From: Halorubrum trapanicum
GTDB taxonomy: Archaea > Halobacteriota > Halobacteria > Halobacteriales > Haloferacaceae
Length of the DNA: 64,000 bases
NCBI RefSeq assembly: GCF_002355655.1
Contig: NZ_AP017569.1
Location: forward strand, 682,001 to 746,000
Direction: 5' to 3'
The notes beneath the pieces are model-generated. The model did no database searches. It was not told where the DNA came from and saw only the letters and a list, made by a program, of their open reading frames with translations. This document shows, piece after piece, positions 1-64,000 of the stretch; position 1 is the first letter of the stretch; the number at the start of each line of letters is the position of its first letter. The translations under genes and the position numbers were made by a program.

Positions 1-94
1 AATATTCTGTACTAAATTTGTGGGCGAGTCAACGACTTATCGCCCCTCGAATCAGTTGCCACCGCGAAAAGCCGCTCCGAATCCGCCTCGCCCG

Positions 95-1282
95 CTACTC
101 GTTCCGCGGGCTGCTCGGGTGGTAGTCGGTGTCGTACTCGCCCGGGTTCCCGTCCACGCGGTCGGGGTTGATCCGGCCGGCGAGCAGCATGAAGTCGAGG
201 ACCGTACAGTAGAGCATCGCCTCGACGACGGGCACGGCCCGCGGCGGGAGGACCGGGTCGTGGCGGCCGACGACCTGGATCTCCTTCTCCTCGCCGGTCT
301 CCCAGTCGGCCGAGCGCTGCTTCTTCGGGATCGACGTGGGCGCGTGCCACGTCGCCTCGCCGTAGATGGGCTCGCCCGTGGTGATCCCGCCCTGGAGCCC
401 CCCGTGGTCGTTCCCCTCCGGGACCGGGTCGCCCTCGTCGCTCTCGACGTGGTCGAACGACTCGCCGTCGTCGAACGTCCAGTCCTCGTTGCGCTCGCTT
501 CCCGTCACGTCGACGGCCTCCTTCCCGAGACCGAACTCGACGCCGGTCGTCGCCGGGATGGCGAACAATGCCTGGCCGAGCCGGCTCGGGAACCCGTCGA
601 AGCGCGGCGCGCCGAGCCCGCGCGGGACGCCGCGACACTCGAAGTAGATGGAGCCCCCGATGGAGTCGCCCTTCTCTTGGTACTCCTCGATCAGCTCCTG
701 CATCTCCGCGGCCGCCTCGGGGTCGGCGCAGCGCACGTCGTTCTCCTCGCTGTTCGCGAGGAGCTGCTCGAAGCTCACCGCGTCGGCTTCGACGTCGCCG
801 ATGCGGTTGACGTGGGCTTTAATCTCCACGTCGTGATCGGAGGCGTCGAGGACCTGCTCGGCGACCGCGCCCGCCGCGACCCAGTTGACGGTCTCGCGCG
901 CGGAGGAGCGCCCGCCGCCGCCCCAGTTGCGCGTGCCGAACTTCGCGGAGTAGGTGTAGTCGCCGTGCGAGGGGCGCGGCGCCGTGACGTACGGCTCGTA
1001 CTTCCCCGAGCGCGCGTCCTTGTTCTGGATCACCATGCCGATCGGCGTCCCGGTCGTGTAGCCGTCCTGAACGCCGGAGTTGACGACGACCTCGTCCGGC
1101 TCGCCCCGTGAGGTGGTGATCATCGACTGGCCCGGCTTGCGCCGGTCGAGCTGCGCCTGGATGGCCTCCTCGTCGAGCTCGACGCCCGCGGGCACGCCGG
1201 AGACGGTGACGCCCATCGCGTCGCCGTGGCTCTCGCCGTAGGTCGTCAGCTGGAAGAGTCGGCCGAACCGGTTCCCGTTCAT
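95..1282 (-). CDS. aroC: Chorismate synthase
   Basis: This is a 395-residue chorismate synthase, which converts EPSP to chorismate as the last step of the shikimate pathway using reduced FMN. The N-terminus has GRLFQLTTYGESHG, whose His19 matches the family's catalytic histidine, followed by RRKPGQS and GRSSARET blocks that line the FMN/EPSP site. I chose the ATG at 1282 because family members begin a few residues before GRLF; the reading frame stays open upstream, but that part does not look like the family. The length is normal for the family. The gene stands alone here, with no other aro gene visible. Confidence is high from the motifs. Confidence 0.97.
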   Translation of the reverse strand: MNGNRFGRLFQLTTYGESHGDAMGVTVSGVPAGVELDEEAIQAQLDRRKPGQSMITTSRGEPDEVVVNSGVQDGYTTGTPIGMVIQNKDARSGKYEPYVTAPRPSHGDYTYSAKFGTRNWGGGGRSSARETVNWVAAGAVAEQVLDASDHDVEIKAHVNRIGDVEADAVSFEQLLANSEENDVRCADPEAAAEMQELIEEYQEKGDSIGGSIYFECRGVPRGLGAPRFDGFPSRLGQALFAIPATTGVEFGLGKEAVDVTGSERNEDWTFDDGESFDHVESDEGDPVPEGNDHGGLQGGITTGEPIYGEATWHAPTSIPKKQRSADWETGEEKEIQVVGRHDPVLPPRAVPVVEAMLYCTVLDFMLLAGRINPDRVDGNPGEYDTDYHPSSPRNE

Positions 1283-1436
1283 ACCCTCACGTGTGGCCGG
1301 GGGCATATATGGGTTGCAATCCGCGCAACGGGGCGGTCGGGGACGGTCGGCGGTCGAGGCGGTGTCGGACGACCGCAGATCGGCGAGCCGCCGCGCGACC
1401 GATGGGAGTATGTAACGGGACCCCGTTGATGGGGGC

Positions 1437-1658
1437 GTGCGCGACCGTCTCACCTCTGACCTCGGCGTGTACGCCCTCTCGGGACTGTTCTCGCTGGTCG
1501 TCTTCGTCCTCGCCCTCGGGATCCTCTCGCGGACGCTCCCCGACGGGCTCGCGAGCCGACAGCTCGGGGGGCTGATCGTCGGCTACCTCTTGTTCGTCGG
1601 GGTGTACACGACCGCTTGGTTCATCTACACCGGGATCGACAGCCGCGAGGAGATCTGA
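1437..1658 (+). CDS. Small two-helix membrane protein
   Basis: A 73-residue protein starts at GTG 1437. Two hydrophobic segments (about residues 9-31 and 43-66) are separated by a short polar turn (RTLPDGLASRQ), and the C-terminus is charged (DSREEI). It lies divergent from aroC, with about 150 bases between the two genes. I do not recognise a named family. Codon use and composition match the neighbours, so it looks like a genuine small haloarchaeal membrane protein. The function is unknown. Confidence 0.6.
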   Translation: MRDRLTSDLGVYALSGLFSLVVFVLALGILSRTLPDGLASRQLGGLIVGYLLFVGVYTTAWFIYTGIDSREEI

Positions 1659-1712
1659 CTGGCGGGTCGCGGCCGCGAACGGGGGTGGATCCTGATAGAG
1701 TTACGAGCGCAT

Positions 1713-1734
1713 ACCCCCGTCTTTAGGCGGGGGT
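1713..1734 (+). repeat. Left-end subterminal hairpin of the IS200/IS605 element
   Basis: ACCCCCG and CGGGGGT form a 7-bp stem around the loop TCTTTAGG. This is the expected kind of site for TnpA recognition. The loop differs by one base from the loop of the right-end hairpin. Confidence 0.75.
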
Positions 1735-1837
1735 CGAGCGGACAATAGCGTACACCTCCACCGACGACGCTACGGCTGGATTTCCCATCGATTCACCACC
1801 AGTATTAAGATACCCTGATACATAGTGTACAACGCAA

Positions 1838-2227
1838 ATGAAGACCACACGGCACGCGACCTACAACCTCAACTACCACATAGTGTGGTTGCCGAAGTAC
1901 CGCAACTCGGTACTCAAAGGCGAGGTCGCTGACCGTGTGCGAACCATCCTCCACGAAATTGCCGACGACAAGGGCCTCGAAATTCTCGATCTCACCGTCC
2001 AGCCCGACCACGTTCACCTGTTCGTCAGTAGTCCGCCCAAGAACGAACCGGCGCTCCTCGCCAACTGGTTCAAGGGGATCTCCTCACGCAAGTACAACCA
2101 CCGCTACGCCGACCACGACGGCGAGAAAATCGGCTGGGCGCGAGGATATTACGCAGGAACCGCCGGACACGTTTCCAGCGAGACTGTCGAGAACTACATC
2201 CAGCAACACACGGAGGGTGATTCGTGA
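1838..2227 (+). CDS. tnpA: IS200/IS605 family Y1 transposase TnpA
   Basis: A 129-residue HUH single-strand transposase. The metal-binding motif HVH lies at His58-x-His60 (context PDHVHLFV), and the likely nucleophilic tyrosine is Tyr120 in ENYIQQH near the C-terminus. The N-terminal YHIVWLPKYR is typical of the family. The length is close to the usual 130-150 residues. The stop codon overlaps the GTG start of tnpB (bases 2224-2227), so the two are probably translated together. All catalytic residues are present, which implies an intact enzyme. Confidence 0.95.
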   Translation: MKTTRHATYNLNYHIVWLPKYRNSVLKGEVADRVRTILHEIADDKGLEILDLTVQPDHVHLFVSSPPKNEPALLANWFKGISSRKYNHRYADHDGEKIGWARGYYAGTAGHVSSETVENYIQQHTEGDS

Positions 2228-3462
2228 CCGAACTCACAAAGACGCTGGAACTCAAACTGGTAGAGCCGAACGCTCACAAGCGGCGGAAACTCCGAGAGAC
2301 GCGAGAGGCGTACCAGCACGCCCTCCAAGACGCCTTCAACCAGAACTGTACCACACAGACTGAGGCGAACGACGTGGTGGTCACCTACAATCTGAGCGGG
2401 TACGCGAAGAACGCACTCAAACAGTACGTCCCGCAACTCACGACGACCTACAACGCGGGCGAGCTACACGACGACCACCCTGTGCGCTTCACGAACGAGG
2501 GGCTACGACTCGACCACAAGCCCGAGAACGCGATCGAGTGGTACGTCAAAATCCCGCACCACGAGGACTACCACCTCTGGCTGCCAGCACAGCCGAATCC
2601 CGAACAACGAGACTGGCTCGAAGCGGTGAACGCTGGTGACGCGACGATGGGTGAGAGCCGGCTGTTCGAGCGAGATGGGACGTGGTTTATCCACGTTACT
2701 GCCACTCGCAACGTGGAGGAACGCTCCGGGGCGTCTGCCGAGAAACGGACACCTATCGGAGTGGACATCGGGGAAGCGTCACTCGTCACGGTGTGTCACC
2801 GCGACGATCACGGGTCCCCGACCGCGCCCAAACTGTGGGCCGACGAGGGTAAGACCGTTCGTCAGCTCCGCAAAACCTACTTCACCGCCAAGCGCCGACT
2901 CCAGACGCGCGGAAGCGAGCGTATCGCAGAGTCCTTTGGCGACGACCTGTGGAACCGGATCGAAAATGTGTTCCACCATGTCACCCGCGAAGTCGTGGAG
3001 TACGCCGAGTCCATCAAGAACCCCGTGCTCGTTCTAGAAGACTTGACCTACATTCGGGAATCGATGGACTACGGCGAGTATATGAATCGGCGTCTCCACG
3101 GATGGGGATTCGCCAAACTCCATGCGCAGATACGCTACAAGGCCGTCGAGAAGGGTATCCCCGTTGAGACGGTACACCCGCGCAACACCTCGAAGGAGTG
3201 CCACGCGTGCGGTGAGGTAGGCTACCGCCCGCGTCAGGCGACGTTCACGTGTACGAACGACGCTTGCTGGGTGGGTGAGTATCAAGCGGACGTGAACGGA
3301 GCGATAAATATCGCAGACCGCTACCTCAGCGGAGAGAGCCATTCAAGAGAACACACGGATGGCGATGACTCGGCTGAGGATGGGGGGCGTTTGACCGCCC
3401 CACAAGACAGCCACGCCGATGCTGAGACCCAGCAAGGGACGCGTGGAACGAATGCGTCTTGA
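2224..3462 (+). CDS. tnpB: RNA-guided nuclease TnpB (IS605 OrfB family)
   Basis: A 412-residue TnpB starts at a GTG that overlaps the tnpA stop. TnpB proteins are RNA-guided DNA endonucleases related to Cas12 that help maintain their transposon. The RuvC triad is complete: Asp181 (GVDIG), Glu272 (LEDL) and Asp356 (ADVNGAINI). A zinc finger between the last two has Cys326, Cys329, Cys343 and Cys348, and the wider spacing of the second pair (CTNDAC) is slightly unusual. The protein ends in a polar tail. The guide RNA is expected to overlap the 3' end of the gene and the right end of the element. Confidence 0.95.
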   Translation: MTELTKTLELKLVEPNAHKRRKLRETREAYQHALQDAFNQNCTTQTEANDVVVTYNLSGYAKNALKQYVPQLTTTYNAGELHDDHPVRFTNEGLRLDHKPENAIEWYVKIPHHEDYHLWLPAQPNPEQRDWLEAVNAGDATMGESRLFERDGTWFIHVTATRNVEERSGASAEKRTPIGVDIGEASLVTVCHRDDHGSPTAPKLWADEGKTVRQLRKTYFTAKRRLQTRGSERIAESFGDDLWNRIENVFHHVTREVVEYAESIKNPVLVLEDLTYIRESMDYGEYMNRRLHGWGFAKLHAQIRYKAVEKGIPVETVHPRNTSKECHACGEVGYRPRQATFTCTNDACWVGEYQADVNGAINIADRYLSGESHSREHTDGDDSAEDGGRLTAPQDSHADAETQQGTRGTNAS

Positions 3463-3536
3463 AACCGCAGGGCCGCTCTCGGCCTGAAATCCCGTGGTGG
3501 GATTCCCGCGTCTTCAGGCGCGGGAGGAGGTCAATC
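3463..3536 (+). ncRNA. Candidate omega RNA / right end of the IS element
   Basis: Immediately after the tnpB stop there are two adjacent hairpins. One is ATCCC/GGGAT at 3489-3503 with loop GTGGT. The other is TCCCGCG/CGCGGGA at 3504-3525 with loop TCTTCAGG. A short GGAGGTCAAT follows to the presumed element boundary. This is where TnpB omega RNA scaffolds lie, so the sequence just past about 3536 would serve as guide. The 5' end of the RNA probably lies inside tnpB. Position and structure are seen; the function is inferred. Confidence 0.55.
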
Positions 3537-3586
3537 TCGGACCCGCCTGCCGAACCGTTTTCACGCCGCCCCGCGACGGAGCGCGT

Positions 3587-4363
3587 ATGAGTCGAGACAC
3601 CATTTCCTTCGACGTCGACGACCGCGGGGTCGCGACGATCACCGTCGACCGACCGGAACAGCTCAACGCGCTCACCGTCGAGACGCTCGAAGCGATCGAG
3701 GGCGCGCTCGACGAGGCCGCCGACCGCGACGCGCGCGTCCTCGTGATCGCCGGGGCGGGCGACGACGCGTTCGTCGCGGGCGCGGACATCTCCTACATGG
3801 TCGACATGTCGACCCCCGAGGCGCAGGCGTACGCCGAACTCGGCCACCGCGTCGCCGACGCGATCGAGACGTTTCCGGCGCCGACGGTCGCCGCGGTCGA
3901 CGGCTACGCCTTCGGCGGCGGCTGCGAGCTCGCGCTCGCCTGCGACCTCCGGGTCGCCGCCGAGAGCGCGGTGCTCGGACAGACGGAGATCGACTTGGGG
4001 ATCATCCCGGGCTGGGGCGGCACCCAGCGGCTCCCGGCACTGGTCGGTGACGAGGTCGCCCGCCGCCTGATCTTCCTCGGCGAGCGCATCGACGCGGCCG
4101 AGGCGGCCGAGGTCGGGTTCGTCGGCGAGGTCGTCGCCGACGCCGAGTTCGACGACCGGATCGACGAGCTGGCGGGCGAGCTGGCCGCGAAGCCCGCGAC
4201 CGCGCTGCGCGCCGCGAAGGAGGCGCTCAACGCGGCCGGCGAGGGCTCGGCGTCGACCGGGCTGGCCCTCGAACGCCGGGCGTGGGCCGGCCTGTTCGGC
4301 ACGCACGACCAGCGCGAGGGGATGGCGGCGTTCTTAGAGAAGCGCGAGCCGGAGTTCGAGTAG
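3587..4363 (+). CDS. Enoyl-CoA hydratase/isomerase (crotonase) family protein
   Basis: A 258-residue crotonase-fold enzyme. Both catalytic acids of true enoyl-CoA hydratases are in place: Glu114 (GGGCELALA) and Glu134 ([12 protein letters not shown]). The oxyanion-hole segments are AFVAGADIS (about 61-69) and FGGG (109-112). It probably hydrates 2-enoyl-CoA thioesters in beta-oxidation or a related CoA pathway. I start it at ATG 3587, because the in-frame sequence further upstream belongs to the end of the IS element. No other fatty-acid gene is adjacent, so the substrate cannot be assigned. Confidence 0.92.
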
Positions 4364-4387
4364 GACGAGGCTCGAACCGCAGTGGTT

Positions 4388-4649
4388 GGCGCGCGCCTCC
4401 GAGCGGCCGCCGAAGGCGGCTGCGAGGAGCACGCGCGAGGGAGTCGCGAACGCCCGCAGGGCGTGAGCGACGAGGCTGGGGAGGCGTGAGGTGCGGAGCG
4501 GTGCTGTGCTGGGCGGGACTCAAAGGGGCAGTCGCGAGGACGAAGACGCGCGACGCAAGCACTGGAACGAGGGAGCGCCAGCGACCGAGTGAAGCGCACA
4601 GCGAGCGCATCGAGTCCTCGCGACTGGGGCTTTGGCGGTGTTGGCTGGA
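4388..4649 (+). ncRNA. Dispersed structured element, copy A (candidate ncRNA)
   Basis: This fills most of the gap between the crotonase and phosphoribosyltransferase genes. Arm 1 is GGGACTCAAAGGGGCAG at 4515-4531 and arm 2 is CTGGGGCTTTGG at 4624-4635. Just inside the arms, TCGCGAGGA (4532-4540) pairs perfectly with TCCTCGCGA (4615-4623). Upstream are a hairpin-forming GAGCGGCCGCC segment and the shared block GACGAGGCTGGGGAGGCGTG. Inside the loop is the shared GAGGGAGCG...CAGCGACCGAG. I see no credible protein gene here. This copy lacks the upstream TTTAAA seen in copies C, D and E. Confidence 0.6.
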
Positions 4650-4749
4650 GCGTCATCGCTCGTCGCGTGCCGTGTCCTGTACCGTGCGATCGAGGTCCAC
4701 GGAATCGGGGGATCGCCACGCTTTATTAATCCGCCCGAGTACCGGCGAC

Positions 4750-5319
4750 ATGGACCAGTTGCGGCAGTCGCTCCTCGACGCGCCGATCATCGAGAAAGGC
4801 GAGTACCAGTACTTCGTCCACCCGATCAGCGACGGCGTCCCCATGCTCGAACCGGAGCTGCTCCGGGAGATCGTCATCCGGATCATCCGGAAGGCCGAGC
4901 TGGAGAACGTCGACAAGATCGTCACCCCCGCGGCGATGGGGATCCACATCTCCACCGCGCTCTCGCTGATGACCGACATCCCCCTCGTCGTCATCCGCAA
5001 GCGCCAGTACGGCCTCGACGGCGAGGTGCCGCTGTTCCAGGAGACCGGCTACTCCGAGTCGGAAATGTACATCAACGACGTCGAGGAGGGCGACCGCGTG
5101 CTCGTGCTCGACGACGTGCTCTCGACGGGCGGCACGATGAAGGCCATCCTCGACGCGCTCACCGACGAGGTCGGCGCGGACGTCGTCGACGTCGTCGCCG
5201 TGATCAAGAAGGCGGGCGACAACGAACTGGACGGCACCGACTACAACGTGAAGACGCTGATCAACGTCACCGTCGAGGACGGCGAGGTCGTCGTCGTGGA
5301 CGCGCAGGGCGACGAATAA
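4750..5319 (+). CDS. hpt: Hypoxanthine/guanine phosphoribosyltransferase family protein
   Basis: A 189-residue purine phosphoribosyltransferase of the archaeal HGPRTase-like type. It salvages hypoxanthine or guanine with PRPP to give IMP or GMP in the cytoplasm. The PRPP-binding loop [13 protein letters not shown] is at about 117-129, with the usual two acidic residues followed by TGGT. The N-terminus begins [14 protein letters not shown], and family members start at the same point. A TATA-like TTTATTAA at about 4722 gives a short leader. Assignment between adenine and hypoxanthine/guanine as substrate rests on overall resemblance, not on a diagnostic residue. Confidence 0.88.
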
Positions 5320-5394
5320 GTCGTTCGGAGCAGCGCCGCGGTAAAACCCGCGAAACCTTCGGGTATCCGCTTATAAATACTCGACTACGTAGAG

Positions 5395-5797
5395 GCGGCG
5401 AACACCTTCAAAGCCCCAGCCGCTTGCTTATAAATGGCTGACTGCGGATCAACGGCGAACACCTTCAAAGCCCCAGCCGTGAGGGCGACGCACGCTCGCT
5501 GTCGCCCGAAAATCTCCGATTTTCGGGATGACGAGACGCCTCCGGCGTCTCGAACCACGCGCTTCAGTCGCTCACTCCGTTCGCTCCTTCCAGTGCTTGC
5601 GTCGCCTGCGCCGCCCTCACGGCTGCCCCTTTGAGTCCCGCCCCGCACAGCGACCGCACCTCTCACCTCCCCAGCCTCGTCGGCCGCCCTCCGCTTCGCT
5701 CCGGGCGCCCGACTCCCTCGCGCGGTGCCGTTCGCGGCCGCCGAGGGCGGCCGCTCACGGGCACGCGCCGACCGCACCGCAGTGTTTGTTTATAAGC
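5395..5797 (-). ncRNA. Dispersed structured element, copy B (candidate ncRNA, two tails)
   Basis: On the minus strand, arm 1 is at 5639-5623 (GGGACTCAAAGGGGCAG) and arm 2 at 5476-5465 (CTGGGGCTTTGA). The enclosed stem is CCGTGAGGGCG (5622-5612) with CGCCCTCACGG (5487-5477), 11 perfect pairs and different from the copy A stem. An inner hairpin at about 5508-5530 contains CCCGAAAATC/GATTTTCGGG. After arm 2 the tail AAGGTGTTCGCC...TTATAAGC occurs twice in tandem. A TTATAAAC lies at the 5' side near 5793. This element occupies the 548-base gap between hpt and the DJ-1-like gene. Confidence 0.62.
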
Positions 5798-5867
5798 CTC
5801 GCGCCGTCCCTCGTCGCTGCCGGGCGCGGGCGCCTTTTATGTCGAGGTCACGAAGGGTGGGGTACAC

Positions 5868-6545
5868 ATGACTGAAGCGCTGTTCGTCGTGAGCGAGGAG
5901 GGGTACTGGGCCGAGGAGTGTATCGAGCCGCTGACGACGCTGGAGGCGGAGGGCGTCGACGTGACCGTCGCGACCCCGTCCGGGTCGCCGCCGGTCGTCG
6001 ACGAGCGCTCGCTCGACCCCGAGGCCGCCGGGGGCGAGGAGCGAGTCGCGGAGCTCCGCGAGGTCGACGAGGAGCACCCCGAGCTCAACGACCCGGAGCC
6101 GATCGCGACGGTCGACGCCGCCGACTACGACGCGGTCGTCTTCCCCGGCGGCCACGGCACCGTCTGGGACGTGAACCAGGACCGTCACGCCCGTCAGCTG
6201 CTGCTCGACGCGGTCGCGGGCGAGGCGGGCGTGGCACTGGTCGTCTGCCACGCGGTCGGGATCCTCGCGTTCACGAACGAGGCCGACGGGACGCCGCTCG
6301 TCGAGGGGCGCGCAATCACCGGGTTCCCCAACGAGTGGGAGGCCGACATCGTCGACGAGGACGACGTGATGCCCGACGGCCGGAAGCTCCCGTACTGGGT
6401 CGAAGACGAGGTCGCCCTCGCGGGCGCCGACTTCGACGCCGAGCTCGACGCCGACGAGAGCGTCACGGTCGACGGCGACCTGATCACCGCCCGCGGCCCG
6501 GGCTCCTCGTCGGCGGCGGCCGCGACGCTGCTCGACGAGCTGTAG
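5868..6545 (+). CDS. DJ-1/PfpI family protein (class I glutamine amidotransferase-like)
   Basis: A 225-residue protein of the DJ-1/PfpI superfamily, closest in layout to Hsp31-like members. The nucleophile elbow VVCHAVG places Cys127 next to His128. The FPGGHG loop at 92-97 is the usual oxyanion region, and the N-terminal VVSEEGYWAEE carries the acidic residue that tunes the cysteine. Likely roles are glyoxalase/deglycase or chaperone-type protection, which the sequence cannot separate. It stands alone after repeat copy B, whose last TTATAA is about 75 bases upstream. The start fits the family. Confidence 0.88.
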   Translation: MTEALFVVSEEGYWAEECIEPLTTLEAEGVDVTVATPSGSPPVVDERSLDPEAAGGEERVAELREVDEEHPELNDPEPIATVDAADYDAVVFPGGHGTVWDVNQDRHARQLLLDAVAGEAGVALVVCHAVGILAFTNEADGTPLVEGRAITGFPNEWEADIVDEDDVMPDGRKLPYWVEDEVALAGADFDAELDADESVTVDGDLITARGPGSSSAAAATLLDEL

Positions 6546-6581
6546 GCGCGCCGCTCTGCGGTCGCGGCCCGCCCTCTCCCG

Positions 6582-6893
6582 CTATCGGATCACGAACGCC
6601 GGCTCCTCGATCCGCTCGCTCTTACACTCGGGACACCGCGACGGGTCGTTGACCGGGTCGTCGAAGCCGTCGAACCCGCACTCCCGGCAGGTCGGCGGCG
6701 CGACGAGGAACTCCTCGCCTTCGCTCCCGCTCCCGTCGCCGCTCGGTCGGTCGCCGTCCGCCACCGACCGCGAGACGTGTTCGAGGTGTTCGTACACGAC
6801 GGGCGTCGGCAGCGACAGCGTCTCGGCGAGGTCGCTCGCGGTCCGGGGGGCCTCGCGGAGGGCGTCGGCGATCCGCTGGCGCGTCGTCTCCAT
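6582..6893 (-). CDS. HTH / zinc-ribbon transcriptional regulator
   Basis: A 103-residue predicted regulator joins an N-terminal winged helix (about 1-45, with the recognition segment TPVVYEHLEHV) to a C-terminal zinc ribbon. The zinc ligands are Cys69, Cys72, Cys87 and Cys90, in CRECG and CPEC. The middle (47-62) is a low-complexity Gly/Ser/Asp linker. This matches the archaeal family of small HTH domains fused to a zinc ribbon. I use the ATG at 6893, because upstream in-frame sequence lacks the family pattern. The target genes are unknown. Confidence 0.85.
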   Translation of the reverse strand: METTRQRIADALREAPRTASDLAETLSLPTPVVYEHLEHVSRSVADGDRPSGDGSGSEGEEFLVAPPTCRECGFDGFDDPVNDPSRCPECKSERIEEPAFVIR

Positions 6894-7040
6894 GCGGACC
6901 CCTCGCGGCGCGGCGAGTATAACCGTCGGGGATCGCGGCGCGGGCGCTCGGGGTCGGCGACGCACGACGCCGGCCGTGCGAGCGGGCGGGACGACGACGC
7001 GGGCACAAGAGGTATGTCACCGGGGTGAGACGGGAGGGGT

Positions 7041-8015
7041 ATGAAAGCCGTCGTACTCGCGGGTGGCTACGCGACCAGACTCTGGCCGATCACCGAACAC
7101 CGACCGAAGATGTTCCTGCCGGTCGGCGACAACACCGTCATCGACGAGATATTCGAGGACTTGGAGGCCGACGACCGGGTCGACGAGGTGTTCGTCTCGA
7201 CGAACGAGCGCTTCGCCGACACGTTCGCGGAGTACCTAGACGACAGCCCCTTCGAAAAGCCGACGCTCTCGGTGGAGGAGACCGTCGAGGAGGACGAGAA
7301 GTTCGGCGTCGTGGGAGCGCTCGAACAGCTCGTCGACCGCGAGGGCGTCGACGACGACCTGATCGTCGTCGCCGGCGACAACATGATCAGCTTCGATCTC
7401 GGCGACTTCGCCGACTTCTTCCACGAGAAGGGGACGCCGACGCTGGCCGCCTACGACGTCGGCGACCGCGAGCGCGCGAAGTCGTACGGGCTCGTCCAGC
7501 TCGACGGCGACGAGGTGGTCGACTTTCAGGAGAAGCCCGAGGACCCGCAGTCGACGCTCGTCTCCATCGCCTGCTACGCGTTCCCAGCGGAGACGCTCCC
7601 GAAGCTCACGACGTACCTCGACGACGACAACAACCCGGACGAGCCGGGCTGGTTCCTCCAGTGGCTCCAGCAGCGCGGGCCGGTCCACGCGTACACCTTC
7701 GACGGCGCGTGGTTCGACATCGGCACCGCCGACAGCTACCTCGACGCCGTCGAGTACGCCCTCGACGGCGGGGCGCTCGTCGCCGACGACGCGACCGTCG
7801 AGGGGAGCGACCTCGGCGACGTGGTCCACGTCATGTCGGGCGCGACGGTCACGGACTCGACGCTCGACCGCGCCGTCGTCTTCGAGGACGCGACGATCAC
7901 CGACTCCGAGGTCCGCAACTCCGTGATAGACACGGGCGCCACCCTGGAGGGGGTCGACCTCTCCGGCGCGCTGATCGGCTCGCACACCTCGATCACCGAG
8001 GGCGACGACTTCTAA
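7041..8015 (+). CDS. Sugar-nucleotidyltransferase (NDP-sugar pyrophosphorylase)
   Basis: A 324-residue enzyme that joins a sugar 1-phosphate to an NTP. The N-terminal signature AVVLAGGYATRLWP (residues 3-16) is followed by PKMFLPVGD and VVAGDNM. DGAWFDIGTADSY marks the end of the catalytic domain near 225-240. The last 75 residues contain hexapeptide-type repeats (ATVTDSTLDRAVVFEDATITDSEV), as in glucose-1-phosphate thymidylyl/uridylyltransferases with a beta-helix tail. The likely product feeds glycan or S-layer glycoprotein synthesis (inference). No other glycosylation genes are adjacent, so the base and sugar cannot be fixed. Confidence 0.9.
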   Translation: MKAVVLAGGYATRLWPITEHRPKMFLPVGDNTVIDEIFEDLEADDRVDEVFVSTNERFADTFAEYLDDSPFEKPTLSVEETVEEDEKFGVVGALEQLVDREGVDDDLIVVAGDNMISFDLGDFADFFHEKGTPTLAAYDVGDRERAKSYGLVQLDGDEVVDFQEKPEDPQSTLVSIACYAFPAETLPKLTTYLDDDNNPDEPGWFLQWLQQRGPVHAYTFDGAWFDIGTADSYLDAVEYALDGGALVADDATVEGSDLGDVVHVMSGATVTDSTLDRAVVFEDATITDSEVRNSVIDTGATLEGVDLSGALIGSHTSITEGDDF

Positions 8016-8107
8016 GCGGGCTCTGCGGTCGGCCGTCCGCTCCGACGAATCCGGCTCCGACCGACCCCGTCAGTCTGTACCGGGCCCGTCAGTCCGTGCC
8101 GGACCCG

Positions 8108-8311
8108 TCAGTCGGTCCCGGCCTGCCCGTGCGTGTGGTGGTAGCAGTCGAAGGCGGGGTCGCCGTCGTCGGTCGCGGGGTAGAAACACACCCGTCGGTA
8201 GCGCTCGTTGTCGAGCAGGTTCGCCACGAAGCCGTCGGCGTGTCGCGAGACGGAGTCGTACGGGGCGCCGCAGGCGGGGCAGTTCGCCGGCGGGTCGTCG
8301 GGGACGTACAT
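8108..8311 (-). CDS. Small zinc-ribbon-like protein
   Basis: A 67-residue protein with CPAC (Cys11, Cys14) near the N-terminus and later Cys42 and Cys56 plus a His-rich end (DCYHHTHGQ) that could complete a metal site. I do not recognise a named family or function. It lies between the nucleotidyltransferase and the RCK-DHH gene. Codon use is like that of the neighbours and the cysteine spacing argues that it is real. Confidence 0.6.
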   Translation of the reverse strand: MYVPDDPPANCPACGAPYDSVSRHADGFVANLLDNERYRRVCFYPATDDGDPAFDCYHHTHGQAGTD

Positions 8312-8395
8312 GCGGTGCGGTCGTCAGCGCTACGGCCGCGAACGGGAAAACGACCGCGTCGAACGGGGATCCTTGGAGGCCGGCGGTCGAGCGGC

Positions 8396-9862
8396 TCAGG
8401 ACCCGTTCGAGCCGTCGCCGCTCCCGCCCTCGACGCCGAGCGCGTCGAACAGCTTCCGGCGGACCGCCTCCTCGGTGAGGTGGAGGAGCGTGTCGCGGTT
8501 CTCGCCGCTGGCCTCGATGCCGGTGAAGATGCCGAGCGGAATCGAAAGCGACCCCTGCGTCGAGTGGCCGGCGGCGTCGCCCATCTCCGAGAACGCCTCG
8601 TCGAGGACGTTGCCGATGTTCAGCCGGATGTCCTTCGAGCGCGCAGCGAGGTAGATCTTCTCGTCGGCGATACCCAGCACGGCCGTCGTCGTGATCCCCT
8701 CCAGGTTGAGGAGGTGCTGAGCCGCCTGGGCGAGCGCCTCGCGGTCGCGGATGAATCCCGCCGTCGAGAAGAGGTGGCTCCCCTGGACCTCGCGGTTCTG
8801 GATCGCCTCCGCCAGCACGTCGAGCGTCTCCGGGCTCATCGACGGCGACTCCACCTGTTCGAGCGTGTCGTGGTTCGCGAACGGGTGGAGGTACGCGGCG
8901 GCGGTCAGGTCGGCGGGGGTCGTGTCCCGCTTGAAGTCGAGCGTCTCGGCGCGGATCCCGTAGAGGAGCGCGGTCGCGACCGCCTCGGAGGGCGACTGGT
9001 CGAACTCCTGGAGGTACTTCGTGAGGATCGTCGACGTCGAGGAGACGTTGGTCCGCACGTCGACGAACCGGGCGTCGAACGGCACCTCGGACTCTAGGTG
9101 GTCGAGGTAGATGTCGATCGAGACCCCGAGGTCGAGGTCCTCGGCGGCGGCCTTGGCGAGGTCGACGGCCGCGACGGTCTCGTACTCCGAGAGCGGCGGC
9201 GCCTCGCCGCGTTCGAGCAGGTCGATCCCGAGGAGGTTGACGAACGCCCGGTTCTCCTGGTGGCCGACGTCGCCGGAGTAGATGATGTCGGCGTCGACGC
9301 CGAACGCCTCCGCGATCGCCTGGAGCGCGGTCGCGGACGCGATCGAGTCCGGCTCCGGGTTGTCGTGGGTGAGGATCGCCATCCGGTCGCCGCCCTCCTC
9401 GATTATCTCCGCGAGCTGGCGGGCCATGTACTCCAGCTCGCCCGTCTCCAGCGACTGGAGCGCGCTGTCCGCGATCACCGTCGAGGGGTTGATCACCACA
9501 TCCGCGCCGCGCTCGCGTAGTTCGTCCTCGCTGACGGGGTCCGACGCCCGGACGACGACGTAGTGGTCGCCGCCGGTCTCCCTGACCGCGGAGACGGCGG
9601 CCTTGTTCGCCTCCACGTCGCTGGCGAGGATCAGCACGATGTCGCGGTCGTCGAGCTCCTCGACGACGTCCGGCTCGGCGATGTCCTGAACCCGGGCGTT
9701 GAGGTCCTGGTCGCGCAGAGCCTCGACCCGGCTCTCGTCGCGGTCGAGGATGAGGACGTCCTTCCCGCGCTCGGTCAGTTCCTCAGCGACGGCGTGCCCG
9801 ACGCTCCCACAGCCGAGGATCGCGTACCGGGTCCGCGCGGATCCGGATGCCCCACTACTCAT
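8396..9862 (-). CDS. RCK (TrkA-N)-DHH family phosphoesterase
   Basis: A 488-residue two-part protein. The first about 140 residues form a Rossmann RCK/TrkA-N domain with GCGSVG at 17-22 that would bind NAD or a related nucleotide. The rest is a DHH-DHHA1 phosphoesterase with HDNPEPDS (His166, Asp172), Asp233 and a triad position that reads Asp254-His255-Leu256 instead of DHH. Relatives cleave short oligonucleotides, pAp or cyclic dinucleotides. I start at ATG 9862, just before the Rossmann fold; a longer in-frame start exists at 9922 but adds an unrelated stretch. Confidence 0.87.
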   Translation of the reverse strand: MSSGASGSARTRYAILGCGSVGHAVAEELTERGKDVLILDRDESRVEALRDQDLNARVQDIAEPDVVEELDDRDIVLILASDVEANKAAVSAVRETGGDHYVVVRASDPVSEDELRERGADVVINPSTVIADSALQSLETGELEYMARQLAEIIEEGGDRMAILTHDNPEPDSIASATALQAIAEAFGVDADIIYSGDVGHQENRAFVNLLGIDLLERGEAPPLSEYETVAAVDLAKAAAEDLDLGVSIDIYLDHLESEVPFDARFVDVRTNVSSTSTILTKYLQEFDQSPSEAVATALLYGIRAETLDFKRDTTPADLTAAAYLHPFANHDTLEQVESPSMSPETLDVLAEAIQNREVQGSHLFSTAGFIRDREALAQAAQHLLNLEGITTTAVLGIADEKIYLAARSKDIRLNIGNVLDEAFSEMGDAAGHSTQGSLSIPLGIFTGIEASGENRDTLLHLTEEAVRRKLFDALGVEGGSGDGSNGS

Positions 9863-10064
9863 TGGAGGGATTTCCGCGGCACGACACTTAACGAGTGCGC
9901 TCTCGCCGTCGACCCCCGTCAACGAAGCCGCGAAGAGCGGCGGCTTCGCCCTCCCGATCGAGAATGCGACACAGCCGCATTCGTGCGATTCGACCGGTAT
10001 CCGCCCGGCGGCGACGGGGTCGAATGAAAAGGCCTTTTACCGTGACCCGGATACGAACTCGTGA

Positions 10065-10138
10065 GGGCCGGTAGCTCAGTTAGGGAGAGCGACGGACTCT
10101 TAATCCGTCGGTCGCGTGTTCAAATCGCGCCCGGCCCG
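10065..10138 (+). tRNA. tRNA-Lys (anticodon CTT)
   Basis: A full cloverleaf can be drawn. The acceptor stem is GGGCCGG (10065-10071) with CCGGCCC (10131-10137) and discriminator G10138. The D arm has TAGCTCAG. The anticodon stem is ACGGA/TCCGT with anticodon CTT at 10099-10101, and the T arm contains GTTCAAATC. There is no intron and no encoded CCA. A TATA-like CTTTTAC lies about 30 bases upstream. Confidence 0.96.
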
Positions 10139-10249
10139 TACACTGAACCGCAGAGCGACAGCGATGCGGTGAGGGAACCGGACGGAAGCGATTTGAAGTA
10201 GAGAAGTCGCAGCGCGAGCGAAGCGAGCGACCGTCTTCTCGTAGTTCAC

Positions 10250-10265
10250 AATCGCGCCCGGCCCG
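10250..10265 (+). repeat. Direct repeat of the tRNA-Lys 3' end (att-like remnant)
   Basis: AATCGCGCCCGGCCCG at 10250-10265 repeats the last 16 bases of tRNA-Lys (10123-10138). The preceding GTTCA is also repeated, with one extra base. Duplicated tRNA 3' ends mark integration sites of haloarchaeal elements. Only 111 bases lie between the copies, so this would be a leftover scar rather than a full element. No integrase gene is visible next to it. Confidence 0.6.
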
Positions 10266-10337
10266 CTCCTCATATAACCGTTTTCCACCTTCTACGGACA
10301 GGTTTCGGCGCTTTTTCACCGGCTCAGGGGTGGGGTT

Positions 10338-10445
10338 ATGAGCAGCGTTGAGCAACAGATCGACGTCGTTCTCGACGCCGAAGGGAATGCGGCTCAAGCG
10401 ATCTTCGAAGAACGCCGAGAGCGAAACGCGATCAGAATTATGTAG
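10338..10445 (+). CDS. Possible 35-residue protein upstream of the TumE-like gene
   Basis: A short frame (MSSVEQQIDVVLDAEGNAAQ, ending ERNAIRIM) starts at ATG 10338, about 65 bases after a TATA-like CATATAA near 10271. It is acidic and haloarchaeal in flavour but matches nothing I know. It ends right at the palindrome that precedes the TumE-like gene. It could be a truncated antitoxin-like remnant or a chance frame. Confidence 0.25.
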   Translation: MSSVEQQIDVVLDAEGNAAQAIFEERRERNAIRIM

Positions 10446-10468
10446 TATGAGGTCATACGTTATAAATA
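10445..10468 (+). promoter_or_regulatory. Palindromic operator plus TATA box of the TumE/HTH pair
   Basis: GTATGA-GG-TCATAC (10445-10458) is a perfect inverted repeat. It directly abuts TTATAAATA (10460-10468), a good archaeal TATA box. An operator overlapping the BRE position would repress transcription when bound, and the HTH protein of the pair is the obvious candidate (inference). The TATA box is only about 10 bases from ATG 10475, so either the mRNA starts inside that frame or a later start is used. Confidence 0.6.
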
Positions 10469-10474
10469 AGGGAA

Positions 10475-10777
10475 ATGCCGGATCACCGCCCGATCGAGTT
10501 GAACCGCGCCGTCCCCGGGGGACGCGTCGAGATATTCGCGATCCGCGACGACGACTACCCGGACGGGTGGTTCTACCGGTTTCAATACTATCACCCGGAA
10601 ACCGACGAACTGCTCAGGTACGACGACGCACACGACGACGACAATCTCGGCTGGCACCACCGACACGTTCGGTTCGGCGAGGACGCAGAAATCGAGTTTC
10701 ACGGTCTCGCGGCTCACGTGACGCGGTTCCTGAACGAGATCGCGGCGCTGGCGGACACGGAGAACACCCATGACTGA
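10475..10777 (+). CDS. TumE-like toxin-family protein of a toxin-antitoxin pair
   Basis: A 100-residue protein with a central pattern of aromatic and histidine residues (WFYRFQYYHPETDELLRYDD, then GWHHRHVRF). This resembles the TumE family of predicted toxins that pair with a DNA-binding partner. The downstream HTH gene overlaps by eight bases, as in such pairs. Biochemical activity is unknown. Transcription likely starts very close to, or within, the first codons given the TATA position at 10460-10468. A start at TTG 10499 would give a shorter protein that still contains the conserved part. Confidence 0.7.
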   Translation: MPDHRPIELNRAVPGGRVEIFAIRDDDYPDGWFYRFQYYHPETDELLRYDDAHDDDNLGWHHRHVRFGEDAEIEFHGLAAHVTRFLNEIAALADTENTHD

Positions 10778-11231
10778 CCACGACCACGACGGCTGGCCCG
10801 ACGAGTACAGCGACCCTCGCGACCGCCCGCACCCGGCAGTCCTCCGTCTCACTGTCGAGTCGTTCGACGAGGCGTTCGAGGACACGCTCGATGCGGTCGA
10901 GGCGGTCGACGACGGCGAGGCGCGACCCGCGGTGGTGTCGTTCGGGACGGTCGGCGAGCTCCGGAAGATCCTCACCGACCGGCGGATCGAGGTGCTTCAG
11001 ACGCTGCTGGACGTCGACGGCGCCGCCGAGAGCATTAGCGCGCTCGCCGAGACGCTCGACCGCAACTACAAGACGGTCCACGACGACGTTACCCTCCTAG
11101 CCGACTACGGAATCGTGTTCCTCGTCGAAGACGGCGACCGCGCCAAGCGACCGTACCTCCCGTACGAGCGTATCCGTCTCGACGTGGAACTCGTCGTGAG
11201 CGACGCTGGCGAGGAGCCCGCGGCGGTCTGA
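10770..11231 (+). CDS. HTH DNA-binding protein, putative antitoxin partner
   Basis: A 153-residue acidic protein. A winged helix spans about residues 70-125 (RKILTDRRIEVLQTLLDV, then SISALAETLDRNYKTVHDD), followed by a beta-wing and RPYLPYERIRLDVEL. It resembles the haloarchaeal HVO_A0114-type putative DNA-binding proteins, which commonly follow TumE-like genes. It overlaps its partner by eight bases, so the two are co-translated. It probably binds the palindrome at 10445-10458 and represses the operon (inference). Confidence 0.75.
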   Translation: MTDHDHDGWPDEYSDPRDRPHPAVLRLTVESFDEAFEDTLDAVEAVDDGEARPAVVSFGTVGELRKILTDRRIEVLQTLLDVDGAAESISALAETLDRNYKTVHDDVTLLADYGIVFLVEDGDRAKRPYLPYERIRLDVELVVSDAGEEPAAV

Positions 11232-11382
11232 GAATATCTTCTTACAGAGTTATATCGACAAAAATATCTCATACGATCACAGTCAACGAGGCCGGCGGCT
11301 TCGCTCACTGCCGCACAAGGCGGGTCGATACTGACTTTTCGCCTGACTCAACGCTTTTCCGGCGCAGCACCCAGATACCGAT

Positions 11383-11601
11383 GTGAAACGAAACGTGGGC
11401 CGAATCGACGCGGCAGCACGGATCGTCGGCGGCGTCGCCGTCGCGATCCTCGCGGTCCTCGTCGCGACGACGGACGTCAGCGTGCCCGTCGTCTCCGCCG
11501 TCGGGCTCGCGGTCGCCGGCGCCGTGCTCGTCGTCGAGGGCGCCACGCGGCGATGCCTGCTGTACCGCGCCCTCGGGATCGACCGCTGTCCGGTGGACTG
11601 A
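11383..11601 (+). CDS. DUF2892-like small membrane protein
   Basis: A 72-residue protein with GTG start, two hydrophobic helices (about 13-31 and 34-52) and the DUF2892-type opening NVGRIDAAARIVGG. Members are small inner-membrane proteins, often next to rhodanese or sulfur genes, but none is here. The C-terminus has two cysteines (RRCLLYRALGIDRCPVD), also common in the family. The role is unknown. Confidence 0.75.
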   Translation: MKRNVGRIDAAARIVGGVAVAILAVLVATTDVSVPVVSAVGLAVAGAVLVVEGATRRCLLYRALGIDRCPVD

Positions 11602-11700
11602 GACGGGAGCGCGGTCCGACGGCGCGGACAGACCGGGGCCCGAGAGTGCGGTCCGCCGGCGACCCCGAAACACTTCTCCGCCGAGCGCGTGGCGCCCCGT

Positions 11701-12087
11701 ATGAACGCACGCGAGACCGTCCGCTCGTACTACGACGCGCTCCGGGCGGGCGACCCGCTGGCGCCGTACGTCGCCGACGAGCGCGACGGCGACGACCCGT
11801 ACGTCAAGTTCGGCGTCTCGGAGCGGCTCGTCGGGAGCGACGGGATCCGCGAGGGGCTCCGGACGCAGACCGAGACCACGACGGACTGGCGCGTGACCAG
11901 CCGCGAGCTCCGCGTCACGGAGCGCGACCACCACGCGTGGTTCAGCGACGCGGTCGCGATGGCGTGGACGGACGCGGAGACGGGGCGACGCCGCGAGTTC
12001 GACACTCGGTGGAGCGGGACGCTCGTCCGCCGGGACGACGGGTGGCGCTTCGTCGGCCTCCACGTGAGCACCGCCGACGACTTCTGA
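11701..12087 (+). CDS. NTF2-like (SnoaL-type) protein
   Basis: A 128-residue protein with the NTF2-like fold pattern. An opening helix (RETVRSYYDALRAGD) is followed by a shift to beta strands ending in GTLVRRDDGWRFVGLHVS, which is the standard closing strand pair of these cone-shaped domains. Members bind small ligands, act as small enzymes or act in stress responses; nothing here decides which. I start at ATG 11701. The adjacent SDR gene is 77 bases downstream on the same strand, so they may share a transcript. Confidence 0.75.
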   Translation: MNARETVRSYYDALRAGDPLAPYVADERDGDDPYVKFGVSERLVGSDGIREGLRTQTETTTDWRVTSRELRVTERDHHAWFSDAVAMAWTDAETGRRREFDTRWSGTLVRRDDGWRFVGLHVSTADDF

Positions 12088-12164
12088 CCGCTGGACGGTG
12101 CCCCGTCCCGACGCGCTCGGGCACGACGCCGACGTTTATCAGCCCCGCCGCCGATCGGACGCCC

Positions 12165-12902
12165 ATGACGGACCTCGACGGCGCGGCGGCGGTGATCACC
12201 GGAGCGAGCTCGGGAATCGGCGAAGCGACGGCGCACGCGCTCGCCGAGCGCGGCGCGGACCTCGTCCTCGTGGCGCGGCGGCGCGACGCGCTCGAAGCGG
12301 TCGCGGACGACGTGCGTTCGGCGTACGGCGTCGAGGCGGTCGTCGCCGACGGCGACGTGCGCGAGAGGGCCACCTCGGCGGCGGCGGTCGAGGCCGCGGT
12401 CGAGGCGTTCGGCGGCCTCGACGTCGCCGTCGTCAACGCGGGGCTCGCCCGGGGGAGCGACGTGGCGGAGATGACCGACGAGGAGTACTTCGCGATGCAG
12501 GAGACGAACGTCGACGGGGCGTTCTTCCTCACGCGCGAGGCGCTCCCGCACCTCAGGGAGAGCGAGGGAACGCTCGTCGCGGTCGGCAGCTTCGCCGGGG
12601 AGTTCCCCCGATCGTTCAACCCCGTGTACGCCGCGACGAAGTGGTGGATCCGCGGGTTCGCCCACAGCGTCGCGGCGCAGGCCGGCGACGACGGCGTGGC
12701 GGTCTCCGTCGTCAACCCCTCGGAGGTCCGGACCGAGTTCGGCAGCGAAGAGGGCGAGCCCTTCGAAGAGCGGTTCGAGCCCGGCAGCGTCACCGAACCC
12801 GAGGAGGTCGCCGAGGCGATCGCCTTCGCGGCGTCGCGCCCCGGCTCCTCGGCCCACGAGATCGACCTCTACCGCCGGGACAAGTACGCCGACACGATGT
12901 GA
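12165..12902 (+). CDS. Short-chain dehydrogenase/reductase
   Basis: A 245-residue classical SDR. The cofactor loop is TGASSGIG (12-19). Ser142 (VGSFAG), Tyr155 and Lys159 (YAATK) complete the catalytic set, and NAG (91-93) stabilises the fold. An ARRR stretch after the second strand (37-40) suggests NADP preference (inference). The substrate is unknown. The start at ATG 12165 lies 34 bases after a TATA-like TTTATC. The length and all key residues are normal, so the enzyme should be active. Confidence 0.93.
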   Translation: MTDLDGAAAVITGASSGIGEATAHALAERGADLVLVARRRDALEAVADDVRSAYGVEAVVADGDVRERATSAAAVEAAVEAFGGLDVAVVNAGLARGSDVAEMTDEEYFAMQETNVDGAFFLTREALPHLRESEGTLVAVGSFAGEFPRSFNPVYAATKWWIRGFAHSVAAQAGDDGVAVSVVNPSEVRTEFGSEEGEPFEERFEPGSVTEPEEVAEAIAFAASRPGSSAHEIDLYRRDKYADTM

Positions 12903-12944
12903 GCGAGCCGGGGTGACGGCGCGGCGGCGCGAGCAGCGGCCGCG

Positions 12945-13133
12945 TCACCCCTCGGTCGACGCGTCGTCGGTCGACGCGTCGCCGGTGGTGGCGTCGCCGG
13001 TGGTGGCATCGTCGGTGGTCGCGTCGTCACGGCCCCCCATCGGCGCGCCGCACTCCGGACACGTCTCGTCGGCGCGGGAGACGGCCAAGTCGCACTCCGG
13101 ACAGAACGCCCGGTCGCAGGCGCGGTCGCCCAT
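12945..13133 (-). CDS. Small zinc-ribbon protein with a repetitive tail
   Basis: A 62-residue protein. A compact zinc ribbon has CPEC at residues 11-14 and CPEC at 25-28, plus Cys6. The last 27 residues are an Asp/Ala/Thr repeat (DDATT, GDATT, GDAST, DDAST) encoded by roughly 15-base tandem repeats at about 12957-13029. Small proteins of this kind are common in haloarchaea and often unassigned. The tail length may vary between strains through slippage (inference). Confidence 0.65.
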   Translation of the reverse strand: MGDRACDRAFCPECDLAVSRADETCPECGAPMGGRDDATTDDATTGDATTGDASTDDASTEG

Positions 13134-13231
13134 GCCCGGCCCGACGACGCCGACCGGGAAATACCTTCGGCGCCCCGCGACGCGCGGCTTCGAATCGAAA
13201 TTCCTTTTGAACCCGTCGGCCCCGATCCGGT

Positions 13232-14530
13232 GTGAGCAACGCGGGCGCGACCGACCGGACGAGCCGATCGCAGTTCTGGGCGCTCTACCTCACCCGGTTC
13301 GCCGAGGGGTTCGGGTTCATCACGCTGCTGACGCTGCTGCCGACGTACATCAACGCCTTGGACCCGCAGGCGACGACGGTGCTCGGCGTCACGGTGTCGG
13401 CCGGGTTCGTCATCGGGATGTACACCACCGGGTTCACGCTCGCGCAGACGGTCGCCGTGGTCCCGCTCGCGTGGGCCGGCGACCGGTTCGACAAGCGCCT
13501 CGTGCTGCTCGGCGTGCTCGGCGCCGGCGCTGGGGTGTACGCGCTGTTTCCGCTCGTCGACTCGTCGGGGTCGTTCATTCTCGTCCGCGCGCTCCAAGGG
13601 CTCGTCGTCACCGGCGCGGGGCTGATGACGCTCTCGCTGGTCGGGCAGATCGCCGGCGCCGGCACGCGGGCGGACAAGATCGGGAAGGCGAACGCCGCCT
13701 CGTTCGCGGCCTCGATCCTCGGGTCGCTCGGGGCGGGCGCGGTGTACGACGCCGTCGGCTTCGGGCCGGTGTTCGCGATCGTCACGGCGCTGATGATCGC
13801 CGCGTGGCTCGTCACGTGGGGGATGCTCGACGGCGACCCCACGCGGGTCGACGGGTTCCCGTTCAGCGACCTCGCAGTGAACCGCAAAATCTTGACCATC
13901 TCGACGTTCCGCGCCCAGTACGCCTTCGCGGTGACGATGGTACGGACCTGGGTCCCCATCTACGCCGGGACCGAGCTGGCTTCCGGGGGGCTCGCCGTCG
14001 GCGCGACCGCCGTCGCGGTGACGGTCACCGCGGAGAAGGCGACCAACATGGTCGGCCAGCTGTTCACCGGCCGGCTCTCCGACGCGTACGGCCGGTCGCT
14101 GTTCGTCTTCGCCGGCGGCGGCGCCTACGGCGCGATCGCGATGGCGATCCCCTTCTCGGCCGCGATCGGGACCGCGCTCGGCGCGGGCGTGACGCTCCCG
14201 ATCCTCGGCGAACTCCCGCCGGCGTACCTCCCGCTCGTCGCCCTCTCGGGGCTGCTCGGCGTCGCGGACTCCTTCCGCGAGCCGGCGAGCATGGCGCTGT
14301 TCGCCGACGAGGGGACCGACGACGGCAGCGTCGCCTCCAGCTTCGGCATCCGCGAGCTGGTGTGGCGGCCGGGCTCCGTGGCCGGGCCGCTCATCGCCGG
14401 CTGGCTGATGGTCGAGGTGAGCATGGGCTCCGTCTTCTACGTCGGCGGCGCGTTCGCGATCACCGGCGTCATCGCCTTCCTCGGCGTGCTCGCGTCCGAC
14501 CACGGCCGCGCGGCCCTGACCGCGTGGTAG
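13232..14530 (+). CDS. MFS transporter
   Basis: A 432-residue integral membrane protein with about 12 hydrophobic segments in two halves, typical of the major facilitator superfamily. The loop between helices 2 and 3 has the family-like GDRFDKR (AWAGDRFDKRLVLLG), and the second half has a matching GRLSDAYGRSLF. It starts at GTG 13232, 12 bases before the first hydrophobic region's polar lead (SRSQFWALYLTRF). The substrate is unknown, and no enzyme gene beside it gives a hint. Confidence 0.9.
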   Translation: MSNAGATDRTSRSQFWALYLTRFAEGFGFITLLTLLPTYINALDPQATTVLGVTVSAGFVIGMYTTGFTLAQTVAVVPLAWAGDRFDKRLVLLGVLGAGAGVYALFPLVDSSGSFILVRALQGLVVTGAGLMTLSLVGQIAGAGTRADKIGKANAASFAASILGSLGAGAVYDAVGFGPVFAIVTALMIAAWLVTWGMLDGDPTRVDGFPFSDLAVNRKILTISTFRAQYAFAVTMVRTWVPIYAGTELASGGLAVGATAVAVTVTAEKATNMVGQLFTGRLSDAYGRSLFVFAGGGAYGAIAMAIPFSAAIGTALGAGVTLPILGELPPAYLPLVALSGLLGVADSFREPASMALFADEGTDDGSVASSFGIRELVWRPGSVAGPLIAGWLMVEVSMGSVFYVGGAFAITGVIAFLGVLASDHGRAALTAW

Positions 14531-14572
14531 GGCGCGCGACTCCTCGGCCCGCGGTCCGTGCGTCGCGACCGC

Positions 14573-15292
14573 CTACCGCTTCCGGAGCGCGGCCCGATAG
14601 TGCGGGCCGTCGCCGGACCCCTCGCGGCCGACCGCCTCGACCGCCCAGCCGGTCCCGACCGCCGCCTCGCGGAGTCGGTCCGGCGAGAACAGCGTAAACC
14701 GGAGCGTCGGGTCCCGCTCGCCGTCGTACGCGAACCACATGACGCGGCCCGCGAGCCCGGGCATCGGGTCCGCGCGGTAGCCGAGGAGGTCGGCGGCGCC
14801 GGGGTGGCTCGGATCGTAGCAGTCGACGATGGCGGTCGCATCCGGTGTCGTCACGAACGCGAGGTCGCCGAGGAACGCGGAGAGCCCCCGCGTCGACCCC
14901 GACAGGCCGACCTGCGTGCCGATCACGAGCGCGGAGGCGAACCGGTCGCGCTCGAACGCCGCCCGGAGCGCGAACATGTCTCCCTCTCGGGCGTCGCGGA
15001 CGCCGCGCTCGCGCATCGTCTCGACGAGCGCCGGGCTGGGCTCGACGGCCACCGTCTCGAACCGCTCTTGGAAGCGCAGCGCGTGGCGCCCCGCGCCGGC
15101 GCCGAGGTCGACGAGCGGCCCGTCCAGCCGGGACGCGAGCCACGAACCCGCGTCGCTCTCGGGGTCGAACTCGGAGAAGTAGAAGTCCTCGATCGGGTGC
15201 TCGCGCGTCTCCTCGCCGTCGCCCTGGTAGAGCGGTTCCGTCCGCTCGCCGCGGTGGTGATCGTAGATCGCGCGTCCGAAGGCGTCGGGCAT
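14573..15292 (-). CDS. SAM-dependent methyltransferase
   Basis: A 239-residue class I methyltransferase. Motif I is LVDLGAGAGRHALRF (about 60-74), followed by the acidic end of strand 2 (VAVEPSPALV). A TAIVDCYDPSHPG strand-4 region and a C-terminal FTLFSPDRLREA/GW-type ending follow. The substrate is unknown. I place the start at ATG 15292, because the in-frame sequence before it overlaps an AT-rich promoter-like AATTAAAAAG. The gene faces the MFS gene tail to tail, with 42 bases between. Confidence 0.85.
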   Translation of the reverse strand: MPDAFGRAIYDHHRGERTEPLYQGDGEETREHPIEDFYFSEFDPESDAGSWLASRLDGPLVDLGAGAGRHALRFQERFETVAVEPSPALVETMRERGVRDAREGDMFALRAAFERDRFASALVIGTQVGLSGSTRGLSAFLGDLAFVTTPDATAIVDCYDPSHPGAADLLGYRADPMPGLAGRVMWFAYDGERDPTLRFTLFSPDRLREAAVGTGWAVEAVGREGSGDGPHYRAALRKR

Positions 15293-15473
15293 GCCGCCAC
15301 GGTCGCTCCGACAATTAAAAAGCGAGCGTGAGCGTCGGTACCGATTCACGACCCGCAGGCTCAGCTACAGTCGGCTATCGCGACCGGGCTTCCCTCTGAA
15401 ACAGTAGCGCGCCGAACGGTACCACATGAAGAACTACGGCAGTGAGTATCGCAGATCGCCGGCCGCGGTGTGG

Positions 15474-15840
15474 TATTTAAATAGCCGTGAGCGACGGCGA
15501 CGATCGCTTATAAATGGCAGGCGGTGGCGCGCCTGCGAGCGGCCGCCATCGGCGGCCGCGAGCCAGCCCGCGAGGGACGCCGCGAACGCCCGCAGGGCGT
15601 GAGCGGCGAGGTTGGGGAGGCGTGAGGTGCTGTGCGTGGCTGTGCGGGGCGGGACTCAAAGGGGCAGTCGCGAGGGCGAAGCACGCCGCAGCAAGCACCG
15701 CAGCGAGGGAGCGGCAGCGACCGAGCGAGGAGCGCAGCAAGGCGCGCGAGCCGTCGCGACTGGGGCTTTGGAGATCGGTATCCCCGCAGTCGGTCATTTA
15801 TAAACAGCCAACAGCAACACCGCGCTCTGTTTTATAAACG
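15474..15840 (+). ncRNA. Dispersed structured element, copy C (candidate ncRNA)
   Basis: The copy opens with TATTTAAAT and, about 32 bases later, CTTATAAAT. Then come a perfect inverted segment GCGGCCGCC/GGCGGCCGC and the shared GAGGTTGGGGAGGCGTGAGG. Arm 1 is at 15651-15667 and arm 2 at 15760-15771. The enclosed stem is TCGCGA/TCGCGA (15668-15673, 15754-15759), shorter than in other copies. The tail has two TTTATAAA boxes before 15840. The remaining bases up to 15986 hold no gene that I can support. Confidence 0.6.
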
Positions 15841-15986
15841 ACCTCACTCATAATGTACTACACTCACTCCCGCTATCGATTCTCGGAGTCCACCTCTCGG
15901 CCGGCGCCGAATTCGAACGCCACCGACTGGGAAGGTAGTAATCGGTCCGACGCAGCTCCCTACTCGCCTCTCGGGAGATGTCCGAC

Positions 15987-17159
15987 TCAGGCCTCGTAGT
16001 CCTGCGCCGCCAGCGCGTCCTCCAGCGCGGCGAGAACGTACTCGACGTTCTTCGGGCGAGCGGAGTAGCCCATACAGCCGATCCGCCAGATGTCGCCCTC
16101 CAAGTCGCCGAGGCCGGAGGCGATCTCCAAGTCGTACTCCTCCAAGAGGTGGTCGATGACGGCGCCGTCGTCGACGCCGTCGGGTACCCGTACCGCGTTG
16201 AGGCTCGGGAGCCAGTACTCGTCGGGAGCGTTCATCTCCAGCCCGAGTTCTTGAAGCCCCGACTTCAGCTCGCCGGCGACCTCGCGGTGGCGGGTCCACC
16301 GCTCCTCGATCCCCTCCTCGGCGACGAGCCGGAGCGCCTCGCGCAGCGCGTACACGTTGGTGATCGGCGCGGTGTGGTGGTACGAGCGGTCGTCGCCCCA
16401 GTACCCCTCAAGGAGGGAGAGGTCGAGATACCACGACCGGGGCTGCTCCTCGCGGTCGAGCACCTTGTCCATCGCGCGGTCGTTGAGCGTGAGCGGGCTC
16501 GCGCCCGGCGGACACGAGAGGCACTTCTGGGGGCCGGAGTAGGCGACGTCGACGCCCCACTCGTCGACGCGCATCTCCACGCCGCCGAGCGAGGTGACGC
16601 AGTCGGCGATCACCAGCGCGTCGTGGTCGTGCGCGATGTCCGTCAGCTCGGGGACGTTCGGCTGGAGGACCCCCGTCGAGGTCTCCGCGTGGACGAAGCC
16701 GAACACGTCCGGCTGGTGCTCGTCGAACGCGCGCTCGACGTCGACGGAGTCGAGCGGCTCGCCCCACTGGGCCTCCACCTCGACGACGTCGCCGCCCGCG
16801 CGCTCGGCCATCGACTTCATCCGGCCGCCGAAGTAGCCGTTCGTCGGGACGAGCATCGTGTCGCCCGGCTCGACGAGGTTGCCGATCGCGGCCTCCATCG
16901 ACGCCGACCCCGTCCCCGACACCGGGATCGTCCACCGGTTGTCCGTCCGGAAGGTGTACCGCAGCAGCTCCTGGACCTCGTCCATGATCTCGACGAACGA
17001 GGGGTCGAGGTGGCCGACCAGCGGCGTGCTCATCGCCTTCAGTACGCGGGGGTGGACGTCGCTCGGCCCGGGCCCCATCAGCGTGCGGTCCGGCGGCGTC
17101 AGCTCTCCGACTTCGGGCGCTCGCTCGTCGACGCCGGGCTCGGCTTGCTGGTTCGACAT
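15987..17159 (-). CDS. Class V aminotransferase (alanine/serine-glyoxylate type)
   Basis: A 390-residue PLP enzyme. The Schiff-base lysine is Lys212 in SGPQKCLSCPPG, preceded by the PLP-contacting ADCVTSLGG (Asp186) and the HAETSTG segment near 157-163. The N-terminus MGPGPSDVHPRVL and the C-terminal RIGCMG are characteristic of alanine-glyoxylate and serine-glyoxylate transaminases. It would move an amino group from alanine or serine to glyoxylate, or a related pair. The length is normal. The start is ATG 17159, with an acidic haloarchaeal N-terminal extension of about 25 residues. Confidence 0.92.
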   Translation of the reverse strand: MSNQQAEPGVDERAPEVGELTPPDRTLMGPGPSDVHPRVLKAMSTPLVGHLDPSFVEIMDEVQELLRYTFRTDNRWTIPVSGTGSASMEAAIGNLVEPGDTMLVPTNGYFGGRMKSMAERAGGDVVEVEAQWGEPLDSVDVERAFDEHQPDVFGFVHAETSTGVLQPNVPELTDIAHDHDALVIADCVTSLGGVEMRVDEWGVDVAYSGPQKCLSCPPGASPLTLNDRAMDKVLDREEQPRSWYLDLSLLEGYWGDDRSYHHTAPITNVYALREALRLVAEEGIEERWTRHREVAGELKSGLQELGLEMNAPDEYWLPSLNAVRVPDGVDDGAVIDHLLEEYDLEIASGLGDLEGDIWRIGCMGYSARPKNVEYVLAALEDALAAQDYEA

Positions 17160-17253
17160 ACCTCATACCCGGACGAGCGAACGCAAAAAGCCGACGGAAG
17201 GGGCGACCCCGAATCCACCCTAACTTAACCGTCCGCGATACGTCTCTCGGGAC

Positions 17254-18819
17254 ATGAGCGACGGTGCGGGCGAGTCGGCGTCGAACAAGGACCTCCGGAC
17301 GGTGCTCGACCGGATGTCGGACGGGTTCTTCACGCTCGACGGCGACTGGCGGATCGCGTTCGCGAACGACCGAGGCAGGGAGATCCTCCGGTCCGCGATG
17401 AGCGACGACGCCGTCGGGCCGGACGGATCGGTCGAGGGCGCGAACCTCTGGGAGTCGATCCCGGGGGCGGCCGAGACGCAGTTCTACGACGAGTACCACC
17501 GGGCCATGGCGACCCAAGAGCCCGTCTCGTTCGACTCGTACTACGAGCCGCTGGACACCTGGTTCGAGGCCCGCGCGTTCCCCTCCGACAGCGGCCTCTC
17601 CGTGTACCTTCGGGACATCACCGAGCGGCGCGACTTAGAGCGGCGACAGCGGGAGAGCCTCCGCGCCATCCAGCGGCTGTACGCGGTCTCCTCGGACCAC
17701 GAGCGCACGTTCGACGAGAAGGTCGAGGCGATCTTGACGCTCGGCTGCGAGTACCTCGACGTGCCGAACGGGTTCCTCACCCGCATCGAGGACGGGACCC
17801 AACACGTCGAGGCCTCTCACGCCGACCACCCGCTCTTACAGCCAGGCGAGACCTGTCCGCTCGACGAGGCGTACTGTAAGCGGACCATCGCGCGCGACAC
17901 GCTGTTGACGGTCGTCGACGCGACCGAGGAGGGGTGGGCCGGCGACCCCGCACACGAGAACTTCGGGCTCGAGACGTACATCGGGGGGAAGGTGGAGGTC
18001 GACGGCGAGCAGTACGGGACGCTCTGCTTCGCCGCCACGACCCCGCGCGGCGAGCCGTTCACCGACACCCAGCGGACGTTCGTCGAACTGCTGACGCGGT
18101 GGGTGAGCTACGAGTTGGAGCGGCAGCGCGCGGCGGAGCGACTCGAACGCGAGCGCGACCGGCTCGACGGGTTCGCGAGCGTCGTGAGCCACGACCTCCG
18201 GAACCCGCTCACGGTCGCGAGGGGCCGGGTCGACCTCCTCGCCGAGGAGTGCGACAGCGAGCATATCGAGCCGGTCGAGCGGTCGCTCTCGCGGATGGAG
18301 ACGCTCATCGACGACCTGCTCACGCTGGCGCGCGAGGGGGACGCCGTCGACGAACCGGAGCCGGTCGACCTCGTCGCCCTGGCGACCGACGCCTGGAAGA
18401 CGACGGACAGCGGGAGCGGAACGCTCCGCACTGCGGTCGACGAACTCGAAATCTTGGCCGACGAGGCGCGGCTCAGACAGCTCTTCGAGAACCTGTTCCG
18501 CAACGCCGTGGAGCACGGCTCCACGAGCAGTCGGGGGGAGCCCGACGACGCCGCGGAACACGGCGGCGAGGCGGTGACCGTCACCGTCGGGCCGCTCGCG
18601 GACGGCGACGGGTTCTACGTCGCCGACGACGGGACGGGAATCCCCGAATCCGAGCGCGAGCAGGTGTTCGAGACGGGGTACACGACGGATCCCGAAGGGA
18701 CCGGATTCGGCCTGAACATCGTCGCGGAGATCGCCGACGCGCACGGCTGGACGGTCCGAGCGGTCGAGTCCGAGGAAGGGGGCGCGCGGTTCGAGGTCGG
18801 CGGCGTCGAACCGGCCTGA
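17254..18819 (+). CDS. PAS-GAF sensor histidine kinase
   Basis: A 521-residue soluble histidine kinase with no membrane segments. It has a PAS domain (about 10-125), a GAF domain (about 145-290) and a HisKA domain with the phospho-acceptor His313 (VVSHDLRNPL). The HATPase domain has the N box NLFRNAVEHG (near 412), DDGTGIPESE (near 458) and GTGFGLNIV (near 485). It should sense a cytoplasmic signal and pass phosphate to a response regulator encoded elsewhere. It is divergent from the aminotransferase gene, with about 94 bases between. No cognate regulator is nearby, as is common for haloarchaeal kinases. Confidence 0.93.
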   Translation: MSDGAGESASNKDLRTVLDRMSDGFFTLDGDWRIAFANDRGREILRSAMSDDAVGPDGSVEGANLWESIPGAAETQFYDEYHRAMATQEPVSFDSYYEPLDTWFEARAFPSDSGLSVYLRDITERRDLERRQRESLRAIQRLYAVSSDHERTFDEKVEAILTLGCEYLDVPNGFLTRIEDGTQHVEASHADHPLLQPGETCPLDEAYCKRTIARDTLLTVVDATEEGWAGDPAHENFGLETYIGGKVEVDGEQYGTLCFAATTPRGEPFTDTQRTFVELLTRWVSYELERQRAAERLERERDRLDGFASVVSHDLRNPLTVARGRVDLLAEECDSEHIEPVERSLSRMETLIDDLLTLAREGDAVDEPEPVDLVALATDAWKTTDSGSGTLRTAVDELEILADEARLRQLFENLFRNAVEHGSTSSRGEPDDAAEHGGEAVTVTVGPLADGDGFYVADDGTGIPESEREQVFETGYTTDPEGTGFGLNIVAEIADAHGWTVRAVESEEGGARFEVGGVEPA

Positions 18820-18855
18820 GCCCGCGTCGCTTCGGCCCGTTCGCGCCGCGGAGAC

Positions 18856-20805
18856 TCACTCCCCGCCGACGAAGTCCGGCTCCGTGCGCTTCTCGTCGCG
18901 CTCCGCGACCAGGTGGTCGACGAACGCGTCGAGGTCGACGTCGCCGCGCTGGTTCTCGAAGCGGTCGCGGACGGAGACGGTGCCCGCCTCCTGCTCGTCG
19001 TCGCCGACGATGACCATGTACGGGAGGCGGTCGTCGTGGCCCGCGCGGATCTTGCGGCCGACGGTCCAGTCGCGGTCCTCGACCTCGACGCGGAAGCCCG
19101 CGTCCTCCAGCTCGTTTTTCACGCGGTGGGCGTAGCCGAGCGTCTCGTCGGAGACGGGGAGGATCCGGACCTGCTCCGGCGCGAGCCACAGCGGGAAGTT
19201 GCCGTCGAAGTGCTCGATGAGGACCATGAAGAAGCGCTCGTAGCTGCCGTACAGCGCTCGGTGGATCATCACGGGCTGGTGGTCCTCGTTGTCCTCGCCC
19301 GTGTAGGTCAGGTCGAACCGGTCGGGCATGTTGAAGTCGAGCTGGACCGTGGGGCCGTCCCACACGCGGCCCAGCGCGTCCTCGAAGCCGAAGTCGATCT
19401 TCGGGCCGTAGAAGGCGCCGTCGCCGGGCTCGACGTCGTAGTCGTAGCCGCCCGACTCGAGCACGTCGCGGAGCTGGTCCTCCGCGGACTCCCAGATCTC
19501 GTCGCCCCCGACGGACTTGTCGGGACGGGTCGCGAGGGCGACCTCGACCTCTAAGTCGAGCGTCTCGACGACCTCGAAGATCATCTCGATGACGGACTCG
19601 ATCTCGGCGCGGATCTGGTCCGGCCGGACGAACAGGTGGCCGTCGTCGATGGTGAACGACCAGACGCGCGACAGGCCGGACAGCTCGCCGCGCTGCTCTT
19701 TCCGGTACACCTTCCCGTTCTCGAAGTAGCGCTGCGGGAGGTCGCGGTACGACCAGTTCTGCTGGTCGAAGATGGTCGCGTGGCCCGGACAGTTCATCGG
19801 CTTCAGGCCGTACTCCTCGTCGTTGACGTCGAGGAGGAACATGTCGTCCTTGTAGTTCTCGTAGTGGCCGGACTGCTTCCACAGCTCCGTCCGGAACACG
19901 TGCGGCGTCTCGACCTCCTCGTAGCCGTGGTCGCGGTTGAGCTCGGTCGCGAAGTCGGACAGCTCGCGAAGGACCGTCTTCCCCGGCGGGTGGTACAGCG
20001 GGAGGCCGGGGCCGGTCACCGTCGGGATCGAGAAGAGGTTCATCTCCTGGCCGATCTTCCGGTGGTCGCGCTCCTGGGCCTGCTCGCGCAGTTCGAGGTA
20101 CTCCTCCAGGTCGGACTCGCTCGCGAAGGCGGTGCCGTACACCCGCGTCAGCGTGTCGTTCTCCTCGTCGCCGCGCCAGTAGGCGGCCGACACCTCGAGG
20201 AGGGTCGCGGCGCCGATCTCGCCGGTCGACTCGACGTGGGGGCCCTGACAGAGGTCCTCCCAGCCGTCCTGGACGTAGAAGGTGACCTCCTCGCCGTCGG
20301 CCTCCTCGTCTAAGATCTGTCGCTTGTACTCGTTGTCGGCGTAGATCTCTTTCGCCTCCTCGCGCGACCGGACCTCGCGCTCGATGTCGTAGTCCGCCGC
20401 GATGATCTCCGCCATCTCGTCTTCGATCGCGGCGAGGTCGTCCTCGTCGACGTCGACGTCCGTGACGTCGTAGTAGAAGCCGTCGTCGGTCGGCGGGCCG
20501 ATCGTCAGCGTCGCCTCGGGGTGGAGCCGCTGGAGCGCCTGCGCGAACACGTGGGCCGCGGAGTGGCGCAACACCGTGAGGTACTCGTCCGACTGGTCGG
20601 TGACGATCTCGATCCGCGCGCCGTCGTGGACCTCGGCGTGCTTCTCGACGAGTTCGCCGTCGATCTTCCCCGCGACGGTGTCGCGACCGAGCCCGGGGCC
20701 GATCTCGAAGGCGACGTCCTCGACTGTCGACCCCGCCGGAACGGTCAGCTCTGATCCGTCCGGCAGGACGACCGTCACCTCGGCCTCCGCATCGGTCTCG
20801 CTCAT
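18856..20805 (-). CDS. thrS: Threonyl-tRNA synthetase
   Basis: A 649-residue class II synthetase that charges tRNA-Thr. An N-terminal TGS domain (about 7-65, [20 protein letters not shown]) is followed by a bacterial-type editing/SAD domain with [12 protein letters not shown]. The catalytic core has the motif-2 region near [15 protein letters not shown], zinc-site residues ([10 protein letters not shown]) and a C-terminal anticodon-binding domain. I choose ATG 20805, because TGS begins seven residues later and the upstream in-frame sequence is unrelated. It is convergent with the kinase gene, with a 36-base spacer. Confidence 0.97.
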
Positions 20806-21019
20806 ACAGCATCGGAGCCGGACGACCGGCATAAGCCTGTTCGATCCGCGGCGCGGCGTCACACGGTCGGACGGTCGCGGCGGTCCGCTACGGTCGCGGC
20901 AGTCCGCCGCGGCCGTCCCCGCGATCCCCGTTCCCGGCAAGTCGCGCCGCCGCTCCGGATCCCCGGATCCGGACGGAGCGATGGCAACACACAAATCCGG
21001 CGGCAACGTTTGCCGGCCT

Positions 21020-22000
21020 ATGACCGATCATCGGGAGCCCCTGTCGTCGGTGTTGGAGACGATCGGGGAGACGCCGCTCGTCGACGTCCACGACGCGCCG
21101 GAGTCGGTGCCGGTGTACGCCAAGCTGGAGTCGTTCAACCCCGGCGCGAGCATCAAAGACCGGATCGGGAAGTACATGCTCGAACGCATGCTGGAGCGCG
21201 GCGACGTCGGCGAGGGCGGCACCGTCGTCGAGCCGACCGCCGGCAACACCGGGATCGGGCTCGCCGTCGCGGCCAAGCAGCTGGGGTTAGAGGCGATCTT
21301 CGTCGTCCCCGAGCGCTTCTCGGTGGAGAAACAGCAGCTCATGCGCGCGCTCGGCGCCGAGGTCGTGAACACGCCGAGCGACGAGGGGATGGGGCTCGCG
21401 ATCGACCGCGCGCACCAGATAGCCGAGGAGCTCGACGACGCGGTCGTCCCCCAGCAGTTCTCGAACCCGCTCAACGCCGAGGCGCACTACGAAACGACCG
21501 CGCCCGAGATCGACGCGGCGCTCGACGGCGAGGTGGGCGCCGTCGTCGCCGGCTGCGGCACCGGCGGGACGCTGATGGGGATGGCGCGCTACTTCCGCGA
21601 GCGCGACCCGGACACCCACGTCGTCGCGGTCGAGCCCGCCGGCTCCGCCTACCGCGAGTTCCTCGGCGAGGACGTCGAGCACGAGGAGTACAAGACCGAG
21701 GGGATCGGCACGCACGACACCGAGCGGAACGAGCTGTTCGACCCCGACCTCGTCGACGAGATCCGAGCGATCGACGACCGCGACGTCCACGAGGAGATGG
21801 GCCGGCTCGCGAGCGAGGAGGGCCACCTCGTCGCCTCATCGTCGGCCGCGAACGCGATCGCGGCGAAGCGCGTCGCCCGCGAGATCCGCGACGGCGCGAT
21901 CGACGCCCCGCACGACGCGGTCGCCACCGTCTTCCCCGACTCCTCCGAGCGCTACCTCTCGAAGGGCGTCTACCGGAGCTTCGAGGAGTGGGAGGGGTAA
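21020..22000 (+). CDS. Cysteine synthase-like PLP enzyme
   Basis: A 326-residue fold-type II PLP enzyme of the cysteine synthase/cystathionine beta-synthase group. Lys47 in NPGASIKDR is the Schiff-base lysine. [10 protein letters not shown] (about 75-84) binds the substrate carboxylate, and [10 protein letters not shown] (near 180) cradles the PLP phosphate. A C-terminal [11 protein letters not shown] is the usual end. It probably makes cysteine from O-acetylserine or O-phosphoserine, or performs the reverse cystathionine step. Without CBS domains it looks more like CysK. ATG 21020 matches the family start. Confidence 0.9.
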
Positions 22001-22036
22001 TTTGTGCGGGAGCGACACCGTGATCGCGAGCGGTGC

Positions 22037-22580
22037 GATATTTAAACAGGATCTGAGCGGCGACTGTCACTTATAAACGGGCGGCGGCGCGTGCCTGCGA
22101 GCGGCCGCCACCGGCGGCCGCGAGTCAGCTCGCGCGAGAGAGTCGGCGGTCCGGAGCGAAGCGGAGGACCGCCGACGAGGCTGGGGAGGGGTGAGGCTGC
22201 GTTCCCGCGAGCGACCGCCGGGAGCGAGCGGGAGCACGGAAGTCGCAGCCCGCGCAGCGAGCAAAGCGAGCGAGCAGGACCGTCTTCCGGTGGTGCGGTC
22301 GCTGTCGGGTGGGACTCAAAGGGGCAGTCGCCGGCGGCTTTGCCGCCGGCTGCCCGTGGCGCGTAGCGCCACGCTGCCGTGAGGCGGGCACAGGCGATGT
22401 AAGCACCGCAACGAGGGAGCGGTAGCGACCGAGTGAGGAGCGTGGTTCGAGAGAGCAAAGCTCTCTCGTCATCCCGAAAATCTCTGGTTTTCGGGCGACA
22501 GCGAGCGTGCGTCCGCCTCACGGCTGGGGCTTTGGAGATGTTCGGCGCCGCTCCGCTGTCAATCACTTATAAATGGCCGA
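22037..22580 (+). ncRNA. Dispersed structured element, copy D (largest, with inserted hairpins)
   Basis: The copy begins with ATATTTAAAC and, about 30 bases later, CTTATAAAC. The GCGGCCGCC/GGCGGCCGC hairpin and GACGAGGCTGGGGAGG follow. Arm 1 is at 22311-22327 and arm 2 at 22524-22535. Between arm 1 and the long stem, about 49 extra bases form two hairpins (CCGGCGG/CCGCCGG and GTGGCGC/GCGCCAC). The stem itself is CCGTGAGGCGG (22377-22387) with CCGCCTCACGG (22513-22523). The same inner CCCGAAAATC hairpin as in copy B is present. This fills the 615-base gap between the cysteine-synthase-like and CoA-binding genes. Confidence 0.62.
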
Positions 22581-22615
22581 CAGCAACACCGCGGATTCAG
22601 CGAAGTCGCTGCCGC

Positions 22616-23038
22616 TCACTCGCGCAGTCGACCGTGTTCGATCTTGAGACAGCGATCCTGAACCACGTCGATCCCGTCGGCCTCGGCGGCCGCGGCCGCC
22701 TCGTCGTGGCTGATTCCGAGCTGGAGCCAAACCGCGCCAGCGTCGCCCCGTTCGGCGTGGCGCTCACGGACGTCGTCGACGACGCCCGGCACCTCCTCGC
22801 TCGGCCGGAACACGTCCACGAGGTCGATCTCTTCCTCGACGTCGCCGACCGCGTCGTACGCCGGTTCGCCGAGGACCTCGTCGGCGAACGGGTTCACCGG
22901 GACGATACGGTACCCCTGCTCCTGGAGGTACGCCGGCACGTCGTGCGCGGCCTTTCCGGGCGTCGTCGAACAGCCGACGACCGCTATCGTCTCGGCGTCG
23001 AGCAGGCGGTCGAGCCCCGCGTCGTCGGTGATGGGCAT
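22616..23038 (-). CDS. CoA-binding protein (YccU-like)
   Basis: A 140-residue single-domain Rossmann protein of the succinyl-CoA-synthetase alpha CoA-binding type. The opening IAVVGCSTTPGKAAHDVPAY contains the nucleotide-binding turn. PVNPFADEVLGEPAY and VDVFRPSEEVP are standard family blocks. Stand-alone members bind CoA but their physiological role is uncertain. The length is typical. It is the first gene after repeat copy D, facing it with its 3' end. Confidence 0.88.
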   Translation of the reverse strand: MPITDDAGLDRLLDAETIAVVGCSTTPGKAAHDVPAYLQEQGYRIVPVNPFADEVLGEPAYDAVGDVEEEIDLVDVFRPSEEVPGVVDDVRERHAERGDAGAVWLQLGISHDEAAAAAEADGIDVVQDRCLKIEHGRLRE

Positions 23039-23124
23039 GGCTCCTCGTACGGGCGCGACACGATTAAGCGGACCCCACGTCGTCGCGGTCCGGGAACCGG
23101 CGCGGGCAGTCGACGACTGCCCGC

Positions 23125-23724
23125 TCAGGGGAGCCGGATCTCGGGCTCGCCGTCCTCGGGAACGGTGACGATCCCGTCGAACAGCTGTTTCAGCGTGTTC
23201 ATCGCCTGGTCGTCGTGGGCCGTCGAGTCGATGCTGTACAGCCCGAGGCCGTCGACGCTCTGGACTCGGCCGGTGAACACGTGGAGGAAGCGGAACACCG
23301 TCTGGAGGTCCGAGTACATCAACAGCGTCGACAGCGAGTGGACCATCACGCGGTTCCGCTCGATGCCGCGGTCGCCGAACGCCTGGAGGAACTCGGAGAG
23401 CTTGATCCCGATCCCCGTCATGTCCACCGGCGAGGAGGCGTACTTGATCCGGTCGGACTCGCGGGTGTCGCCGCCCTGCTGGCGGGTGACGCAGTCGACG
23501 ACCGCGACGGGCTTCCCCTCGTAGGGCGTCCGCTTCTCGTAGTCGCGGAGCACCCGGTCGGCGCCGTCCTTCGTGGTGACGACGATGGCGCCCTCGTCGC
23601 GGTCGGTCCCCGCGGCGAGGACGTCCATCATGATCGACCGCTTCCCGCTGAGCGGCGGGCCGGTCAACAGGATGTTGGTCCCGGGATCGACCTCGGCGTC
23701 GAAGTGCGGCGTCAGCTCATACAT
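23125..23724 (-). CDS. RecA/KaiC-superfamily ATPase-like protein
   Basis: A 199-residue protein with a Walker A loop GPPLSGK (22-28) followed by a RecA-like core. The VVDCVTRQQGGD segment near 75-86 and VMVHSLSTLLMYSD near 126-139 look like reduced Walker B/sensor strands without a clear acidic pair. Such short KaiC-like proteins are frequent in haloarchaea and are thought to act in signalling or regulation. The lack of an obvious catalytic glutamate suggests nucleotide binding with weak or no hydrolysis (inference). It is the second gene after the CoA-binding gene on this strand. Confidence 0.7.
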   Translation of the reverse strand: MYELTPHFDAEVDPGTNILLTGPPLSGKRSIMMDVLAAGTDRDEGAIVVTTKDGADRVLRDYEKRTPYEGKPVAVVDCVTRQQGGDTRESDRIKYASSPVDMTGIGIKLSEFLQAFGDRGIERNRVMVHSLSTLLMYSDLQTVFRFLHVFTGRVQSVDGLGLYSIDSTAHDDQAMNTLKQLFDGIVTVPEDGEPEIRLP

Positions 23725-24056
23725 GGACGCACCTCGGGGGCGACGTCGTCGGCGCGAGCCACTCGTTCGGCCGCGAGGCCGTACGACCAGGACACATCTA
23801 CTACCGAAACATGCCCGCTCCGAATAATATTCTTTTTGATCGCCCCTTGCGAGACGGCGGCGCGTCTCGGCGCGGCTGTCGACCCGATCAGCCGCCGAAT
23901 TCGGGCGCGTGCTTCGGATCCCACACCTCCAGATCGCGAGAACGTGTCACGTCCGCGAATCGATCGACTCCCGGAGTCGGCGCGGAACCGTCGGACTGCG
24001 CGGCGGCGATTTCGGATCGCGGGACTTAACACGCTCTCGGAAGTACACGGCGGTGA
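23725..24056. other. Gene-free stretch before tRNA-Arg
   Basis: I see no supportable gene here. There is one AT-rich patch, AATAATATTCTTTTTGAT near 23824, about 100 bases upstream of the RecA-like gene on the minus strand; it may hold that gene's promoter. A CTTAAC near 24025 could be the TATA element of tRNA-Arg. The rest is ordinary GC-rich sequence. Confidence 0.5.
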
Positions 24057-24131
24057 GGGCGCTTAGCTCAGTTTGGACAGAGTGCTTGGCTTCGGACCAA
24101 GTTGCCACGGGTTCAAATCCTGTAGCGCCCA
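24057..24131 (+). tRNA. tRNA-Arg (anticodon TCG)
   Basis: The acceptor stem is GGGCGCT (24057-24063) with AGCGCCC (24124-24130) and discriminator A24131. The D arm has TAGCTCAG. The anticodon stem is CTTGG/CCAAG with loop CTTCGGA and anticodon TCG at 24092-24094, which reads CGA. The T arm has GGTTCAAATCC. There is no intron. The accessory patch begins right after it. Confidence 0.96.
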
Positions 24132-24376
24132 TCCTGCCGCATAACACCGAGGAGTCAACAGACGGCGACGAGGTGTATTTAAACCTTCCTCCGGTATCGG
24201 AGTAGAGTTCATTATGCCACGTCATTCCCATCTCCTCCGTCGTGCGATTTACTAGAGTCAAGATTACCGCAGTTCATAATGAAGCTACTGGAATTGACTT
24301 TCTGGAGAACGCTTCAGCCTCTCTCGCGGTCAGCTCGCCACCTCCGCCATCGTTCTTGTTCAATAGTTTGTATTCC

Positions 24377-24390
24377 CAATAGAATTATTG
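24377..24390 (+). promoter_or_regulatory. Inverted repeat upstream of the second HTH pair
   Basis: CAATA-GAAT-TATTG is a perfect inverted repeat that ends 23 bases before the ATG of the HTH gene at 24414, in an AT-rich promoter-like stretch. By position it may be the operator of that gene pair, analogous to the palindrome at 10445-10458 (inference). Confidence 0.4.
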
Positions 24391-24413
24391 TGGTCTAGCG
24401 CCAACCGCTACGT

Positions 24414-24932
24414 ATGACAGATGAATCAGGGGCCGAACTCTGGAAAGAGCACCAGAGCGCCTTCGACCGCGTGCGCGCGGTCGCCGTTACAGTTTCCGAG
24501 CCCAAGCCGGCTGACTGGATTGCAGAGCAGGCTCACGTCGCGGGAAACACTGCGCGTGACCATCTCCAGCGCCTCGTTGAGATGAACGTTCTCCGAACCG
24601 CTACCGGAGGGACCGCGACCCGGTATGAACCAGACCCGCTCTACACGCGAATGCAAGCTCTCCGCAACCTCCTCGACGACCGGACTCGCGACGATCTTCT
24701 CAAACTGCGTGGCGACCTACAGGAGCAGGTCGAGGAGTGGCAGACCGAGTACGACGCGGATTCACCGAGCGAGCTTCGCGAGCGGGCGGCACATGCCGAT
24801 ACTGCCGAGGCAACGCGAGAGATGCGCCAGACTGCGAACGACTGGGACATCATCGCGTATCGTCTCCAACTTGTAGGGGACGCTATCGAGCATTACGCTG
24901 ACTACGCTGGAAGTACCCCGGCACCTGCCTGA
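24414..24932 (+). CDS. HTH protein (DUF7342-like), first gene of an accessory pair
   Basis: A 172-residue protein. An N-terminal winged helix (about 20-75: KPADWIAEQAHVAGNTARDH, then LQRLVEMNVLR) is followed by a long helical, probably coiled region (85-165) rich in Arg and Glu. It resembles haloarchaeal HTH proteins found in accessory regions. The next gene starts five bases after the stop, so the two form an operon. The neighbourhood (just after tRNA-Arg, less GC-rich, next to an IS) suggests a mobile or toxin-antitoxin-like origin, which is inference. Confidence 0.7.
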   Translation: MTDESGAELWKEHQSAFDRVRAVAVTVSEPKPADWIAEQAHVAGNTARDHLQRLVEMNVLRTATGGTATRYEPDPLYTRMQALRNLLDDRTRDDLLKLRGDLQEQVEEWQTEYDADSPSELRERAAHADTAEATREMRQTANDWDIIAYRLQLVGDAIEHYADYAGSTPAPA

Positions 24933-24936
24933 CCGG

Positions 24937-25380
24937 ATGTTCGCGTTCGACGGCGGCTACGACCCCGGACAGGCATCGCACACGGTTCTGCTCGAACTCA
25001 GACGCACGATTGAGCGACACCCTGCCGTCCAACATGCGAGTGGGGAGCCACCTGGCCAATTCATCCGTGTCGTTGCGACACTTGACCCTGCTATCCTCGG
25101 AAGCGAAGCGGACGAGGGAACACTCACCCTTCGGTGGTACGCGGGCGAGGCTGCCGACGCAGACCCGGAGTTCGTCTTTCATTACAGCGAAAATTCAGGC
25201 TTCGACTGTGGGTGGCACCACGAGCCGAATCCGCACGTAGATGGATGGGCACACTATCAAGAACGTCTCTCCGCGGACGATGAATACGAGTACGAGGCGG
25301 TCTCTTTCGACAGCCTCCAGCCAGTACCGTTGCTCTGGGGAATTCTCGACCGTCTCGAAATCCGGCTCACCGACCGCTAA
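24937..25380 (+). CDS. Uncharacterised protein, partner of the HTH gene
   Basis: A 147-residue acidic protein that I cannot assign by family. It contains EFVFHYSENSGFDCGWHHEP followed by HVDGWAHYQER. This aromatic/His pattern is reminiscent of the GWHH segment in the TumE-like protein encoded at 10475, although the rest does not align by eye. It follows the HTH gene by four bases and is probably co-translated. The transposon TSD begins 23 bases after its stop codon. A toxin-like role is possible but unproven. Confidence 0.6.
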   Translation: MFAFDGGYDPGQASHTVLLELRRTIERHPAVQHASGEPPGQFIRVVATLDPAILGSEADEGTLTLRWYAGEAADADPEFVFHYSENSGFDCGWHHEPNPHVDGWAHYQERLSADDEYEYEAVSFDSLQPVPLLWGILDRLEIRLTDR

Positions 25381-25406
25381 GCATTCCCACCAGATTAGCT
25401 GAGAGT

Positions 25407-26339
25407 GCTTCGTTGAATCCGATGATGGCGTCGGGGTTACTGTTTGAGTGCCTGTTCGAGGTTGTAGACTGTGGCGGTCACCACGAGTTCGCGGAACTTG
25501 CGGTATCATGCCCGAGGGTGGACAGCGGGGCCGAACCGACGCTTGATGGCCGAGAAGGCGGTCTCGGCCATCCAGCGCTGGCCGTATGGCTCGCTGTCCA
25601 ACCGTACGTTGTGCGCGTGATCGTACGCAGCGAACAACCGATGGCGCAGTAGGGGCCGGACGCCCGCTGAACGGAGAGCGTCCCGGAGAGATTGGTCGTC
25701 ATAGCCCTTTTCACCGGCGAGACTCTCGATTTTCTCGGTGTTGCGAAGGGCAACTCGACGGCCAGTTTGGGTGTCGTGAGGCCAGTGTGCCGAGCAGTGA
25801 AGATCGAGAATGGCACACGAGTCCGTATCGACGAGTGCCGCCGTTTTGAGCGTGCGTATGTGGCGATCCGAGCGGTGTTGGTAGTGTCTCGATGCCGTTT
25901 CGCGGTCGAAGAACGTGGCATCGATGGCACCGTGCGAGCCCGGATCGCAGATGGTCGCCGACTCACGAAGGAAGCCGCGCCACCCCGACATGGGGACCCT
26001 CTCAAACGACCGGTACAGCGTTGAGGGTGCGGGAAATGCCGTTCGAGCGAGCTGTAACAGCCCACGAACGCCGTCCATCTCACTCGCCCAGTCAACGATC
26101 TCGCGGTACGTCGCATCCATGTGAACCCGCAAAAAGTGGAGCATGACATGCTTCCACCCGGGAAATCCGTGGCCAGTCGGATCACTCACCGCCGTTGGAC
26201 TGGCGGCACAGCACTTTTGAGCCAGCGACGCGACTTGCTTAACGAAGCGGAAAAGTCGAATGTGACCAACCTACTCTTCCGCTTCGCTTCCACCTTCAGA
26301 GCGACGCTATCCCGCCGCCTTCCGCGGATTCAACAGAGC
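25407..26339 (-). mobile_element. IS5-type insertion sequence with a disrupted transposase
   Basis: The ends are imperfect inverted repeats: GCTTCGTTGAATCCG at 25407-25421 and, on the other strand, GCTCTGTTGAATCCG at 26339-26325 (13 of 15 identical). AGT on both sides (25404-25406 and 26340-26342) fits a 3-base target duplication. The element is about 933 bases, normal for a one-gene IS of this family. It sits between the HTH-pair operon and the pilin gene without interrupting either. Confidence 0.65.
25437..26189 (-). pseudogene. IS5 family DDE transposase with an in-frame TGA
   Basis: The frame encodes a DDE transposase with the first Asp in AIDATFFDRE, a second in EKGYDDQSLRDAL and Glu in RWMAETAFSAIKRRFG. 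At 25506-25508 a TGA interrupts the frame just after VHPRA. Beyond it the same frame continues for 22 residues (YRKFRELVVTATVYNLEQAL, then KQ) to TAA at 25437-25439. Relatives have an aromatic residue, often Trp, at this point, so TGG to TGA is the likely change. The truncated product keeps all DDE residues and may or may not work. Confidence 0.75.
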
Positions 26340-26367
26340 AGTTGGTAGTGGTTACCGCGCTAAGCAG

Positions 26368-26784
26368 TTAGCTGAAGTCCCATGTCCGCTCGAAGATTGC
26401 GTTCCCGCTCGGGTCGTGGATTATCCGTACCTCAGCTTCACCGCCGGCCCAGTCACCACTATCCTTTGTTATCTGCTTCCGTTCACCGGTCTCCCAAGTG
26501 TCAGAGGCAATCGAGCTATTGACTCTCTCACCATTAACGGAGAGCACGAGATCAGCCGATTCGAGCGACTGTCCACCTGTTTTAGTTATATTGATCGTAT
26601 CCGTGCCATTACTATCAATTGTAAAGGTTGCCTGCGGCGCGGTATCACCTAACTGATCGCCGAGTCCGAGGACGAACGTCCCGATGACGGCCGCCAGGAT
26701 GACGGTAATCGCGACCATGAGGATGACGCCGATAACGGGACTGACTGCCCTGTCGTCCGCGTTGGATTGGTTGCTTGGTTTCAT
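26368..26784 (-). CDS. Type IV pilin-like protein
   Basis: A 138-residue prepilin. The N-terminal [19 protein letters not shown] is the haloarchaeal pilin signature: a short basic/acidic leader, PibD cleavage probably between Arg12 and Ala13, then a hydrophobic helix (about 13-40) that anchors and polymerises the subunit. The C-terminal part is beta-rich ([20 protein letters not shown]) with N-glycosylation sequons such as NGT, NIT and NSS. It would be exported and assembled into an adhesion pilus or related filament. No pilus-assembly genes are nearby. Its stop is 26 bases from the IS right flank. Confidence 0.88.
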
Positions 26785-26987
26785 TGTTTGAACCCAGCGG
26801 CCACCGTCAAACGAGTTCTCGGGGACCCGGGCGCCGTCGTCGACGCCCGAGACAACCCTCCGCTCGTTCAGATCGGTTGCTGGTTACTCGCAGAGAAGCA
26901 GGAGTGGCTTATGTACTTATTGCCACGAATATCAGTGGAGAAAATTGGACAGATACAATCAAATTCGTTGACTCGATTACAGTTGCT

Positions 26988-27764
26988 ATGGAACCCACGG
27001 CGAAAGCCCTCTCCCGGACCTACAGCGATCGCGTGTATCCGGACCCGTGGGAGAAGGTCCTCGATTATCGCCGCGTCCGCGAGTACGCCGCCGAACACTC
27101 GAACGCCGGCCGCGTCCATGTCGGCCGTGCGCTCGATCTCCCCGCCGAGCGCGTCCGGGGCTGGCTCGAAGACGCCGTCCCCGATCCGGTCCGAGGGATC
27201 GACACGGCGATCGACCGCGGCTGGCTCGATCCGGACCCCGACGGCGAGACGGCCGCCGCCCTCGTCGACCTGCTCGCTCACGTCCTCGCCGGCGGGAGCA
27301 TCCCCGCCGACAACTACGTTCCCGCGGTGACGCCGGGTGAACGCGTGACCGTCGCGGAGATCCGAGCGGCCTTCGAGCGCATCGGCGTCGAGACGCGCAC
27401 CCGCAACGCCGACACGGCCGGGCGCGCGACCGAGGTCGTCCCGACCTGTGACGGAACGGTCCTCGGCCGGTGTCTCGTCGCGACCGGCGCGCCGACCGGC
27501 GCGAAGACGTCGCTCGACCACCTTCCCGCGGTCGTGTGGGACGTTCCTCGGCCGGTCAGGCGGTCGTTCGCGCGGACCTACGTTCGACACCGCGGGCTGA
27601 ACTACGCCGACAAGTCGACGACGCGCGTTCAGGTCGAACGGCCGAGTTCGTTCATCGCGGAACTGCGCGAGGTACTCGACGACGTGCTCGACGAGCGCGT
27701 GACCACGGCCGACGCCGGGCTCACCATCTCCGCGGCCGCCGCCCGCGAACTCGGCGTCGAGTAG
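26988..27764 (+). CDS. HTH protein with a LAGLIDADG-like C-terminal half (tentative)
   Basis: A 258-residue protein with no family I can name firmly. The first 90 residues contain an HTH-like segment (VHVGRALDLPAERVRGWLE). From about residue 120 the pattern (LGRCLVATGAPTGAKTS, HLPAVVWDVPRPVRRSFART, then TRVQVERPSSFIAELREVL) recalls a single LAGLIDADG-type repeat used for DNA binding in homing endonucleases and WhiA-like proteins. I start at ATG 26988, because the sequence before it is AT-rich and overlaps the pilin promoter. A DNA-binding role is inferred only from the pattern. Confidence 0.55.
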   Translation: MEPTAKALSRTYSDRVYPDPWEKVLDYRRVREYAAEHSNAGRVHVGRALDLPAERVRGWLEDAVPDPVRGIDTAIDRGWLDPDPDGETAAALVDLLAHVLAGGSIPADNYVPAVTPGERVTVAEIRAAFERIGVETRTRNADTAGRATEVVPTCDGTVLGRCLVATGAPTGAKTSLDHLPAVVWDVPRPVRRSFARTYVRHRGLNYADKSTTRVQVERPSSFIAELREVLDDVLDERVTTADAGLTISAAAARELGVE

Positions 27765-27941
27765 CGCCGCCGGATCAGTCCGCTACCCTTCGAGATCGTC
27801 CGCGTCGAGGGCGTCGAGTTCCTCCGGCCGGTCGTAGCGGGTCATACTCTGGATAATGGTTATTGTGATAACGACCCGCATCTTCCTCCCGCGCTCACCG
27901 TTACCCCCACCTTCATGAGCCGGTGAGAGCATTGTTCCGTC

Positions 27942-29183
27942 ATGGCAAGCGCGGCGTCGCCGCTCTCGGAACCGCGCGTGTTGGCGCACGCGAAGCGCCG
28001 CCTGTTCCCCGACGACGCGGACGACGGGTACGCGGTCGTCGACACGCAGTTCTCGTCCGACCGGTGGCTCGCGAACGAGTCCATCGATCCGGCGGTCACG
28101 GACGAGCTGGCGCCGTTCAACCACGTCCGCGTCGGCTCCGGCTACCCCGACCTCGTCGGCGTGCGACTGTTGAGCGACGAGCTACTGGCCGTGGACCGAC
28201 TGGGCGACGACCCGCCGCTGGTGGTCGTCGAGGCGAAGGGCCACACGAACCGGCGCGACGCCGACGTCGAGCGCGGCATCGTTCAGGCGTACGACCGGCT
28301 CCACGAGGCGAACGCCGCGTACGTCGCGGTCCCGGCGGACACCGTCTCGCAGTCCGCACGGACCCTCGCTCGCGAGCTGAACGTCGGCGTCCTCGGCGTG
28401 ACCCCCGACGGCACCGTGGATCCGGTCGAGACCCCCCGCGTGGTCGGGAACCGAACCACGACCGAGACGACGGCCATCCGGTTCCAGGCCGGCGCGCAGG
28501 GCGTCGCCGGCAAGTCGTTCGGCCTCAACCACCCGAAGAACTACCTCGCGTACCCCCTCGCGGTCGCCCACGAGCGAGACGCGGAGCGGGTCCTCGCGGA
28601 ACACGTCGTGCGCGCCACCGACGACGCCCGAACCGGGGCGGCCTTCCTGAACCTCGTCGACGACCGACCCGACGCCGCTCGACTGACGCCGCTCGGCCGG
28701 GAGGTCGTCCGGTTCGCGCTGCGGGAGTACGGGTCGGTCGAGGCCGCGCTCCGGGTGTTCGACGACTGGAAGCGCTCGCGGGAGCGCTTCTGCGACCTGG
28801 CGCCGAAGTGGGGAATGCTCACCAGGCGCGTCGTCTATGACTATCCGGCGACGCAGCTCCTCGTCGAGGAGCTCCAGCACATGCACGAGGACGGGATCGG
28901 CGAGCCGAGCCTCCCGGACGTCGTCGAGTACCTCCACGCGCTACACCCGTCGTTCACGGTCGAACTGTTCGTCCGCGGGGACGACGACGTCCGGAGCCGC
29001 GTCCTGAACGCCGACGGGGAGCTACAGCGCGAGCCCCTCACCGACGGGGAGGTCTACCACTCGCCCACCGTGTTCCAGCTGAAGGCGGTGCTGTACCACG
29101 CCGGAATCCTGACTTCGCGGGGCGCGGAACCGTCGAATCTGGACCCGGCGAGCGACGTGTGGGCGTTACGCGAGTCGGTCTGA
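27942..29183 (+). CDS. PD-(D/E)XK nuclease family protein
   Basis: A 413-residue protein with a restriction-endonuclease-like fold in its first half. It has Asp70 (SGYPDLVGV), Glu97-x-Lys99 (VVVEAKGH) and Gln115 (IVQAYDRL), preceded by a helical start. These are the core acid, E-x-K and trailing glutamine of the superfamily. Residues about 240-330 look like winged-helix segments (TPLGREVVRFALREYG, then TRRVVYDYPATQLLVEELQ). It lies 46 bases upstream of the AddB-like gene on the same strand, so it may work with that helicase-nuclease pair in DNA repair or defence (inference). Confidence 0.75.
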   Translation: MASAASPLSEPRVLAHAKRRLFPDDADDGYAVVDTQFSSDRWLANESIDPAVTDELAPFNHVRVGSGYPDLVGVRLLSDELLAVDRLGDDPPLVVVEAKGHTNRRDADVERGIVQAYDRLHEANAAYVAVPADTVSQSARTLARELNVGVLGVTPDGTVDPVETPRVVGNRTTTETTAIRFQAGAQGVAGKSFGLNHPKNYLAYPLAVAHERDAERVLAEHVVRATDDARTGAAFLNLVDDRPDAARLTPLGREVVRFALREYGSVEAALRVFDDWKRSRERFCDLAPKWGMLTRRVVYDYPATQLLVEELQHMHEDGIGEPSLPDVVEYLHALHPSFTVELFVRGDDDVRSRVLNADGELQREPLTDGEVYHSPTVFQLKAVLYHAGILTSRGAEPSNLDPASDVWALRESV

Positions 29184-29229
29184 CGTCGTCCCCGCTATCT
29201 TTTTGTGACTCGTCCGGGTCGCGGTAGTC

Positions 29230-31848
29230 GTGCCCATTCGGAGAGCGAAACCCGCGGAGACACTCTACGCGGAGGTCGCCGACCACGACCTCGTCGTGAC
29301 TCCCGACGCCGCGCTGGCGAGCGCGATAAACCGCCGCCTCGACCGACCCCACTTCGGAACGTTCGCGACCACGCCGCGCCGCCTCGCAGCCGGCCGGCGC
29401 GAACAGGCGGAGGACCGCCGCGCGTTCCTCGAGCTGGTCACCGAGACGGACCACGACTGGAAGGCGGTCGCGTACGCCGTCGGGAACGTCCTCCAGTGCT
29501 GGGAACACACGGGCCGCCTCGACGCGATCTTGGAATACGACGCGTACGTCGACGACGCGACCCGCGAGGTCGTGGAGGTGATGCGGAGCCTCCGCACGAC
29601 GTCGAAGCGCCTCAGCGAGTACACGGCCGACGGGGATCGGTCGGTCGACGGGGATCGGTCGGTCGACGGGGATCGGTCCGTCGCCGTCGTCGGCCACGAT
29701 CAGCTGACCGAGCTGGAGCGGAGCGTCCTCCCGGAGGAGTTCGACCGCGTCGACCCCTTCACCGACGAGGCGTTCGACCACCCGCCCTTCCACGTCTTCG
29801 AGTCGGCGACGGACGTCGTCGCCGCGCTCCTCGACACGGTCTCGGCGCGCAACGCCGAGCACGTCGCCGTCGTCCTCGACGGCGGCGGGAAGTACTCCTC
29901 GCTCGTCGAGTCCGCGTTCGAGGCGGCGGACGTCCCCTTCTACGGCGGTCCGGGGTTCGCCGACGACCCGCACCACAGGGCGTTCGTCCGGCTCCTCCGG
30001 CTCTGCTTCCGGGGGTCCGAGACGACCGTCGGCGACGCCGCCCCGGTCCTCTCGCAGATGGGGATCGACGCGCTGATCGCCGACCGCGAGCGGCGCCTTG
30101 GGGCGGTCGACGGACCGGGCGCGGCGTGGCTGCGCGCGTTCCGCGACGGCGTCGAGGACCGGACGTTCGCCGAGGCGCTCGACGCGTACGCGTCCGAGGC
30201 CGGCGTCGAACTGAGCCGGCTCGCCGAGGAGCTGCGGACCCTGGGGCTCGCCGACGACCCCGTGACGGACGGCGCCGTCGACCGGCTCGCCTACTACCTC
30301 CAGACGTACGAGGTCCCGGTCGACAGGGACAACGAGGGCGTCCTCCTCGCCGACGCGAAGTCCTCCGCGTACGTCGACCGTCCCGTCGTCTTCCACCTCG
30401 GCATGGGCGAGGAGTGGACGCACTCGGCCCCCCAGCGGCCGTGGGTGGACACCGAGGCGCAGTTCGACCGCTACGTCGGGAGCTTCCAGCGCCTGCTCCA
30501 GAGCGGCGACCGGCAGTACTACCTCGTCCAGGACGCGGCCGGCGGGGAGCCGATCACCCCCTGCCTGTACCTCGGCGACCTGCTCGACGAGGAGTTCGAG
30601 CGGTTCAGCGACCTCGACTCGGTCGAACACCGGCGGCGTCCGCGGTCGACGGGCGCGGGGTTCGAGCGCGAGTCGACGGGGGTCGACGCCGAGACCGTCG
30701 AGACGGTCAGCCAGTCGACGCTCAACAGCTACGTCAACAGCCCTCGAGACTACTGCTTCGGGCGGCTCCTCGAAACCCCCGACCGGGAGCGGTTCGTCGA
30801 GGGGAACCTCTTCCACGACTTCGCGGAGTTCTACGTGAACCACCCCGACGTCGTCGCGGCGGCCGACGCCGACGACCTCGTCGACGCCATGATCGCGGAG
30901 GCCGAGGCGTTCTTCTCGCCCGCCGACGAGCCGCTCCGCCGCCGGACGTACCGCATCGGCCTGGACCTGATAACGGAGTACCTCGACGAGGATGGGCCGG
31001 CGTCCGACGACTTCCTCACGCCGGCGTCGGGGTGGGGGACCAACTTCTTCGCCGACTACTTCGACGAGCCCGCCGACTCCCCGCTCACCGAGCGCTGGTT
31101 CGAGGACGACGCGCTCGGCGTGAAGGGGAAGATCGACCTCGTGCGGTCGCCGACGCAGCTCCTCGACTACAAGAGCGGCCGCAAGAAGCGGCTCACGCAG
31201 GTCGTGGGCGGCGCGGCGCTCGACCCGCCGGCGGACGCGCCCGACTTCCAGGCCGCGCTGTACCTGACCTACTACCGGACGGTCCGCCCGGACGAGCGGC
31301 TGGAGTTCACGCTCTTCCACTTCCTCGAACCGATGGCCGACGTCGTCGCGGGCGACGCCGACCTCGACGACGCGCTCACGACCGTCACCTACCACCCGAA
31401 CTCCTTCGACGAGTACGTCGGCTCCCGGGAGGCGTACGAGCGGCTGCTCGACGGCTACAACGACTGTCAGGAGACGTTCGAAGACCTCGGCTACGCCGCG
31501 TACGAGGAGACCGTGGCGCCGCTGACGTTCCCCGAGACGACCGACAGAGGTGAGCTGCGCGACTCCGAGTTCGCCGACCGGTTCACCGCCGCGGTCGACG
31601 CGAGGACCTCGGCGGACGTCGACGCCGAGAAGGGGGCGGACCAGGCGATCCGCGAGTTCAACGGCGCTCGAAAGCGAGCGTTCTTCCGCGAGGACCTGGA
31701 CGCCTTCGAGGCGTTCGTCGACGAGCGCCTCGACGAGCTCAACGCCCGGCGGGCGGGCGAGGAGCGGTTCCCGGTCGACGGGCTCGCTGGCGAGCCGAAC
31801 TACCGGCGCGTGGACAACCGCGACCTGCTGCTGGAGGAAGACCGATGA
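29230..31848 (+). CDS. AddB-like PD-(D/E)XK nuclease protein
   Basis: An 872-residue protein starts at GTG 29230. Its C-terminal third is a RecB/Cas4-type nuclease: GNLFHDFAEFY supplies the leading His, GKIDLV (near 636) the Asp, LLDYKSG (near 647) the D-x-K, and FQAALYLTYY the Q-x-x-x-Y motif. The larger N-terminal part has a degenerate helicase-like layout with no clear Walker A, as in AddB. Iron-sulfur cysteines typical of bacterial AddB are not evident. Three 18-base repeats encode DGDRSV three times near residues 134-151. The stop overlaps the AddA-like start by four bases. Confidence 0.78.
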   Translation: MPIRRAKPAETLYAEVADHDLVVTPDAALASAINRRLDRPHFGTFATTPRRLAAGRREQAEDRRAFLELVTETDHDWKAVAYAVGNVLQCWEHTGRLDAILEYDAYVDDATREVVEVMRSLRTTSKRLSEYTADGDRSVDGDRSVDGDRSVAVVGHDQLTELERSVLPEEFDRVDPFTDEAFDHPPFHVFESATDVVAALLDTVSARNAEHVAVVLDGGGKYSSLVESAFEAADVPFYGGPGFADDPHHRAFVRLLRLCFRGSETTVGDAAPVLSQMGIDALIADRERRLGAVDGPGAAWLRAFRDGVEDRTFAEALDAYASEAGVELSRLAEELRTLGLADDPVTDGAVDRLAYYLQTYEVPVDRDNEGVLLADAKSSAYVDRPVVFHLGMGEEWTHSAPQRPWVDTEAQFDRYVGSFQRLLQSGDRQYYLVQDAAGGEPITPCLYLGDLLDEEFERFSDLDSVEHRRRPRSTGAGFERESTGVDAETVETVSQSTLNSYVNSPRDYCFGRLLETPDRERFVEGNLFHDFAEFYVNHPDVVAAADADDLVDAMIAEAEAFFSPADEPLRRRTYRIGLDLITEYLDEDGPASDDFLTPASGWGTNFFADYFDEPADSPLTERWFEDDALGVKGKIDLVRSPTQLLDYKSGRKKRLTQVVGGAALDPPADAPDFQAALYLTYYRTVRPDERLEFTLFHFLEPMADVVAGDADLDDALTTVTYHPNSFDEYVGSREAYERLLDGYNDCQETFEDLGYAAYEETVAPLTFPETTDRGELRDSEFADRFTAAVDARTSADVDAEKGADQAIREFNGARKRAFFREDLDAFEAFVDERLDELNARRAGEERFPVDGLAGEPNYRRVDNRDLLLEEDR

Positions 31849-34736
31849 GCGAGCCCACGCCGAACGACGCGCAGCGGGAGCTCATCGAGTCCACGGAGGG
31901 GCCGTACCTCGTCGACGCCGGCCCCGGGACCGGGAAGACGTTCGCCGTCACCCGCCGGTACGGGCGGATCGTCGACCGACCGGACGTGGAGCCGGAGGAC
32001 GTGCTGCTGGCGACGTTCACGCGGAGCGCCGCGACCGAGATGAAAGAGCGGATCGTCGACCACAGCGCGTACGGCTTGCGGGAGCTGGCCGACGCCCCGA
32101 TCCGGACGTTCCACTCGCACTGCCACGAGATCCTTCAGGAGCACGGGTACGCCGCGCCGACGCACCTCGGCCTCAACGAGCGGATCACGGGCTCGACGCG
32201 GATCCTCGAAGACGAGCTGATCGAGGCCGAGCGGTTCCGCGAGTTCTTCGGCGGCTTCCGCGACGACCACCCGGAGCACGCCGACTGCTATCGGGCGCTC
32301 TCCGAGCCCGGCGAGCTGCTCGCCCTGATCGAGGAGCTCGCGTCGAAGGGGATCTTCCCGACGACCGACGGCTGGTACCGGAACGGCGAGGCGCACCTCG
32401 ACGGCGACTTCGAGGCGTTCGAAGCGCGGTTCGACGAGGCGAATCAACCCCGGAACGACGGCCGGAAACAGTCGAAGCTGCGCGACGACCTGAGCCGGTT
32501 CGGTCGGGACAAGACGTACCGCGCGGACGCGCCGTCGAAGTCGACGCTCCGGGGCGGCCGCGGGACGAAGCGGCTCGACGACGACGTGGCGCGGCAGGTC
32601 TTCTACGAGGACCGGTCGGACCTCAAGGCGTTCGTTCACGACGTCTACGTCGAGTACCTGCGGTTCGCGCTGCGGCGCAACTACCTATCCTTCAGCTTCC
32701 TCCAGCTGTTCGCGTTCGTCCTCCTCTGCGAGGACGAGCGCGCCCGAGAGGCGGCGACGTTCGAGTACGTCATGGTCGACGAGTTCCAGGACACCAGCGA
32801 GGTCCAGTTCAAGCTCGCGCTGCTGTTGTCGGGAACTGATAACTTCTGCGTCGTCGGCGACTGGAAGCAGAGCATCTACTCGTTCCAGTACGCGGACGTG
32901 CGCAACATCCAGGCGTTCGAAGACCGGTTGGAGCGGTTCGCCGCCGACCTCAACGACGACGCGGACAGGGTCCCGTTCGACGCGCCCGACCCGACCCGGA
33001 TCGAACTGCGGGAGAACTACCGGTCCACCGAGTCCGTCATCGACCTCTCCGAGCGGGCGATCGTGACGCCGGCGTCGAGCGGCGACGCGGTCGAGACCGA
33101 TCCCGCCGACGTCGTCGGCCTCTCCTCGAACGCCGCCTTCGACAACACGGTCGTCGAGGGGGTCCGCCACGAGGACGAACACGAGGCCGTCCTCTCGAAG
33201 GTACAGGCGATCGTCGGCAGCGACGAGTACGCCGTCGAGGGCGAGGACGGCGAGCCGCGGCCGCCGGAGTACGGGGACGTCGCGGTGTTCACGCGCACGC
33301 GAGACTACGGCCGAGAACTGCTCGACGTCGCCGCCGAGTACGACTTCCCGTTGGCCTACGACGGCGGGATCGAGCTGTTCCGGACCGACCCGGCGAAGCT
33401 GCTGCTCGCGTGGCTCCGGGTCCTCGACTCGGACGCCGACCGCGGCTGGGCGGTGGTGCTCGAACGGGCCGGGTACGCGTTCGACGAGATCGATCACGCC
33501 TTGGAGACGGGGTCGTACCCGACCGAGCCGACGGAATTCCGCGACGAGCTCCGCGAACTGGAGTCGGTCGGCGCGGTGGCGCGCCGCGTCCTCGACCGCT
33601 ACGGGTACGCGGGCGACGTGGCGGACGTCCTCCTCCACACGGTCCAGTCCGTCCACGACGCGACGACGGCGACCCGCGGCGAACTGATCCGGCACATCGA
33701 GCGCGGCGTCGAGACCGGCAGCACCGTCGACGTCCGCGCGACCGCGGGCGACGACGCGGTGACCGTTCAGACGATTCACACCGCGAAGGGGCTGGAGTAC
33801 CCGATCGTCGTCATGGCGAACATGAACGAGGGGCGCTTCCCGCCGCGGGCCGGCGGGTCGAGCGTGATCGAGTACCGAGACCCGGTCGGCCTCCGACAGC
33901 GAAAGATCTACTCGGAGGAGGGCGCTCACCCGCACGTGTACGACAACTGGCGGCACGACGTCATCAGGGGCTGTCTGCCGCGCGAGTACGACGAGGAGCG
34001 GCGGCTGCTGTACGTCGCTGTCACGCGGGCGGAGAGCCACGTCGTGTTCGCGGCCGGGGAAGAGCCGAACACGTTCCTCGAAGAGCTCCCGGTCGCCGTC
34101 GAGGAGGTCGAACCGGACGTGGAGCCGCTCGACCGCGGCGAGCCGGGCGACGCTGAGCTGCCGTTCGCGGTGACGGCGCCGGACGGACCGATCGGCCACT
34201 CTCCGCACTCGCTGATGGACGAGTCGGTGTTCGAGGAGGCCGGAGAGCGCCGGGAGGCCGGGCCTGAGCCCGAACCGGAACCGGAGACGCGGGGGATGGA
34301 CTTCGGCTCCCGAGTCCACGAGTTCGCGGAGGCGTACGCGCTCGACGACGACGTGACGCCGTCGAACGACCACGAGCGGCGGGTCGTCGAGCTCCTCGAC
34401 GGCCTATCCGGCGAGAAGCACGTCGAGGAGCCGGTGACGCTCCCGATCGACGTCGACGGCCGCCGCGTCACCGTCTCCGGGATCGTCGACCTCGTCCACG
34501 TGACGGCCGACCGGGTCGAGGTGATCGACTACAAGACGGACGCGACGCGGCGCGCGCAGCCGGAGTACAGAAAGCAGCTCAGCGTCTACTCCCACGTCCT
34601 CGACGAGTGGTTCCCGGAGAAGGCGGTCGAGACGAGCCTGTTCTACACGAGCGACGGAACGCGCGAACGGGTCGAGCCGCACTCGATCGGGGAGCTGCGC
34701 GCGTTCGTTCGCGCGGCCGAGTCGGAGTCCGACTGA
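31845..34736 (+). CDS. AddA-like UvrD/Rep helicase with C-terminal nuclease
   Basis: A 963-residue superfamily 1A helicase with Walker A GPGTGKT (26-32), TFTRSAATEM, DEFQD (near 312), the motif III region VGDWKQSIYSFQYAD, LRENYRST, VQTIHTAKGLEYPIVV and LLYVAVTRAE. The C-terminal RecB nuclease has GIVDLVH, VIDYKTD (near 895) and QLSVYSH. This is the architecture of AddA, the ATP-driven half of end-resecting helicase-nucleases. The four-base overlap with the AddB-like gene implies an obligate pair. Its role is likely double-strand break processing or degradation of foreign DNA. Confidence 0.88.
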   Translation: MSEPTPNDAQRELIESTEGPYLVDAGPGTGKTFAVTRRYGRIVDRPDVEPEDVLLATFTRSAATEMKERIVDHSAYGLRELADAPIRTFHSHCHEILQEHGYAAPTHLGLNERITGSTRILEDELIEAERFREFFGGFRDDHPEHADCYRALSEPGELLALIEELASKGIFPTTDGWYRNGEAHLDGDFEAFEARFDEANQPRNDGRKQSKLRDDLSRFGRDKTYRADAPSKSTLRGGRGTKRLDDDVARQVFYEDRSDLKAFVHDVYVEYLRFALRRNYLSFSFLQLFAFVLLCEDERAREAATFEYVMVDEFQDTSEVQFKLALLLSGTDNFCVVGDWKQSIYSFQYADVRNIQAFEDRLERFAADLNDDADRVPFDAPDPTRIELRENYRSTESVIDLSERAIVTPASSGDAVETDPADVVGLSSNAAFDNTVVEGVRHEDEHEAVLSKVQAIVGSDEYAVEGEDGEPRPPEYGDVAVFTRTRDYGRELLDVAAEYDFPLAYDGGIELFRTDPAKLLLAWLRVLDSDADRGWAVVLERAGYAFDEIDHALETGSYPTEPTEFRDELRELESVGAVARRVLDRYGYAGDVADVLLHTVQSVHDATTATRGELIRHIERGVETGSTVDVRATAGDDAVTVQTIHTAKGLEYPIVVMANMNEGRFPPRAGGSSVIEYRDPVGLRQRKIYSEEGAHPHVYDNWRHDVIRGCLPREYDEERRLLYVAVTRAESHVVFAAGEEPNTFLEELPVAVEEVEPDVEPLDRGEPGDAELPFAVTAPDGPIGHSPHSLMDESVFEEAGERREAGPEPEPEPETRGMDFGSRVHEFAEAYALDDDVTPSNDHERRVVELLDGLSGEKHVEEPVTLPIDVDGRRVTVSGIVDLVHVTADRVEVIDYKTDATRRAQPEYRKQLSVYSHVLDEWFPEKAVETSLFYTSDGTRERVEPHSIGELRAFVRAAESESD

Positions 34737-34795
34737 CCGGGGGTCGGCCGCGTCGGAGTCCGACTGACCGGGGGTCGGCCGCGTCGGAGTCCGAC
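34721..34795 (+). repeat. 31-base tandem repeat spanning the addA-like stop
   Basis: A 31-base unit (GTCGGAGTCCGACTGACC..., starting at 34721) is repeated at 34752 and partly at 34783. The first copy contains the stop codon of the AddA-like gene, and the second duplicates the same coding end. It is a recent-looking local duplication with no visible effect on the protein. Confidence 0.85.
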
Positions 34796-34914
34796 CGACG
34801 GAGTTGGGTTTTTGTCGGTTCCGGCCGGAGAGCGGGCATGCTGGTTTCCCTCGCACCGCCGGCCCGAGTCGGAGCCGCCGGCAGAGACCGTCTCGCGACG
34901 CCGGGGGACGACGT

Positions 34915-36285
34915 GTGAGCGACGACGGCGCGGGCGACGCGGGCGGCGCTGAGAGGTCCGGGGCGCTCGACGCGTTCCGGCGGTTTTTCGCCTTGGAGCG
35001 GGACGTCCTCGTCTTATCGGTCGCGATGTTCGCGTTCAGCCTCGGCTTCCAGATGACGAACCGGTACCTCCCGGAGTACATGGTCGCGCTCGGCGCGTCC
35101 GGGTTCGTCGTCGGACTGTTCGGCACGTTCGGCAACGTCATCTCGGCGCTGTACCCGTACCCGGGCGGCGCCGTCTCGGATCGGATCGGGTCGCGATACG
35201 CGCTCACCCTGTTCGGCCTGCTTTCGACGTTCGGCTTCCTCGTCTGGCTGGTCGCGCCCGGGATCGGCCCGATCGCCGTCGCCGGGTTCACCGTCGAGCC
35301 GTGGGTCTGGATCTTCGTCGGCCTCGTCCTCGCGCAGGCGTGGAAGTCGTTTGGCCTCGGCGCGACGTTCGCGGTGGTGAAACAGGCGACGGACCCCTCT
35401 CGGCTGGCCGCGGGGTTCGCCAGCACGGAGACGTTCCGGCGGACGGCGTTCCTCGTCGGTCCGGTGCTGGCGGCCCTCCTCATCGGGTTTCGCTCCGAGT
35501 TCACCGTGAGCTTCCGGTTCGTCCTCGCGGTCGCCGTGGGCTTCGGCGTCCTCGGCACGGTCGTTCAGCACGTCCTCTACGACGCGGGCGGCGATTCCTT
35601 CGGCGACTCGTTCGCGGGGCTCGATCGGATCCGCGAGGACCTGCGGGAGATGCCGGCGCCGCTCCGGCCGCTGCTCGTCGGCGACACGCTCGTCCGGTTC
35701 GCGAACGGGATGGTTTACGTGTTCTTCGTCCTCGTCGTCACGCAGTTCTTCGAGGTCGGCCTCGACGCGACCGTCGCGCTCGGCGGGTTCTCCTACGCCG
35801 TCGACCTCTCGCCGCAGGCGTTCTTCGGCTACCTCCTCGGCGTCGAGATGCTCGTCGCGCTGCTGATCATGGTTCCCGCATCGAGGCTCGCGGAGCGGGT
35901 CGGCCTCAAGCCGGTGGTCGCGGTCGGGTTCGCGGTGTACGCCGTCTTCCCCGTCGTGCTGATCTACGCGCCGACGCTGGCGGGGTCGGCGCTGCCGCTC
36001 TGGGCCGTGATGGTCGCCGTGTTCGCGTTCTCGGGGCTCCGGTTCGCCGGGCTGCCGTCGCACAAGGCGCTGATCGTCGGGCCGGCGGAGCGGGGCACCG
36101 GGGGACGCGTGACCGGGACGTACTACCTGCTCCGGAACACGATCGTGATCCCGAGCGCGGCGATCGGGGGGTACCTGTGGGACTTCGTCAGCCCCGAGGT
36201 CGCGTTCACCGTCGCGGCCGTCGTCGGCGTCGCCGGCACCGGCTACTTCCTCGCGTTCGGCGAGGAGTTCGAGGCGTACGCCTGA
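34915..36285 (+). CDS. MFS transporter
   Basis: A 456-residue membrane protein with about 12 hydrophobic segments. The helix 2-3 loop has YPGGAVSDRIGSRYA, a recognisable MFS motif A (G-x-x-x-D-R-x-G-x-R). The second half has VPASRLAERVGLKP at the equivalent place. I choose GTG 34915, 13 bases after the last GGGGACGACG; an in-frame ATG lies upstream, but the peptide between them is unlike a transporter start. The substrate is unknown. It is convergent with the radical SAM gene, with only 14 bases between the stops. Confidence 0.88.
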   Translation: MSDDGAGDAGGAERSGALDAFRRFFALERDVLVLSVAMFAFSLGFQMTNRYLPEYMVALGASGFVVGLFGTFGNVISALYPYPGGAVSDRIGSRYALTLFGLLSTFGFLVWLVAPGIGPIAVAGFTVEPWVWIFVGLVLAQAWKSFGLGATFAVVKQATDPSRLAAGFASTETFRRTAFLVGPVLAALLIGFRSEFTVSFRFVLAVAVGFGVLGTVVQHVLYDAGGDSFGDSFAGLDRIREDLREMPAPLRPLLVGDTLVRFANGMVYVFFVLVVTQFFEVGLDATVALGGFSYAVDLSPQAFFGYLLGVEMLVALLIMVPASRLAERVGLKPVVAVGFAVYAVFPVVLIYAPTLAGSALPLWAVMVAVFAFSGLRFAGLPSHKALIVGPAERGTGGRVTGTYYLLRNTIVIPSAAIGGYLWDFVSPEVAFTVAAVVGVAGTGYFLAFGEEFEAYA

Positions 36286-36299
36286 ACTCGAGTCCGCTC

Positions 36300-37409
36300 T
36301 CAGTCCGCGGGCTCCGGTCGGTCGCCGTCGTCTCCCGGCCCGCGCTGCCGCTCCGGAAGCGGCCCGTCGTACCCCTCCGGGACGTACGGGCAGAGCGGGT
36401 CGCTGCCCGTCGGATCGCCGGTGGCGGCGTACGCGCGCGACCGGCTCCCGCCGCAGACGTGGCGGAACTCGCAGGCGCCGCACTTCCCGGAGAAGCCGTC
36501 GGGGTCGCGGAGCGACTCGAAGAGGTCCGCGTTCCGGTAGACGTCGACGACCGACCGCTCGCGGACGTCGCCGGCCGACTCGGGCAGGAACCCGGACGGG
36601 TACACCTGGCCCGTGTGGCTGACGAACGCGAACCCGCGCCCGGCCGTGATCCCGCCCCGTCGCCCGGCGGCGCCGTCGGTCTCGCCCGCCTCCGCCCGCT
36701 GGATGCCAATCCGGCGGTAAAAGGGCGCCTCGGTCGTCTTCACGCCGAACCGCTCCGCCTCGGAGACCTCGTGGAGCCACGCCATGGCGTCCTCGGCGCG
36801 CTCGGGCGAGACGGGGTCGAGGACGCGGCCGCGGCCGACCGGGACGAGGAAGAAGACGCTCCAGAGGACGGCGCCGAGCTCGCGGACGCGGTCGCGGATC
36901 GCCGGCAGGTCGTCGACCGTGTCCGCGCAGACGGTGGTGTTGACCTGGAGCGGGATCCCGGCGTCGCGGGCGGCGTGCGCGGCCTCGACCGTGTCCGCGA
37001 AGCTCTCCTCGCCGCGGAACGCGTCGTGGCGCTCGCGGGTCGAGCCGTCGAGGCTGAGCGCCATCCGCGCGATCCCGGCGTCGCCGAGGTCGCGGACGCG
37101 CTCGGGCGTGAGCGAGCGCGTCCCGCTCGGCGTGATCGTCATCCGAAGGCCGAGGTCGTCGCCGTGCGCGACCAGCTCCGTCAGGTCGTCGCGGGCGAGC
37201 GGGTCGCCCCCCGAGAGGACGACCAGCTGCCCGTCGCCGAACGCGGCGGCGTCCTCCAGCAGTCGCTTCCCCTCCGTCGTCGTCAGCTCGTCGGGATGCC
37301 GCTGCGGCCGCGCGTCGGCTCGGCAGTGCCGGCACGCGAGCCCGCAGGCCTGCGTGACCTCCCAGACGAGGACCAGCGGCCGCCGGTCCGTGTCGAGGTC
37401 GTCGAACAT
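36300..37409 (-). CDS. Radical SAM/SPASM protein
   Basis: A 369-residue radical SAM enzyme. The 4Fe-4S motif is CGLACRHC (Cys22, Cys26, Cys29), followed by LSGGDPLARDD for SAM binding. A C-terminal SPASM-like cysteine set (CGACEFRHVCGG, then DPLCPYVPEG) holds further clusters. It resembles the group that includes heme d1/alternative-heme decarboxylases and TIGR04053-type proteins. A CGAAC-NN-GTTC palindrome 44 bases upstream of the start is shared with the nos genes, so a part in anaerobic cofactor synthesis is plausible (inference). The substrate is unknown. Confidence 0.85.
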   Translation of the reverse strand: MFDDLDTDRRPLVLVWEVTQACGLACRHCRADARPQRHPDELTTTEGKRLLEDAAAFGDGQLVVLSGGDPLARDDLTELVAHGDDLGLRMTITPSGTRSLTPERVRDLGDAGIARMALSLDGSTRERHDAFRGEESFADTVEAAHAARDAGIPLQVNTTVCADTVDDLPAIRDRVRELGAVLWSVFFLVPVGRGRVLDPVSPERAEDAMAWLHEVSEAERFGVKTTEAPFYRRIGIQRAEAGETDGAAGRRGGITAGRGFAFVSHTGQVYPSGFLPESAGDVRERSVVDVYRNADLFESLRDPDGFSGKCGACEFRHVCGGSRSRAYAATGDPTGSDPLCPYVPEGYDGPLPERQRGPGDDGDRPEPAD

Positions 37410-37452
37410 CGCTCACGCCCGCCTACGATCCCGATCCGTTTGGGGTCGTTCC

Positions 37453-37464
37453 CGAACGTGTTCC
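37453..37464. promoter_or_regulatory. CGAAC-NN-GTTC palindrome upstream of the radical SAM gene
   Basis: CGAACGTGTTCC lies 44 bases upstream of the minus-strand start at 37409. It is the same inverted repeat found before nosZ, the halocyanin, the DUF2249-cupin gene and the HTH-10 regulator, with one mismatch in the outer base. Confidence 0.55.
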
Positions 37465-37523
37465 CCGGCGGTAGCAGCGAGCGATAGCGGAGGCGTGTAT
37501 CCGATCGCCGGCCGCGATGCGGC

Positions 37524-37985
37524 ATTTAAATGCTCCTGAAAGGCAACGACAATCCCTTATAAAAGACGATGCGGTCGGCGTCGCCCGCGGCTCTGCCGCC
37601 GGCTACAAGAGGCGCGTCGCGCCTCCCTGCGTGCCGACGAGCGCCCGCAGGGCGCGAGTCGCACGCGCGAGGTCGCCGGCGCGTAGTCCGGCGACGAGGC
37701 TGGGGAGGCGTGAGGTGCTGTGCGGAGCGGTGCGGGGGGAGACTCAAAGGGGCAGGCGCGAGGAGCTCGGAGGCGACGTAAGGACCGCAGGGAACGAGCG
37801 GAGCGAGTGACTGAGGACCGCAGCGAGCGTCCGAGCTCCTCGCGCCTGGGGCTTTGGCGGTGTTCGCCGCCGATACACAGTCGATCATTTATAAGCGAGG
37901 AGCTGGGGCTTTGGCGGTGTTCGCCACAGCGGAGTCGTCAATTTATAAGTGAGCACGACGATGCTTCTCGGCCATTTATAAACGA
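37524..37985 (+). ncRNA. Dispersed structured element, copy E (longest stem, two tails)
   Basis: The copy opens with CATTTAAATG and, about 31 bases later, CTTATAAAA. Then come inverted segments, GGCGACGAGGCTGGGGAGGCGTG and arm 1 (ending GGGGCAG at 37755). Arm 2 is at 37846-37857. The stem GCGCGAGGAGCTCGGA (37756-37771) pairs perfectly with 37830-37845 over 16 bases and differs in sequence from the other copies. A second tail (CTGGGGCTTTGG at 37913-37924, then GCGGTGTTCGCC and ATTTATAAG) follows in tandem, and a third TTTATAAA lies at about 37975. It fills the 667-base gap before the DUF2249 gene. Confidence 0.65.
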
Positions 37986-38076
37986 TTACGCGGGCGACAC
38001 GATTCGCCCGTACCCATGATCGGTCAAGGAGAGCTCTCTGTCGCCGGACCGCGCCGAAACCACCGATCGCGATTCC

Positions 38077-38460
38077 TCAGGTCCCGTTCGCGTCGCCCGC
38101 GGCCGGCTCGCCCTCGCCTGCCCGGTCACCCTCGCCTGCCCGGTCGTCGGAAACTGCCTTCTCGCCGTCCGCCGGCCAGATCGCCGTGACGACCGCGTCC
38201 GTCGGGTCGGTCTCGACCGCGGCGTGGGCGAACCCGCGGTCCGCTAAGCGTGGGAAGAGGAACTGCGGGGTCCGGTCGTTGTACTGGACCAACACGTCGC
38301 GGTCGCCGAGCGCCTCGACGCGTTCGAGCGTCTCGCGCAGCGGCTTCGGCGGCCCGAGGTTCCGCACGTCGAGGGAGACGGTCTCCCCGCTCGTCGGCGC
38401 GTCCGTCCGCTCGGCCACCGCCCGTTCGACCGCCGCCTGATCGCCGGGTTCGGAGCTCAT
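38077..38460 (-). CDS. DUF2249 domain protein
   Basis: A 127-residue protein with one DUF2249 domain (about 28-95: LRETLERVEALGDRDVLVQY, then FLFPRLADRG). The C-terminal tail is low-complexity and acidic (AGEGDRAGEGEPAAGD). DUF2249 proteins are frequently linked to denitrification genes in bacteria and archaea, though their activity is not settled. It is divergent from the HTH-10 regulator gene, with 100 bases between that hold a shared palindrome. A second DUF2249 domain is encoded at 46238. Confidence 0.8.
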   Translation of the reverse strand: MSSEPGDQAAVERAVAERTDAPTSGETVSLDVRNLGPPKPLRETLERVEALGDRDVLVQYNDRTPQFLFPRLADRGFAHAAVETDPTDAVVTAIWPADGEKAVSDDRAGEGDRAGEGEPAAGDANGT

Positions 38461-38498
38461 GTTCGACGATACGAACCTCATCCCCGGATTGTTTGTGA

Positions 38499-38510
38499 CG
38501 AACATGTTCC
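38499..38510. promoter_or_regulatory. CGAAC-NN-GTTC palindrome in the DUF2249/HTH-10 divergent promoter
   Basis: CGAACATGTTCC lies 39 bases before the DUF2249 start and 51 bases before the HTH-10 start. A second, looser inverted pair (GTTCG...CGAAC) occurs at 38461-38475. The site could let the regulator control both its own gene and DUF2249. Confidence 0.55.
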
Positions 38511-38560
38511 GACGAGCGCGGAGCCGAAGGTACTTCCACCCCGGTGCCGAACGGGCGCGC

Positions 38561-39244
38561 ATGGCACAGGCACGCCTCCGCGTGGACATCCCGGACGGCC
38601 CGTGGGTCGGCGACGTCTCGCGGGAGTTCCCGGACGCGCGGTTCCAGGTGTTGACCGCGACGCCCGAAGACGGCGCGGGGTTCGCGCTGGTCCGGGTCAC
38701 CGCGGACGACACGGCCCCGATCCTCGACGCGATCGACGACCACGAGACGATCACCCACTCGTCGGTGATGGCCGAGGACGACGGGATGGTCACCGTCCAG
38801 GTCGAGGCGCTCGTCCCGCTCCTCCAGACGGTCGCGCGGCGGGCCGGCGTCCCCATCGAGATGCCGGTCGAGATCCGCGACGGCGTCGCCCGCGTCGACG
38901 TGACGGGCGACCACGAGCGCGTCGCGAAGTTCGGCGACGCGCTCCGCGACGTGGGCGCGGAGTTCGAGGTGGAGTACGTCCAGCAGCGCGTGAACCCCGG
39001 CGGGTCGCTCACGGAGCGCCAGCGCGAGGTCCTCTTCGAGGCGGTCGACCGCGGCTACTACGACGTGCCCCGCGAGTGTACGCTCACCGAGGTGGCCGAG
39101 CACGTCGGCATCGCGAAGTCGACCTGTAGCGAGGTGCTCCAGCGCGTCGAGCGCACCATCGTCCGGGAGTTCGTCGACGACCTCCCGCGGCGTCCGATCG
39201 ACTTCGAGTCGCCCGAGGACGACGGGATCGAGCGGATTCAGTAA
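38561..39244 (+). CDS. HTH-10 (Bat-type) transcriptional regulator
   Basis: A 227-residue regulator. The C-terminal HTH-10 domain (about 155-215) begins LTERQREVLFEAVDRGYYDV and continues ECTLTEVAEHVGIAKSTCSE, the usual bacterio-opsin-activator pattern. The N-terminal 150 residues form a ligand/sensor region without the cysteine cluster of NarO-like regulators. The only cysteines are the two inside the HTH part. It adjoins the nos genes, whose 3' end lies 54 bases past its stop on the other strand. It probably activates them through the shared palindrome (inference). Confidence 0.85.
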   Translation: MAQARLRVDIPDGPWVGDVSREFPDARFQVLTATPEDGAGFALVRVTADDTAPILDAIDDHETITHSSVMAEDDGMVTVQVEALVPLLQTVARRAGVPIEMPVEIRDGVARVDVTGDHERVAKFGDALRDVGAEFEVEYVQQRVNPGGSLTERQREVLFEAVDRGYYDVPRECTLTEVAEHVGIAKSTCSEVLQRVERTIVREFVDDLPRRPIDFESPEDDGIERIQ

Positions 39245-39298
39245 CGCGGTCGACGAGGAGATTCGGACCGGTCGCCGCGCGCGATCGAACGCCCCTCT

Positions 39299-40291
39299 TC
39301 AGAGCCGGCGGCGACGGACGAGGACTCCCGCGGCGGCGACCGGCACCGCGCACCAACCGACGAGCGACGCCGCGAGCGCGCCCGCCGAGAGCCCCGTCCC
39401 GGCGAGGACGGCGGTGAACCCGCCGCCGGCGGTCGTGCCGAGTCCGCTCAGGACGAGCACGCGGAACGCGCTCACCGGGTTCGAGTAGACCAGCGCCGAC
39501 AGCGCGGCGTCGGGCAGGTCGACGGCCGCGACGACCCCGAGCGCGAGCAGGTCGTGGACCAACACGAACCACACCCACACGAGCAGCGCCGCGCCGAGCG
39601 CGTGGGTCTTCTCGCGGGCGACGGTCGACAGCAGCAGCGCGACCGCGAGGAACGCGGCCCCGACGGCGACCGTCCCCCCGAGGAACCCGAGAAACGCGTC
39701 GAGCGCGCCGGCGCCGAACTCGCGGACGATCAGGGCGCCGCTGAATCCGAACCCGAGCACCGTCGCGCCCGCCAGCACCGCCAGACGCCCGAGGTAGGTC
39801 CCGGCGACGACCTCGCTCCGGCGGACCGGCAGCGAGAACACGACCGCGAGCCACCCCTCCGCCTCGCGGCCGACGATCGCGTCGTAGCCCAGCGCGAGCG
39901 CCGCCAGCGGGACGAGGTACGCCGCGAGGCTCGTCAGCGACGCGACGACGCGCTCGGCGCCCGCCGGTCCGACCGCGGAGCCGCTGAACGTGAGGATCAC
40001 CCCGCCGAACACGACGAACAGCGCGGTCAGCGCGAGCGCCCAGCGGCTCCGGACCGCGAGCCGGTACTCCGTGACGGCGACGACGAAGACGTGTCTGAGC
40101 GCGCCGCGCACGCCCCCGGCGGCCGTCTCGGTCTCGGCCGCGGCGGCGGTCGCCGTCGATTCCGAACTGCCGGCGTCGACCTCCGTGCCGCCGTCGAGCG
40201 CGTCGACCGCGGCCGCCGCGTCCGGGTGGCCCCCGTCGGGTCGCGTCGCTTCCTCCGTCCCGTCGTCGGACTGCTCGCGCGAGTCGCTCAT
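39299..40291 (-). CDS. nosY: NosY-type ABC permease
   Basis: A 330-residue membrane protein of the ABC-2/NosY type with about six helices after a cytoplasmic N-terminal tail of about 80 residues rich in Asp, Ala and Thr. ALALGYDAIVGREAEG near 135-150 is a recognisable ABC-2 block. With NosF and NosD it forms the exporter-like complex needed to mature the CuZ centre of N2O reductase. Its ATG overlaps the nosF stop by four bases. The long charged N-terminus is unusual for NosY. Confidence 0.88.
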   Translation of the reverse strand: MSDSREQSDDGTEEATRPDGGHPDAAAAVDALDGGTEVDAGSSESTATAAAAETETAAGGVRGALRHVFVVAVTEYRLAVRSRWALALTALFVVFGGVILTFSGSAVGPAGAERVVASLTSLAAYLVPLAALALGYDAIVGREAEGWLAVVFSLPVRRSEVVAGTYLGRLAVLAGATVLGFGFSGALIVREFGAGALDAFLGFLGGTVAVGAAFLAVALLLSTVAREKTHALGAALLVWVWFVLVHDLLALGVVAAVDLPDAALSALVYSNPVSAFRVLVLSGLGTTAGGGFTAVLAGTGLSAGALAASLVGWCAVPVAAAGVLVRRRRL

Positions 40292-41103
40292 GGCGCCACC
40301 TCCTCGGCGTCCGTCGCCGAACTCGGGGGCGCGTCGTCCCCGACCGCCTCGCGGAACGCCGCCCGGAGGCCGTCGCGCTCGCGACCGGGCCGGGTCGCCG
40401 AGTCGCCGTCGCGGTCGGCGACAGCGGCGGCTTCGGCCTCCGCGGCGAGCTCGTCGACGGGCCCGGCCGCGCGCACCCGCCCGTCGTGGAGGACGGCGAC
40501 GCGGTCGCAGAGCCGCTCGACCTCCCCCAGCACGTGCGAGCAGAACACCACCGTCGCGTCCGTCTCCGTCGTGATCTCCTCGACGATGGCGTGGAACTCG
40601 TCGACGCCGCGGGGGTCGAGCCCCGCCGTCGGCTCGTCGAGTATGAGCACGTCGGGGTCCGGGAGCAACACCGTCGCCAGCCCGAGCCGCCGCCCCATGC
40701 CGTTCGAGTAGCCCGAGACGCGGCGGTCGGCCTCGTCCGCGGTCAACCCGACGCGCTCGATCGCCTCGGCGGTCCGGCCGTCCTTCGGGAGGCCGCGGGT
40801 CGCCCGGTGAACGCCGAGGACCTCCCGGCCGCTGAGCCCGTCCGGGAACCCGATGTCCTCGGGGAGGTAGCCGACCCGCTCGCGGATCCGTCGGCCGTCT
40901 TCCGTCACGTCGATGCCGCCGACGCTGACCGTCCCCGCGTCCGGTCGGTCGTGGCCGACGAGCAGCCGGAACAGCGTCGACTTCCCGGCCCCGTTGGTGC
41001 CGACGATCCCGAAGGTCGATCCGCTCGGAATCGACAGCGAGAGCCCGTCGAGGGCGGTCACGTCCCCGTACGCCTTCCGCACGTCGGTCGCGTCGATTCT
41101 CAT
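40288..41103 (-). CDS. nosF: NosF-type ABC ATPase
   Basis: A 271-residue ABC ATPase with Walker A GTNGAGKST (35-43), a divergent signature SNGMGRRLGLA, Walker B VLILDEPTAGLDP and an H-loop CSH (FCSHVLGEVERL). The C-terminus after about 215 is an acidic extension. It powers the NosFY transporter that works with NosD in copper-site assembly. It overlaps both neighbours through ATGA, which implies coupled translation of nosD, nosF and nosY. Confidence 0.93.
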   Translation of the reverse strand: MRIDATDVRKAYGDVTALDGLSLSIPSGSTFGIVGTNGAGKSTLFRLLVGHDRPDAGTVSVGGIDVTEDGRRIRERVGYLPEDIGFPDGLSGREVLGVHRATRGLPKDGRTAEAIERVGLTADEADRRVSGYSNGMGRRLGLATVLLPDPDVLILDEPTAGLDPRGVDEFHAIVEEITTETDATVVFCSHVLGEVERLCDRVAVLHDGRVRAAGPVDELAAEAEAAAVADRDGDSATRPGRERDGLRAAFREAVGDDAPPSSATDAEEVAP

Positions 41104-42623
41104 AGTGTGTCCTCCGTGTCCGCGGTTCGGTTCGCGGCGCGCGCGTCGCCGCCGGTCGACTCGCTGCCCGCGCGCCCGCCGCCGCTCCCCGCGTCGCGCG
41201 GCTCGTAGGCCCGCCAGTCGTGGTTCGGCTCGACGAGCGGGTGGTGGTCGACGACGCCGGGCGTCTCGATTACCGGGAACGAGCTCTCGGCCAGCCGCAC
41301 CGCCTCGAACGCCGGGCTGTTCGCGAACGCCGCGGCCTGCGGGTTGTCGGCCACGAGGTTCTCGACGATCCCGATCGGTCGGTGCCGGATCTCGCTCACG
41401 CCGTCGCCGTCGCGGTCGGCGACCCGAGCGCCCGACCAGTAGTTGCCGCGCTCGGTGCCGTTCCACGCGACGAGCGAGTTGCGGGCCGTCCGGACCGCGC
41501 GCTCGTTGCGGACGAAGCTGTTGCCCGCGACGACCTCGTTCCCGCTCTCCGCGGCGCTGTGGACCCCGATCCCGTTGCGGTAGATCAGGTTGTCGACGAG
41601 TCGGTTCCCCTGTGCGTTGTAGAGGTAGAGCCCGTTGCGGTTCGCGACGAGGCGGTTGCCGGCGATCGTCGACTCCTCGATGTCCTTCGCCATGATGCCG
41701 TGCCCGCTGGAGCCGTCGTTGCGCAGGGCGGTGTTGTTCCGGACCGTCAGCCCCTCGCTCACCATCAGCGCGTAGCCGACGCCGTTGTCGGCCGCGACGT
41801 TGTCGACGAGGCGGTTGTCGTCCGAGTACATGTAGTGGACGCCGTAGCGCGTGTGGCGGATCGTGTTGTTCTCGGCGAGCACGTCCGTCGCCCACGAGAA
41901 GTAGATCCCGTCGCGGGTGTGCGTGATCTCGCTGTCGCGGATGACGGTCCCGGTCGTCTCGAACAGGTGGATCCCGTTGCCGCGGTCGGTGACCGGGTAC
42001 ACGTCCTTACGGCCGTCGATCCGCACGTCCTCGATGACGGCCCGGTCGGCGCTGTCGATCCAGATCCCGTACGCCGTGTCTGTGATCCGGACCGACTCGA
42101 TCCGGGCGCGGTTCCCCGCGACGAAGACGCCGGCGTCCTCGGTGCCGAGGTCGCTGCCGGAGCCGCGGATCCACACGCCCGAGACGGTGACGTTCTCGCC
42201 GGAAACCGTGAGCACGCGCCCCTCGCCGCCGCCGTCGATCACGGCGCCGCCCTCGCTCGCGACGATCCGCAGGTCGTCGACGCTCGCGTTCACGCGCTCC
42301 TCGAACCGGCCGTCGAGGACGACCGTCTCGCCGGGGTCGGCGGCGTCGATCGCCGCCCCCGCCGACGCGAACGATTCGCCGCCGACCCTCGCGGTCCCGT
42401 CGCGGTCGGGCGCGGTCGCGCCGGTCGCGGCGAAGTCGGTAGTGACGTCGAGCCCGGGGGCGGCGGAGGCGTTCGGGGCGACCGCCCCGCTCGCGTCCGC
42501 GGCGCCGCCCGCACCCCCTGCGCCCGCACCGACCACCGGAAGCGCCACGCCGAGCGCGACCGCGACGACGGCGACGGCGCAGGCGGCGGCGAGGAAGCCG
42601 ACTTCGAGGCGGTCATTCGACAT
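41100..42623 (-). CDS. nosD: NosD copper-maturation protein
   Basis: A 507-residue secreted beta-helix protein. Residues about 8-33 form a signal or anchor helix, followed by an Ala/Gly-rich linker. The body is a run of parallel-beta-helix turns (NRLVDN, NRARIES, NNTIRHT, NRNGLYLYN). NYWSGARVADRDGDG near the end matches the family's closing NYW block. NosD collects copper-related substrate outside the cell for CuZ assembly. I use ATG 42623, since upstream in-frame sequence overlaps the preceding membrane gene. Cysteine and histidine are sparse. Confidence 0.92.
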   Translation of the reverse strand: MSNDRLEVGFLAAACAVAVVAVALGVALPVVGAGAGGAGGAADASGAVAPNASAAPGLDVTTDFAATGATAPDRDGTARVGGESFASAGAAIDAADPGETVVLDGRFEERVNASVDDLRIVASEGGAVIDGGGEGRVLTVSGENVTVSGVWIRGSGSDLGTEDAGVFVAGNRARIESVRITDTAYGIWIDSADRAVIEDVRIDGRKDVYPVTDRGNGIHLFETTGTVIRDSEITHTRDGIYFSWATDVLAENNTIRHTRYGVHYMYSDDNRLVDNVAADNGVGYALMVSEGLTVRNNTALRNDGSSGHGIMAKDIEESTIAGNRLVANRNGLYLYNAQGNRLVDNLIYRNGIGVHSAAESGNEVVAGNSFVRNERAVRTARNSLVAWNGTERGNYWSGARVADRDGDGVSEIRHRPIGIVENLVADNPQAAAFANSPAFEAVRLAESSFPVIETPGVVDHHPLVEPNHDWRAYEPRDAGSGGGRAGSESTGGDARAANRTADTEDTL

Positions 42624-43365
42624 GGTCGTCCCCTCCGAGCTCGCGGTCTCGGTCGGCGACCTCTCCGCCGGTGGCGCGCTCGCGGATTTTTCCGGGAAGC
42701 GCACGGGCCAGCGCCGGGAGCTCGCTCACGGTCGCCTCGATGTCCCGCGTCAGGTACGCGGTGGCGAGCAGCAGGACCGCGACGACGGTCATGTACCCGC
42801 CGGGGCCGAACCACGCGAAGCCGCTGATGTTGGCCACCTCGTAGGGGCCGAGCAGGGGCGGGGTGAACGGGTCGATCCCGCGGAGCGGCGCGTCCGGATC
42901 CAGCGAGTGGCCGGCCTGATAGAGACGGTACTGGATGAACGCGAACATCCCCACGAAGACGGTGATCGTCCCGACGAGCTGGGCGGTGAGCCCGGCCTTC
43001 AGCTTGCGGACCGTCGGCGCGAACGCGACGAACGCCCCCGTGAGCGCGAGCCCGACGAACACGACCGGTCCGAGCAGCCACTCGGGGACGTCGATCGCCG
43101 CCTCGCTGACGGCGTAGTTCGGGTCGACGAACACCGGGTCGGGGTAGTGGAACCCCGCGTACTTGTTCAGCCCCTGTACCTCGGCGAAGTCGCCGCCCAG
43201 ACGCGGGTAGGCGTACAGCTCGATGAGCAGCTCCTGACCGGGGTACTGCGGCGCCGTGAGCGTGATCTTCCACACCGGGACCAGCAGCGCGCCGACGAGC
43301 AGCGCCGCCGCCGCCAGCGGGAGCGCGCGTCGGATCTCGGTCAACCGCGCGAGCGACGAGCTCAT
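42613..43365 (-). CDS. Nos-cluster integral membrane protein
   Basis: A 250-residue protein with about four membrane helices (near 13-31, 85-106, 118-142 and 196-212). It has a large extracytoplasmic segment between the first two that contains GLNKYAGFHYPDP. It begins five bases after nosZ and overlaps nosD by 11 bases. Unnamed membrane proteins occupy this exact place between nosZ and nosD in many archaeal and clade II bacterial nos clusters and are thought to help electron delivery or maturation. No haem-binding CxxCH is present. Confidence 0.8.
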   Translation of the reverse strand: MSSSLARLTEIRRALPLAAAALLVGALLVPVWKITLTAPQYPGQELLIELYAYPRLGGDFAEVQGLNKYAGFHYPDPVFVDPNYAVSEAAIDVPEWLLGPVVFVGLALTGAFVAFAPTVRKLKAGLTAQLVGTITVFVGMFAFIQYRLYQAGHSLDPDAPLRGIDPFTPPLLGPYEVANISGFAWFGPGGYMTVVAVLLLATAYLTRDIEATVSELPALARALPGKIRERATGGEVADRDRELGGDDHVE

Positions 43366-43369
43366 GGCG

Positions 43370-45289
43370 TTATTCCTCCGGTTTGACGATGAGCCGCGAA
43401 CGCATCTCCAAGTGCAGCGCGCTGCAGAAGTGCGCGCAGTAGATCCAGTAGACGCCCGGCTCGTCGGCGGTGAACGTCGCCTTCCGCGTCTCCTGCGGCG
43501 CGACCCGCATGTGGACATCGTGGTTCGGGATCGCCACCGAGTGGAGCATGTCGCTCGTGGTCTCGACGTTCGTCACCTGCATCTCCACCTCGTCGCCCTC
43601 CCGGACGACCATCTCCTGGAACCCGTAGTGGTTCCGGGTGGAGTACATCTCGATCTCGACGCGGTCGTCGCCGACCCGCTCCATCGACGACTCGCCCTCG
43701 GCGGTGTGGCTGAGTTCGAGGTCCTCGGGGTCGTACACCTCCTTCGGGTTGATCTTCGACTTGTGACAGATCGACGCGTCGTGGGGCTCGGCCTGCGCCG
43801 GCGAGTCCTTCACCAGCTGCATCCCCTCCTCGTCGTCGCCGATGTAGATCAGCTGGTCGTTCTCCGGATGTTGCGGGCCGACCGGGAGGAACCGGTCCTT
43901 CGAGAGCTTGTTCAGCGAGACGAGCCAGTCGCCCGCGGGGTTCTCCGTGTACGACTCCGAGGCGATGAGGTGACCGGGGTTGTAGTGGACGTCGATCTTC
44001 TCGATCACCGGGCTCTCGGAGCGGTTCTCGGCCTCGACGGCCTCCTCGATGTCCCACTTGACGACCTGCGAGTCGATGAACAGGGTCGTGTACGCGTGGC
44101 CGCGGCCGTCGTAGGCGGTGTGGAGCGGGCCGAGCCCGAGCTTCGGCTGCCCGACGATGGCGTCGGCGGGGTCGTCGACCTCGTCGATCTTGTCGATGTC
44201 GATCACCGACGCGGTGGGGTCGAGCTTCCCGCTGACGATCACGTACTCGTTGTCCGGGGTGACGCTGACCCCGTGCGGGCTCTTCGGCGTCGGGATGTAG
44301 TGGACGATCGGGTCGTCGCCCTGGTTGAGCGGGCTGTCCTTCCGCCCGTCGACGACCGGGACCTCGTTGATGGTCTCGTAGTTCCCGGCCTCGACGGCCG
44401 CCTCGATCCGCGGGATGTCGAACGCCTTCACGTCGTCGCGGTCGGCGCGGGTCATCCCGGACTCCGTGGCCGCCTCCTCGGTGTTGTACGCGCTCGTGAA
44501 GAAGTACCGGCCCTCCTTGCTCCCGTCGCCGTTGTCCATGTTGCCGTCGATGAGGACCTCCCACTCGACGTTCATCGACTCGGGGTCGATGGCGGCGAGG
44601 ACGGAGCCGTAGGAGTCGGGGTCTTCGAGGTCGCCGGTCCCGTCGTTGGGGATCGGCGTCCGGAACTCGCCGACGCCGAAGATGAGGTCGGTGTCGGGCA
44701 GCTGCGCGCAGGCGCCGTGGGTCCCCTGCTGGTTCGGGATGTTGACGATGGCGTCCGTCTCGAAGTACGTCAGGTCGATCCGGGCCATCCGGCCGTTCGC
44801 CTTGTCGTTGACGTACGCGAACCGGCCGTCGTAGTCGCCGTCGGTCTGACTGATCCGCGGGTGGTGGGTGTCGCCCCACGTGTAGCCGCCGGCGTCCTCG
44901 AGCATCTGTTCGCTCTCGTCGTCGAAGCCGTAGCCGCGCGAGGCGTCCCGGTTGAACACCGGGATGCGGATGAGCTCGCGCATCGACGGGAGCCCGTACA
45001 CGCGAACGTCGCCCGCCTGCCCGCCGGAGAGGATCGCGTAGTACTCGTCGTGTTCGCCCGGCGGCACGGAGTTGTCGACGCCGCTCGCCGAGGCCGTCCC
45101 CTGGACGTCGTCCTCGCTCAGCAGGCTGGTACAGCCCGCCAGCCCGCTGAGTCCGCCCGCCGCTGCGCCGGCCTTCATGAAGTCGCGGCGACGGACCCCG
45201 GGGAGCATCGAGTCGAACCCGTCAGTCGAGTCCGTCGTCTGTTCGCCCGATTCTCCCGCGTCCGTGGGCCGCTGTGTGTCGTTCGACAT
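43370..45289 (-). CDS. nosZ: Nitrous oxide reductase
   Basis: A 639-residue N2O reductase that converts N2O to N2 at a CuZ site, fed by a CuA site. A Tat motif RRRDFMK (about 33-39) is followed by a lipobox-like LAGC, so the enzyme may be lipid-anchored outside the cell. The seven-bladed propeller contains CuZ-region blocks GDTHHPRIS and FAYVNDKANGRMARIDL. The C-terminal cupredoxin has CuA ligands His590, Cys618, Cys622, His626 and Met629 (CAHFCSALHLEM). The length is normal. It heads the tight nosZ-membrane protein-nosD-nosF-nosY run. Confidence 0.97.
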   Translation of the reverse strand: MSNDTQRPTDAGESGEQTTDSTDGFDSMLPGVRRRDFMKAGAAAGGLSGLAGCTSLLSEDDVQGTASASGVDNSVPPGEHDEYYAILSGGQAGDVRVYGLPSMRELIRIPVFNRDASRGYGFDDESEQMLEDAGGYTWGDTHHPRISQTDGDYDGRFAYVNDKANGRMARIDLTYFETDAIVNIPNQQGTHGACAQLPDTDLIFGVGEFRTPIPNDGTGDLEDPDSYGSVLAAIDPESMNVEWEVLIDGNMDNGDGSKEGRYFFTSAYNTEEAATESGMTRADRDDVKAFDIPRIEAAVEAGNYETINEVPVVDGRKDSPLNQGDDPIVHYIPTPKSPHGVSVTPDNEYVIVSGKLDPTASVIDIDKIDEVDDPADAIVGQPKLGLGPLHTAYDGRGHAYTTLFIDSQVVKWDIEEAVEAENRSESPVIEKIDVHYNPGHLIASESYTENPAGDWLVSLNKLSKDRFLPVGPQHPENDQLIYIGDDEEGMQLVKDSPAQAEPHDASICHKSKINPKEVYDPEDLELSHTAEGESSMERVGDDRVEIEMYSTRNHYGFQEMVVREGDEVEMQVTNVETTSDMLHSVAIPNHDVHMRVAPQETRKATFTADEPGVYWIYCAHFCSALHLEMRSRLIVKPEE

Positions 45290-45344
45290 GGGTGGATCCG
45301 CGAGCGGCGATTCCCTCGCGACAGGCGGACGTTGCGGGCTGCCG

Positions 45345-45398
45345 TATATAGCCCCTCAAGCGGCTTGCTGCGCGGCTGGAAGGGCGCGAACACGTTCG
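45345..45398 (-). promoter_or_regulatory. nosZ promoter: TATA box and CGAAC-NN-GTTCG palindrome
   Basis: On the minus strand CTATATAC (TATA at 45350-45345) lies 56 bases before the nosZ ATG, predicting a leader of about 30 bases. The perfect palindrome CGAACACGTTCG is at 45387-45398, about 36 bases upstream of the TATA box, a position suited to an activator. Confidence 0.65.
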
Positions 45399-45553
45399 GC
45401 GATCGCCCCCCGCGTTCCGACGATGTGAGAACGCGGCCCGTTCGCTGCTCGAAACCCCGGTCAGAAAGAGTCCGGTTCCGCCGCGCCCGCGTCCCGGGCG
45501 CGGTTCGTCCGATTCCGCGTCGATGCTCCGCGCGGTTCGGCTCCGTCGCGGCG

Positions 45554-46111
45554 TCAGCGAACGACGACGGCCCCTTTCATGCCGACCGAGGAGTGGGGCG
45601 TACATTCGTAGTTGAACGTCCCCGTCTCCTCGAAGGTGTACTCGAAGGTGTGGCCCCCTTCGGAGACGGTCTCGCTCTCGAACGCGCCCGAATCGGCGGA
45701 GACGTTGTGGCCGCCGCCCTGTCCGGTCCACTCCCAGACGACGGTCGTGCCGGCGCTCACGGCCACCGCGGCCGGGCCGAACGAGAGGCCGTCGCCCGCA
45801 CCGACGTCGACGGTGACCTCGTCCTGCCCGGTGGCGTCGACGGTCTGCTCGTAGTTGTTCGCGCCCTCCAGCCAGCCGCCGTAATCGGGCTCCTCACTGA
45901 GGTACTGCGTGTCGCCGCCGCTTCCGCCGCCGTCGGAGCCGTCCGAGCCGCCTCCGCCGTCACCGCCGTCGGAGCCGTCGCTTCCGCCGGAGCCGTCCGA
46001 ACCGTCGCCGCCGTCACCGCCGCCGGAACACCCGGCGAGCAGGAGCGTCGCGCCCGCGGCGGTCGTCGCCTGTACGAACCGTCGTCGATCGAGTGTCGTG
46101 TCGTCCGTCAT
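45554..46111 (-). CDS. Halocyanin-type blue copper lipoprotein
   Basis: A 185-residue cupredoxin. It has a Tat signal DRRRFVQA, a lipobox LLAGC (Cys about 28) and a 40-residue Gly/Ser/Asp linker, then a plastocyanin-like domain. The type 1 copper ligands are His135 (GGHNVS), Cys170, His173 and Met178 (ECTPHSSVGM). It would be anchored on the outer membrane face and could carry electrons to NosZ, whose gene lies 264 bases downstream on the same strand. A CGAACATGTTCG palindrome precedes it. The electron-donor role is inferred from position. Confidence 0.9.
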   Translation of the reverse strand: MTDDTTLDRRRFVQATTAAGATLLLAGCSGGGDGGDGSDGSGGSDGSDGGDGGGGSDGSDGGGSGGDTQYLSEEPDYGGWLEGANNYEQTVDATGQDEVTVDVGAGDGLSFGPAAVAVSAGTTVVWEWTGQGGGHNVSADSGAFESETVSEGGHTFEYTFEETGTFNYECTPHSSVGMKGAVVVR

Positions 46112-46178
46112 GTGGTCGGTCGTTGGTGGGTAGTAGTTGTAACGCCCCGTGCGCTGCCCAGTCGCGCGGGAATTCCGA

Positions 46179-46190
46179 CGAACATGTTCG
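46179..46190. promoter_or_regulatory. CGAACATGTTCG palindrome upstream of the halocyanin gene
   Basis: A perfect 12-base palindrome lies 68 bases before the minus-strand start at 46111. It has the same half-sites and spacing as the site before nosZ, and TTACAAC between it and the gene could be a weak TATA element. Confidence 0.6.
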
Positions 46191-46237
46191 CCAACCGGTC
46201 CCGAACCCGGTCCGTCCGCCGTTCCGTCGCGCTCAAT

Positions 46238-46780
46238 CTACCGTTCCCCCCGCGGCGCCAGCACGATCAGCGCGGTGGCGTCCTCGCGCGCGGTCGGCTC
46301 CACGCTCCGCTCGCCGTCGAACCGGAGCAGCTCCCCGGCCTCGACGCGATGGTTCTCGCCGTCGAGCGCGACGTCGAACGCACCCTCCAGCGCGTGGAAC
46401 AGGACCGTCCTGTCCGGGTGGTCGTGTTCCGCGACGCCCTCGCCGGCCGCCAGCGAGAGCCGGACGGTCTTCGGCTCCGCGCCCGGGAACACGGACGCGT
46501 GCGGCTCGTCGTCGAGGTCGCCGAGCCGGACCGCCTCCGGTTCGCCACCGGACTCAGCCTTCGGCAGTTCGGCGACGAACCGCTCCGGCCCCTCGCGCTC
46601 GACCGCGTACGCCTCGTCGTCGAACGCGGGGACCTCGGCCGACAGCTCGTAGTAGAGCGGCTTCGGGTCGTGGTCGTTGACTATCGTGAGCGACTCGCCG
46701 GGGTCCAGGTCGGCGAACGCGTCGTGGATCCGGTCGTGTCGCTCGTTCGGCGGTATCTCTCTGACGTCGAGTTCGGACAT
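46238..46780 (-). CDS. DUF2249-cupin fusion protein
   Basis: A 180-residue two-domain protein. Residues about 1-75 are a DUF2249 domain with the classic SLTIVNDHDPKPLYYEL. Residues about 95-180 are a cupin (EHDHPDRTVLFHALEGAFDV, then ELLRFDG) with His pairs able to bind metal. Its context next to halocyanin and nosZ and the palindrome 40 bases upstream tie it to N2O respiration. A sensor, metal-handling or nitrogen-oxide-related role is possible but nothing is proven. Confidence 0.8.
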   Translation of the reverse strand: MSELDVREIPPNERHDRIHDAFADLDPGESLTIVNDHDPKPLYYELSAEVPAFDDEAYAVEREGPERFVAELPKAESGGEPEAVRLGDLDDEPHASVFPGAEPKTVRLSLAAGEGVAEHDHPDRTVLFHALEGAFDVALDGENHRVEAGELLRFDGERSVEPTAREDATALIVLAPRGER

Positions 46781-46819
46781 CGCCTCACCCTCGACGCTAC
46801 ACCCCCATGTCGGGCGGCG

Positions 46820-46831
46820 CGAACACGTTCG
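46820..46831. promoter_or_regulatory. CGAACACGTTCG palindrome upstream of the DUF2249-cupin gene
   Basis: A perfect palindrome identical to the one before nosZ. It lies 40 bases upstream of the minus-strand start at 46780. Confidence 0.6.
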
Positions 46832-46872
46832 GGACCGGGGGGCGACGCGGGCCGCTCGGCGACCCCGACACC

Positions 46873-47568
46873 TCAGCCGTCGCCGAGCAGTCCCTCGATC
46901 CGATCGCCGATCCGGTCCATCGTCGCGTCCGAGAGGCCGTGGCCGTCGCCCGTGTCGATCCGACACTCGACCGCCGCGTCCGCGCGCGCGAAGACGCGAG
47001 CGGTCGCCCGGACGCGCCCGGGCGGAACGTACGGGTCGTCCTCGGTACCGTCGAGCGCGACCAGCGTCTCGGCGAGCGGGCCGTCCTCCTCGCTCTCCGT
47101 TCCGTCGACTGCGCCGACCTCGACCCCCGCGAGGTCCTCGCCCGGCAGCGCCGCCGAGACGACGAACGCACCTCCGAATCGACCGGGTCGGCGTCGCAGG
47201 AACTCGGCGACGACCGCGCCGCCCTGCGAGACCCCCACGAGGACGACGCGCTCGGGCGGGACCCCGGCGTCGCGCGCGACGTCGACCGCGCTGGCGACGC
47301 AGTCGACGGCCGAGGTCAGCGCCGGCTCGTTCGCCGACAGCGGCGCCTCGTGGGGCGCCGGGAACCACGTCGATCGGACCGCGCCGGGCGCGAGGAGGGT
47401 CGCGCCGGACCGGTAGAACTCGTCGGCGAGGCGGACGAGCCCCTCCGCAGTCCCGCCGCGGCCGTGGACCAGCACGACCGCGACCTCGGCGGCGGCGACC
47501 GGCGCGCCGCCGGTGACGAGCGTCGCCTCCGCGTGCGGTCCGTCGACGCCGGGGATCCGACGGCTCAT
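46873..47568 (-). CDS. Alpha/beta hydrolase (carboxylesterase/phospholipase type)
   Basis: A 231-residue serine hydrolase. The oxyanion strand VVLVHGRGGTAEGL is near 30-43, the nucleophile elbow GVSQGG follows near 115-120, and the catalytic His is in DTGDGHGLSD near the C-terminus. It resembles the phospholipase/carboxylesterase subfamily that often travels with VOC dioxygenases. Its ATG overlaps the stop of the upstream VOC gene by four bases, so the two act together, perhaps cleaving a ring-fission product (inference). Confidence 0.9.
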   Translation of the reverse strand: MSRRIPGVDGPHAEATLVTGGAPVAAAEVAVVLVHGRGGTAEGLVRLADEFYRSGATLLAPGAVRSTWFPAPHEAPLSANEPALTSAVDCVASAVDVARDAGVPPERVVLVGVSQGGAVVAEFLRRRPGRFGGAFVVSAALPGEDLAGVEVGAVDGTESEEDGPLAETLVALDGTEDDPYVPPGRVRATARVFARADAAVECRIDTGDGHGLSDATMDRIGDRIEGLLGDG

Positions 47569-48566
47569 TCCTCCGTCCCCCTCGTCTCGTCGCGTCCGCA
47601 GGCCGCTCCCGGCCCGTCGAACGCGGGCAGCTGCGACTCGATCAGCTCGCGGTCGCCCTCGAACCGCGGCGGGAGGGAGAGCTTCGTGGCGTGCCCGGTC
47701 GTCTCCGGGTCGGCGAGCCCCGGGCCGGGCGGTCCGTCGGGGGTCGGCGCCTCGGTCGCGAGTTCGACGAGGAGCCCGCCGGGGCCGCGGACGTACAGCG
47801 AGTGGAAGAAGTGGCGGTCCTTCACGCGCGAGACGTCGTACCCGCGGTCGCGGAACAGCTCGTGCCACTCCAGCAGCGTCTCGCGGTCCGCGACGCGAAC
47901 CGCGGCGTGGTGGAGGGTTCCCGGCCCCTCTCGGAGGTACGCGGCGTCGCGGTCGAGCAGGTCGACGGCAGTCGCGCGGTCGCCAGGGGCCCGGTACCGC
48001 ACCCGGTCGCCGGACTCGGCCTCGTACTCGAAGCCGAGCGTCTCCAGCACGCTCGCGGTCCCGTACGGGTCCGCGGGGAGCGCGGTCACCCCGCGGAGCC
48101 CGCGGATCGCGTGCGCGGCGGGCACCGGACCGTCGGTCCACGGGTCCGACTCGTCGTTCTCCGGCGTCGCGACCAGTTCGACCCGCGTCCCGGAGGGGTC
48201 GGCGAGCGTCAGCCCGCGGTCGCCGAAGCGCGCGTCGGAATCGATCGGGCCCGCCTCGACGCCGCGGTCGGCGAGGCGGTCGCGCCAGTAGCCGAGCGAG
48301 TCCGGCGGCACCGCGAACGCGACCGCCTCGTACCCCGGTTTCCCGGTTCTACCGGGGTCCCCGTTCGGGTCGGGGAAGACGGTGAACACGGAGCCCGGCG
48401 AGCCGGTCGCGTCGCCGAAGTAGAGGTGGTACTGGAGGCGGTCCTCGTAGTTCACCGTCCGGCGGAGCAGGCGGAGCCCGAGCGTCTCGCCGTAGAAGGC
48501 GGCGTGGGCGCCCGCGTCGCCGACGATCCCCGTGACGTGGTGGAGTCCGGGGGTGTCAGAGAGCAT
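47565..48566 (-). CDS. Ring-cleaving dioxygenase-like VOC protein
   Basis: A 333-residue protein made of two VOC units (about 5-130 and 150-285). The candidate metal ligands include His in LHHVTG and LHHAAVRV, and Glu in the GGLLVELATE strand. The layout matches LinE/MhqO-type ring-cleaving dioxygenases that attack hydroquinones or catechols. The C-terminal 45 residues are an extension with GHATKLSLPPRFEG. It is co-transcribed with the downstream hydrolase. A detoxifying role for quinones is likely by homology; the substrate is unknown. Confidence 0.88.
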   Translation of the reverse strand: MLSDTPGLHHVTGIVGDAGAHAAFYGETLGLRLLRRTVNYEDRLQYHLYFGDATGSPGSVFTVFPDPNGDPGRTGKPGYEAVAFAVPPDSLGYWRDRLADRGVEAGPIDSDARFGDRGLTLADPSGTRVELVATPENDESDPWTDGPVPAAHAIRGLRGVTALPADPYGTASVLETLGFEYEAESGDRVRYRAPGDRATAVDLLDRDAAYLREGPGTLHHAAVRVADRETLLEWHELFRDRGYDVSRVKDRHFFHSLYVRGPGGLLVELATEAPTPDGPPGPGLADPETTGHATKLSLPPRFEGDRELIESQLPAFDGPGAACGRDETRGTEE

Positions 48567-48651
48567 GGCTCAGATCGGCGCCGCGCGGGAAAGTCGGTGT
48601 CGGTCGGGGCGATCGCCGGCGGCCCGCGCCGGCGGGACGGCGCGCACCGAC

Positions 48652-49017
48652 TCACGCGACCCACAGCAGCCGCACGTTGCTCGCGGTGAGGTACGTCCCG
48701 GTCGCCGTGAGCAGCACCGGCGGGAAGTAGTACAGCAGGCCGTCGCCCTCGCGCGCGCCCTCGACGCTGATCCAGAGCATGACGAGGTACACCGCGATCT
48801 TCAGCGCCACGAGCCCGGAGAGGCCGAACGACTCCAGCGCGAGCCGCACGACCGGGTTCGCCTCGTCGATCGTCGGGACGTACCGGAGGAAGGCGATCGT
48901 GGAGACGACGTCGCCGACGCCGTACGTCGCGGTCGCCGCGATCCACAGCCAGTAGAACTCGTTGGGGCGGCGGCGGTAGGCGGGGCGTCGACGGGACCGG
49001 TCGCGGGATCTGACCAC
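48652..49017 (-). CDS. Small membrane protein (DUF5658-like)
   Basis: A 121-residue membrane protein with three helices. The first one opens FYWLWIAATATYGVGDVVST. The IDEANPVVRLALESFG loop between helices 1 and 2 is a conserved haloarchaeal pattern, and the protein ends in NVRLLWVA. I start at GTG 49017; a longer in-frame extension is Ser/Arg-rich and reads like the shadow of the opposite-strand gene. The function is unknown. Confidence 0.7.
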   Translation of the reverse strand: MVRSRDRSRRRPAYRRRPNEFYWLWIAATATYGVGDVVSTIAFLRYVPTIDEANPVVRLALESFGLSGLVALKIAVYLVMLWISVEGAREGDGLLYYFPPVLLTATGTYLTASNVRLLWVA

Positions 49018-49141
49018 GGTCCGAGGTGTCGGCCGCCCGACCTGAATCTGCCGGTCCGCGGGGACGCCGAAACTGGTATCGCTTCCGAAGGCTCCGCCGA
49101 CTTCCAGCCGACTTAAGAGGAGCCGCGCCGTCTCGCCGGGC

Positions 49142-49534
49142 GTGACGGAGCCGTCGACCCGCGAGGAGAAGCTGGAACTCGGCGTCGAGCTGCTGGCGCA
49201 CCTCGAACGCGAGGAGCTCGACCTCGCCGCCGCGGTCGACCGGATCGAGACGATCACGACGAGCCCGGCGCTCACCCGCGAGGTCCTCGACGCGGCCGAG
49301 AAGCGCGGCGTCATCGACCGCGAGGGCGCCCGACTGCGGGTCCGCCGCAACGGGACCCACGTCGAGTACGACAGTCAGGTCGTCGCCCGCGAGGGCGAGT
49401 TCGAGTGTCGGCGGTGCGGCGCGTCGATCTCGACGGGGCACTTCATCCGGTTGGACGCGGGCGAGCTCGGCCCGTTCGGCTCCTCGTGTGTCCGGAAGGT
49501 GACGGGGCGGGAGTCCGAATCGGAGTCGGAGTGA
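49142..49534 (+). CDS. DUF5830-like protein with a zinc-finger end
   Basis: A 130-residue protein starts at GTG 49142. The helical N-terminal part (EEKLELGVELLAHLEREELD, then DRIETIT) looks like a small HTH domain. The C-terminal region has a C-x-x-C pair (FECRRCGASI) and a later Cys in FGSSCVRKVTG that could bind zinc. It resembles a haloarchaea-specific family without known function. It is divergent from the membrane gene at 48652 and 127 bases before menD. Confidence 0.75.
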   Translation: MTEPSTREEKLELGVELLAHLEREELDLAAAVDRIETITTSPALTREVLDAAEKRGVIDREGARLRVRRNGTHVEYDSQVVAREGEFECRRCGASISTGHFIRLDAGELGPFGSSCVRKVTGRESESESE

Positions 49535-49661
49535 GGGCGGCCTCGACCCCTCGCTGGGTCGGGCGCCGACCCCCAGGGCCGCCGACCCCGCTGCCCGCCG
49601 ACCGCGCCGCCCGTCGACCGAACTCGCCGGAGTATTTACGTCGGCGCCCGAAGCGACGGTA

Positions 49662-51584
49662 ATGACCGCGCCGAACCGGAACGTCCTGTGGGCGAACGCG
49701 CTCGTCGACGAGCTCGTCGCCGCGGGCGTCGACGCCGTCGTCGCCTCGCCGGGCAGCCGCTCGACGCCGCTGACCGTCGCCGCCGCGGGCCACGACGAGC
49801 TCCGCGTGTTCTCGCAGCTCGACGAGCGCTCCGCCGCGTACTTCGCGCTCGGCCGGGCCCGCAGGACCGGCCGCGTGACGCCGCTGATCTGCACCTCGGG
49901 CACCGCCGCCGCCAACTACCACCCGGCCGTGATGGAGGCGAGCGAGGCCCGCGTCCCGCTGCTCGCGCTCACCGCCGACCGGCCGCCCGAACTCCGCGAC
50001 TCGGGCGCGAACCAGACCGCCGACCAGGAGAAGCTGTACGGCGACGCCGTGCGCTTTTATAAGGACCTCCCGGAGCCGGCCGCGAACGACCGGGCGCTCC
50101 GCTCGCTTCGCACCACCGTCGCCCGCGCCGTCGCGACTGCCGAGGGCGCCGACCAGGGACCGGTCCACCTCAACGTCCCGCTTAAAAAGCCGCTGGAGCC
50201 GACCCCGGTTCCGGGCGACGTGCCCGACGACCTGCCGGACGCCGCTGAGCGCGGGCGCGACGGTCCGTACGTCGACGTGACGCACGGCGCGCCCGAGCCC
50301 GGCGACGACGAGCTGCGCGCGCTCGCGACCGAACTGGGCGACGCGGACCGCGGGCTGATCGTCGCCGGCCCGGCCGACCCGCCGGGGATCGACCCGGAAT
50401 CGGTCACGGCGCTCGCGCACGCGACCGGATTCCCGGTGCTGGCCGACCCGCTCTCCGGGCTCCGGTACGGCGGGCACACCCGCGTCGCCCCCGTTATCGG
50501 GAGCTACGACGCGTACCTCTCGGCCGACCTCGCCGGCGGTGAGGGGGCGAGCGGCGGGGAGGACGCGGACGACGCCGACCTCCCGGACGAGGCGAGCGAA
50601 GGGTGGGCCGACCCGGACCTCGTCCTCCGGCTGGGCGCCTCGCCCACCTCGAAGCGGCTCCGCAAGTACCTCGCCGAGACGGGGGCCGACCAGTATCAGG
50701 TCGACCCCGCGGGGCGCTGGCGCGAGGCCGAGTTCGCCGCGACGGACCTCGTCGTCGCCGAACCGAGCCGGCTCTGCGCCCGCCTCTCGCGGCTCGTCGG
50801 GGGCGGGAGCGGCGAGCCGGACTGGCGCGCGCAGTGGGAGGAGACGGACCGCGTCGCCGAGGCGGTTCACACGAGAGAAAGCGACGCCGTCCGCGACGGC
50901 GACGGAAGCGAACACGGCTTCCACGAGGGCGACGCGCTCCGCGCGGTCGCGGGCGCGCTCCCCGATCCGGCGACGCTGTTCGTCTCGAACTCGATGCCCG
51001 TCCGCGACCTCGACCGGTTCGTCGGGCCGACGACCGCGAACGTCACCGCGCTCGGCAACCGCGGCGTCTCGGGCATCGACGGGATCGTCTCCACTGCGCT
51101 CGGCGCGGGCAGCGGGACGACCGACGACCTCACGCTCGTGGTCGGCGACATTGCGCTGTACCACGACTCGAACGGCCTGCTCGCGGTCGACCGCTGCGAC
51201 GTCGACGTCACGGTCGTCGCGGTCAACAACGACGGCGGCGGCATCTTCCACAAGCTCCCGATCGAGTCGTTCGAGCCGCCGTTCACCGAGTCGTTCAAGA
51301 CGCCGCACGGGATGGAGTTCGAGCCGCTCGCCGACCTTCACGGGCTCGGCTACGAGCGGATCGACGCGCGCCCCGACGCGCTCGCCGACCGCGGCGAGAG
51401 CCCGGCCGAGCGCGCACAGGCGGCCGCGGACGACGTCGCCGCCGCCGTCTCGCGGGCGCACGAGGAGGACGGGTCGCACCTGATCGAAGTCGACACGGAC
51501 GCCGAGTCAAGCCACCGCACGCGCGAGCGGCTGGCGGCCGCGGTCGAGCGCGCGGTCCACGGCGAGGAGACGGACTCGGCGTAG
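49662..51584 (+). CDS. menD: SEPHCHC synthase (menaquinone biosynthesis)
   Basis: A 640-residue thiamine diphosphate enzyme that joins isochorismate and 2-oxoglutarate, the first committed step of menaquinone synthesis. Visible blocks are VVASPGSRSTPLTVA (near 26-40), the ThDP-activating Glu in QLDERSAAYFALG and TSGTAAANYHPAVMEA. The C-terminal ThDP-binding segment is GDIALYHDSNGLL...NNDGGGIFHKLP. It is slightly longer than bacterial MenD because of an acidic insert (about 290-310). No other men gene is adjacent. ATG 49662 fits the family start. Confidence 0.95.
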   Translation: MTAPNRNVLWANALVDELVAAGVDAVVASPGSRSTPLTVAAAGHDELRVFSQLDERSAAYFALGRARRTGRVTPLICTSGTAAANYHPAVMEASEARVPLLALTADRPPELRDSGANQTADQEKLYGDAVRFYKDLPEPAANDRALRSLRTTVARAVATAEGADQGPVHLNVPLKKPLEPTPVPGDVPDDLPDAAERGRDGPYVDVTHGAPEPGDDELRALATELGDADRGLIVAGPADPPGIDPESVTALAHATGFPVLADPLSGLRYGGHTRVAPVIGSYDAYLSADLAGGEGASGGEDADDADLPDEASEGWADPDLVLRLGASPTSKRLRKYLAETGADQYQVDPAGRWREAEFAATDLVVAEPSRLCARLSRLVGGGSGEPDWRAQWEETDRVAEAVHTRESDAVRDGDGSEHGFHEGDALRAVAGALPDPATLFVSNSMPVRDLDRFVGPTTANVTALGNRGVSGIDGIVSTALGAGSGTTDDLTLVVGDIALYHDSNGLLAVDRCDVDVTVVAVNNDGGGIFHKLPIESFEPPFTESFKTPHGMEFEPLADLHGLGYERIDARPDALADRGESPAERAQAAADDVAAAVSRAHEEDGSHLIEVDTDAESSHRTRERLAAAVERAVHGEETDSA

Positions 51585-51610
51585 TCACGCGAGCGTCCGA
51601 CTCGCCGGGA

Positions 51611-52060
51611 TCAGGGGACGATCGGGCTCGGTCCCTCGCCGCGGCGCGCGCCGAGCGAGACCCCGGCGTACGCGACCACCGCGAACTGGATCCCGACGCC
51701 GAGGCTCGCGCCGAGCGCGAAGACGGCGGTGACGACGGGGCCGCGGTCCGGACTGAGGTACCAGAGGACGACGGCCGAACCGAGCAGGAACGAGCCGGTC
51801 GCGCTCGCGCCCGTCGCCAGCGCGGTCGACGTGGCGGAGACGTCGGCGTCCCCCAGGCCCGCGAGGAGCGCGGCGCCGAACAGCAGGCCGTAGACCAGCA
51901 TGAACGCCGTAAACTGGGCGCTCACGAGGTACGTCGAGAGCGCCTCGGCCGACGGGAGCGAGACGGGGGATTCGAGGAGGATCGGCGAGAGCCGCCTGAT
52001 TCCGCTGACCGCGAGCGCGACGACCGCGGCGACGATCGGGGGGAGGGCTGCCGTGCGCAT
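51611..52060 (-). CDS. Four-helix membrane protein (DUF7519-like)
   Basis: A 149-residue protein with four hydrophobic helices (about 5-22, 45-68, 80-104 and 112-138) and short loops. Haloarchaea have many such proteins without assigned function. It is convergent with menD, with a 26-base spacer. A TATA-like TTATAAAA at about 52084-52091 sits just upstream of the start. Confidence 0.7.
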   Translation of the reverse strand: MRTAALPPIVAAVVALAVSGIRRLSPILLESPVSLPSAEALSTYLVSAQFTAFMLVYGLLFGAALLAGLGDADVSATSTALATGASATGSFLLGSAVVLWYLSPDRGPVVTAVFALGASLGVGIQFAVVAYAGVSLGARRGEGPSPIVP

Positions 52061-52132
52061 ACCCGTGAGCCCACGCGGGTATTACTTATAAAACTCGGTC
52101 GTGAGAGGGCGCCGAACGGCCCTGATTCCGGC

Positions 52133-52498
52133 TCACTCCACGGCGACGACCGCCGCTGCGCGCACGTCGCGGTCCGTCGCCGTCGCCTCGCCGACGATTC
52201 GATAGGTCCCCGCGGGCGGGTCCCGCCACGTCCCCTCGTAGCCGACAGTCTCGCCGGGGCCGATCGTCTCGCTGCCGAGCGCCTGCGTGAACATCCGACC
52301 CGCGCCGTAGCGCCAGACCGGATCGGGCCGGTCGCTGTCGGCGTCGGCGGCGTCCCCGTCCGCCGGGTACGCGGTGAACTCCGCGCGCTGGCCGGTCCGA
52401 AAGTCGAGCGTCACCGGATCCGGGCCCGCGTTTTCGATCCGTAACGATAGCGTCACTCCGTCGTCCGTCTCCGCCGCCGCGAGCGCCGCGTCGAGCAT
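52133..52498 (-). CDS. BsuPI-type domain protein
   Basis: A 121-residue beta-sandwich protein with the BsuPI (intracellular proteinase inhibitor) pattern. It has TLSLRIENAGPDPVTLDFRT at 19-38, QRAEFTAY, VWRYGAGRMFTQALG and a final GTYRIVGEATA. There is no signal peptide from ATG 52498. The domain occurs in many proteins with no proven inhibitor role, so the name is structural only. Confidence 0.75.
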   Translation of the reverse strand: MLDAALAAAETDDGVTLSLRIENAGPDPVTLDFRTGQRAEFTAYPADGDAADADSDRPDPVWRYGAGRMFTQALGSETIGPGETVGYEGTWRDPPAGTYRIVGEATATDRDVRAAAVVAVE

Positions 52499-52620
52499 GG
52501 TCGCGTCTGCGGCGCCCGGGGGTAAAATATCTCGCCGGTCCGCCCCGCGGATCCGCTCGGAAGGCCGCAAGCGAGACGGCCGACGACGCCTATAAGCGTC
52601 GGCTCCACCTACCCGGTCGC

Positions 52621-53448
52621 GTGCAGGTCGTCGGCTACGAGACGGACGTCGCGAGCGGCTCGCCGGAGGCGGACGGCGACTCGGAACGGGCTCCGAATGC
52701 CGAGGCGGACGGACCGATCGGGGGCGGGCTCTACGTCGCGAGCGGCGGGACCGTCGACTTCGTGGACGCGGGTCCGGGCGCCGAGCTGGCCTTCGGGCTC
52801 GGCGAGCGGCGCTGCGCGGGGACGGTCCACGAGGGCGACCACGTGGCCTGCGACGCCCCCGACGCGCCCTACTGCGACGACCACTCTCACGTCTGGGTGT
52901 GCGCCCGGTGCACCGGGACGTGCCTGAAAGACGAGATGGACTGCCACGAGACGCACGCGATGTACCTCGCCGCGTTCGCGCCCGACGTGCTGAAGGTGGG
53001 GGTCACGAGGGAATGGCGCCTCGGAACCCGCCTCCGCGAGCAGGGCGCCGACCGCGCGGCGCACATCCGAACGTTCCCGAACGGCCGGATCGCCCGCGAG
53101 GTGGAGGCCGAGCTGGCCGCCGGCGAGGACCTCGTCGACCGCGTCCGCGTCCCCACGAAGCTCGACGGGTTCGGCCGGTCGGTCGACGAGGCCGCGTGGG
53201 AGGCGCTGCTCGACCGGTTCGAGCCGATCGAGCGGTTCGCGTTCGACTACGGGCTCGACCTCGACGAGCGACCCGTCGCGGAGACGATGGCCGCGGGGAC
53301 CGTCCGCGGCTGGAAGGGCCGGGTGATCGTTCTCGACCGCGGCGGCTCGACGTACGCGGTCGACGCGCGCGACCTCGTCGGCTACGAGCTGACCGACGCG
53401 GTGCCGGAGCGGGAGCTACAGTCGAGCCTCGGGGCGTTCGGCGGGTGA
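52621..53448 (+). CDS. DUF2797 family protein
   Basis: A 275-residue protein starts at GTG 52621. A cysteine-rich middle (RRCAGTVHEGDHVACDAP, CARCTGTC) probably binds zinc. After it, MYLAAFAPDVLKVGVTREWR resembles a GIY-YIG-like segment, as has been noted for DUF2797. The catalytic residues of active GIY-YIG nucleases are only partly recognisable. Its stop overlaps the next gene's GTG by four bases. The function is unknown. Confidence 0.8.
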   Translation: MQVVGYETDVASGSPEADGDSERAPNAEADGPIGGGLYVASGGTVDFVDAGPGAELAFGLGERRCAGTVHEGDHVACDAPDAPYCDDHSHVWVCARCTGTCLKDEMDCHETHAMYLAAFAPDVLKVGVTREWRLGTRLREQGADRAAHIRTFPNGRIAREVEAELAAGEDLVDRVRVPTKLDGFGRSVDEAAWEALLDRFEPIERFAFDYGLDLDERPVAETMAAGTVRGWKGRVIVLDRGGSTYAVDARDLVGYELTDAVPERELQSSLGAFGG

Positions 53449-54104
53449 CCGGGGGCGTCCTCTCGCTGCTGTTCGGCGACCCGTTCGCCGTCATGAACAC
53501 GGTCGGGCTCGTCGCGTTCGCGCTGGTCGGCGCGAGCAAGGCGGTCCGCGAGGAGTTCGACCTCTTCGGCGTCGCGGTCGTCGGGCTGGCGATGGCGTTC
53601 GCCGGCGGCGTCACCCGCGACCTCCTCGTCGCCCGCGTCCCGCTCGCGCTGCGCTCGCCGGTCGAGATCCTCCTCGGACTCGTCGGCGTCGGGCTCGCGG
53701 TCGGACTGAGCGCGTGGCTCGCCAGCCCCGACGAACACCCGGTGACGCTCGTCGCCGACGCCGTCGGCCTCGCGGCGTTCGCTACCACCGGGGCCATCGT
53801 CGCGACGGACGCCGGGGTGTCAGTCTTCGGCGTCGTCGCCGTCGCGACGATCAACGCCGTCGGCGGCGGCGCGCTCGCCGACATCCTCCTCGACCGGGCC
53901 CCGTTCATTCTCTTCGAGGACTTCTACGCGAGCTGCGCCGTGTTGGGCGGCGTCACCTACTGGCTGGTCGGTGCGCTCGGCGGGCCCTCGGGAGTCGCGG
54001 CCGCGGCGTGCGCGGCGGTGACCGTCGCCCTCCGGCTCGTCGCCGTCGCGCGCGGGTGGCGGCTCCCCACCGCGAAGCGGTTCGGCGACCGCTTCGGCGA
54101 CTGA
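53445..54104 (+). CDS. TRIC/UPF0126 family cation channel
   Basis: A 219-residue membrane protein with about seven helices in two repeats of three plus one. Each repeat carries a glycine-rich kink: FAGGVTRDLL near 45-54 and NAVGGGALADILLD near 128-141. This is the signature of the trimeric intracellular cation channel family, which conducts K+. It begins at GTG 53445 inside the stop of the DUF2797 gene, so the two are co-translated. Confidence 0.9.
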   Translation: MTGGVLSLLFGDPFAVMNTVGLVAFALVGASKAVREEFDLFGVAVVGLAMAFAGGVTRDLLVARVPLALRSPVEILLGLVGVGLAVGLSAWLASPDEHPVTLVADAVGLAAFATTGAIVATDAGVSVFGVVAVATINAVGGGALADILLDRAPFILFEDFYASCAVLGGVTYWLVGALGGPSGVAAAACAAVTVALRLVAVARGWRLPTAKRFGDRFGD

Positions 54105-54109
54105 TCGCC

Positions 54110-55156
54110 TCAGCGACCGAATCCCTCGACCGCGACGACTCGTCGGACGCCGAGGTACGCCGCCGCGGCGATAGCGGCGTACGCGACCACGAGGACGCCC
54201 GTCGTCGCGTCCGCGCTGTCGATGGCGAGCCGGGCGACCGCGTTCGCGGGGCCGCCGGCCATCGCCGTCGCGCCGCCGAACAGCACGAGGACCGCGACCG
54301 AGTAGAGCAGCTGGGCCGCCTGTCGGTCGGGCGCGACCGCCGCGATGCCGACCGCGACCGCGACGACGAGCGTCGTCAGCGCGGTCATCAGCGCCAAGAT
54401 CGGGCCGACGTTCGCGACCGAGGTGCCGTTCGCCTCGAGGAGGAGCAGCCACAGCAGGGCCTGGCCCGGAGCGATCCCGATCGCCGCGGCGGCCTTCCCG
54501 TCGACGATCTCCGCGAGCGTGACGGGCGCGACGCGGAGCAGCTCCATGGTCCCCCGATCGAGCTCCTCGGTGATCGAGTCGACGATCAGCGACCCCGAGA
54601 TGAACACCGGGAGGAAGACGAGCAGGGGGATCAACACGGTGTACGTGAACGTGAAGTACGGGCTGGTGTCGCTCCGGTCGGGCAGCGGCAGGGGGGACTC
54701 CTCCAAGTACGAGGCGCGGGCGTCGCGCTCGTTCAGCTCGTAGGTCCGCAGCAGCTCGCGCAGCTGCACCACGATCACCGTCGTCTCCACGGTGGAGTCC
54801 GGGGCGGTGACGGCGGCCGACACCCGCCCCGACTCCGTGCGGGTCGCGACCACCACCGCGTCGGCCGCGTTCCGGTCGAAGGCCCTCCGCGCGGCGCCCG
54901 CGTCCTCGTACGGCGTGACGGTGGCGCCGGGCACCTCGCTCGCGGCGCGCTCCAAGTCGTCGACGGCGTCGCCCGCGGCCGCGACCTCGATCTCGGCGCC
55001 GTCGAGCGCGCCCGGGTCGTACATCGAGACGAGCCCGACGACGAGGAACGACGAGAAGGTCGCGATGAACAGCTGGATCCCGATCGCCAGCAGGATCGTC
55101 TTCTCGGCGCGCAGCCCGGCGAGCTCGCGCCCGGCGATCGTCAGGCGGCTATCCAA
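54110..55156 (-). CDS. ABC-2 type transporter permease
   Basis: A 348-residue membrane protein. One helix lies near residues 20-42, followed by a large extracytoplasmic domain (about 45-165) and five more helices. FISGSLIVDSITEELDRGTMELLRVAPV near 190-215 is the typical ABC-2 exporter block. It overlaps the permease-PrsW fusion gene by eight bases and is the last of three genes with the ATPase at 57203. This suggests an exporter for a lipid, sodium or a drug-like substrate; the true substrate is unknown. Confidence 0.88.
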   Translation of the reverse strand: MDSRLTIAGRELAGLRAEKTILLAIGIQLFIATFSSFLVVGLVSMYDPGALDGAEIEVAAAGDAVDDLERAASEVPGATVTPYEDAGAARRAFDRNAADAVVVATRTESGRVSAAVTAPDSTVETTVIVVQLRELLRTYELNERDARASYLEESPLPLPDRSDTSPYFTFTYTVLIPLLVFLPVFISGSLIVDSITEELDRGTMELLRVAPVTLAEIVDGKAAAAIGIAPGQALLWLLLLEANGTSVANVGPILALMTALTTLVVAVAVGIAAVAPDRQAAQLLYSVAVLVLFGGATAMAGGPANAVARLAIDSADATTGVLVVAYAAIAAAAYLGVRRVVAVEGFGR

Positions 55157-57206
55157 GGCTCACCACCCCGACGTTGTACGCGGCGTGCCCCAGCGTCGCC
55201 AGCGTCAGCGCCAGCGCGTAGGCGGTCCGCCCCCGGCTCGCGCCGACGCTCGCGACGCTCGTCGCGGCGACGTGGAGGACGAGCGGCGCGAAGAACAGCG
55301 CCGCCAGCGCGAGCGGCGGCAGCCCGGAGAGCCCGGCCACGTCGGCGAAGGCGGCGCGGCCCAGGAAGAGCTCGGTGAGACCGACCGCTTGGACGACCGC
55401 CGTGACCTTCTCCGCGAGGAAGAACCCGGTTCCCGAGGCGAATCCGACCGCGAGAGCGACGCGGAGCGCTCCGTCGCCTCCCCCTCTGCTCTCTCCTCCT
55501 CCGTCGCCGAACCCGTCGGTCCGCTCGAAGACGCCGCGCTCGAAGCCGGCGTAGAGCCCGACGCTCTTCGCGACCTCCTCGACGAACGCGATCGTCACGA
55601 GCAGCACCGGGATCGACACGGTGACCGGCAGCGCGAACAGCACCGCGACGGCCAGAAGCTCCGCGACGAACACGAAGGGGATCGTGCAGGCGGTGAGGAG
55701 CGCGACCGAGCCGAGCGCGCGGAGTCGGTCGCGATTGAGGAGCCCGCCGCCAGCCGGTATCGGGGAGAGCCGGACGGCGAGCGCGTCGAGGAACTTCCGC
55801 GTCACGGGCTTTTGCGAGAACATGTCCTCCTCGCGGTAGACGCCGAGGCCGAGGCCGAAGAGGAGGGCGGCGCCGACCGCCATCGGCGCGGTCGAGAAGA
55901 GCACCTCGCCCGCCGAGACGGCCTCGCCCTGGAGGTCGAAGACGACGAGCGTCAGCGGCGAGACGAGCGCGACGGGCGTCACGTTCGTGAAGATGGCCGG
56001 CACGAACGCGTACGTGGTCAGGAGGACGCTCACGCCCACCGTCACGAAGGTGAGTTCCTTGAACGAGCGCGCGAACATCGCGCCGACGAAGGTGGCCCCG
56101 AGGAACGTCGCCGCGACCGGCGCCACCGCGACCACCGAGAGCGCGCCGCCGCCGACGAGGAGCGCGATGAGGCTCGTGACGACCGCGGCGGCCGCCGCGT
56201 ACGGCAGCGTCTTGCCGGCGACTATCTCCGCCGGCGACAGCGGCGTGACGAGCAGCGGCTCCCCCCGGCGGTTCGTCCGCTCGTCGAGGATCGAGGAGCC
56301 GTACGCCTGGATCAGGAAGTTCATCGGCACGAGGAAGACGAACGCCAAGAGCAGCGAGGTGAACGGGAACGGCGGCGTGATCGAGCCGGGCGAGCCGACG
56401 GTGTCCGCGCCGAAGGCCGCGCCGCCGATGGAGGGCACCGCGAAACCGCCGCCGTCCTCCGAACCCGCGCCGCCCTCGACTGATCCCGCGTCGCCCGTGC
56501 CGTCGCCGCCGTCGCCGCCGCTCGTGCCGTCGCCGCCGTCGCCGTCCGTCGCCCCACCCCCGCCGTCGCTCCCGCCGGTCCCTCCGTCGGAGTCGCCGGT
56601 CGACCCGCCCTCGGTCCCGCCGTCGCCGCCGCCGAGCGTCGCGCCGTCGTCGACGCCGGCCGATCGGCCGACGTACCGGAGCGTGACGACGACCGGGAAC
56701 GCGGCCGTCCGGTTCGGCTCGGCGCGCATCAGCCGCTCGTTGTGCGACGCGACGGCCTCGCGGACCGACGCGGCCGCCGCCTCGCCCTTCCGCGTGTCGC
56801 TCGCGCGCACGACGACCTCCTCGACGTCGGCGGCGTCGATCGATCCGCCGTCGCCGGAGCCGGGTTCCACCACGGTCACCACGACCGCGTCGGCGGTGTC
56901 GCCGAGCGAGGCCGTCCCGCCCGGGATCGGGCGCAGCGACGGCGCGTCCTCGATCGCGTCCGCGTACGGCGACTCGGCGTCGACGCCGACCCGGTACACG
57001 TCCCGGTCGACGTCGAGCCCGGCGACGCCGGTCGCGACGCCGACGCCGACGACGCCGCCGGCGACGAGGAGGAGGGCGACGCCGGCCGCGAGCGTCCGGC
57101 GGTCGACGCCCCCGGACGCGCGGGCGGACTCCCACCTCGCGACCCGGAGGACGCGGCGGACGCCGACCGCGAGCCGTCGGCCGACGCGGCGAAGCCTGTC
57201 GATCAC
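55149..57206 (-). CDS. ABC-2 permease fused to a PrsW-type intramembrane protease
   Basis: A 685-residue fusion. The first about 450 residues form an ABC-2/NatB-like permease with a long external loop that includes an 80-residue Gly/Ser/Asp stretch (about 190-270). The last about 220 residues are a PrsW domain with FVEEVAKS (EE-x-x-K, near 540), GTGFFLAEKV (F-x-x-x-E, near 593) and GHAAYN (His near 677). These are the three motifs of this metalloprotease clan. It overlaps the ATPase gene by four bases and the second permease by eight. The fusion suggests that protease and exporter act on one process. Confidence 0.82.
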   Translation of the reverse strand: MIDRLRRVGRRLAVGVRRVLRVARWESARASGGVDRRTLAAGVALLLVAGGVVGVGVATGVAGLDVDRDVYRVGVDAESPYADAIEDAPSLRPIPGGTASLGDTADAVVVTVVEPGSGDGGSIDAADVEEVVVRASDTRKGEAAAASVREAVASHNERLMRAEPNRTAAFPVVVTLRYVGRSAGVDDGATLGGGDGGTEGGSTGDSDGGTGGSDGGGGATDGDGGDGTSGGDGGDGTGDAGSVEGGAGSEDGGGFAVPSIGGAAFGADTVGSPGSITPPFPFTSLLLAFVFLVPMNFLIQAYGSSILDERTNRRGEPLLVTPLSPAEIVAGKTLPYAAAAAVVTSLIALLVGGGALSVVAVAPVAATFLGATFVGAMFARSFKELTFVTVGVSVLLTTYAFVPAIFTNVTPVALVSPLTLVVFDLQGEAVSAGEVLFSTAPMAVGAALLFGLGLGVYREEDMFSQKPVTRKFLDALAVRLSPIPAGGGLLNRDRLRALGSVALLTACTIPFVFVAELLAVAVLFALPVTVSIPVLLVTIAFVEEVAKSVGLYAGFERGVFERTDGFGDGGGESRGGGDGALRVALAVGFASGTGFFLAEKVTAVVQAVGLTELFLGRAAFADVAGLSGLPPLALAALFFAPLVLHVAATSVASVGASRGRTAYALALTLATLGHAAYNVGVVSLG

Positions 57207-58228
57207 TCGGTCGCCTCCGTGGTCGCCGGCTCCGTCGTCTCGGTTTCCGGTTCGTCGCCGTCGCCGTCGCCGTCGGCGCCGCTCGCGGCTTCGGTTCCGT
57301 CACCGCCGAGGTCGCCGGTGTACCGTCCGGGCATCGGCCGTCCGACGATGTCGAGGAACACGTCTTCGAGGCTCGGCTCGCGGCTCCGGATGTCGACGAC
57401 CTCACCGCCGGCGTCGCCGACGGCATCGCGGACGGCCGCGACCGCGTCCATGCTCGGGACCGCCGTCCGGTACCGGTCGCCGACCTCCTCTGTCGTCGCG
57501 TCGAGCTCGGTGAGCGCGGGCGTCGCGGCCGGCTCGACGTCGGTGAACACGCGGTACGTCGTCTCGCCGTGTCGCTCGCGGATCCCGTCGACGCTCCCGC
57601 GGGCGACGATCCGCCCCTCGTTCATCACCACGACGCGGTCGCAGACGGACTCGACGTGGTAGAGGTTGTGCGCCGAGAAGACGACTGTCTTGCCCGTCTC
57701 GCGGAGCTCGCGGGTGAACGCCAGCACGGAGTTCGTCGTCACGGGGTCGAGCCCGGAGGCCGGCTCGTCGTACACCAGCACGTCCGGGTCGTTGACGAGC
57801 GAGCGCGCGATGGCGACCTTGCGTTTCATCCCCTTCGAGACGTCGCCGAGGCGCCGCTCGCGGTGGTCGAGTTCGAGGCGGTCGAGCGCGGCCTCGATCC
57901 GTTCGTCGGCGACCTCACGGGGCACGTCGTAGAGGTCGGCGAAGAAGCGGAGGTACGACAGCGCGGTCATCTCCTCGTACAGCGGCGACTCCTCCGGCAG
58001 GAACCCGAGGTGGCGTCGCATCTCGGGGTCCGAGGCGTCGAATCCGGCCACGGTCACCTCGCCCGCCGTCGGCTCGACGAGGCCGGCGAGTATCTTGAGC
58101 GTCGTCGTCTTCCCGGCCCCGTTCGGACCGACGATCCCGAACACCTCGCCGTCGTCGACGGAAAAGTCGCTGTCGACCACGGCCGCGAAGTCGCCGTAGG
58201 TCTTCCGGAGCCCCGAGGCCTCGATCAT
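57203..58228 (-). CDS. ABC transporter ATPase
   Basis: A 341-residue NatA-like ATPase with Walker A GPNGAGKTTT (near 35-44), a divergent signature VSKGMKRKVAIA, Walker B VLVYDEPASGLDP and a switch His in FSAHNLYHVE. The C-terminal 110 residues form a regulatory extension that ends in a Glu/Thr-rich tail (ETETTEPATTEATE). I use ATG 58228; a GTG two codons earlier is equally possible. It heads the three-gene exporter operon. Confidence 0.92.
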   Translation of the reverse strand: MIEASGLRKTYGDFAAVVDSDFSVDDGEVFGIVGPNGAGKTTTLKILAGLVEPTAGEVTVAGFDASDPEMRRHLGFLPEESPLYEEMTALSYLRFFADLYDVPREVADERIEAALDRLELDHRERRLGDVSKGMKRKVAIARSLVNDPDVLVYDEPASGLDPVTTNSVLAFTRELRETGKTVVFSAHNLYHVESVCDRVVVMNEGRIVARGSVDGIRERHGETTYRVFTDVEPAATPALTELDATTEEVGDRYRTAVPSMDAVAAVRDAVGDAGGEVVDIRSREPSLEDVFLDIVGRPMPGRYTGDLGGDGTEAASGADGDGDGDEPETETTEPATTEATE

Positions 58229-58342
58229 GCGCACGGCTCCGCAGTCGGTCGGGTTAAACCCACTCCCGCGGTTATCGGCGGCGAGAACGCGGCGTGCGAA
58301 ACGGGACCGGGGCGCGGAGCGAGCGCGCCGCGAACCGGCGCG

Positions 58343-58858
58343 TCAGTCCGTGTACGGCTTCTCGATGTTCGCGTCGCCGCTGATGTACGCGTTCATCCGA
58401 CGAGTGATCCCGTCGAACAGCGTGATGAGCGGCGAGAGGACGCGCTCGACGAGCCGCACCGGCGACGCGACCCGCAGCGACCACGTCTCGGCGTTTCCGA
58501 GCCCGAAGGCCTTGGGGACTATCTCGCCGAAGACGAGGACGAGGAAGCTCGTACACAGCGTCGTCACCACGATTGCCGCCCCCGACGGGAGGTAGCTCGC
58601 GATCAGGACGGTCACGATGCTCGAAATGGCGATGTTGACGACGTTGTTCCCGACGAGCAGCGTCACGAGGAGCCGGTGGGGGTCGTCGTGTAGCTCCTTC
58701 AGCACGTCCCCCCGCGGGTCGTCAGTGCCGGCCTGCCGCTCGAACCATTCGGCCGGCAGCGAGAAGATGGCGGTCTCGGAGCTGGAGAAGAACGCGCTGA
58801 ATCCCAGCAACACGATCACCGCTGCGGCCCCGATCACGCCGAGTGCGGCTCCGACCAT
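58343..58858 (-). CDS. DUF21 (CNNM transmembrane) protein
   Basis: A 171-residue membrane protein that consists only of the DUF21/CNNM domain: three helices, SSSETAIFSLP near 26-36 and VFGEIVPKAFG near 108-118. It lacks the CBS and CorC_HlyC domains that follow in most magnesium/cobalt efflux relatives. The stop at 58343 comes after a clean polar end (ANIEKPYTD), so this looks like a genuine stand-alone form rather than a truncation. Confidence 0.88.
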   Translation of the reverse strand: MVGAALGVIGAAAVIVLLGFSAFFSSSETAIFSLPAEWFERQAGTDDPRGDVLKELHDDPHRLLVTLLVGNNVVNIAISSIVTVLIASYLPSGAAIVVTTLCTSFLVLVFGEIVPKAFGLGNAETWSLRVASPVRLVERVLSPLITLFDGITRRMNAYISGDANIEKPYTD

Positions 58859-58999
58859 GCCTCGTATCGAGAAAGGAGGCCAAAGAGGGTGTCGACGGGG
58901 GCCGCCTCGTGCGACTGAAACGACGCGGCCGCGTGGCTCTCCGGTCGCGTGACTGGCGATGCCACGACCGTTCCGGCGAGAAACGACGGTCGGGCGGCG

Positions 59000-59119
59000 C
59001 TACTCTTCTTCTTCCTCTTCTTCGACCGGCCCCCGTCCTCGCTCCCAGACCGCGTGGGCGGACGTGTCGTTCGGTGCCGTGTGCGAGACGTCTTTCATGG
59101 TGTCGCGATCGCTTGCCAT
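59000..59119 (-). CDS. 39-residue acidic protein with a poly-Glu end
   Basis: A very short gene begins MASDRDTMKDVSHTAPNDTS and ends in seven glutamates. Support comes from the signals in front of it: on the minus strand TCGGAGGGCAAT puts a GGAGG Shine-Dalgarno a few bases before ATG 59119, and GTTAATACG about 35 bases upstream could serve as TATA. I know no family for it. Confidence 0.5.
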   Translation of the reverse strand: MASDRDTMKDVSHTAPNDTSAHAVWERGRGPVEEEEEEE

Positions 59120-59308
59120 ATTGCCCTCCGATAGCTCGGAACCCCGTATTAACCCTTCGTGGAAAGAGATAATGAGTCCTGATACCATATTAGGTATTAA
59201 TATGGAACGTCGCGACGCCGCCCGAGAATCTGAACGTATTCCGAGTATATCTCCTTGTACCCGTTGGAAAATTAACGAACGTACGGATAACGTCGAGCGA
59301 CCGCAGCG

Positions 59309-59785
59309 ATGAGGCGGACGGCCGCCGGACGAAGTAGCGTGTTCGGAAACCTCGACGCGACCGGAAACGTCGACCGCGACGGCCGAGCCTCCGTGGTCCG
59401 CGAGGGCGCGACGCTCGCGGTCGGTCGCGACGTCGACGCGCCGCCGGAGCGGACAGCCAGGGCGCTCCGCGACACGCGGCGGTGGCCCGACTGGAGTCCG
59501 TCCGTCAGCGGCGTCGAGAGCATCGACCGGTACGTCGAGACCGGAACGACCGGGCGGGTCCGGGTCGCGGGCGTCTGGGTCCCGTTCCGGGTGACGGGGG
59601 CGACGCGTCTCCGGTGGGACTGGCGAGTCGCGCGGATCCCCGCGACCGGGCACCGGGTCGATCGGTACTCGGGAGAGCCGGACCGGTGTCGAGCGGTGAT
59701 CGAGGTCCCGCTGGTCGCGGCCGCGTACGTCCCGGTCTGCCGGCGCGCGCTCGATCGGTTCGCGGCGCTCGTCGAGGGGGAGTGA
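59309..59785 (+). CDS. SRPBCC family protein
   Basis: A 158-residue protein with the START/SRPBCC pattern. It has VVREGATLAVGRDVDAPPER followed by DTRRWPDWSPSVSGVESI, where the helix and W-P-x-W turn are typical, and long beta strands to a final helix PVCRRALDRFAALVE. Members bind lipids or polyketides in a deep pocket, and some remove or modify cofactors. The region just upstream (59120-59308) is unusually AT-rich (TATTAGGTATTAATATGG near 59190) and probably holds the promoter. Confidence 0.75.
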   Translation: MRRTAAGRSSVFGNLDATGNVDRDGRASVVREGATLAVGRDVDAPPERTARALRDTRRWPDWSPSVSGVESIDRYVETGTTGRVRVAGVWVPFRVTGATRLRWDWRVARIPATGHRVDRYSGEPDRCRAVIEVPLVAAAYVPVCRRALDRFAALVEGE

Positions 59786-59822
59786 CCCGGGCGGCGCTCC
59801 GGCGCTGAGGCGTTCGGGCGTC

Positions 59823-60305
59823 TCAGTTCTCGTAGCCCTCCTCGAACGGGTCGATGACCGCGCTGCCGGGCTCGTCCTCGTCGCGGGTGAAGCCGGGCCC
59901 CTGGGTCGCCAACTCGAAGACGAGGCCGTCGGGGTCGGTGAAGTAGACGCTCTTGAAGTAGGTTCGGTCCTTCACCTCGGAGACTTCGACGTCGTGGGCT
60001 TCGAGGTGCGCCTGCCACTCCTCGAGCGTCGCCTCGTCTTCGACGCCGAACGCGAAGTGGTGGCTCGCGCCCGGGCCCGGCGTCCCCTGCGAGTCCGGGT
60101 ACTCGAAGTAGGTGACGTTGGTCCCCGGCTCGCCCTCCGGCGTCGGCGAGAAGTAGTAGTGCGGCGTCCCGGGGTCGTCGTAGTTCTGGGTCCGCTTGAC
60201 CGTGTGCCAGCCGAGCACGTCCTCGTAGAACGCGGTGGTCTCCTCGATGTCGGTACAGATGTTCGTGACGTGGTGGAGCCCGGTCGTCGGCGGCGCGTCG
60301 CTCAT
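59823..60305 (-). CDS. VOC family protein
   Basis: A 160-residue single VOC-fold protein. LHHVTNICTDIEETTAFYED gives the first metal His, SHHFAFGVEDE a second, and DGLVFELATQ the glutamate. It is similar in its opening to the ring-cleaving-type protein at 47565 but has only one VOC unit. It may be a glyoxalase, dioxygenase half-unit or resistance protein. Confidence 0.88.
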   Translation of the reverse strand: MSDAPPTTGLHHVTNICTDIEETTAFYEDVLGWHTVKRTQNYDDPGTPHYYFSPTPEGEPGTNVTYFEYPDSQGTPGPGASHHFAFGVEDEATLEEWQAHLEAHDVEVSEVKDRTYFKSVYFTDPDGLVFELATQGPGFTRDEDEPGSAVIDPFEEGYEN

Positions 60306-60412
60306 GGTCTGTGTGAACGCTCGTCAGGGAAGTAGTTAGTCGTACTGGCGACCCGGCGGACGGCGGACGTCGGTACGAAAAGGAGCGCGTTGCGTGCGCG
60401 TCGGTGGCGGAA

Positions 60413-60490
60413 CGGTTCGACCGCGGCTCAGACCGGCCAACCGGTTCGACCGCGGCTCAGACCGGCCAACCGGTTCGACCGCGGCTCAGA
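60413..60490 (+). repeat. 29-base tandem repeat after the DoxX gene
   Basis: The 29-base unit CGGTTCGACCGCGGCTCAGA... occurs at 60413-60441 and 60442-60470, with a 20-base partial third copy to 60490. The last copy runs into the stop codon and final codons of the DoxX gene (minus strand), so the repeat grew from that gene's end into the spacer. Confidence 0.85.
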
Positions 60491-60935
60491 ACAGGCCGAC
60501 ACCGACCGCGTACGGCCACGCGCTGCCGCCGACAGCGAGCAACGCGAGCGCCGCGCCGGCGCCGTAGACGTTCTTCAGGAAGCTCGTCATCTCGTTCTGC
60601 TTCTCCTCGGGGTCGTCCATCGACCAGAAGTCGTGCATCGTCACGGCGGAGACGAGGAGGAAGACGGCGAGCGCGCCGGCGGAGAGGACGGGGAACGCGC
60701 CCGCCGCGACGCCGAGGCCGCCGAGGACGAGGACGGCGCCGGACGCGATCACCGAGAACTGCGGGGCCGGGAGGCCCTTGAACTCGGCGTAGCCGGCCAT
60801 GGTCTCGAGGTCCATGAAGTGGTTGAGGCCCATGAACGCGAGCGTCGCGCCGAAGACGATCCGGCCGAGCAGAAAGAGTTCGCCCGCGAGGGGGGTGTCG
60901 AACTGGAGCGGTAACGTCGCGAGTTCAGCTAACAT
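60486..60935 (-). CDS. DoxX family membrane protein
   Basis: A 149-residue membrane protein with four helices and the DoxX opening LLGRIVFGATLAFMGLNHF (near 22-40). FKGLPAPQFSVIASGAVLVLGG follows. DoxX-like proteins associate with redox and thiol stress functions in membranes. It is divergent from an HxlR regulator whose promoter it shares, which makes control by that regulator very likely. The mRNA is probably nearly leaderless, since the TATA region is about 30 bases from ATG 60935. Confidence 0.9.
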   Translation of the reverse strand: MLAELATLPLQFDTPLAGELFLLGRIVFGATLAFMGLNHFMDLETMAGYAEFKGLPAPQFSVIASGAVLVLGGLGVAAGAFPVLSAGALAVFLLVSAVTMHDFWSMDDPEEKQNEMTSFLKNVYGAGAALALLAVGGSAWPYAVGVGLF

Positions 60936-60936
60936 C

Positions 60937-61002
60937 GTGTAACCTGCTATACGGACGTAACCTATTTATCGCTTCCCGGACCATTGGGTTAGTAGGTAAC
61001 AC
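60937..61002. promoter_or_regulatory. Shared DoxX/HxlR promoter with two inverted operator-like sites
   Basis: GTGTAACCTGCTA at 60937-60949 and TAGTAGGTAACAC at 60990-61002 are inverted copies of each other with two mismatches. Each sits at the edge of one of the divergent genes. Between them CTATTTATC (about 60962-60970) can serve as a TATA box in either direction. This layout fits an HxlR dimer repressing both genes (inference). Confidence 0.6.
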
Positions 61003-61004
61003 CG

Positions 61005-61397
61005 ATGTCATCACAGGACCTTTCGGCGGCGGAGTCGGCGGAGACGGCGGATTCGGGCGCTGACGTGGCGGCTGAGGCGACCGCGCCCGACACGCCCTGC
61101 CCGGTAATTGACTCCATCGAGCAGATCGGATCGCAGTGGCGGCTCGTCGTCCTCCACGAGCTGTTGAACGGCGAGGCGCGGTTCAACGAGCTGAAGCGGG
61201 AGACGGACGCGAACGCTCGGACGCTTTCGCGCGTGCTCGACGACCTCCAGGAGACCGGCTTCGTCGATCGACGGCTGGAGGAGGACTCGCCGGTGGCGAC
61301 GTACTACAGTTTGACTGATAAAGGCGAGTCGCTCGCCCCCGTCTTCGAGGAGATCGACGACTGGGCCCACGAGTGGCTCGCCGAATGTGAAGCGTAA
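61005..61397 (+). CDS. HxlR family transcriptional regulator
   Basis: A 130-residue winged-helix regulator. After an acidic 28-residue leader it has PCPVIDSIEQIGSQWRLVVL, the HxlR hallmark with Cys32. FNELKRETDANARTLSRVL is the recognition helix and ATYYSLTDKGESLAPV the wing. Cys32 aligns with the redox-sensing cysteine of HypR/YodB-type members, and a second Cys is near the C-terminus. With DoxX as divergent partner, a thiol or quinone stress response is a reasonable guess. Confidence 0.93.
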   Translation: MSSQDLSAAESAETADSGADVAAEATAPDTPCPVIDSIEQIGSQWRLVVLHELLNGEARFNELKRETDANARTLSRVLDDLQETGFVDRRLEEDSPVATYYSLTDKGESLAPVFEEIDDWAHEWLAECEA

Positions 61398-61419
61398 GCG
61401 TACGTTAGCAAGATTGAGC

Positions 61420-61515
61420 ATCGTTTATAAATCAGAGTCCGTCTCGTGACTGTCCGTTTATAAGTCGCTAACAGCGAGTCGACGGTGAACACCCCCAAAT
61501 TCCCAGCCGCGGGGG
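61420..61515 (-). repeat. Decayed tail of the dispersed element (copy F)
   Basis: On the minus strand GCTGGGAATTTGGGGGTGTTC (about 61511-61491) is a degenerate form of the tail GCTGGGGCTTTGGCGGTGTTC. TTATAAAC and TTTATAAAC follow, with the usual spacing of about 45 bases. Arm 1 and the long stem are absent, so this is a remnant or a solo tail. Confidence 0.5.
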
Positions 61516-61612
61516 CGGCGCGAGCCACCGCGTCGTCTGACTCCCGTGATCCCTCTTTCGTGTCGCCCCGCCCGACCGAAAGGCGCTTTTCGCGGGGCCG
61601 CGACCGTCCGGT

Positions 61613-62800
61613 ATGCTCACGGTCGCGCTCGCGGGCAAGCCGAACGCCGGCAAGTCCACCTTCTACACCGCCGCCACGATGGCCGACGTCGACGTCGCCA
61701 ACTACCCGTTCACGACGGTCGACCCGAACCGAGGCGTGACCTACGTCCGCACCGAGTGTCCCTGTCTCGACCGCGAGGAGCGCTGTGGCAACGAGAACTG
61801 CCGCGACGGGAAGCGCTACGTCCCGGTCGAGCTGCTCGACGTCGCGGGGCTCGTGCCGGGCGCCCACGAGGGGAAGGGCCTCGGCAACCAGTTCCTCGAC
61901 GAGCTGACGAACGCGGACGTCGTGTTGAACGTCGTCGACGCCTCGGGCGCGACAAACGCCGAGGGCGACCCCGTCGAGGTCGGGAGCCACGACCCCCTCG
62001 ACGACGTGGACTTCGTCGAGGAGGAGATGGACCTGTGGCTCGCGGGCATCGTCGACCGCAACTGGGAGGGCGTCGAGCGGCAGTCGCGTTCCCCCGACTT
62101 CGACCTCGAAGGGGCGCTCTCGGACATGCTCACGGGCTTCGGCGCGACCGAGCGCGACGTGACCGCGGTCCTGCGCGAACTGGAGTATCCCGACGACCCG
62201 AAGGCGTGGGACGACGGCGACCGCGAGGCGCTCGCGCGGGCGGTCCGCCGCCGCACCAAACCCATCGTCGTCGTCGCGAACAAGGTCGACGCGGCGCCGG
62301 ACGGCGCGGTCGAGCGCATCCGCGAGGGGACGGACAAACCCGTGATCCCCGCGACCGCCGACGGCGAACTCGCCCTGCGCCGCGCCGCGGAGGCCGGCGT
62401 CGTCGACTACGACCCGGGCGACGAGTCGTTCGAGGTCGTCGGCGACGTCTCGGATGACCAGCGCGCCGGCCTCGACGCGCTGCGCGAGTCGATGGCCGAA
62501 CACGACGGGACTGGCGTTCAGACGGCCCTGAACGCCGCCGTCTACGACCTGCTCGACCGGATCACGGCCTACCCGGTCCAGGACGCCGGCAAGTGGACCG
62601 ACGGGACCGGGAACGTCCTCCCGGACGCGTTCCTGCTGCCTTCGGGGTCGACCCCGCGGGACCTCGCGTACGCGGTCCACTCCGACATCGGCGAGGGGTA
62701 CCTCCACGCGGTCGACGCGCGCGCCTCGCGCCGGATCGGCGAGGACCACGAGCTGAGCGAGGGCGACGTGGTCAAGATCGTCTCGACCGCCGGCCCCTGA
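61613..62800 (+). CDS. ychF: YchF/Obg-type GTPase
   Basis: A 395-residue translation-associated P-loop NTPase. G1 is GKPNAGKST (8-16), G3 DVAGLVPGAH, G4 NKVD (VANKVDAAP) and the C-terminal TGS domain ends VVKIVSTAG. G4 is the GTP-type NKxD, unlike the degenerate G4 of ATP-using bacterial YchF, so GTP is the likely substrate. A cysteine cluster near 49-66 (ECPCLDREERCGNENC) could bind zinc. It probably acts at the ribosome. It stands alone, starting at ATG 61613. Confidence 0.93.
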   Translation: MLTVALAGKPNAGKSTFYTAATMADVDVANYPFTTVDPNRGVTYVRTECPCLDREERCGNENCRDGKRYVPVELLDVAGLVPGAHEGKGLGNQFLDELTNADVVLNVVDASGATNAEGDPVEVGSHDPLDDVDFVEEEMDLWLAGIVDRNWEGVERQSRSPDFDLEGALSDMLTGFGATERDVTAVLRELEYPDDPKAWDDGDREALARAVRRRTKPIVVVANKVDAAPDGAVERIREGTDKPVIPATADGELALRRAAEAGVVDYDPGDESFEVVGDVSDDQRAGLDALRESMAEHDGTGVQTALNAAVYDLLDRITAYPVQDAGKWTDGTGNVLPDAFLLPSGSTPRDLAYAVHSDIGEGYLHAVDARASRRIGEDHELSEGDVVKIVSTAGP

Positions 62801-62857
62801 TCGGGACGAAGCGACGCCCTCTCGGTCCTGCTGGGTCCTTCCGGGCCTCGCCGCCGC

Positions 62858-63325
62858 TCACTCCAACGGTCGCGCGTACGTCACCTGTTTGGGCTCGAAG
62901 CCCGCGTCCCGGTAGAACCGCCGCGCGCCGTCGTTGCCCCACTCGCAGGAGACGGTGAGGTAGTCGCGGTCGGCCTCACGGGCCATCGCCGTCATCCGGT
63001 TCACGACCGCCGTGCCGTACCCCTCGTTCCGGTGGTCCGGGTCGATTTCGAGGTTCACGACGTCGAGGTACCGGCCACGCTCTCGGGAGGGGCGCTCTCC
63101 GGTCTCGACGGTGACGAACCCCACCGTCTCGCCGTCGGCGACGACGAGGTAGTCGGTCGTCGCGGGGTCGTCGAGGTGCGCGCGGAAGCCGTCGTCCGGC
63201 ACCGATCCCGCGTCCTCGTAGACGATCTCGTTTAGCTCTGAGTGCGCCTCCATCGCCGTCGCAAGGTCGTACCACCGTTCGACGAGGGCGTCCAGGTCGC
63301 CCTCGCCGGCTTCGACGAGTTCCAT
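62858..63325 (-). CDS. GNAT family N-acetyltransferase
   Basis: A 155-residue acetyltransferase. The acetyl-CoA loop is DPDHRNEGYGTAVVNRM (near 100-116, pattern R-x-x-G-x-G), preceded by the strand DVVNLEI. NDGARRFYRDAGFEPKQVTY is the usual closing block. The acceptor is unknown. I use ATG 63325, because the upstream in-frame peptide does not belong to the fold. Confidence 0.9.
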   Translation of the reverse strand: MELVEAGEGDLDALVERWYDLATAMEAHSELNEIVYEDAGSVPDDGFRAHLDDPATTDYLVVADGETVGFVTVETGERPSRERGRYLDVVNLEIDPDHRNEGYGTAVVNRMTAMAREADRDYLTVSCEWGNDGARRFYRDAGFEPKQVTYARPLE

Positions 63326-63462
63326 GTCCGCCGGGACGGCGGAGGGTCCCTTCAGCCTTCCCTCGGCGCGGGTCGGCGTCACGTCCGGGAACGCGGCGCG
63401 GCTCCCGCGTGCGACCGATAGGCACATCCCGATCGCCCGAGACGGGCTTGTAGAGAGCGGCC

Positions 63463-64000
63463 ATGCTCGGGCTCGAACACGACTTCCGGATCGTCGACAC
63501 CCGCGCGACCCTCGACCCCGACGAGTCGTCGGTCGCCACCCACGGCCGAGACATCTCGCCGGAGCGGCTGGAGCGCGAGATGCTCCAGGCGGGCATCGTC
63601 CGCGCGGTCGCGAGCCCCGGCCAGCGCGCCGCCGGGCGGAGCTACCTCCGCGCGAACAACGCCGTCGCGCGCCTCTCCATCGACCGGCCGTTCGTCGCGT
63701 TCGCCCGCCTCAACGGCCCGCGCGACCCCGGGACCGGACCGGTGTCGGCGGTCCGGAACCTCCGCGCCGAGCGCGACGACCACCACACCCGGCCGGACGA
63801 CGTCGAGCAGTACTCCTACGACGACCGCTTCCACGGCTTCACGCTGGCGCCCCACGCCGACGGCCTCCCGAACGAGGACGTGCTGGCTCGGCTGGAGGAC
63901 GCGGACCTCCCCCTCTTCGTCCACGCCGGTCGGGAGTTCCCCCCCGAGGCGGTCGAGACGGAGCTGCTCGGCTACGACCTCCCGGTCGTGCTGGGGAGCT
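63463..64000 (+). CDS. Amidohydrolase family protein (partial, runs off the window)
   Basis: The first 179 residues of a metal-dependent hydrolase of the amidohydrolase type. The start LEHDFRIVDTRATLDPDE follows a metal-site strand that has lost the usual DxH pair (DTR). AFARLNGPRDPGTGPVSAVR comes in the middle, and LPLFVHAGREFPPEAVE gives the next His. The gene continues past 64000. It starts 138 bases from the divergent GNAT gene. The reaction cannot be named from this part. Confidence 0.75.
   Translation, partial: MLGLEHDFRIVDTRATLDPDESSVATHGRDISPERLEREMLQAGIVRAVASPGQRAAGRSYLRANNAVARLSIDRPFVAFARLNGPRDPGTGPVSAVRNLRAERDDHHTRPDDVEQYSYDDRFHGFTLAPHADGLPNEDVLARLEDADLPLFVHAGREFPPEAVETELLGYDLPVVLGS

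Follow-up and report, generated by a model that had tools for sequence, protein, structure and literature searches.

Copies of the element in the window

The window (the whole 64-kb stretch of Halorubrum trapanicum DNA that was analysed) contains five blocks, A to E, that share two short arms, as an earlier note had reported from the letters alone. Arm 1 (GACTCAAAGGGGCAG) occurs exactly at positions 4517, 5623 (minus strand), 15653, 22313 and 37741; no further match was found in the window with up to three mismatches, and none of 100 shuffles of the window reached five. Arm 2 lies at 4624, 5465 (minus strand), 15760, 22524 and 37846, one per block, and copies B and E carry a second arm 2 located 57 bp beyond the first.

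Each block was resolved into hairpins, here called P1 to P3, and conserved boxes, and its P3 was scored with R1, a covariance model of the P3 hairpin whose training set included copies A, C and E and excluded B and D. Copy A (4388–4649, plus strand) comprises P1, the box CGCGAGGGA (4434–4442), P2, the box GAGGCTGGGGAGG (4472–4484) and P3, the latter made of arm 1 (4517–4531), a stem with its loop, and arm 2 (4624–4635); R1 matches it at 4511–4635 on the plus strand (E 1e-20). Copy B (5395–5797, minus strand) has the start of P1 at 5772, boxes at 5714–5722 and 5666–5678, arm 1 at 5623–5637, a 59-nt double-hairpin domain inside the loop (5498–5556) and arm-2 units at 5465–5476 and 5408–5419 (E 1.4e-13). 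Copy C (15474–15840, plus strand) begins with a TTTAAA box at 15475 and a TTATAA box at 15507, followed by P1 from 15524, boxes at 15569–15577 and 15608–15620, arm 1 at 15653–15667 and arm 2 at 15760–15771 (E 8e-18); it belongs to a subfamily with inverted-repeat ends further out (the TIR subfamily). Copy D (22037–22580, plus strand) has a TTTAAA box at 22040, a TTATAA box at 22070, boxes at 22133–22141 and 22177–22189, a larger insert from 22196, arm 1 at 22313–22327, a 49-nt double hairpin at 22328–22376, the stem, a double-hairpin domain at 22444–22502 and arm 2 at 22524–22535 (E 4.8e-6). Copy E (37524–37985, plus strand) consists of a TTTAAA box at 37524, a TTATAA box at 37556, 5′ hairpins, a box at 37696–37708, P3, two arm-2 units and TTTATA boxes. 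Its P3 joins arm 1 (CAAAG-GGG-CAG, 37741–37755) to arm 2 (CTG-GGG-CTTTG G, 37846–37857) through a perfect 16-bp stem formed by GCGCGAGGAGCTCGGA (37756–37771) and TCCGAGCTCCTCGCGC (37830–37845), and the second arm-2 unit follows at 37903–37914, all on the plus strand. R1 matches copy E at 37735–37857 on the same strand (E 1.4e-20), and the fold has a z-score of -6.1 when computed as RNA and -5.8 as DNA. The earlier description of a perfect stem directly inside the arms fits A, C and E; the outer stem of B contains one wobble pair, and in D the 49-nt insert separates arm 1 from CCGTGAGGCGG.

An Rfam search of the whole window returned only two tRNAs above threshold, and a relaxed search of copy E together with eight loci of other genera gave chance-level matches only. 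Elsewhere in the window, an apparently intact IS200/IS605-type element (1859–3462, plus strand) holds the genome's only match to a Y1 transposase (tnpA), beside tnpB.

Anatomy of the element

The general plan was drawn from 140 oriented matches, nearly all of them true copies. The element reads P1 (GGCGCG...), box CGCGAGGGA, P2, box GAGGYTGGGGAGG, a G/T-rich linker, GGGYGGGACT and P3. Within P3, arm 1 (CRAAG-GGG-CRG) leads into a stem of mostly 6–16 bp, a tip made of 2-bp helices between mostly purine symmetric loops, the 3′ side of the stem, arm 2 (CYG-GGG-CTTYG) and a small terminal hairpin. The P3 hairpin measures ~115 nt and the element 125–450 nt. Across the order the core arms take the form SRAAG-GGG-CNG / CNG-GGG-CTTYS and are preceded by GGGNGGGACT, while P1 and P2 stand upstream of P3 in Halorubrum and some other genera.

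P3 is lengthened in 34 of the 140 copies, and extra double-hairpin domains are frequent. In the DNA fetched around copies, two double-hairpin cassettes and one larger insert occur only near these elements. The cassettes (5498–5556, 22328–22376, 22444–22502 and 22196 onward in the window) combine constant junctions with variable stems, and one double-hairpin cassette is also present within P3 of Haloparvum (L098), at a different position. The arm-2 unit is repeated in tandem (two to six units) in 55/140 copies, mostly every 57 bp. The spacing is sometimes 51, 54 or 66 bp and every unit ends in TTTATAA; comparable repeats of 51–58 bp follow P3 in other genera (L203, L211). GTGGGATTGAAAG may resemble haloarchaeal CRISPR repeats.

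The fold is kept through two-sided changes

To examine pairing, we aligned 37 diverse P3 hairpins with MAFFT without structure and derived the pairing from that same alignment; a chance match (L024), a copy with an inverted loop (L067) and a few others were left out beforehand for a cleaner alignment. RNAalifold predicted 31 pairs, 23 of which change on both sides. Standard pairs fill 97.6% of the P3 pair cells, against 30–46% in shifted registers. The earlier note's proposal that the stem covaries between copies was borne out: 184 cells are changed on both sides, compared with 50.7±7.4 in shuffles (none of 500 reaches the observed value) and 7–17 in shifted registers, although such counts run higher than the number of compensatory events that arose independently, because copies within a genome are related and hairpin modules are swapped whole between them, so that pair cells are not independent. 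In other genera, 257 cells are changed on both sides in an alignment fitted to the R1 model.

Covariation extends beyond the stem. The arms themselves covary around an invariant GGG/GGG internal loop, with GACTCGAAGGGGCAG pairing with CTGGGGCTTCGG in some copies and ...GGGGCGG with CCGGGGC in others. In P1, the triplet beside an invariant GA/GA internal loop, by which the triplets were located, pairs at all three positions in 66 of 86 copies and in at least eight forms (shuffles: mean 19, maximum 31), and P2 is paired at its base in 107/112 copies. Changes on both sides of pairs leave the fold intact and the G-runs are constant, and one strand of nearly every examined copy can form this fold.

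The two strands are probably not equivalent in this respect. A symmetric DNA cruciform predicts equal numbers of G-T and A-C mismatches in paired columns, whereas we counted 26:8 in alignment A2 (one Halobonum hairpin and 36 from Halorubrum), 39:5 in other genera and, over 102 copies, 28:6 in the arms and outer stem. On a count by pair position, the G-T excess is significant in other genera only (20:5) and not in A2. Folding is thus probably a property of the described strand, whether RNA or single-stranded DNA, and the selection on structure put forward in the earlier note is supported for that particular strand.

Genomic context in Halorubrum

The 3.08-Mb genome, in which the window occupies 682001–746000 of contig C1, contains 176 arm-1 matches with up to two mismatches, compared with six for the reversed pattern. 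They are split almost evenly between the forward (84) and reverse (92) strands, and an orientation bias along the chromosome was rejected on these counts. All lie on the chromosome (C1), the remaining contigs C2 and C3 (245 kb) being free of them (p 5e-7 if random), and their spacing along the chromosome is more even than random (CV 0.775 vs 0.955±0.069, p 0.002). Of the 87 copies that were placed, none overlaps with a called gene, consistent with the dispersed and intergenic nature first noticed in the window. The arrangement of neighbouring genes relative to the element is mixed (+- 32, -- 24, ++ 18, -+ 13). Tandem spacing in multiples of three had hinted at a coding frame; the frames close early and none stays open across copies, in agreement with the earlier statement that no protein frame is shared. 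TTATAA-like boxes bracket the element, and 42 of 56 copies of the window's genome have such a box within 40 nt upstream, compared with 1/15 copies in another genome (G019).

Distribution across Halobacteriales

The exact arm string is found in 48/52 genomes of Halorubrum, at 0–168 copies per genome, and elsewhere in the family as single matches only. A restriction to the genus holds for this string alone, since the R1 covariance model reaches the whole order. The search of haloarchaeal genomes that the earlier note had proposed was strongly positive: R1 members were detected in 133/170 genomes of the family (E<=1e-3) and in 199/293 genomes of the order, representing 66 of 87 genera (E<=1e-5), and in none of the genomes sampled from the rest of the phylum. 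Named bearers of the element beyond Halorubrum are Candidatus Halobonum tyrrellensis and Halobacterium sp. KA-4, and Haloparvum sedimenti has a member by its arms.

In other genera, P3 appears alone, after P1/P2-like boxes, or in head-to-head pairs. Pairs in L205, L206 and L210 are separated by a spacer of ~20–30 nt with GATCAGCC-like letters, and in L204 and L212 just a CCCACCC remnant of the second copy seems to remain. In one genus with few copies per genome (g31), the element seemingly occupies the same site in two species, with alignable flanks (L213 and L215). Among 40 matches in other genera, 39 of which have letters at these positions, four G-runs are almost invariant (35–39 of 39) while the flanking pairs vary. 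The arrangement GGG-N-GGG-N7-8-GGG-hairpin-GGG matches the G-quadruplex consensus, and the conserved G-runs could, judged from this consensus, form a G-quadruplex.

Gain, loss and exchange of modules

The locus of copy D adjoins thrS, whose sequence in the window reaches 98% identity with the thrS genes of named Halorubrum species. The insertion at this locus is common to the window's genome, Halorubrum sp. Atlit-26R, H. distributum, H. xinjiangense and H. trapanicum, whereas other comparable Halorubrum loci have 14–66 bp at the site; the element thus comes and goes between species. Inside the shared insertion, the sequences read diverge in P2, in the stem and even in the arms, indicating that modules are exchanged. 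In L067 (minus strand, 16588–16710), the stem halves flank a P3 loop in inverted orientation, which points to recombination at the inverted repeat.

The TIR subfamily is marked by the ends GATAGCGGGAGTGAGTA, and both ends are present in 7/88 copies. No autonomous partner element was seen, all 20 end matches in the genome being located at these elements. One copy (L086) shows a possible 3-bp target-site duplication, and no exact-ended transposition event was observed. Terminal inverted repeats occur in a subset of copies only and do not explain the arms.

No match was found among 50,697 phage records, viral contigs gave only chance arm matches and no true member, and two plasmids carry a partial P1-side match; a haloviral or plasmid cargo was discarded on this basis. 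Relatives of the TnpB encoded by the window's IS605 element occur on 96 plasmids. Y1 transposase (PF01797) has no match in three many-copy genomes (G117, G079 and G160, with 77, 39 and 57 copies, respectively), and in 31 TnpB/TnpA loci we found seven R1 matches, on either strand and at scattered positions. With no consistent co-location and no Y1 in these three genomes, an origin as an IS605/TnpB guide RNA was rejected.

RNA or folded single-stranded DNA

The apical loops identified with a simple stem finder include 91 GNA triloops out of 316, two GNRA loops and no UNCG loop, while shuffles gave 13 GNA, five GNRA and one UNCG of 433. In other genera, 16/36 apical loops are GNA and none is GNRA. 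GNRA and UNCG are the usual stable loops of RNA. In DNA, GNA and GNNA loops form exceptionally stable mini-hairpins (PMC4686876). The abundance of GNA and scarcity of GNRA and UNCG tilt the balance towards folded single-stranded DNA, short of proof. Where TATA boxes are present, they lie 10–30 nt before P1, and a start ~25–27 nt downstream would fall inside P1. Taken together, the GNA loops, mixed orientation, inconsistent promoter position and REPIN-like pairs point to DNA at least as much as to RNA. Of the structured RNA family suggested in the earlier note, the conserved covarying fold stands; the RNA label does not follow from it, as the pattern also fits folded single-stranded DNA.

Discussion

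Blocks A to E represent an interspersed, non-coding repeat family of Halobacteriales chromosomes that is apparently undescribed. The earlier note did not recognise it, and we found neither an Rfam match nor a description among the openly available papers searched. Nearest in kind are REPIN/RAYT of bacteria and the SMR and PATE repeats of Haloquadratum. With REP/REPIN and RAYT (PMC3116915, PMC8049555), the element shares an intergenic location, many copies, hairpins kept by structure, occurrence singly or as head-to-head inverted pairs, and a copy number that varies between relatives. Unlike REPs, which are short (~20–40 nt), it spans 125–450 nt, has a multi-helix fold with a ~115-nt hairpin, carries the foot GGGNGGGACT instead of a GTAG-type foot and resides in an archaeal host; unlike REPINs, it has no Y1/RAYT gene in three many-copy genomes. 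SMR-A of Haloquadratum walsbyi is ~110 bp long with inverted ends and no transposase, its mobilisation is enigmatic, it targets PATEs, and it is reported absent from the large plasmid PL100 (PMC3119063). Compared by description only, it resembles the present element as a haloarchaeal repeat with inverted ends, without transposase and off the plasmid, whereas no covarying fold is reported for it. PATEs are IS200/IS605-derived, non-coding, palindrome-containing sequences of ~50–600 nt with many copies in haloarchaea (PMC3119063, PMC10544981). The present element is like them in these general features, but no TnpA/TnpB linkage was found for it, it is hardly present on plasmids, and it is missing from phages. 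MITEs share terminal inverted repeats with one subfamily only; most copies lack them, no partner transposase was seen, and P3 is conserved across the order without those ends. Large structured RNAs such as HEARO and group II introns have a modular fold of ~300 nt, optional peripheral hairpins and many copies. The present element is similarly modular and multi-copy, but it has no Rfam match and no associated ORF.

Our best reading, held tentatively and at somewhat less than an even chance, is an order-wide, chromosome-confined, REPIN-like replicator that acts as a folded single strand. In its favour are the covarying fold, the strand-specific G-T excess, the order-wide spread, the invariant G-runs, the species-specific gain or loss with module swapping at locus D, the intergenic location in both orientations on the chromosome only, the head-to-head P3 pairs resembling REPINs, and GNA triloops in place of GNRA. 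On the other side, no enzyme was found, and Y1 transposase is absent from three many-copy genomes; no transposition with exact ends was observed; a large non-coding RNA would likewise show a complex fold with optional domains and conserved unpaired letters; GNA triloops occur in RNA too; and mobile elements are not usually so scarce on plasmids. The close rival is a structured RNA family, to which we assign a substantial though minority probability: P1-P2-P3 would be transcribed and work as RNA, for instance as a protein-bound scaffold, with many of the copies either functional genes or copied pseudogenes. Covariation across all of P1, P2 and P3, strand-specific wobble pairs, unpaired letters conserved across genera, peripheral domains found inside the element only and TATA-like boxes just upstream in the window's genome all fit an RNA, and a Halorubrum virus is reported to express a PATE of comparable size (PMC10544981), though no phage record matches the present element. 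A normal start site falling inside P1, the near lack of boxes in G019, both orientations, the absence of a fixed neighbour, the 0–168 copies per genome and the few GNRA/UNCG loops speak against it.

The remaining explanations appear less probable, to differing degrees. If the hairpin and G-runs were a structural or protein-binding site for chromosome organisation, replication or repair and not a selfish repeat, the confinement to the chromosome, even spacing, intergenic location and bracketing TTATAA boxes would be expected; we consider this unlikely, given that copy number ranges from 0 to ~170 between congeners and sites are not conserved between species, and loss of nearby copies by recombination could also produce even spacing. 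Slightly more doubtful still is membership of a known transposon family as a plain MITE or PATE, with the hairpins as transposon ends. Such an origin suits the size range and the inverted ends of the TIR subfamily, but all end matches sit at these elements, the hairpin has no fixed place in TnpB loci, Y1 is missing from the three many-copy genomes, and transposon-rich plasmids are almost devoid of the element. Lastly, hairpins could be kept perfect by template switching or whole-module gene conversion without any selection on structure, in line with orthologous locus D copies that differ by whole modules and with the inverted loop of L067. We regard this as very improbable because it leaves unexplained the invariant G-runs beside covarying pairs, the unpaired letters conserved across genera, the isolated 2-bp helices with two-sided changes and the asymmetry between G-T and A-C.

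For the replicator, we propose the following mechanism. The fold would act as a single strand, more likely single-stranded DNA exposed in replication or repair than a dedicated transcript. A putative host protein would recognise the hairpin foot with its G-runs, which may form a G-quadruplex, a structure that the KCl-rich cytoplasm of haloarchaea would favour. Such recognition would let the element be copied into further intergenic positions within its chromosome, as RAYT does for REPINs, and copies would then swap hairpin modules by gene conversion, so that stem sequences turn over while the fold stays. The combined description, about which we are again tentative and marginally more guarded, is of an undescribed order-wide element of Haloarchaea, a chromosome-confined replicator or non-coding RNA built on a covarying single strand that folds into short helices with purine mismatches and is capable of a G-quadruplex, with a putative protein partner and swappable hairpin domains.

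A covarying fold found in 66 haloarchaeal genera, and in up to ~170 copies on a chromosome of 2.8 Mb, has apparently gone unannotated. If it is an RNA, it would be a major archaeal non-coding RNA family; if it is a DNA replicator, it would be an archaeal counterpart of REPINs without a RAYT enzyme, and hence with other machinery. In either case, the element offers a natural test of quadruplex formation by conserved G-runs in a KCl-rich cytoplasm.
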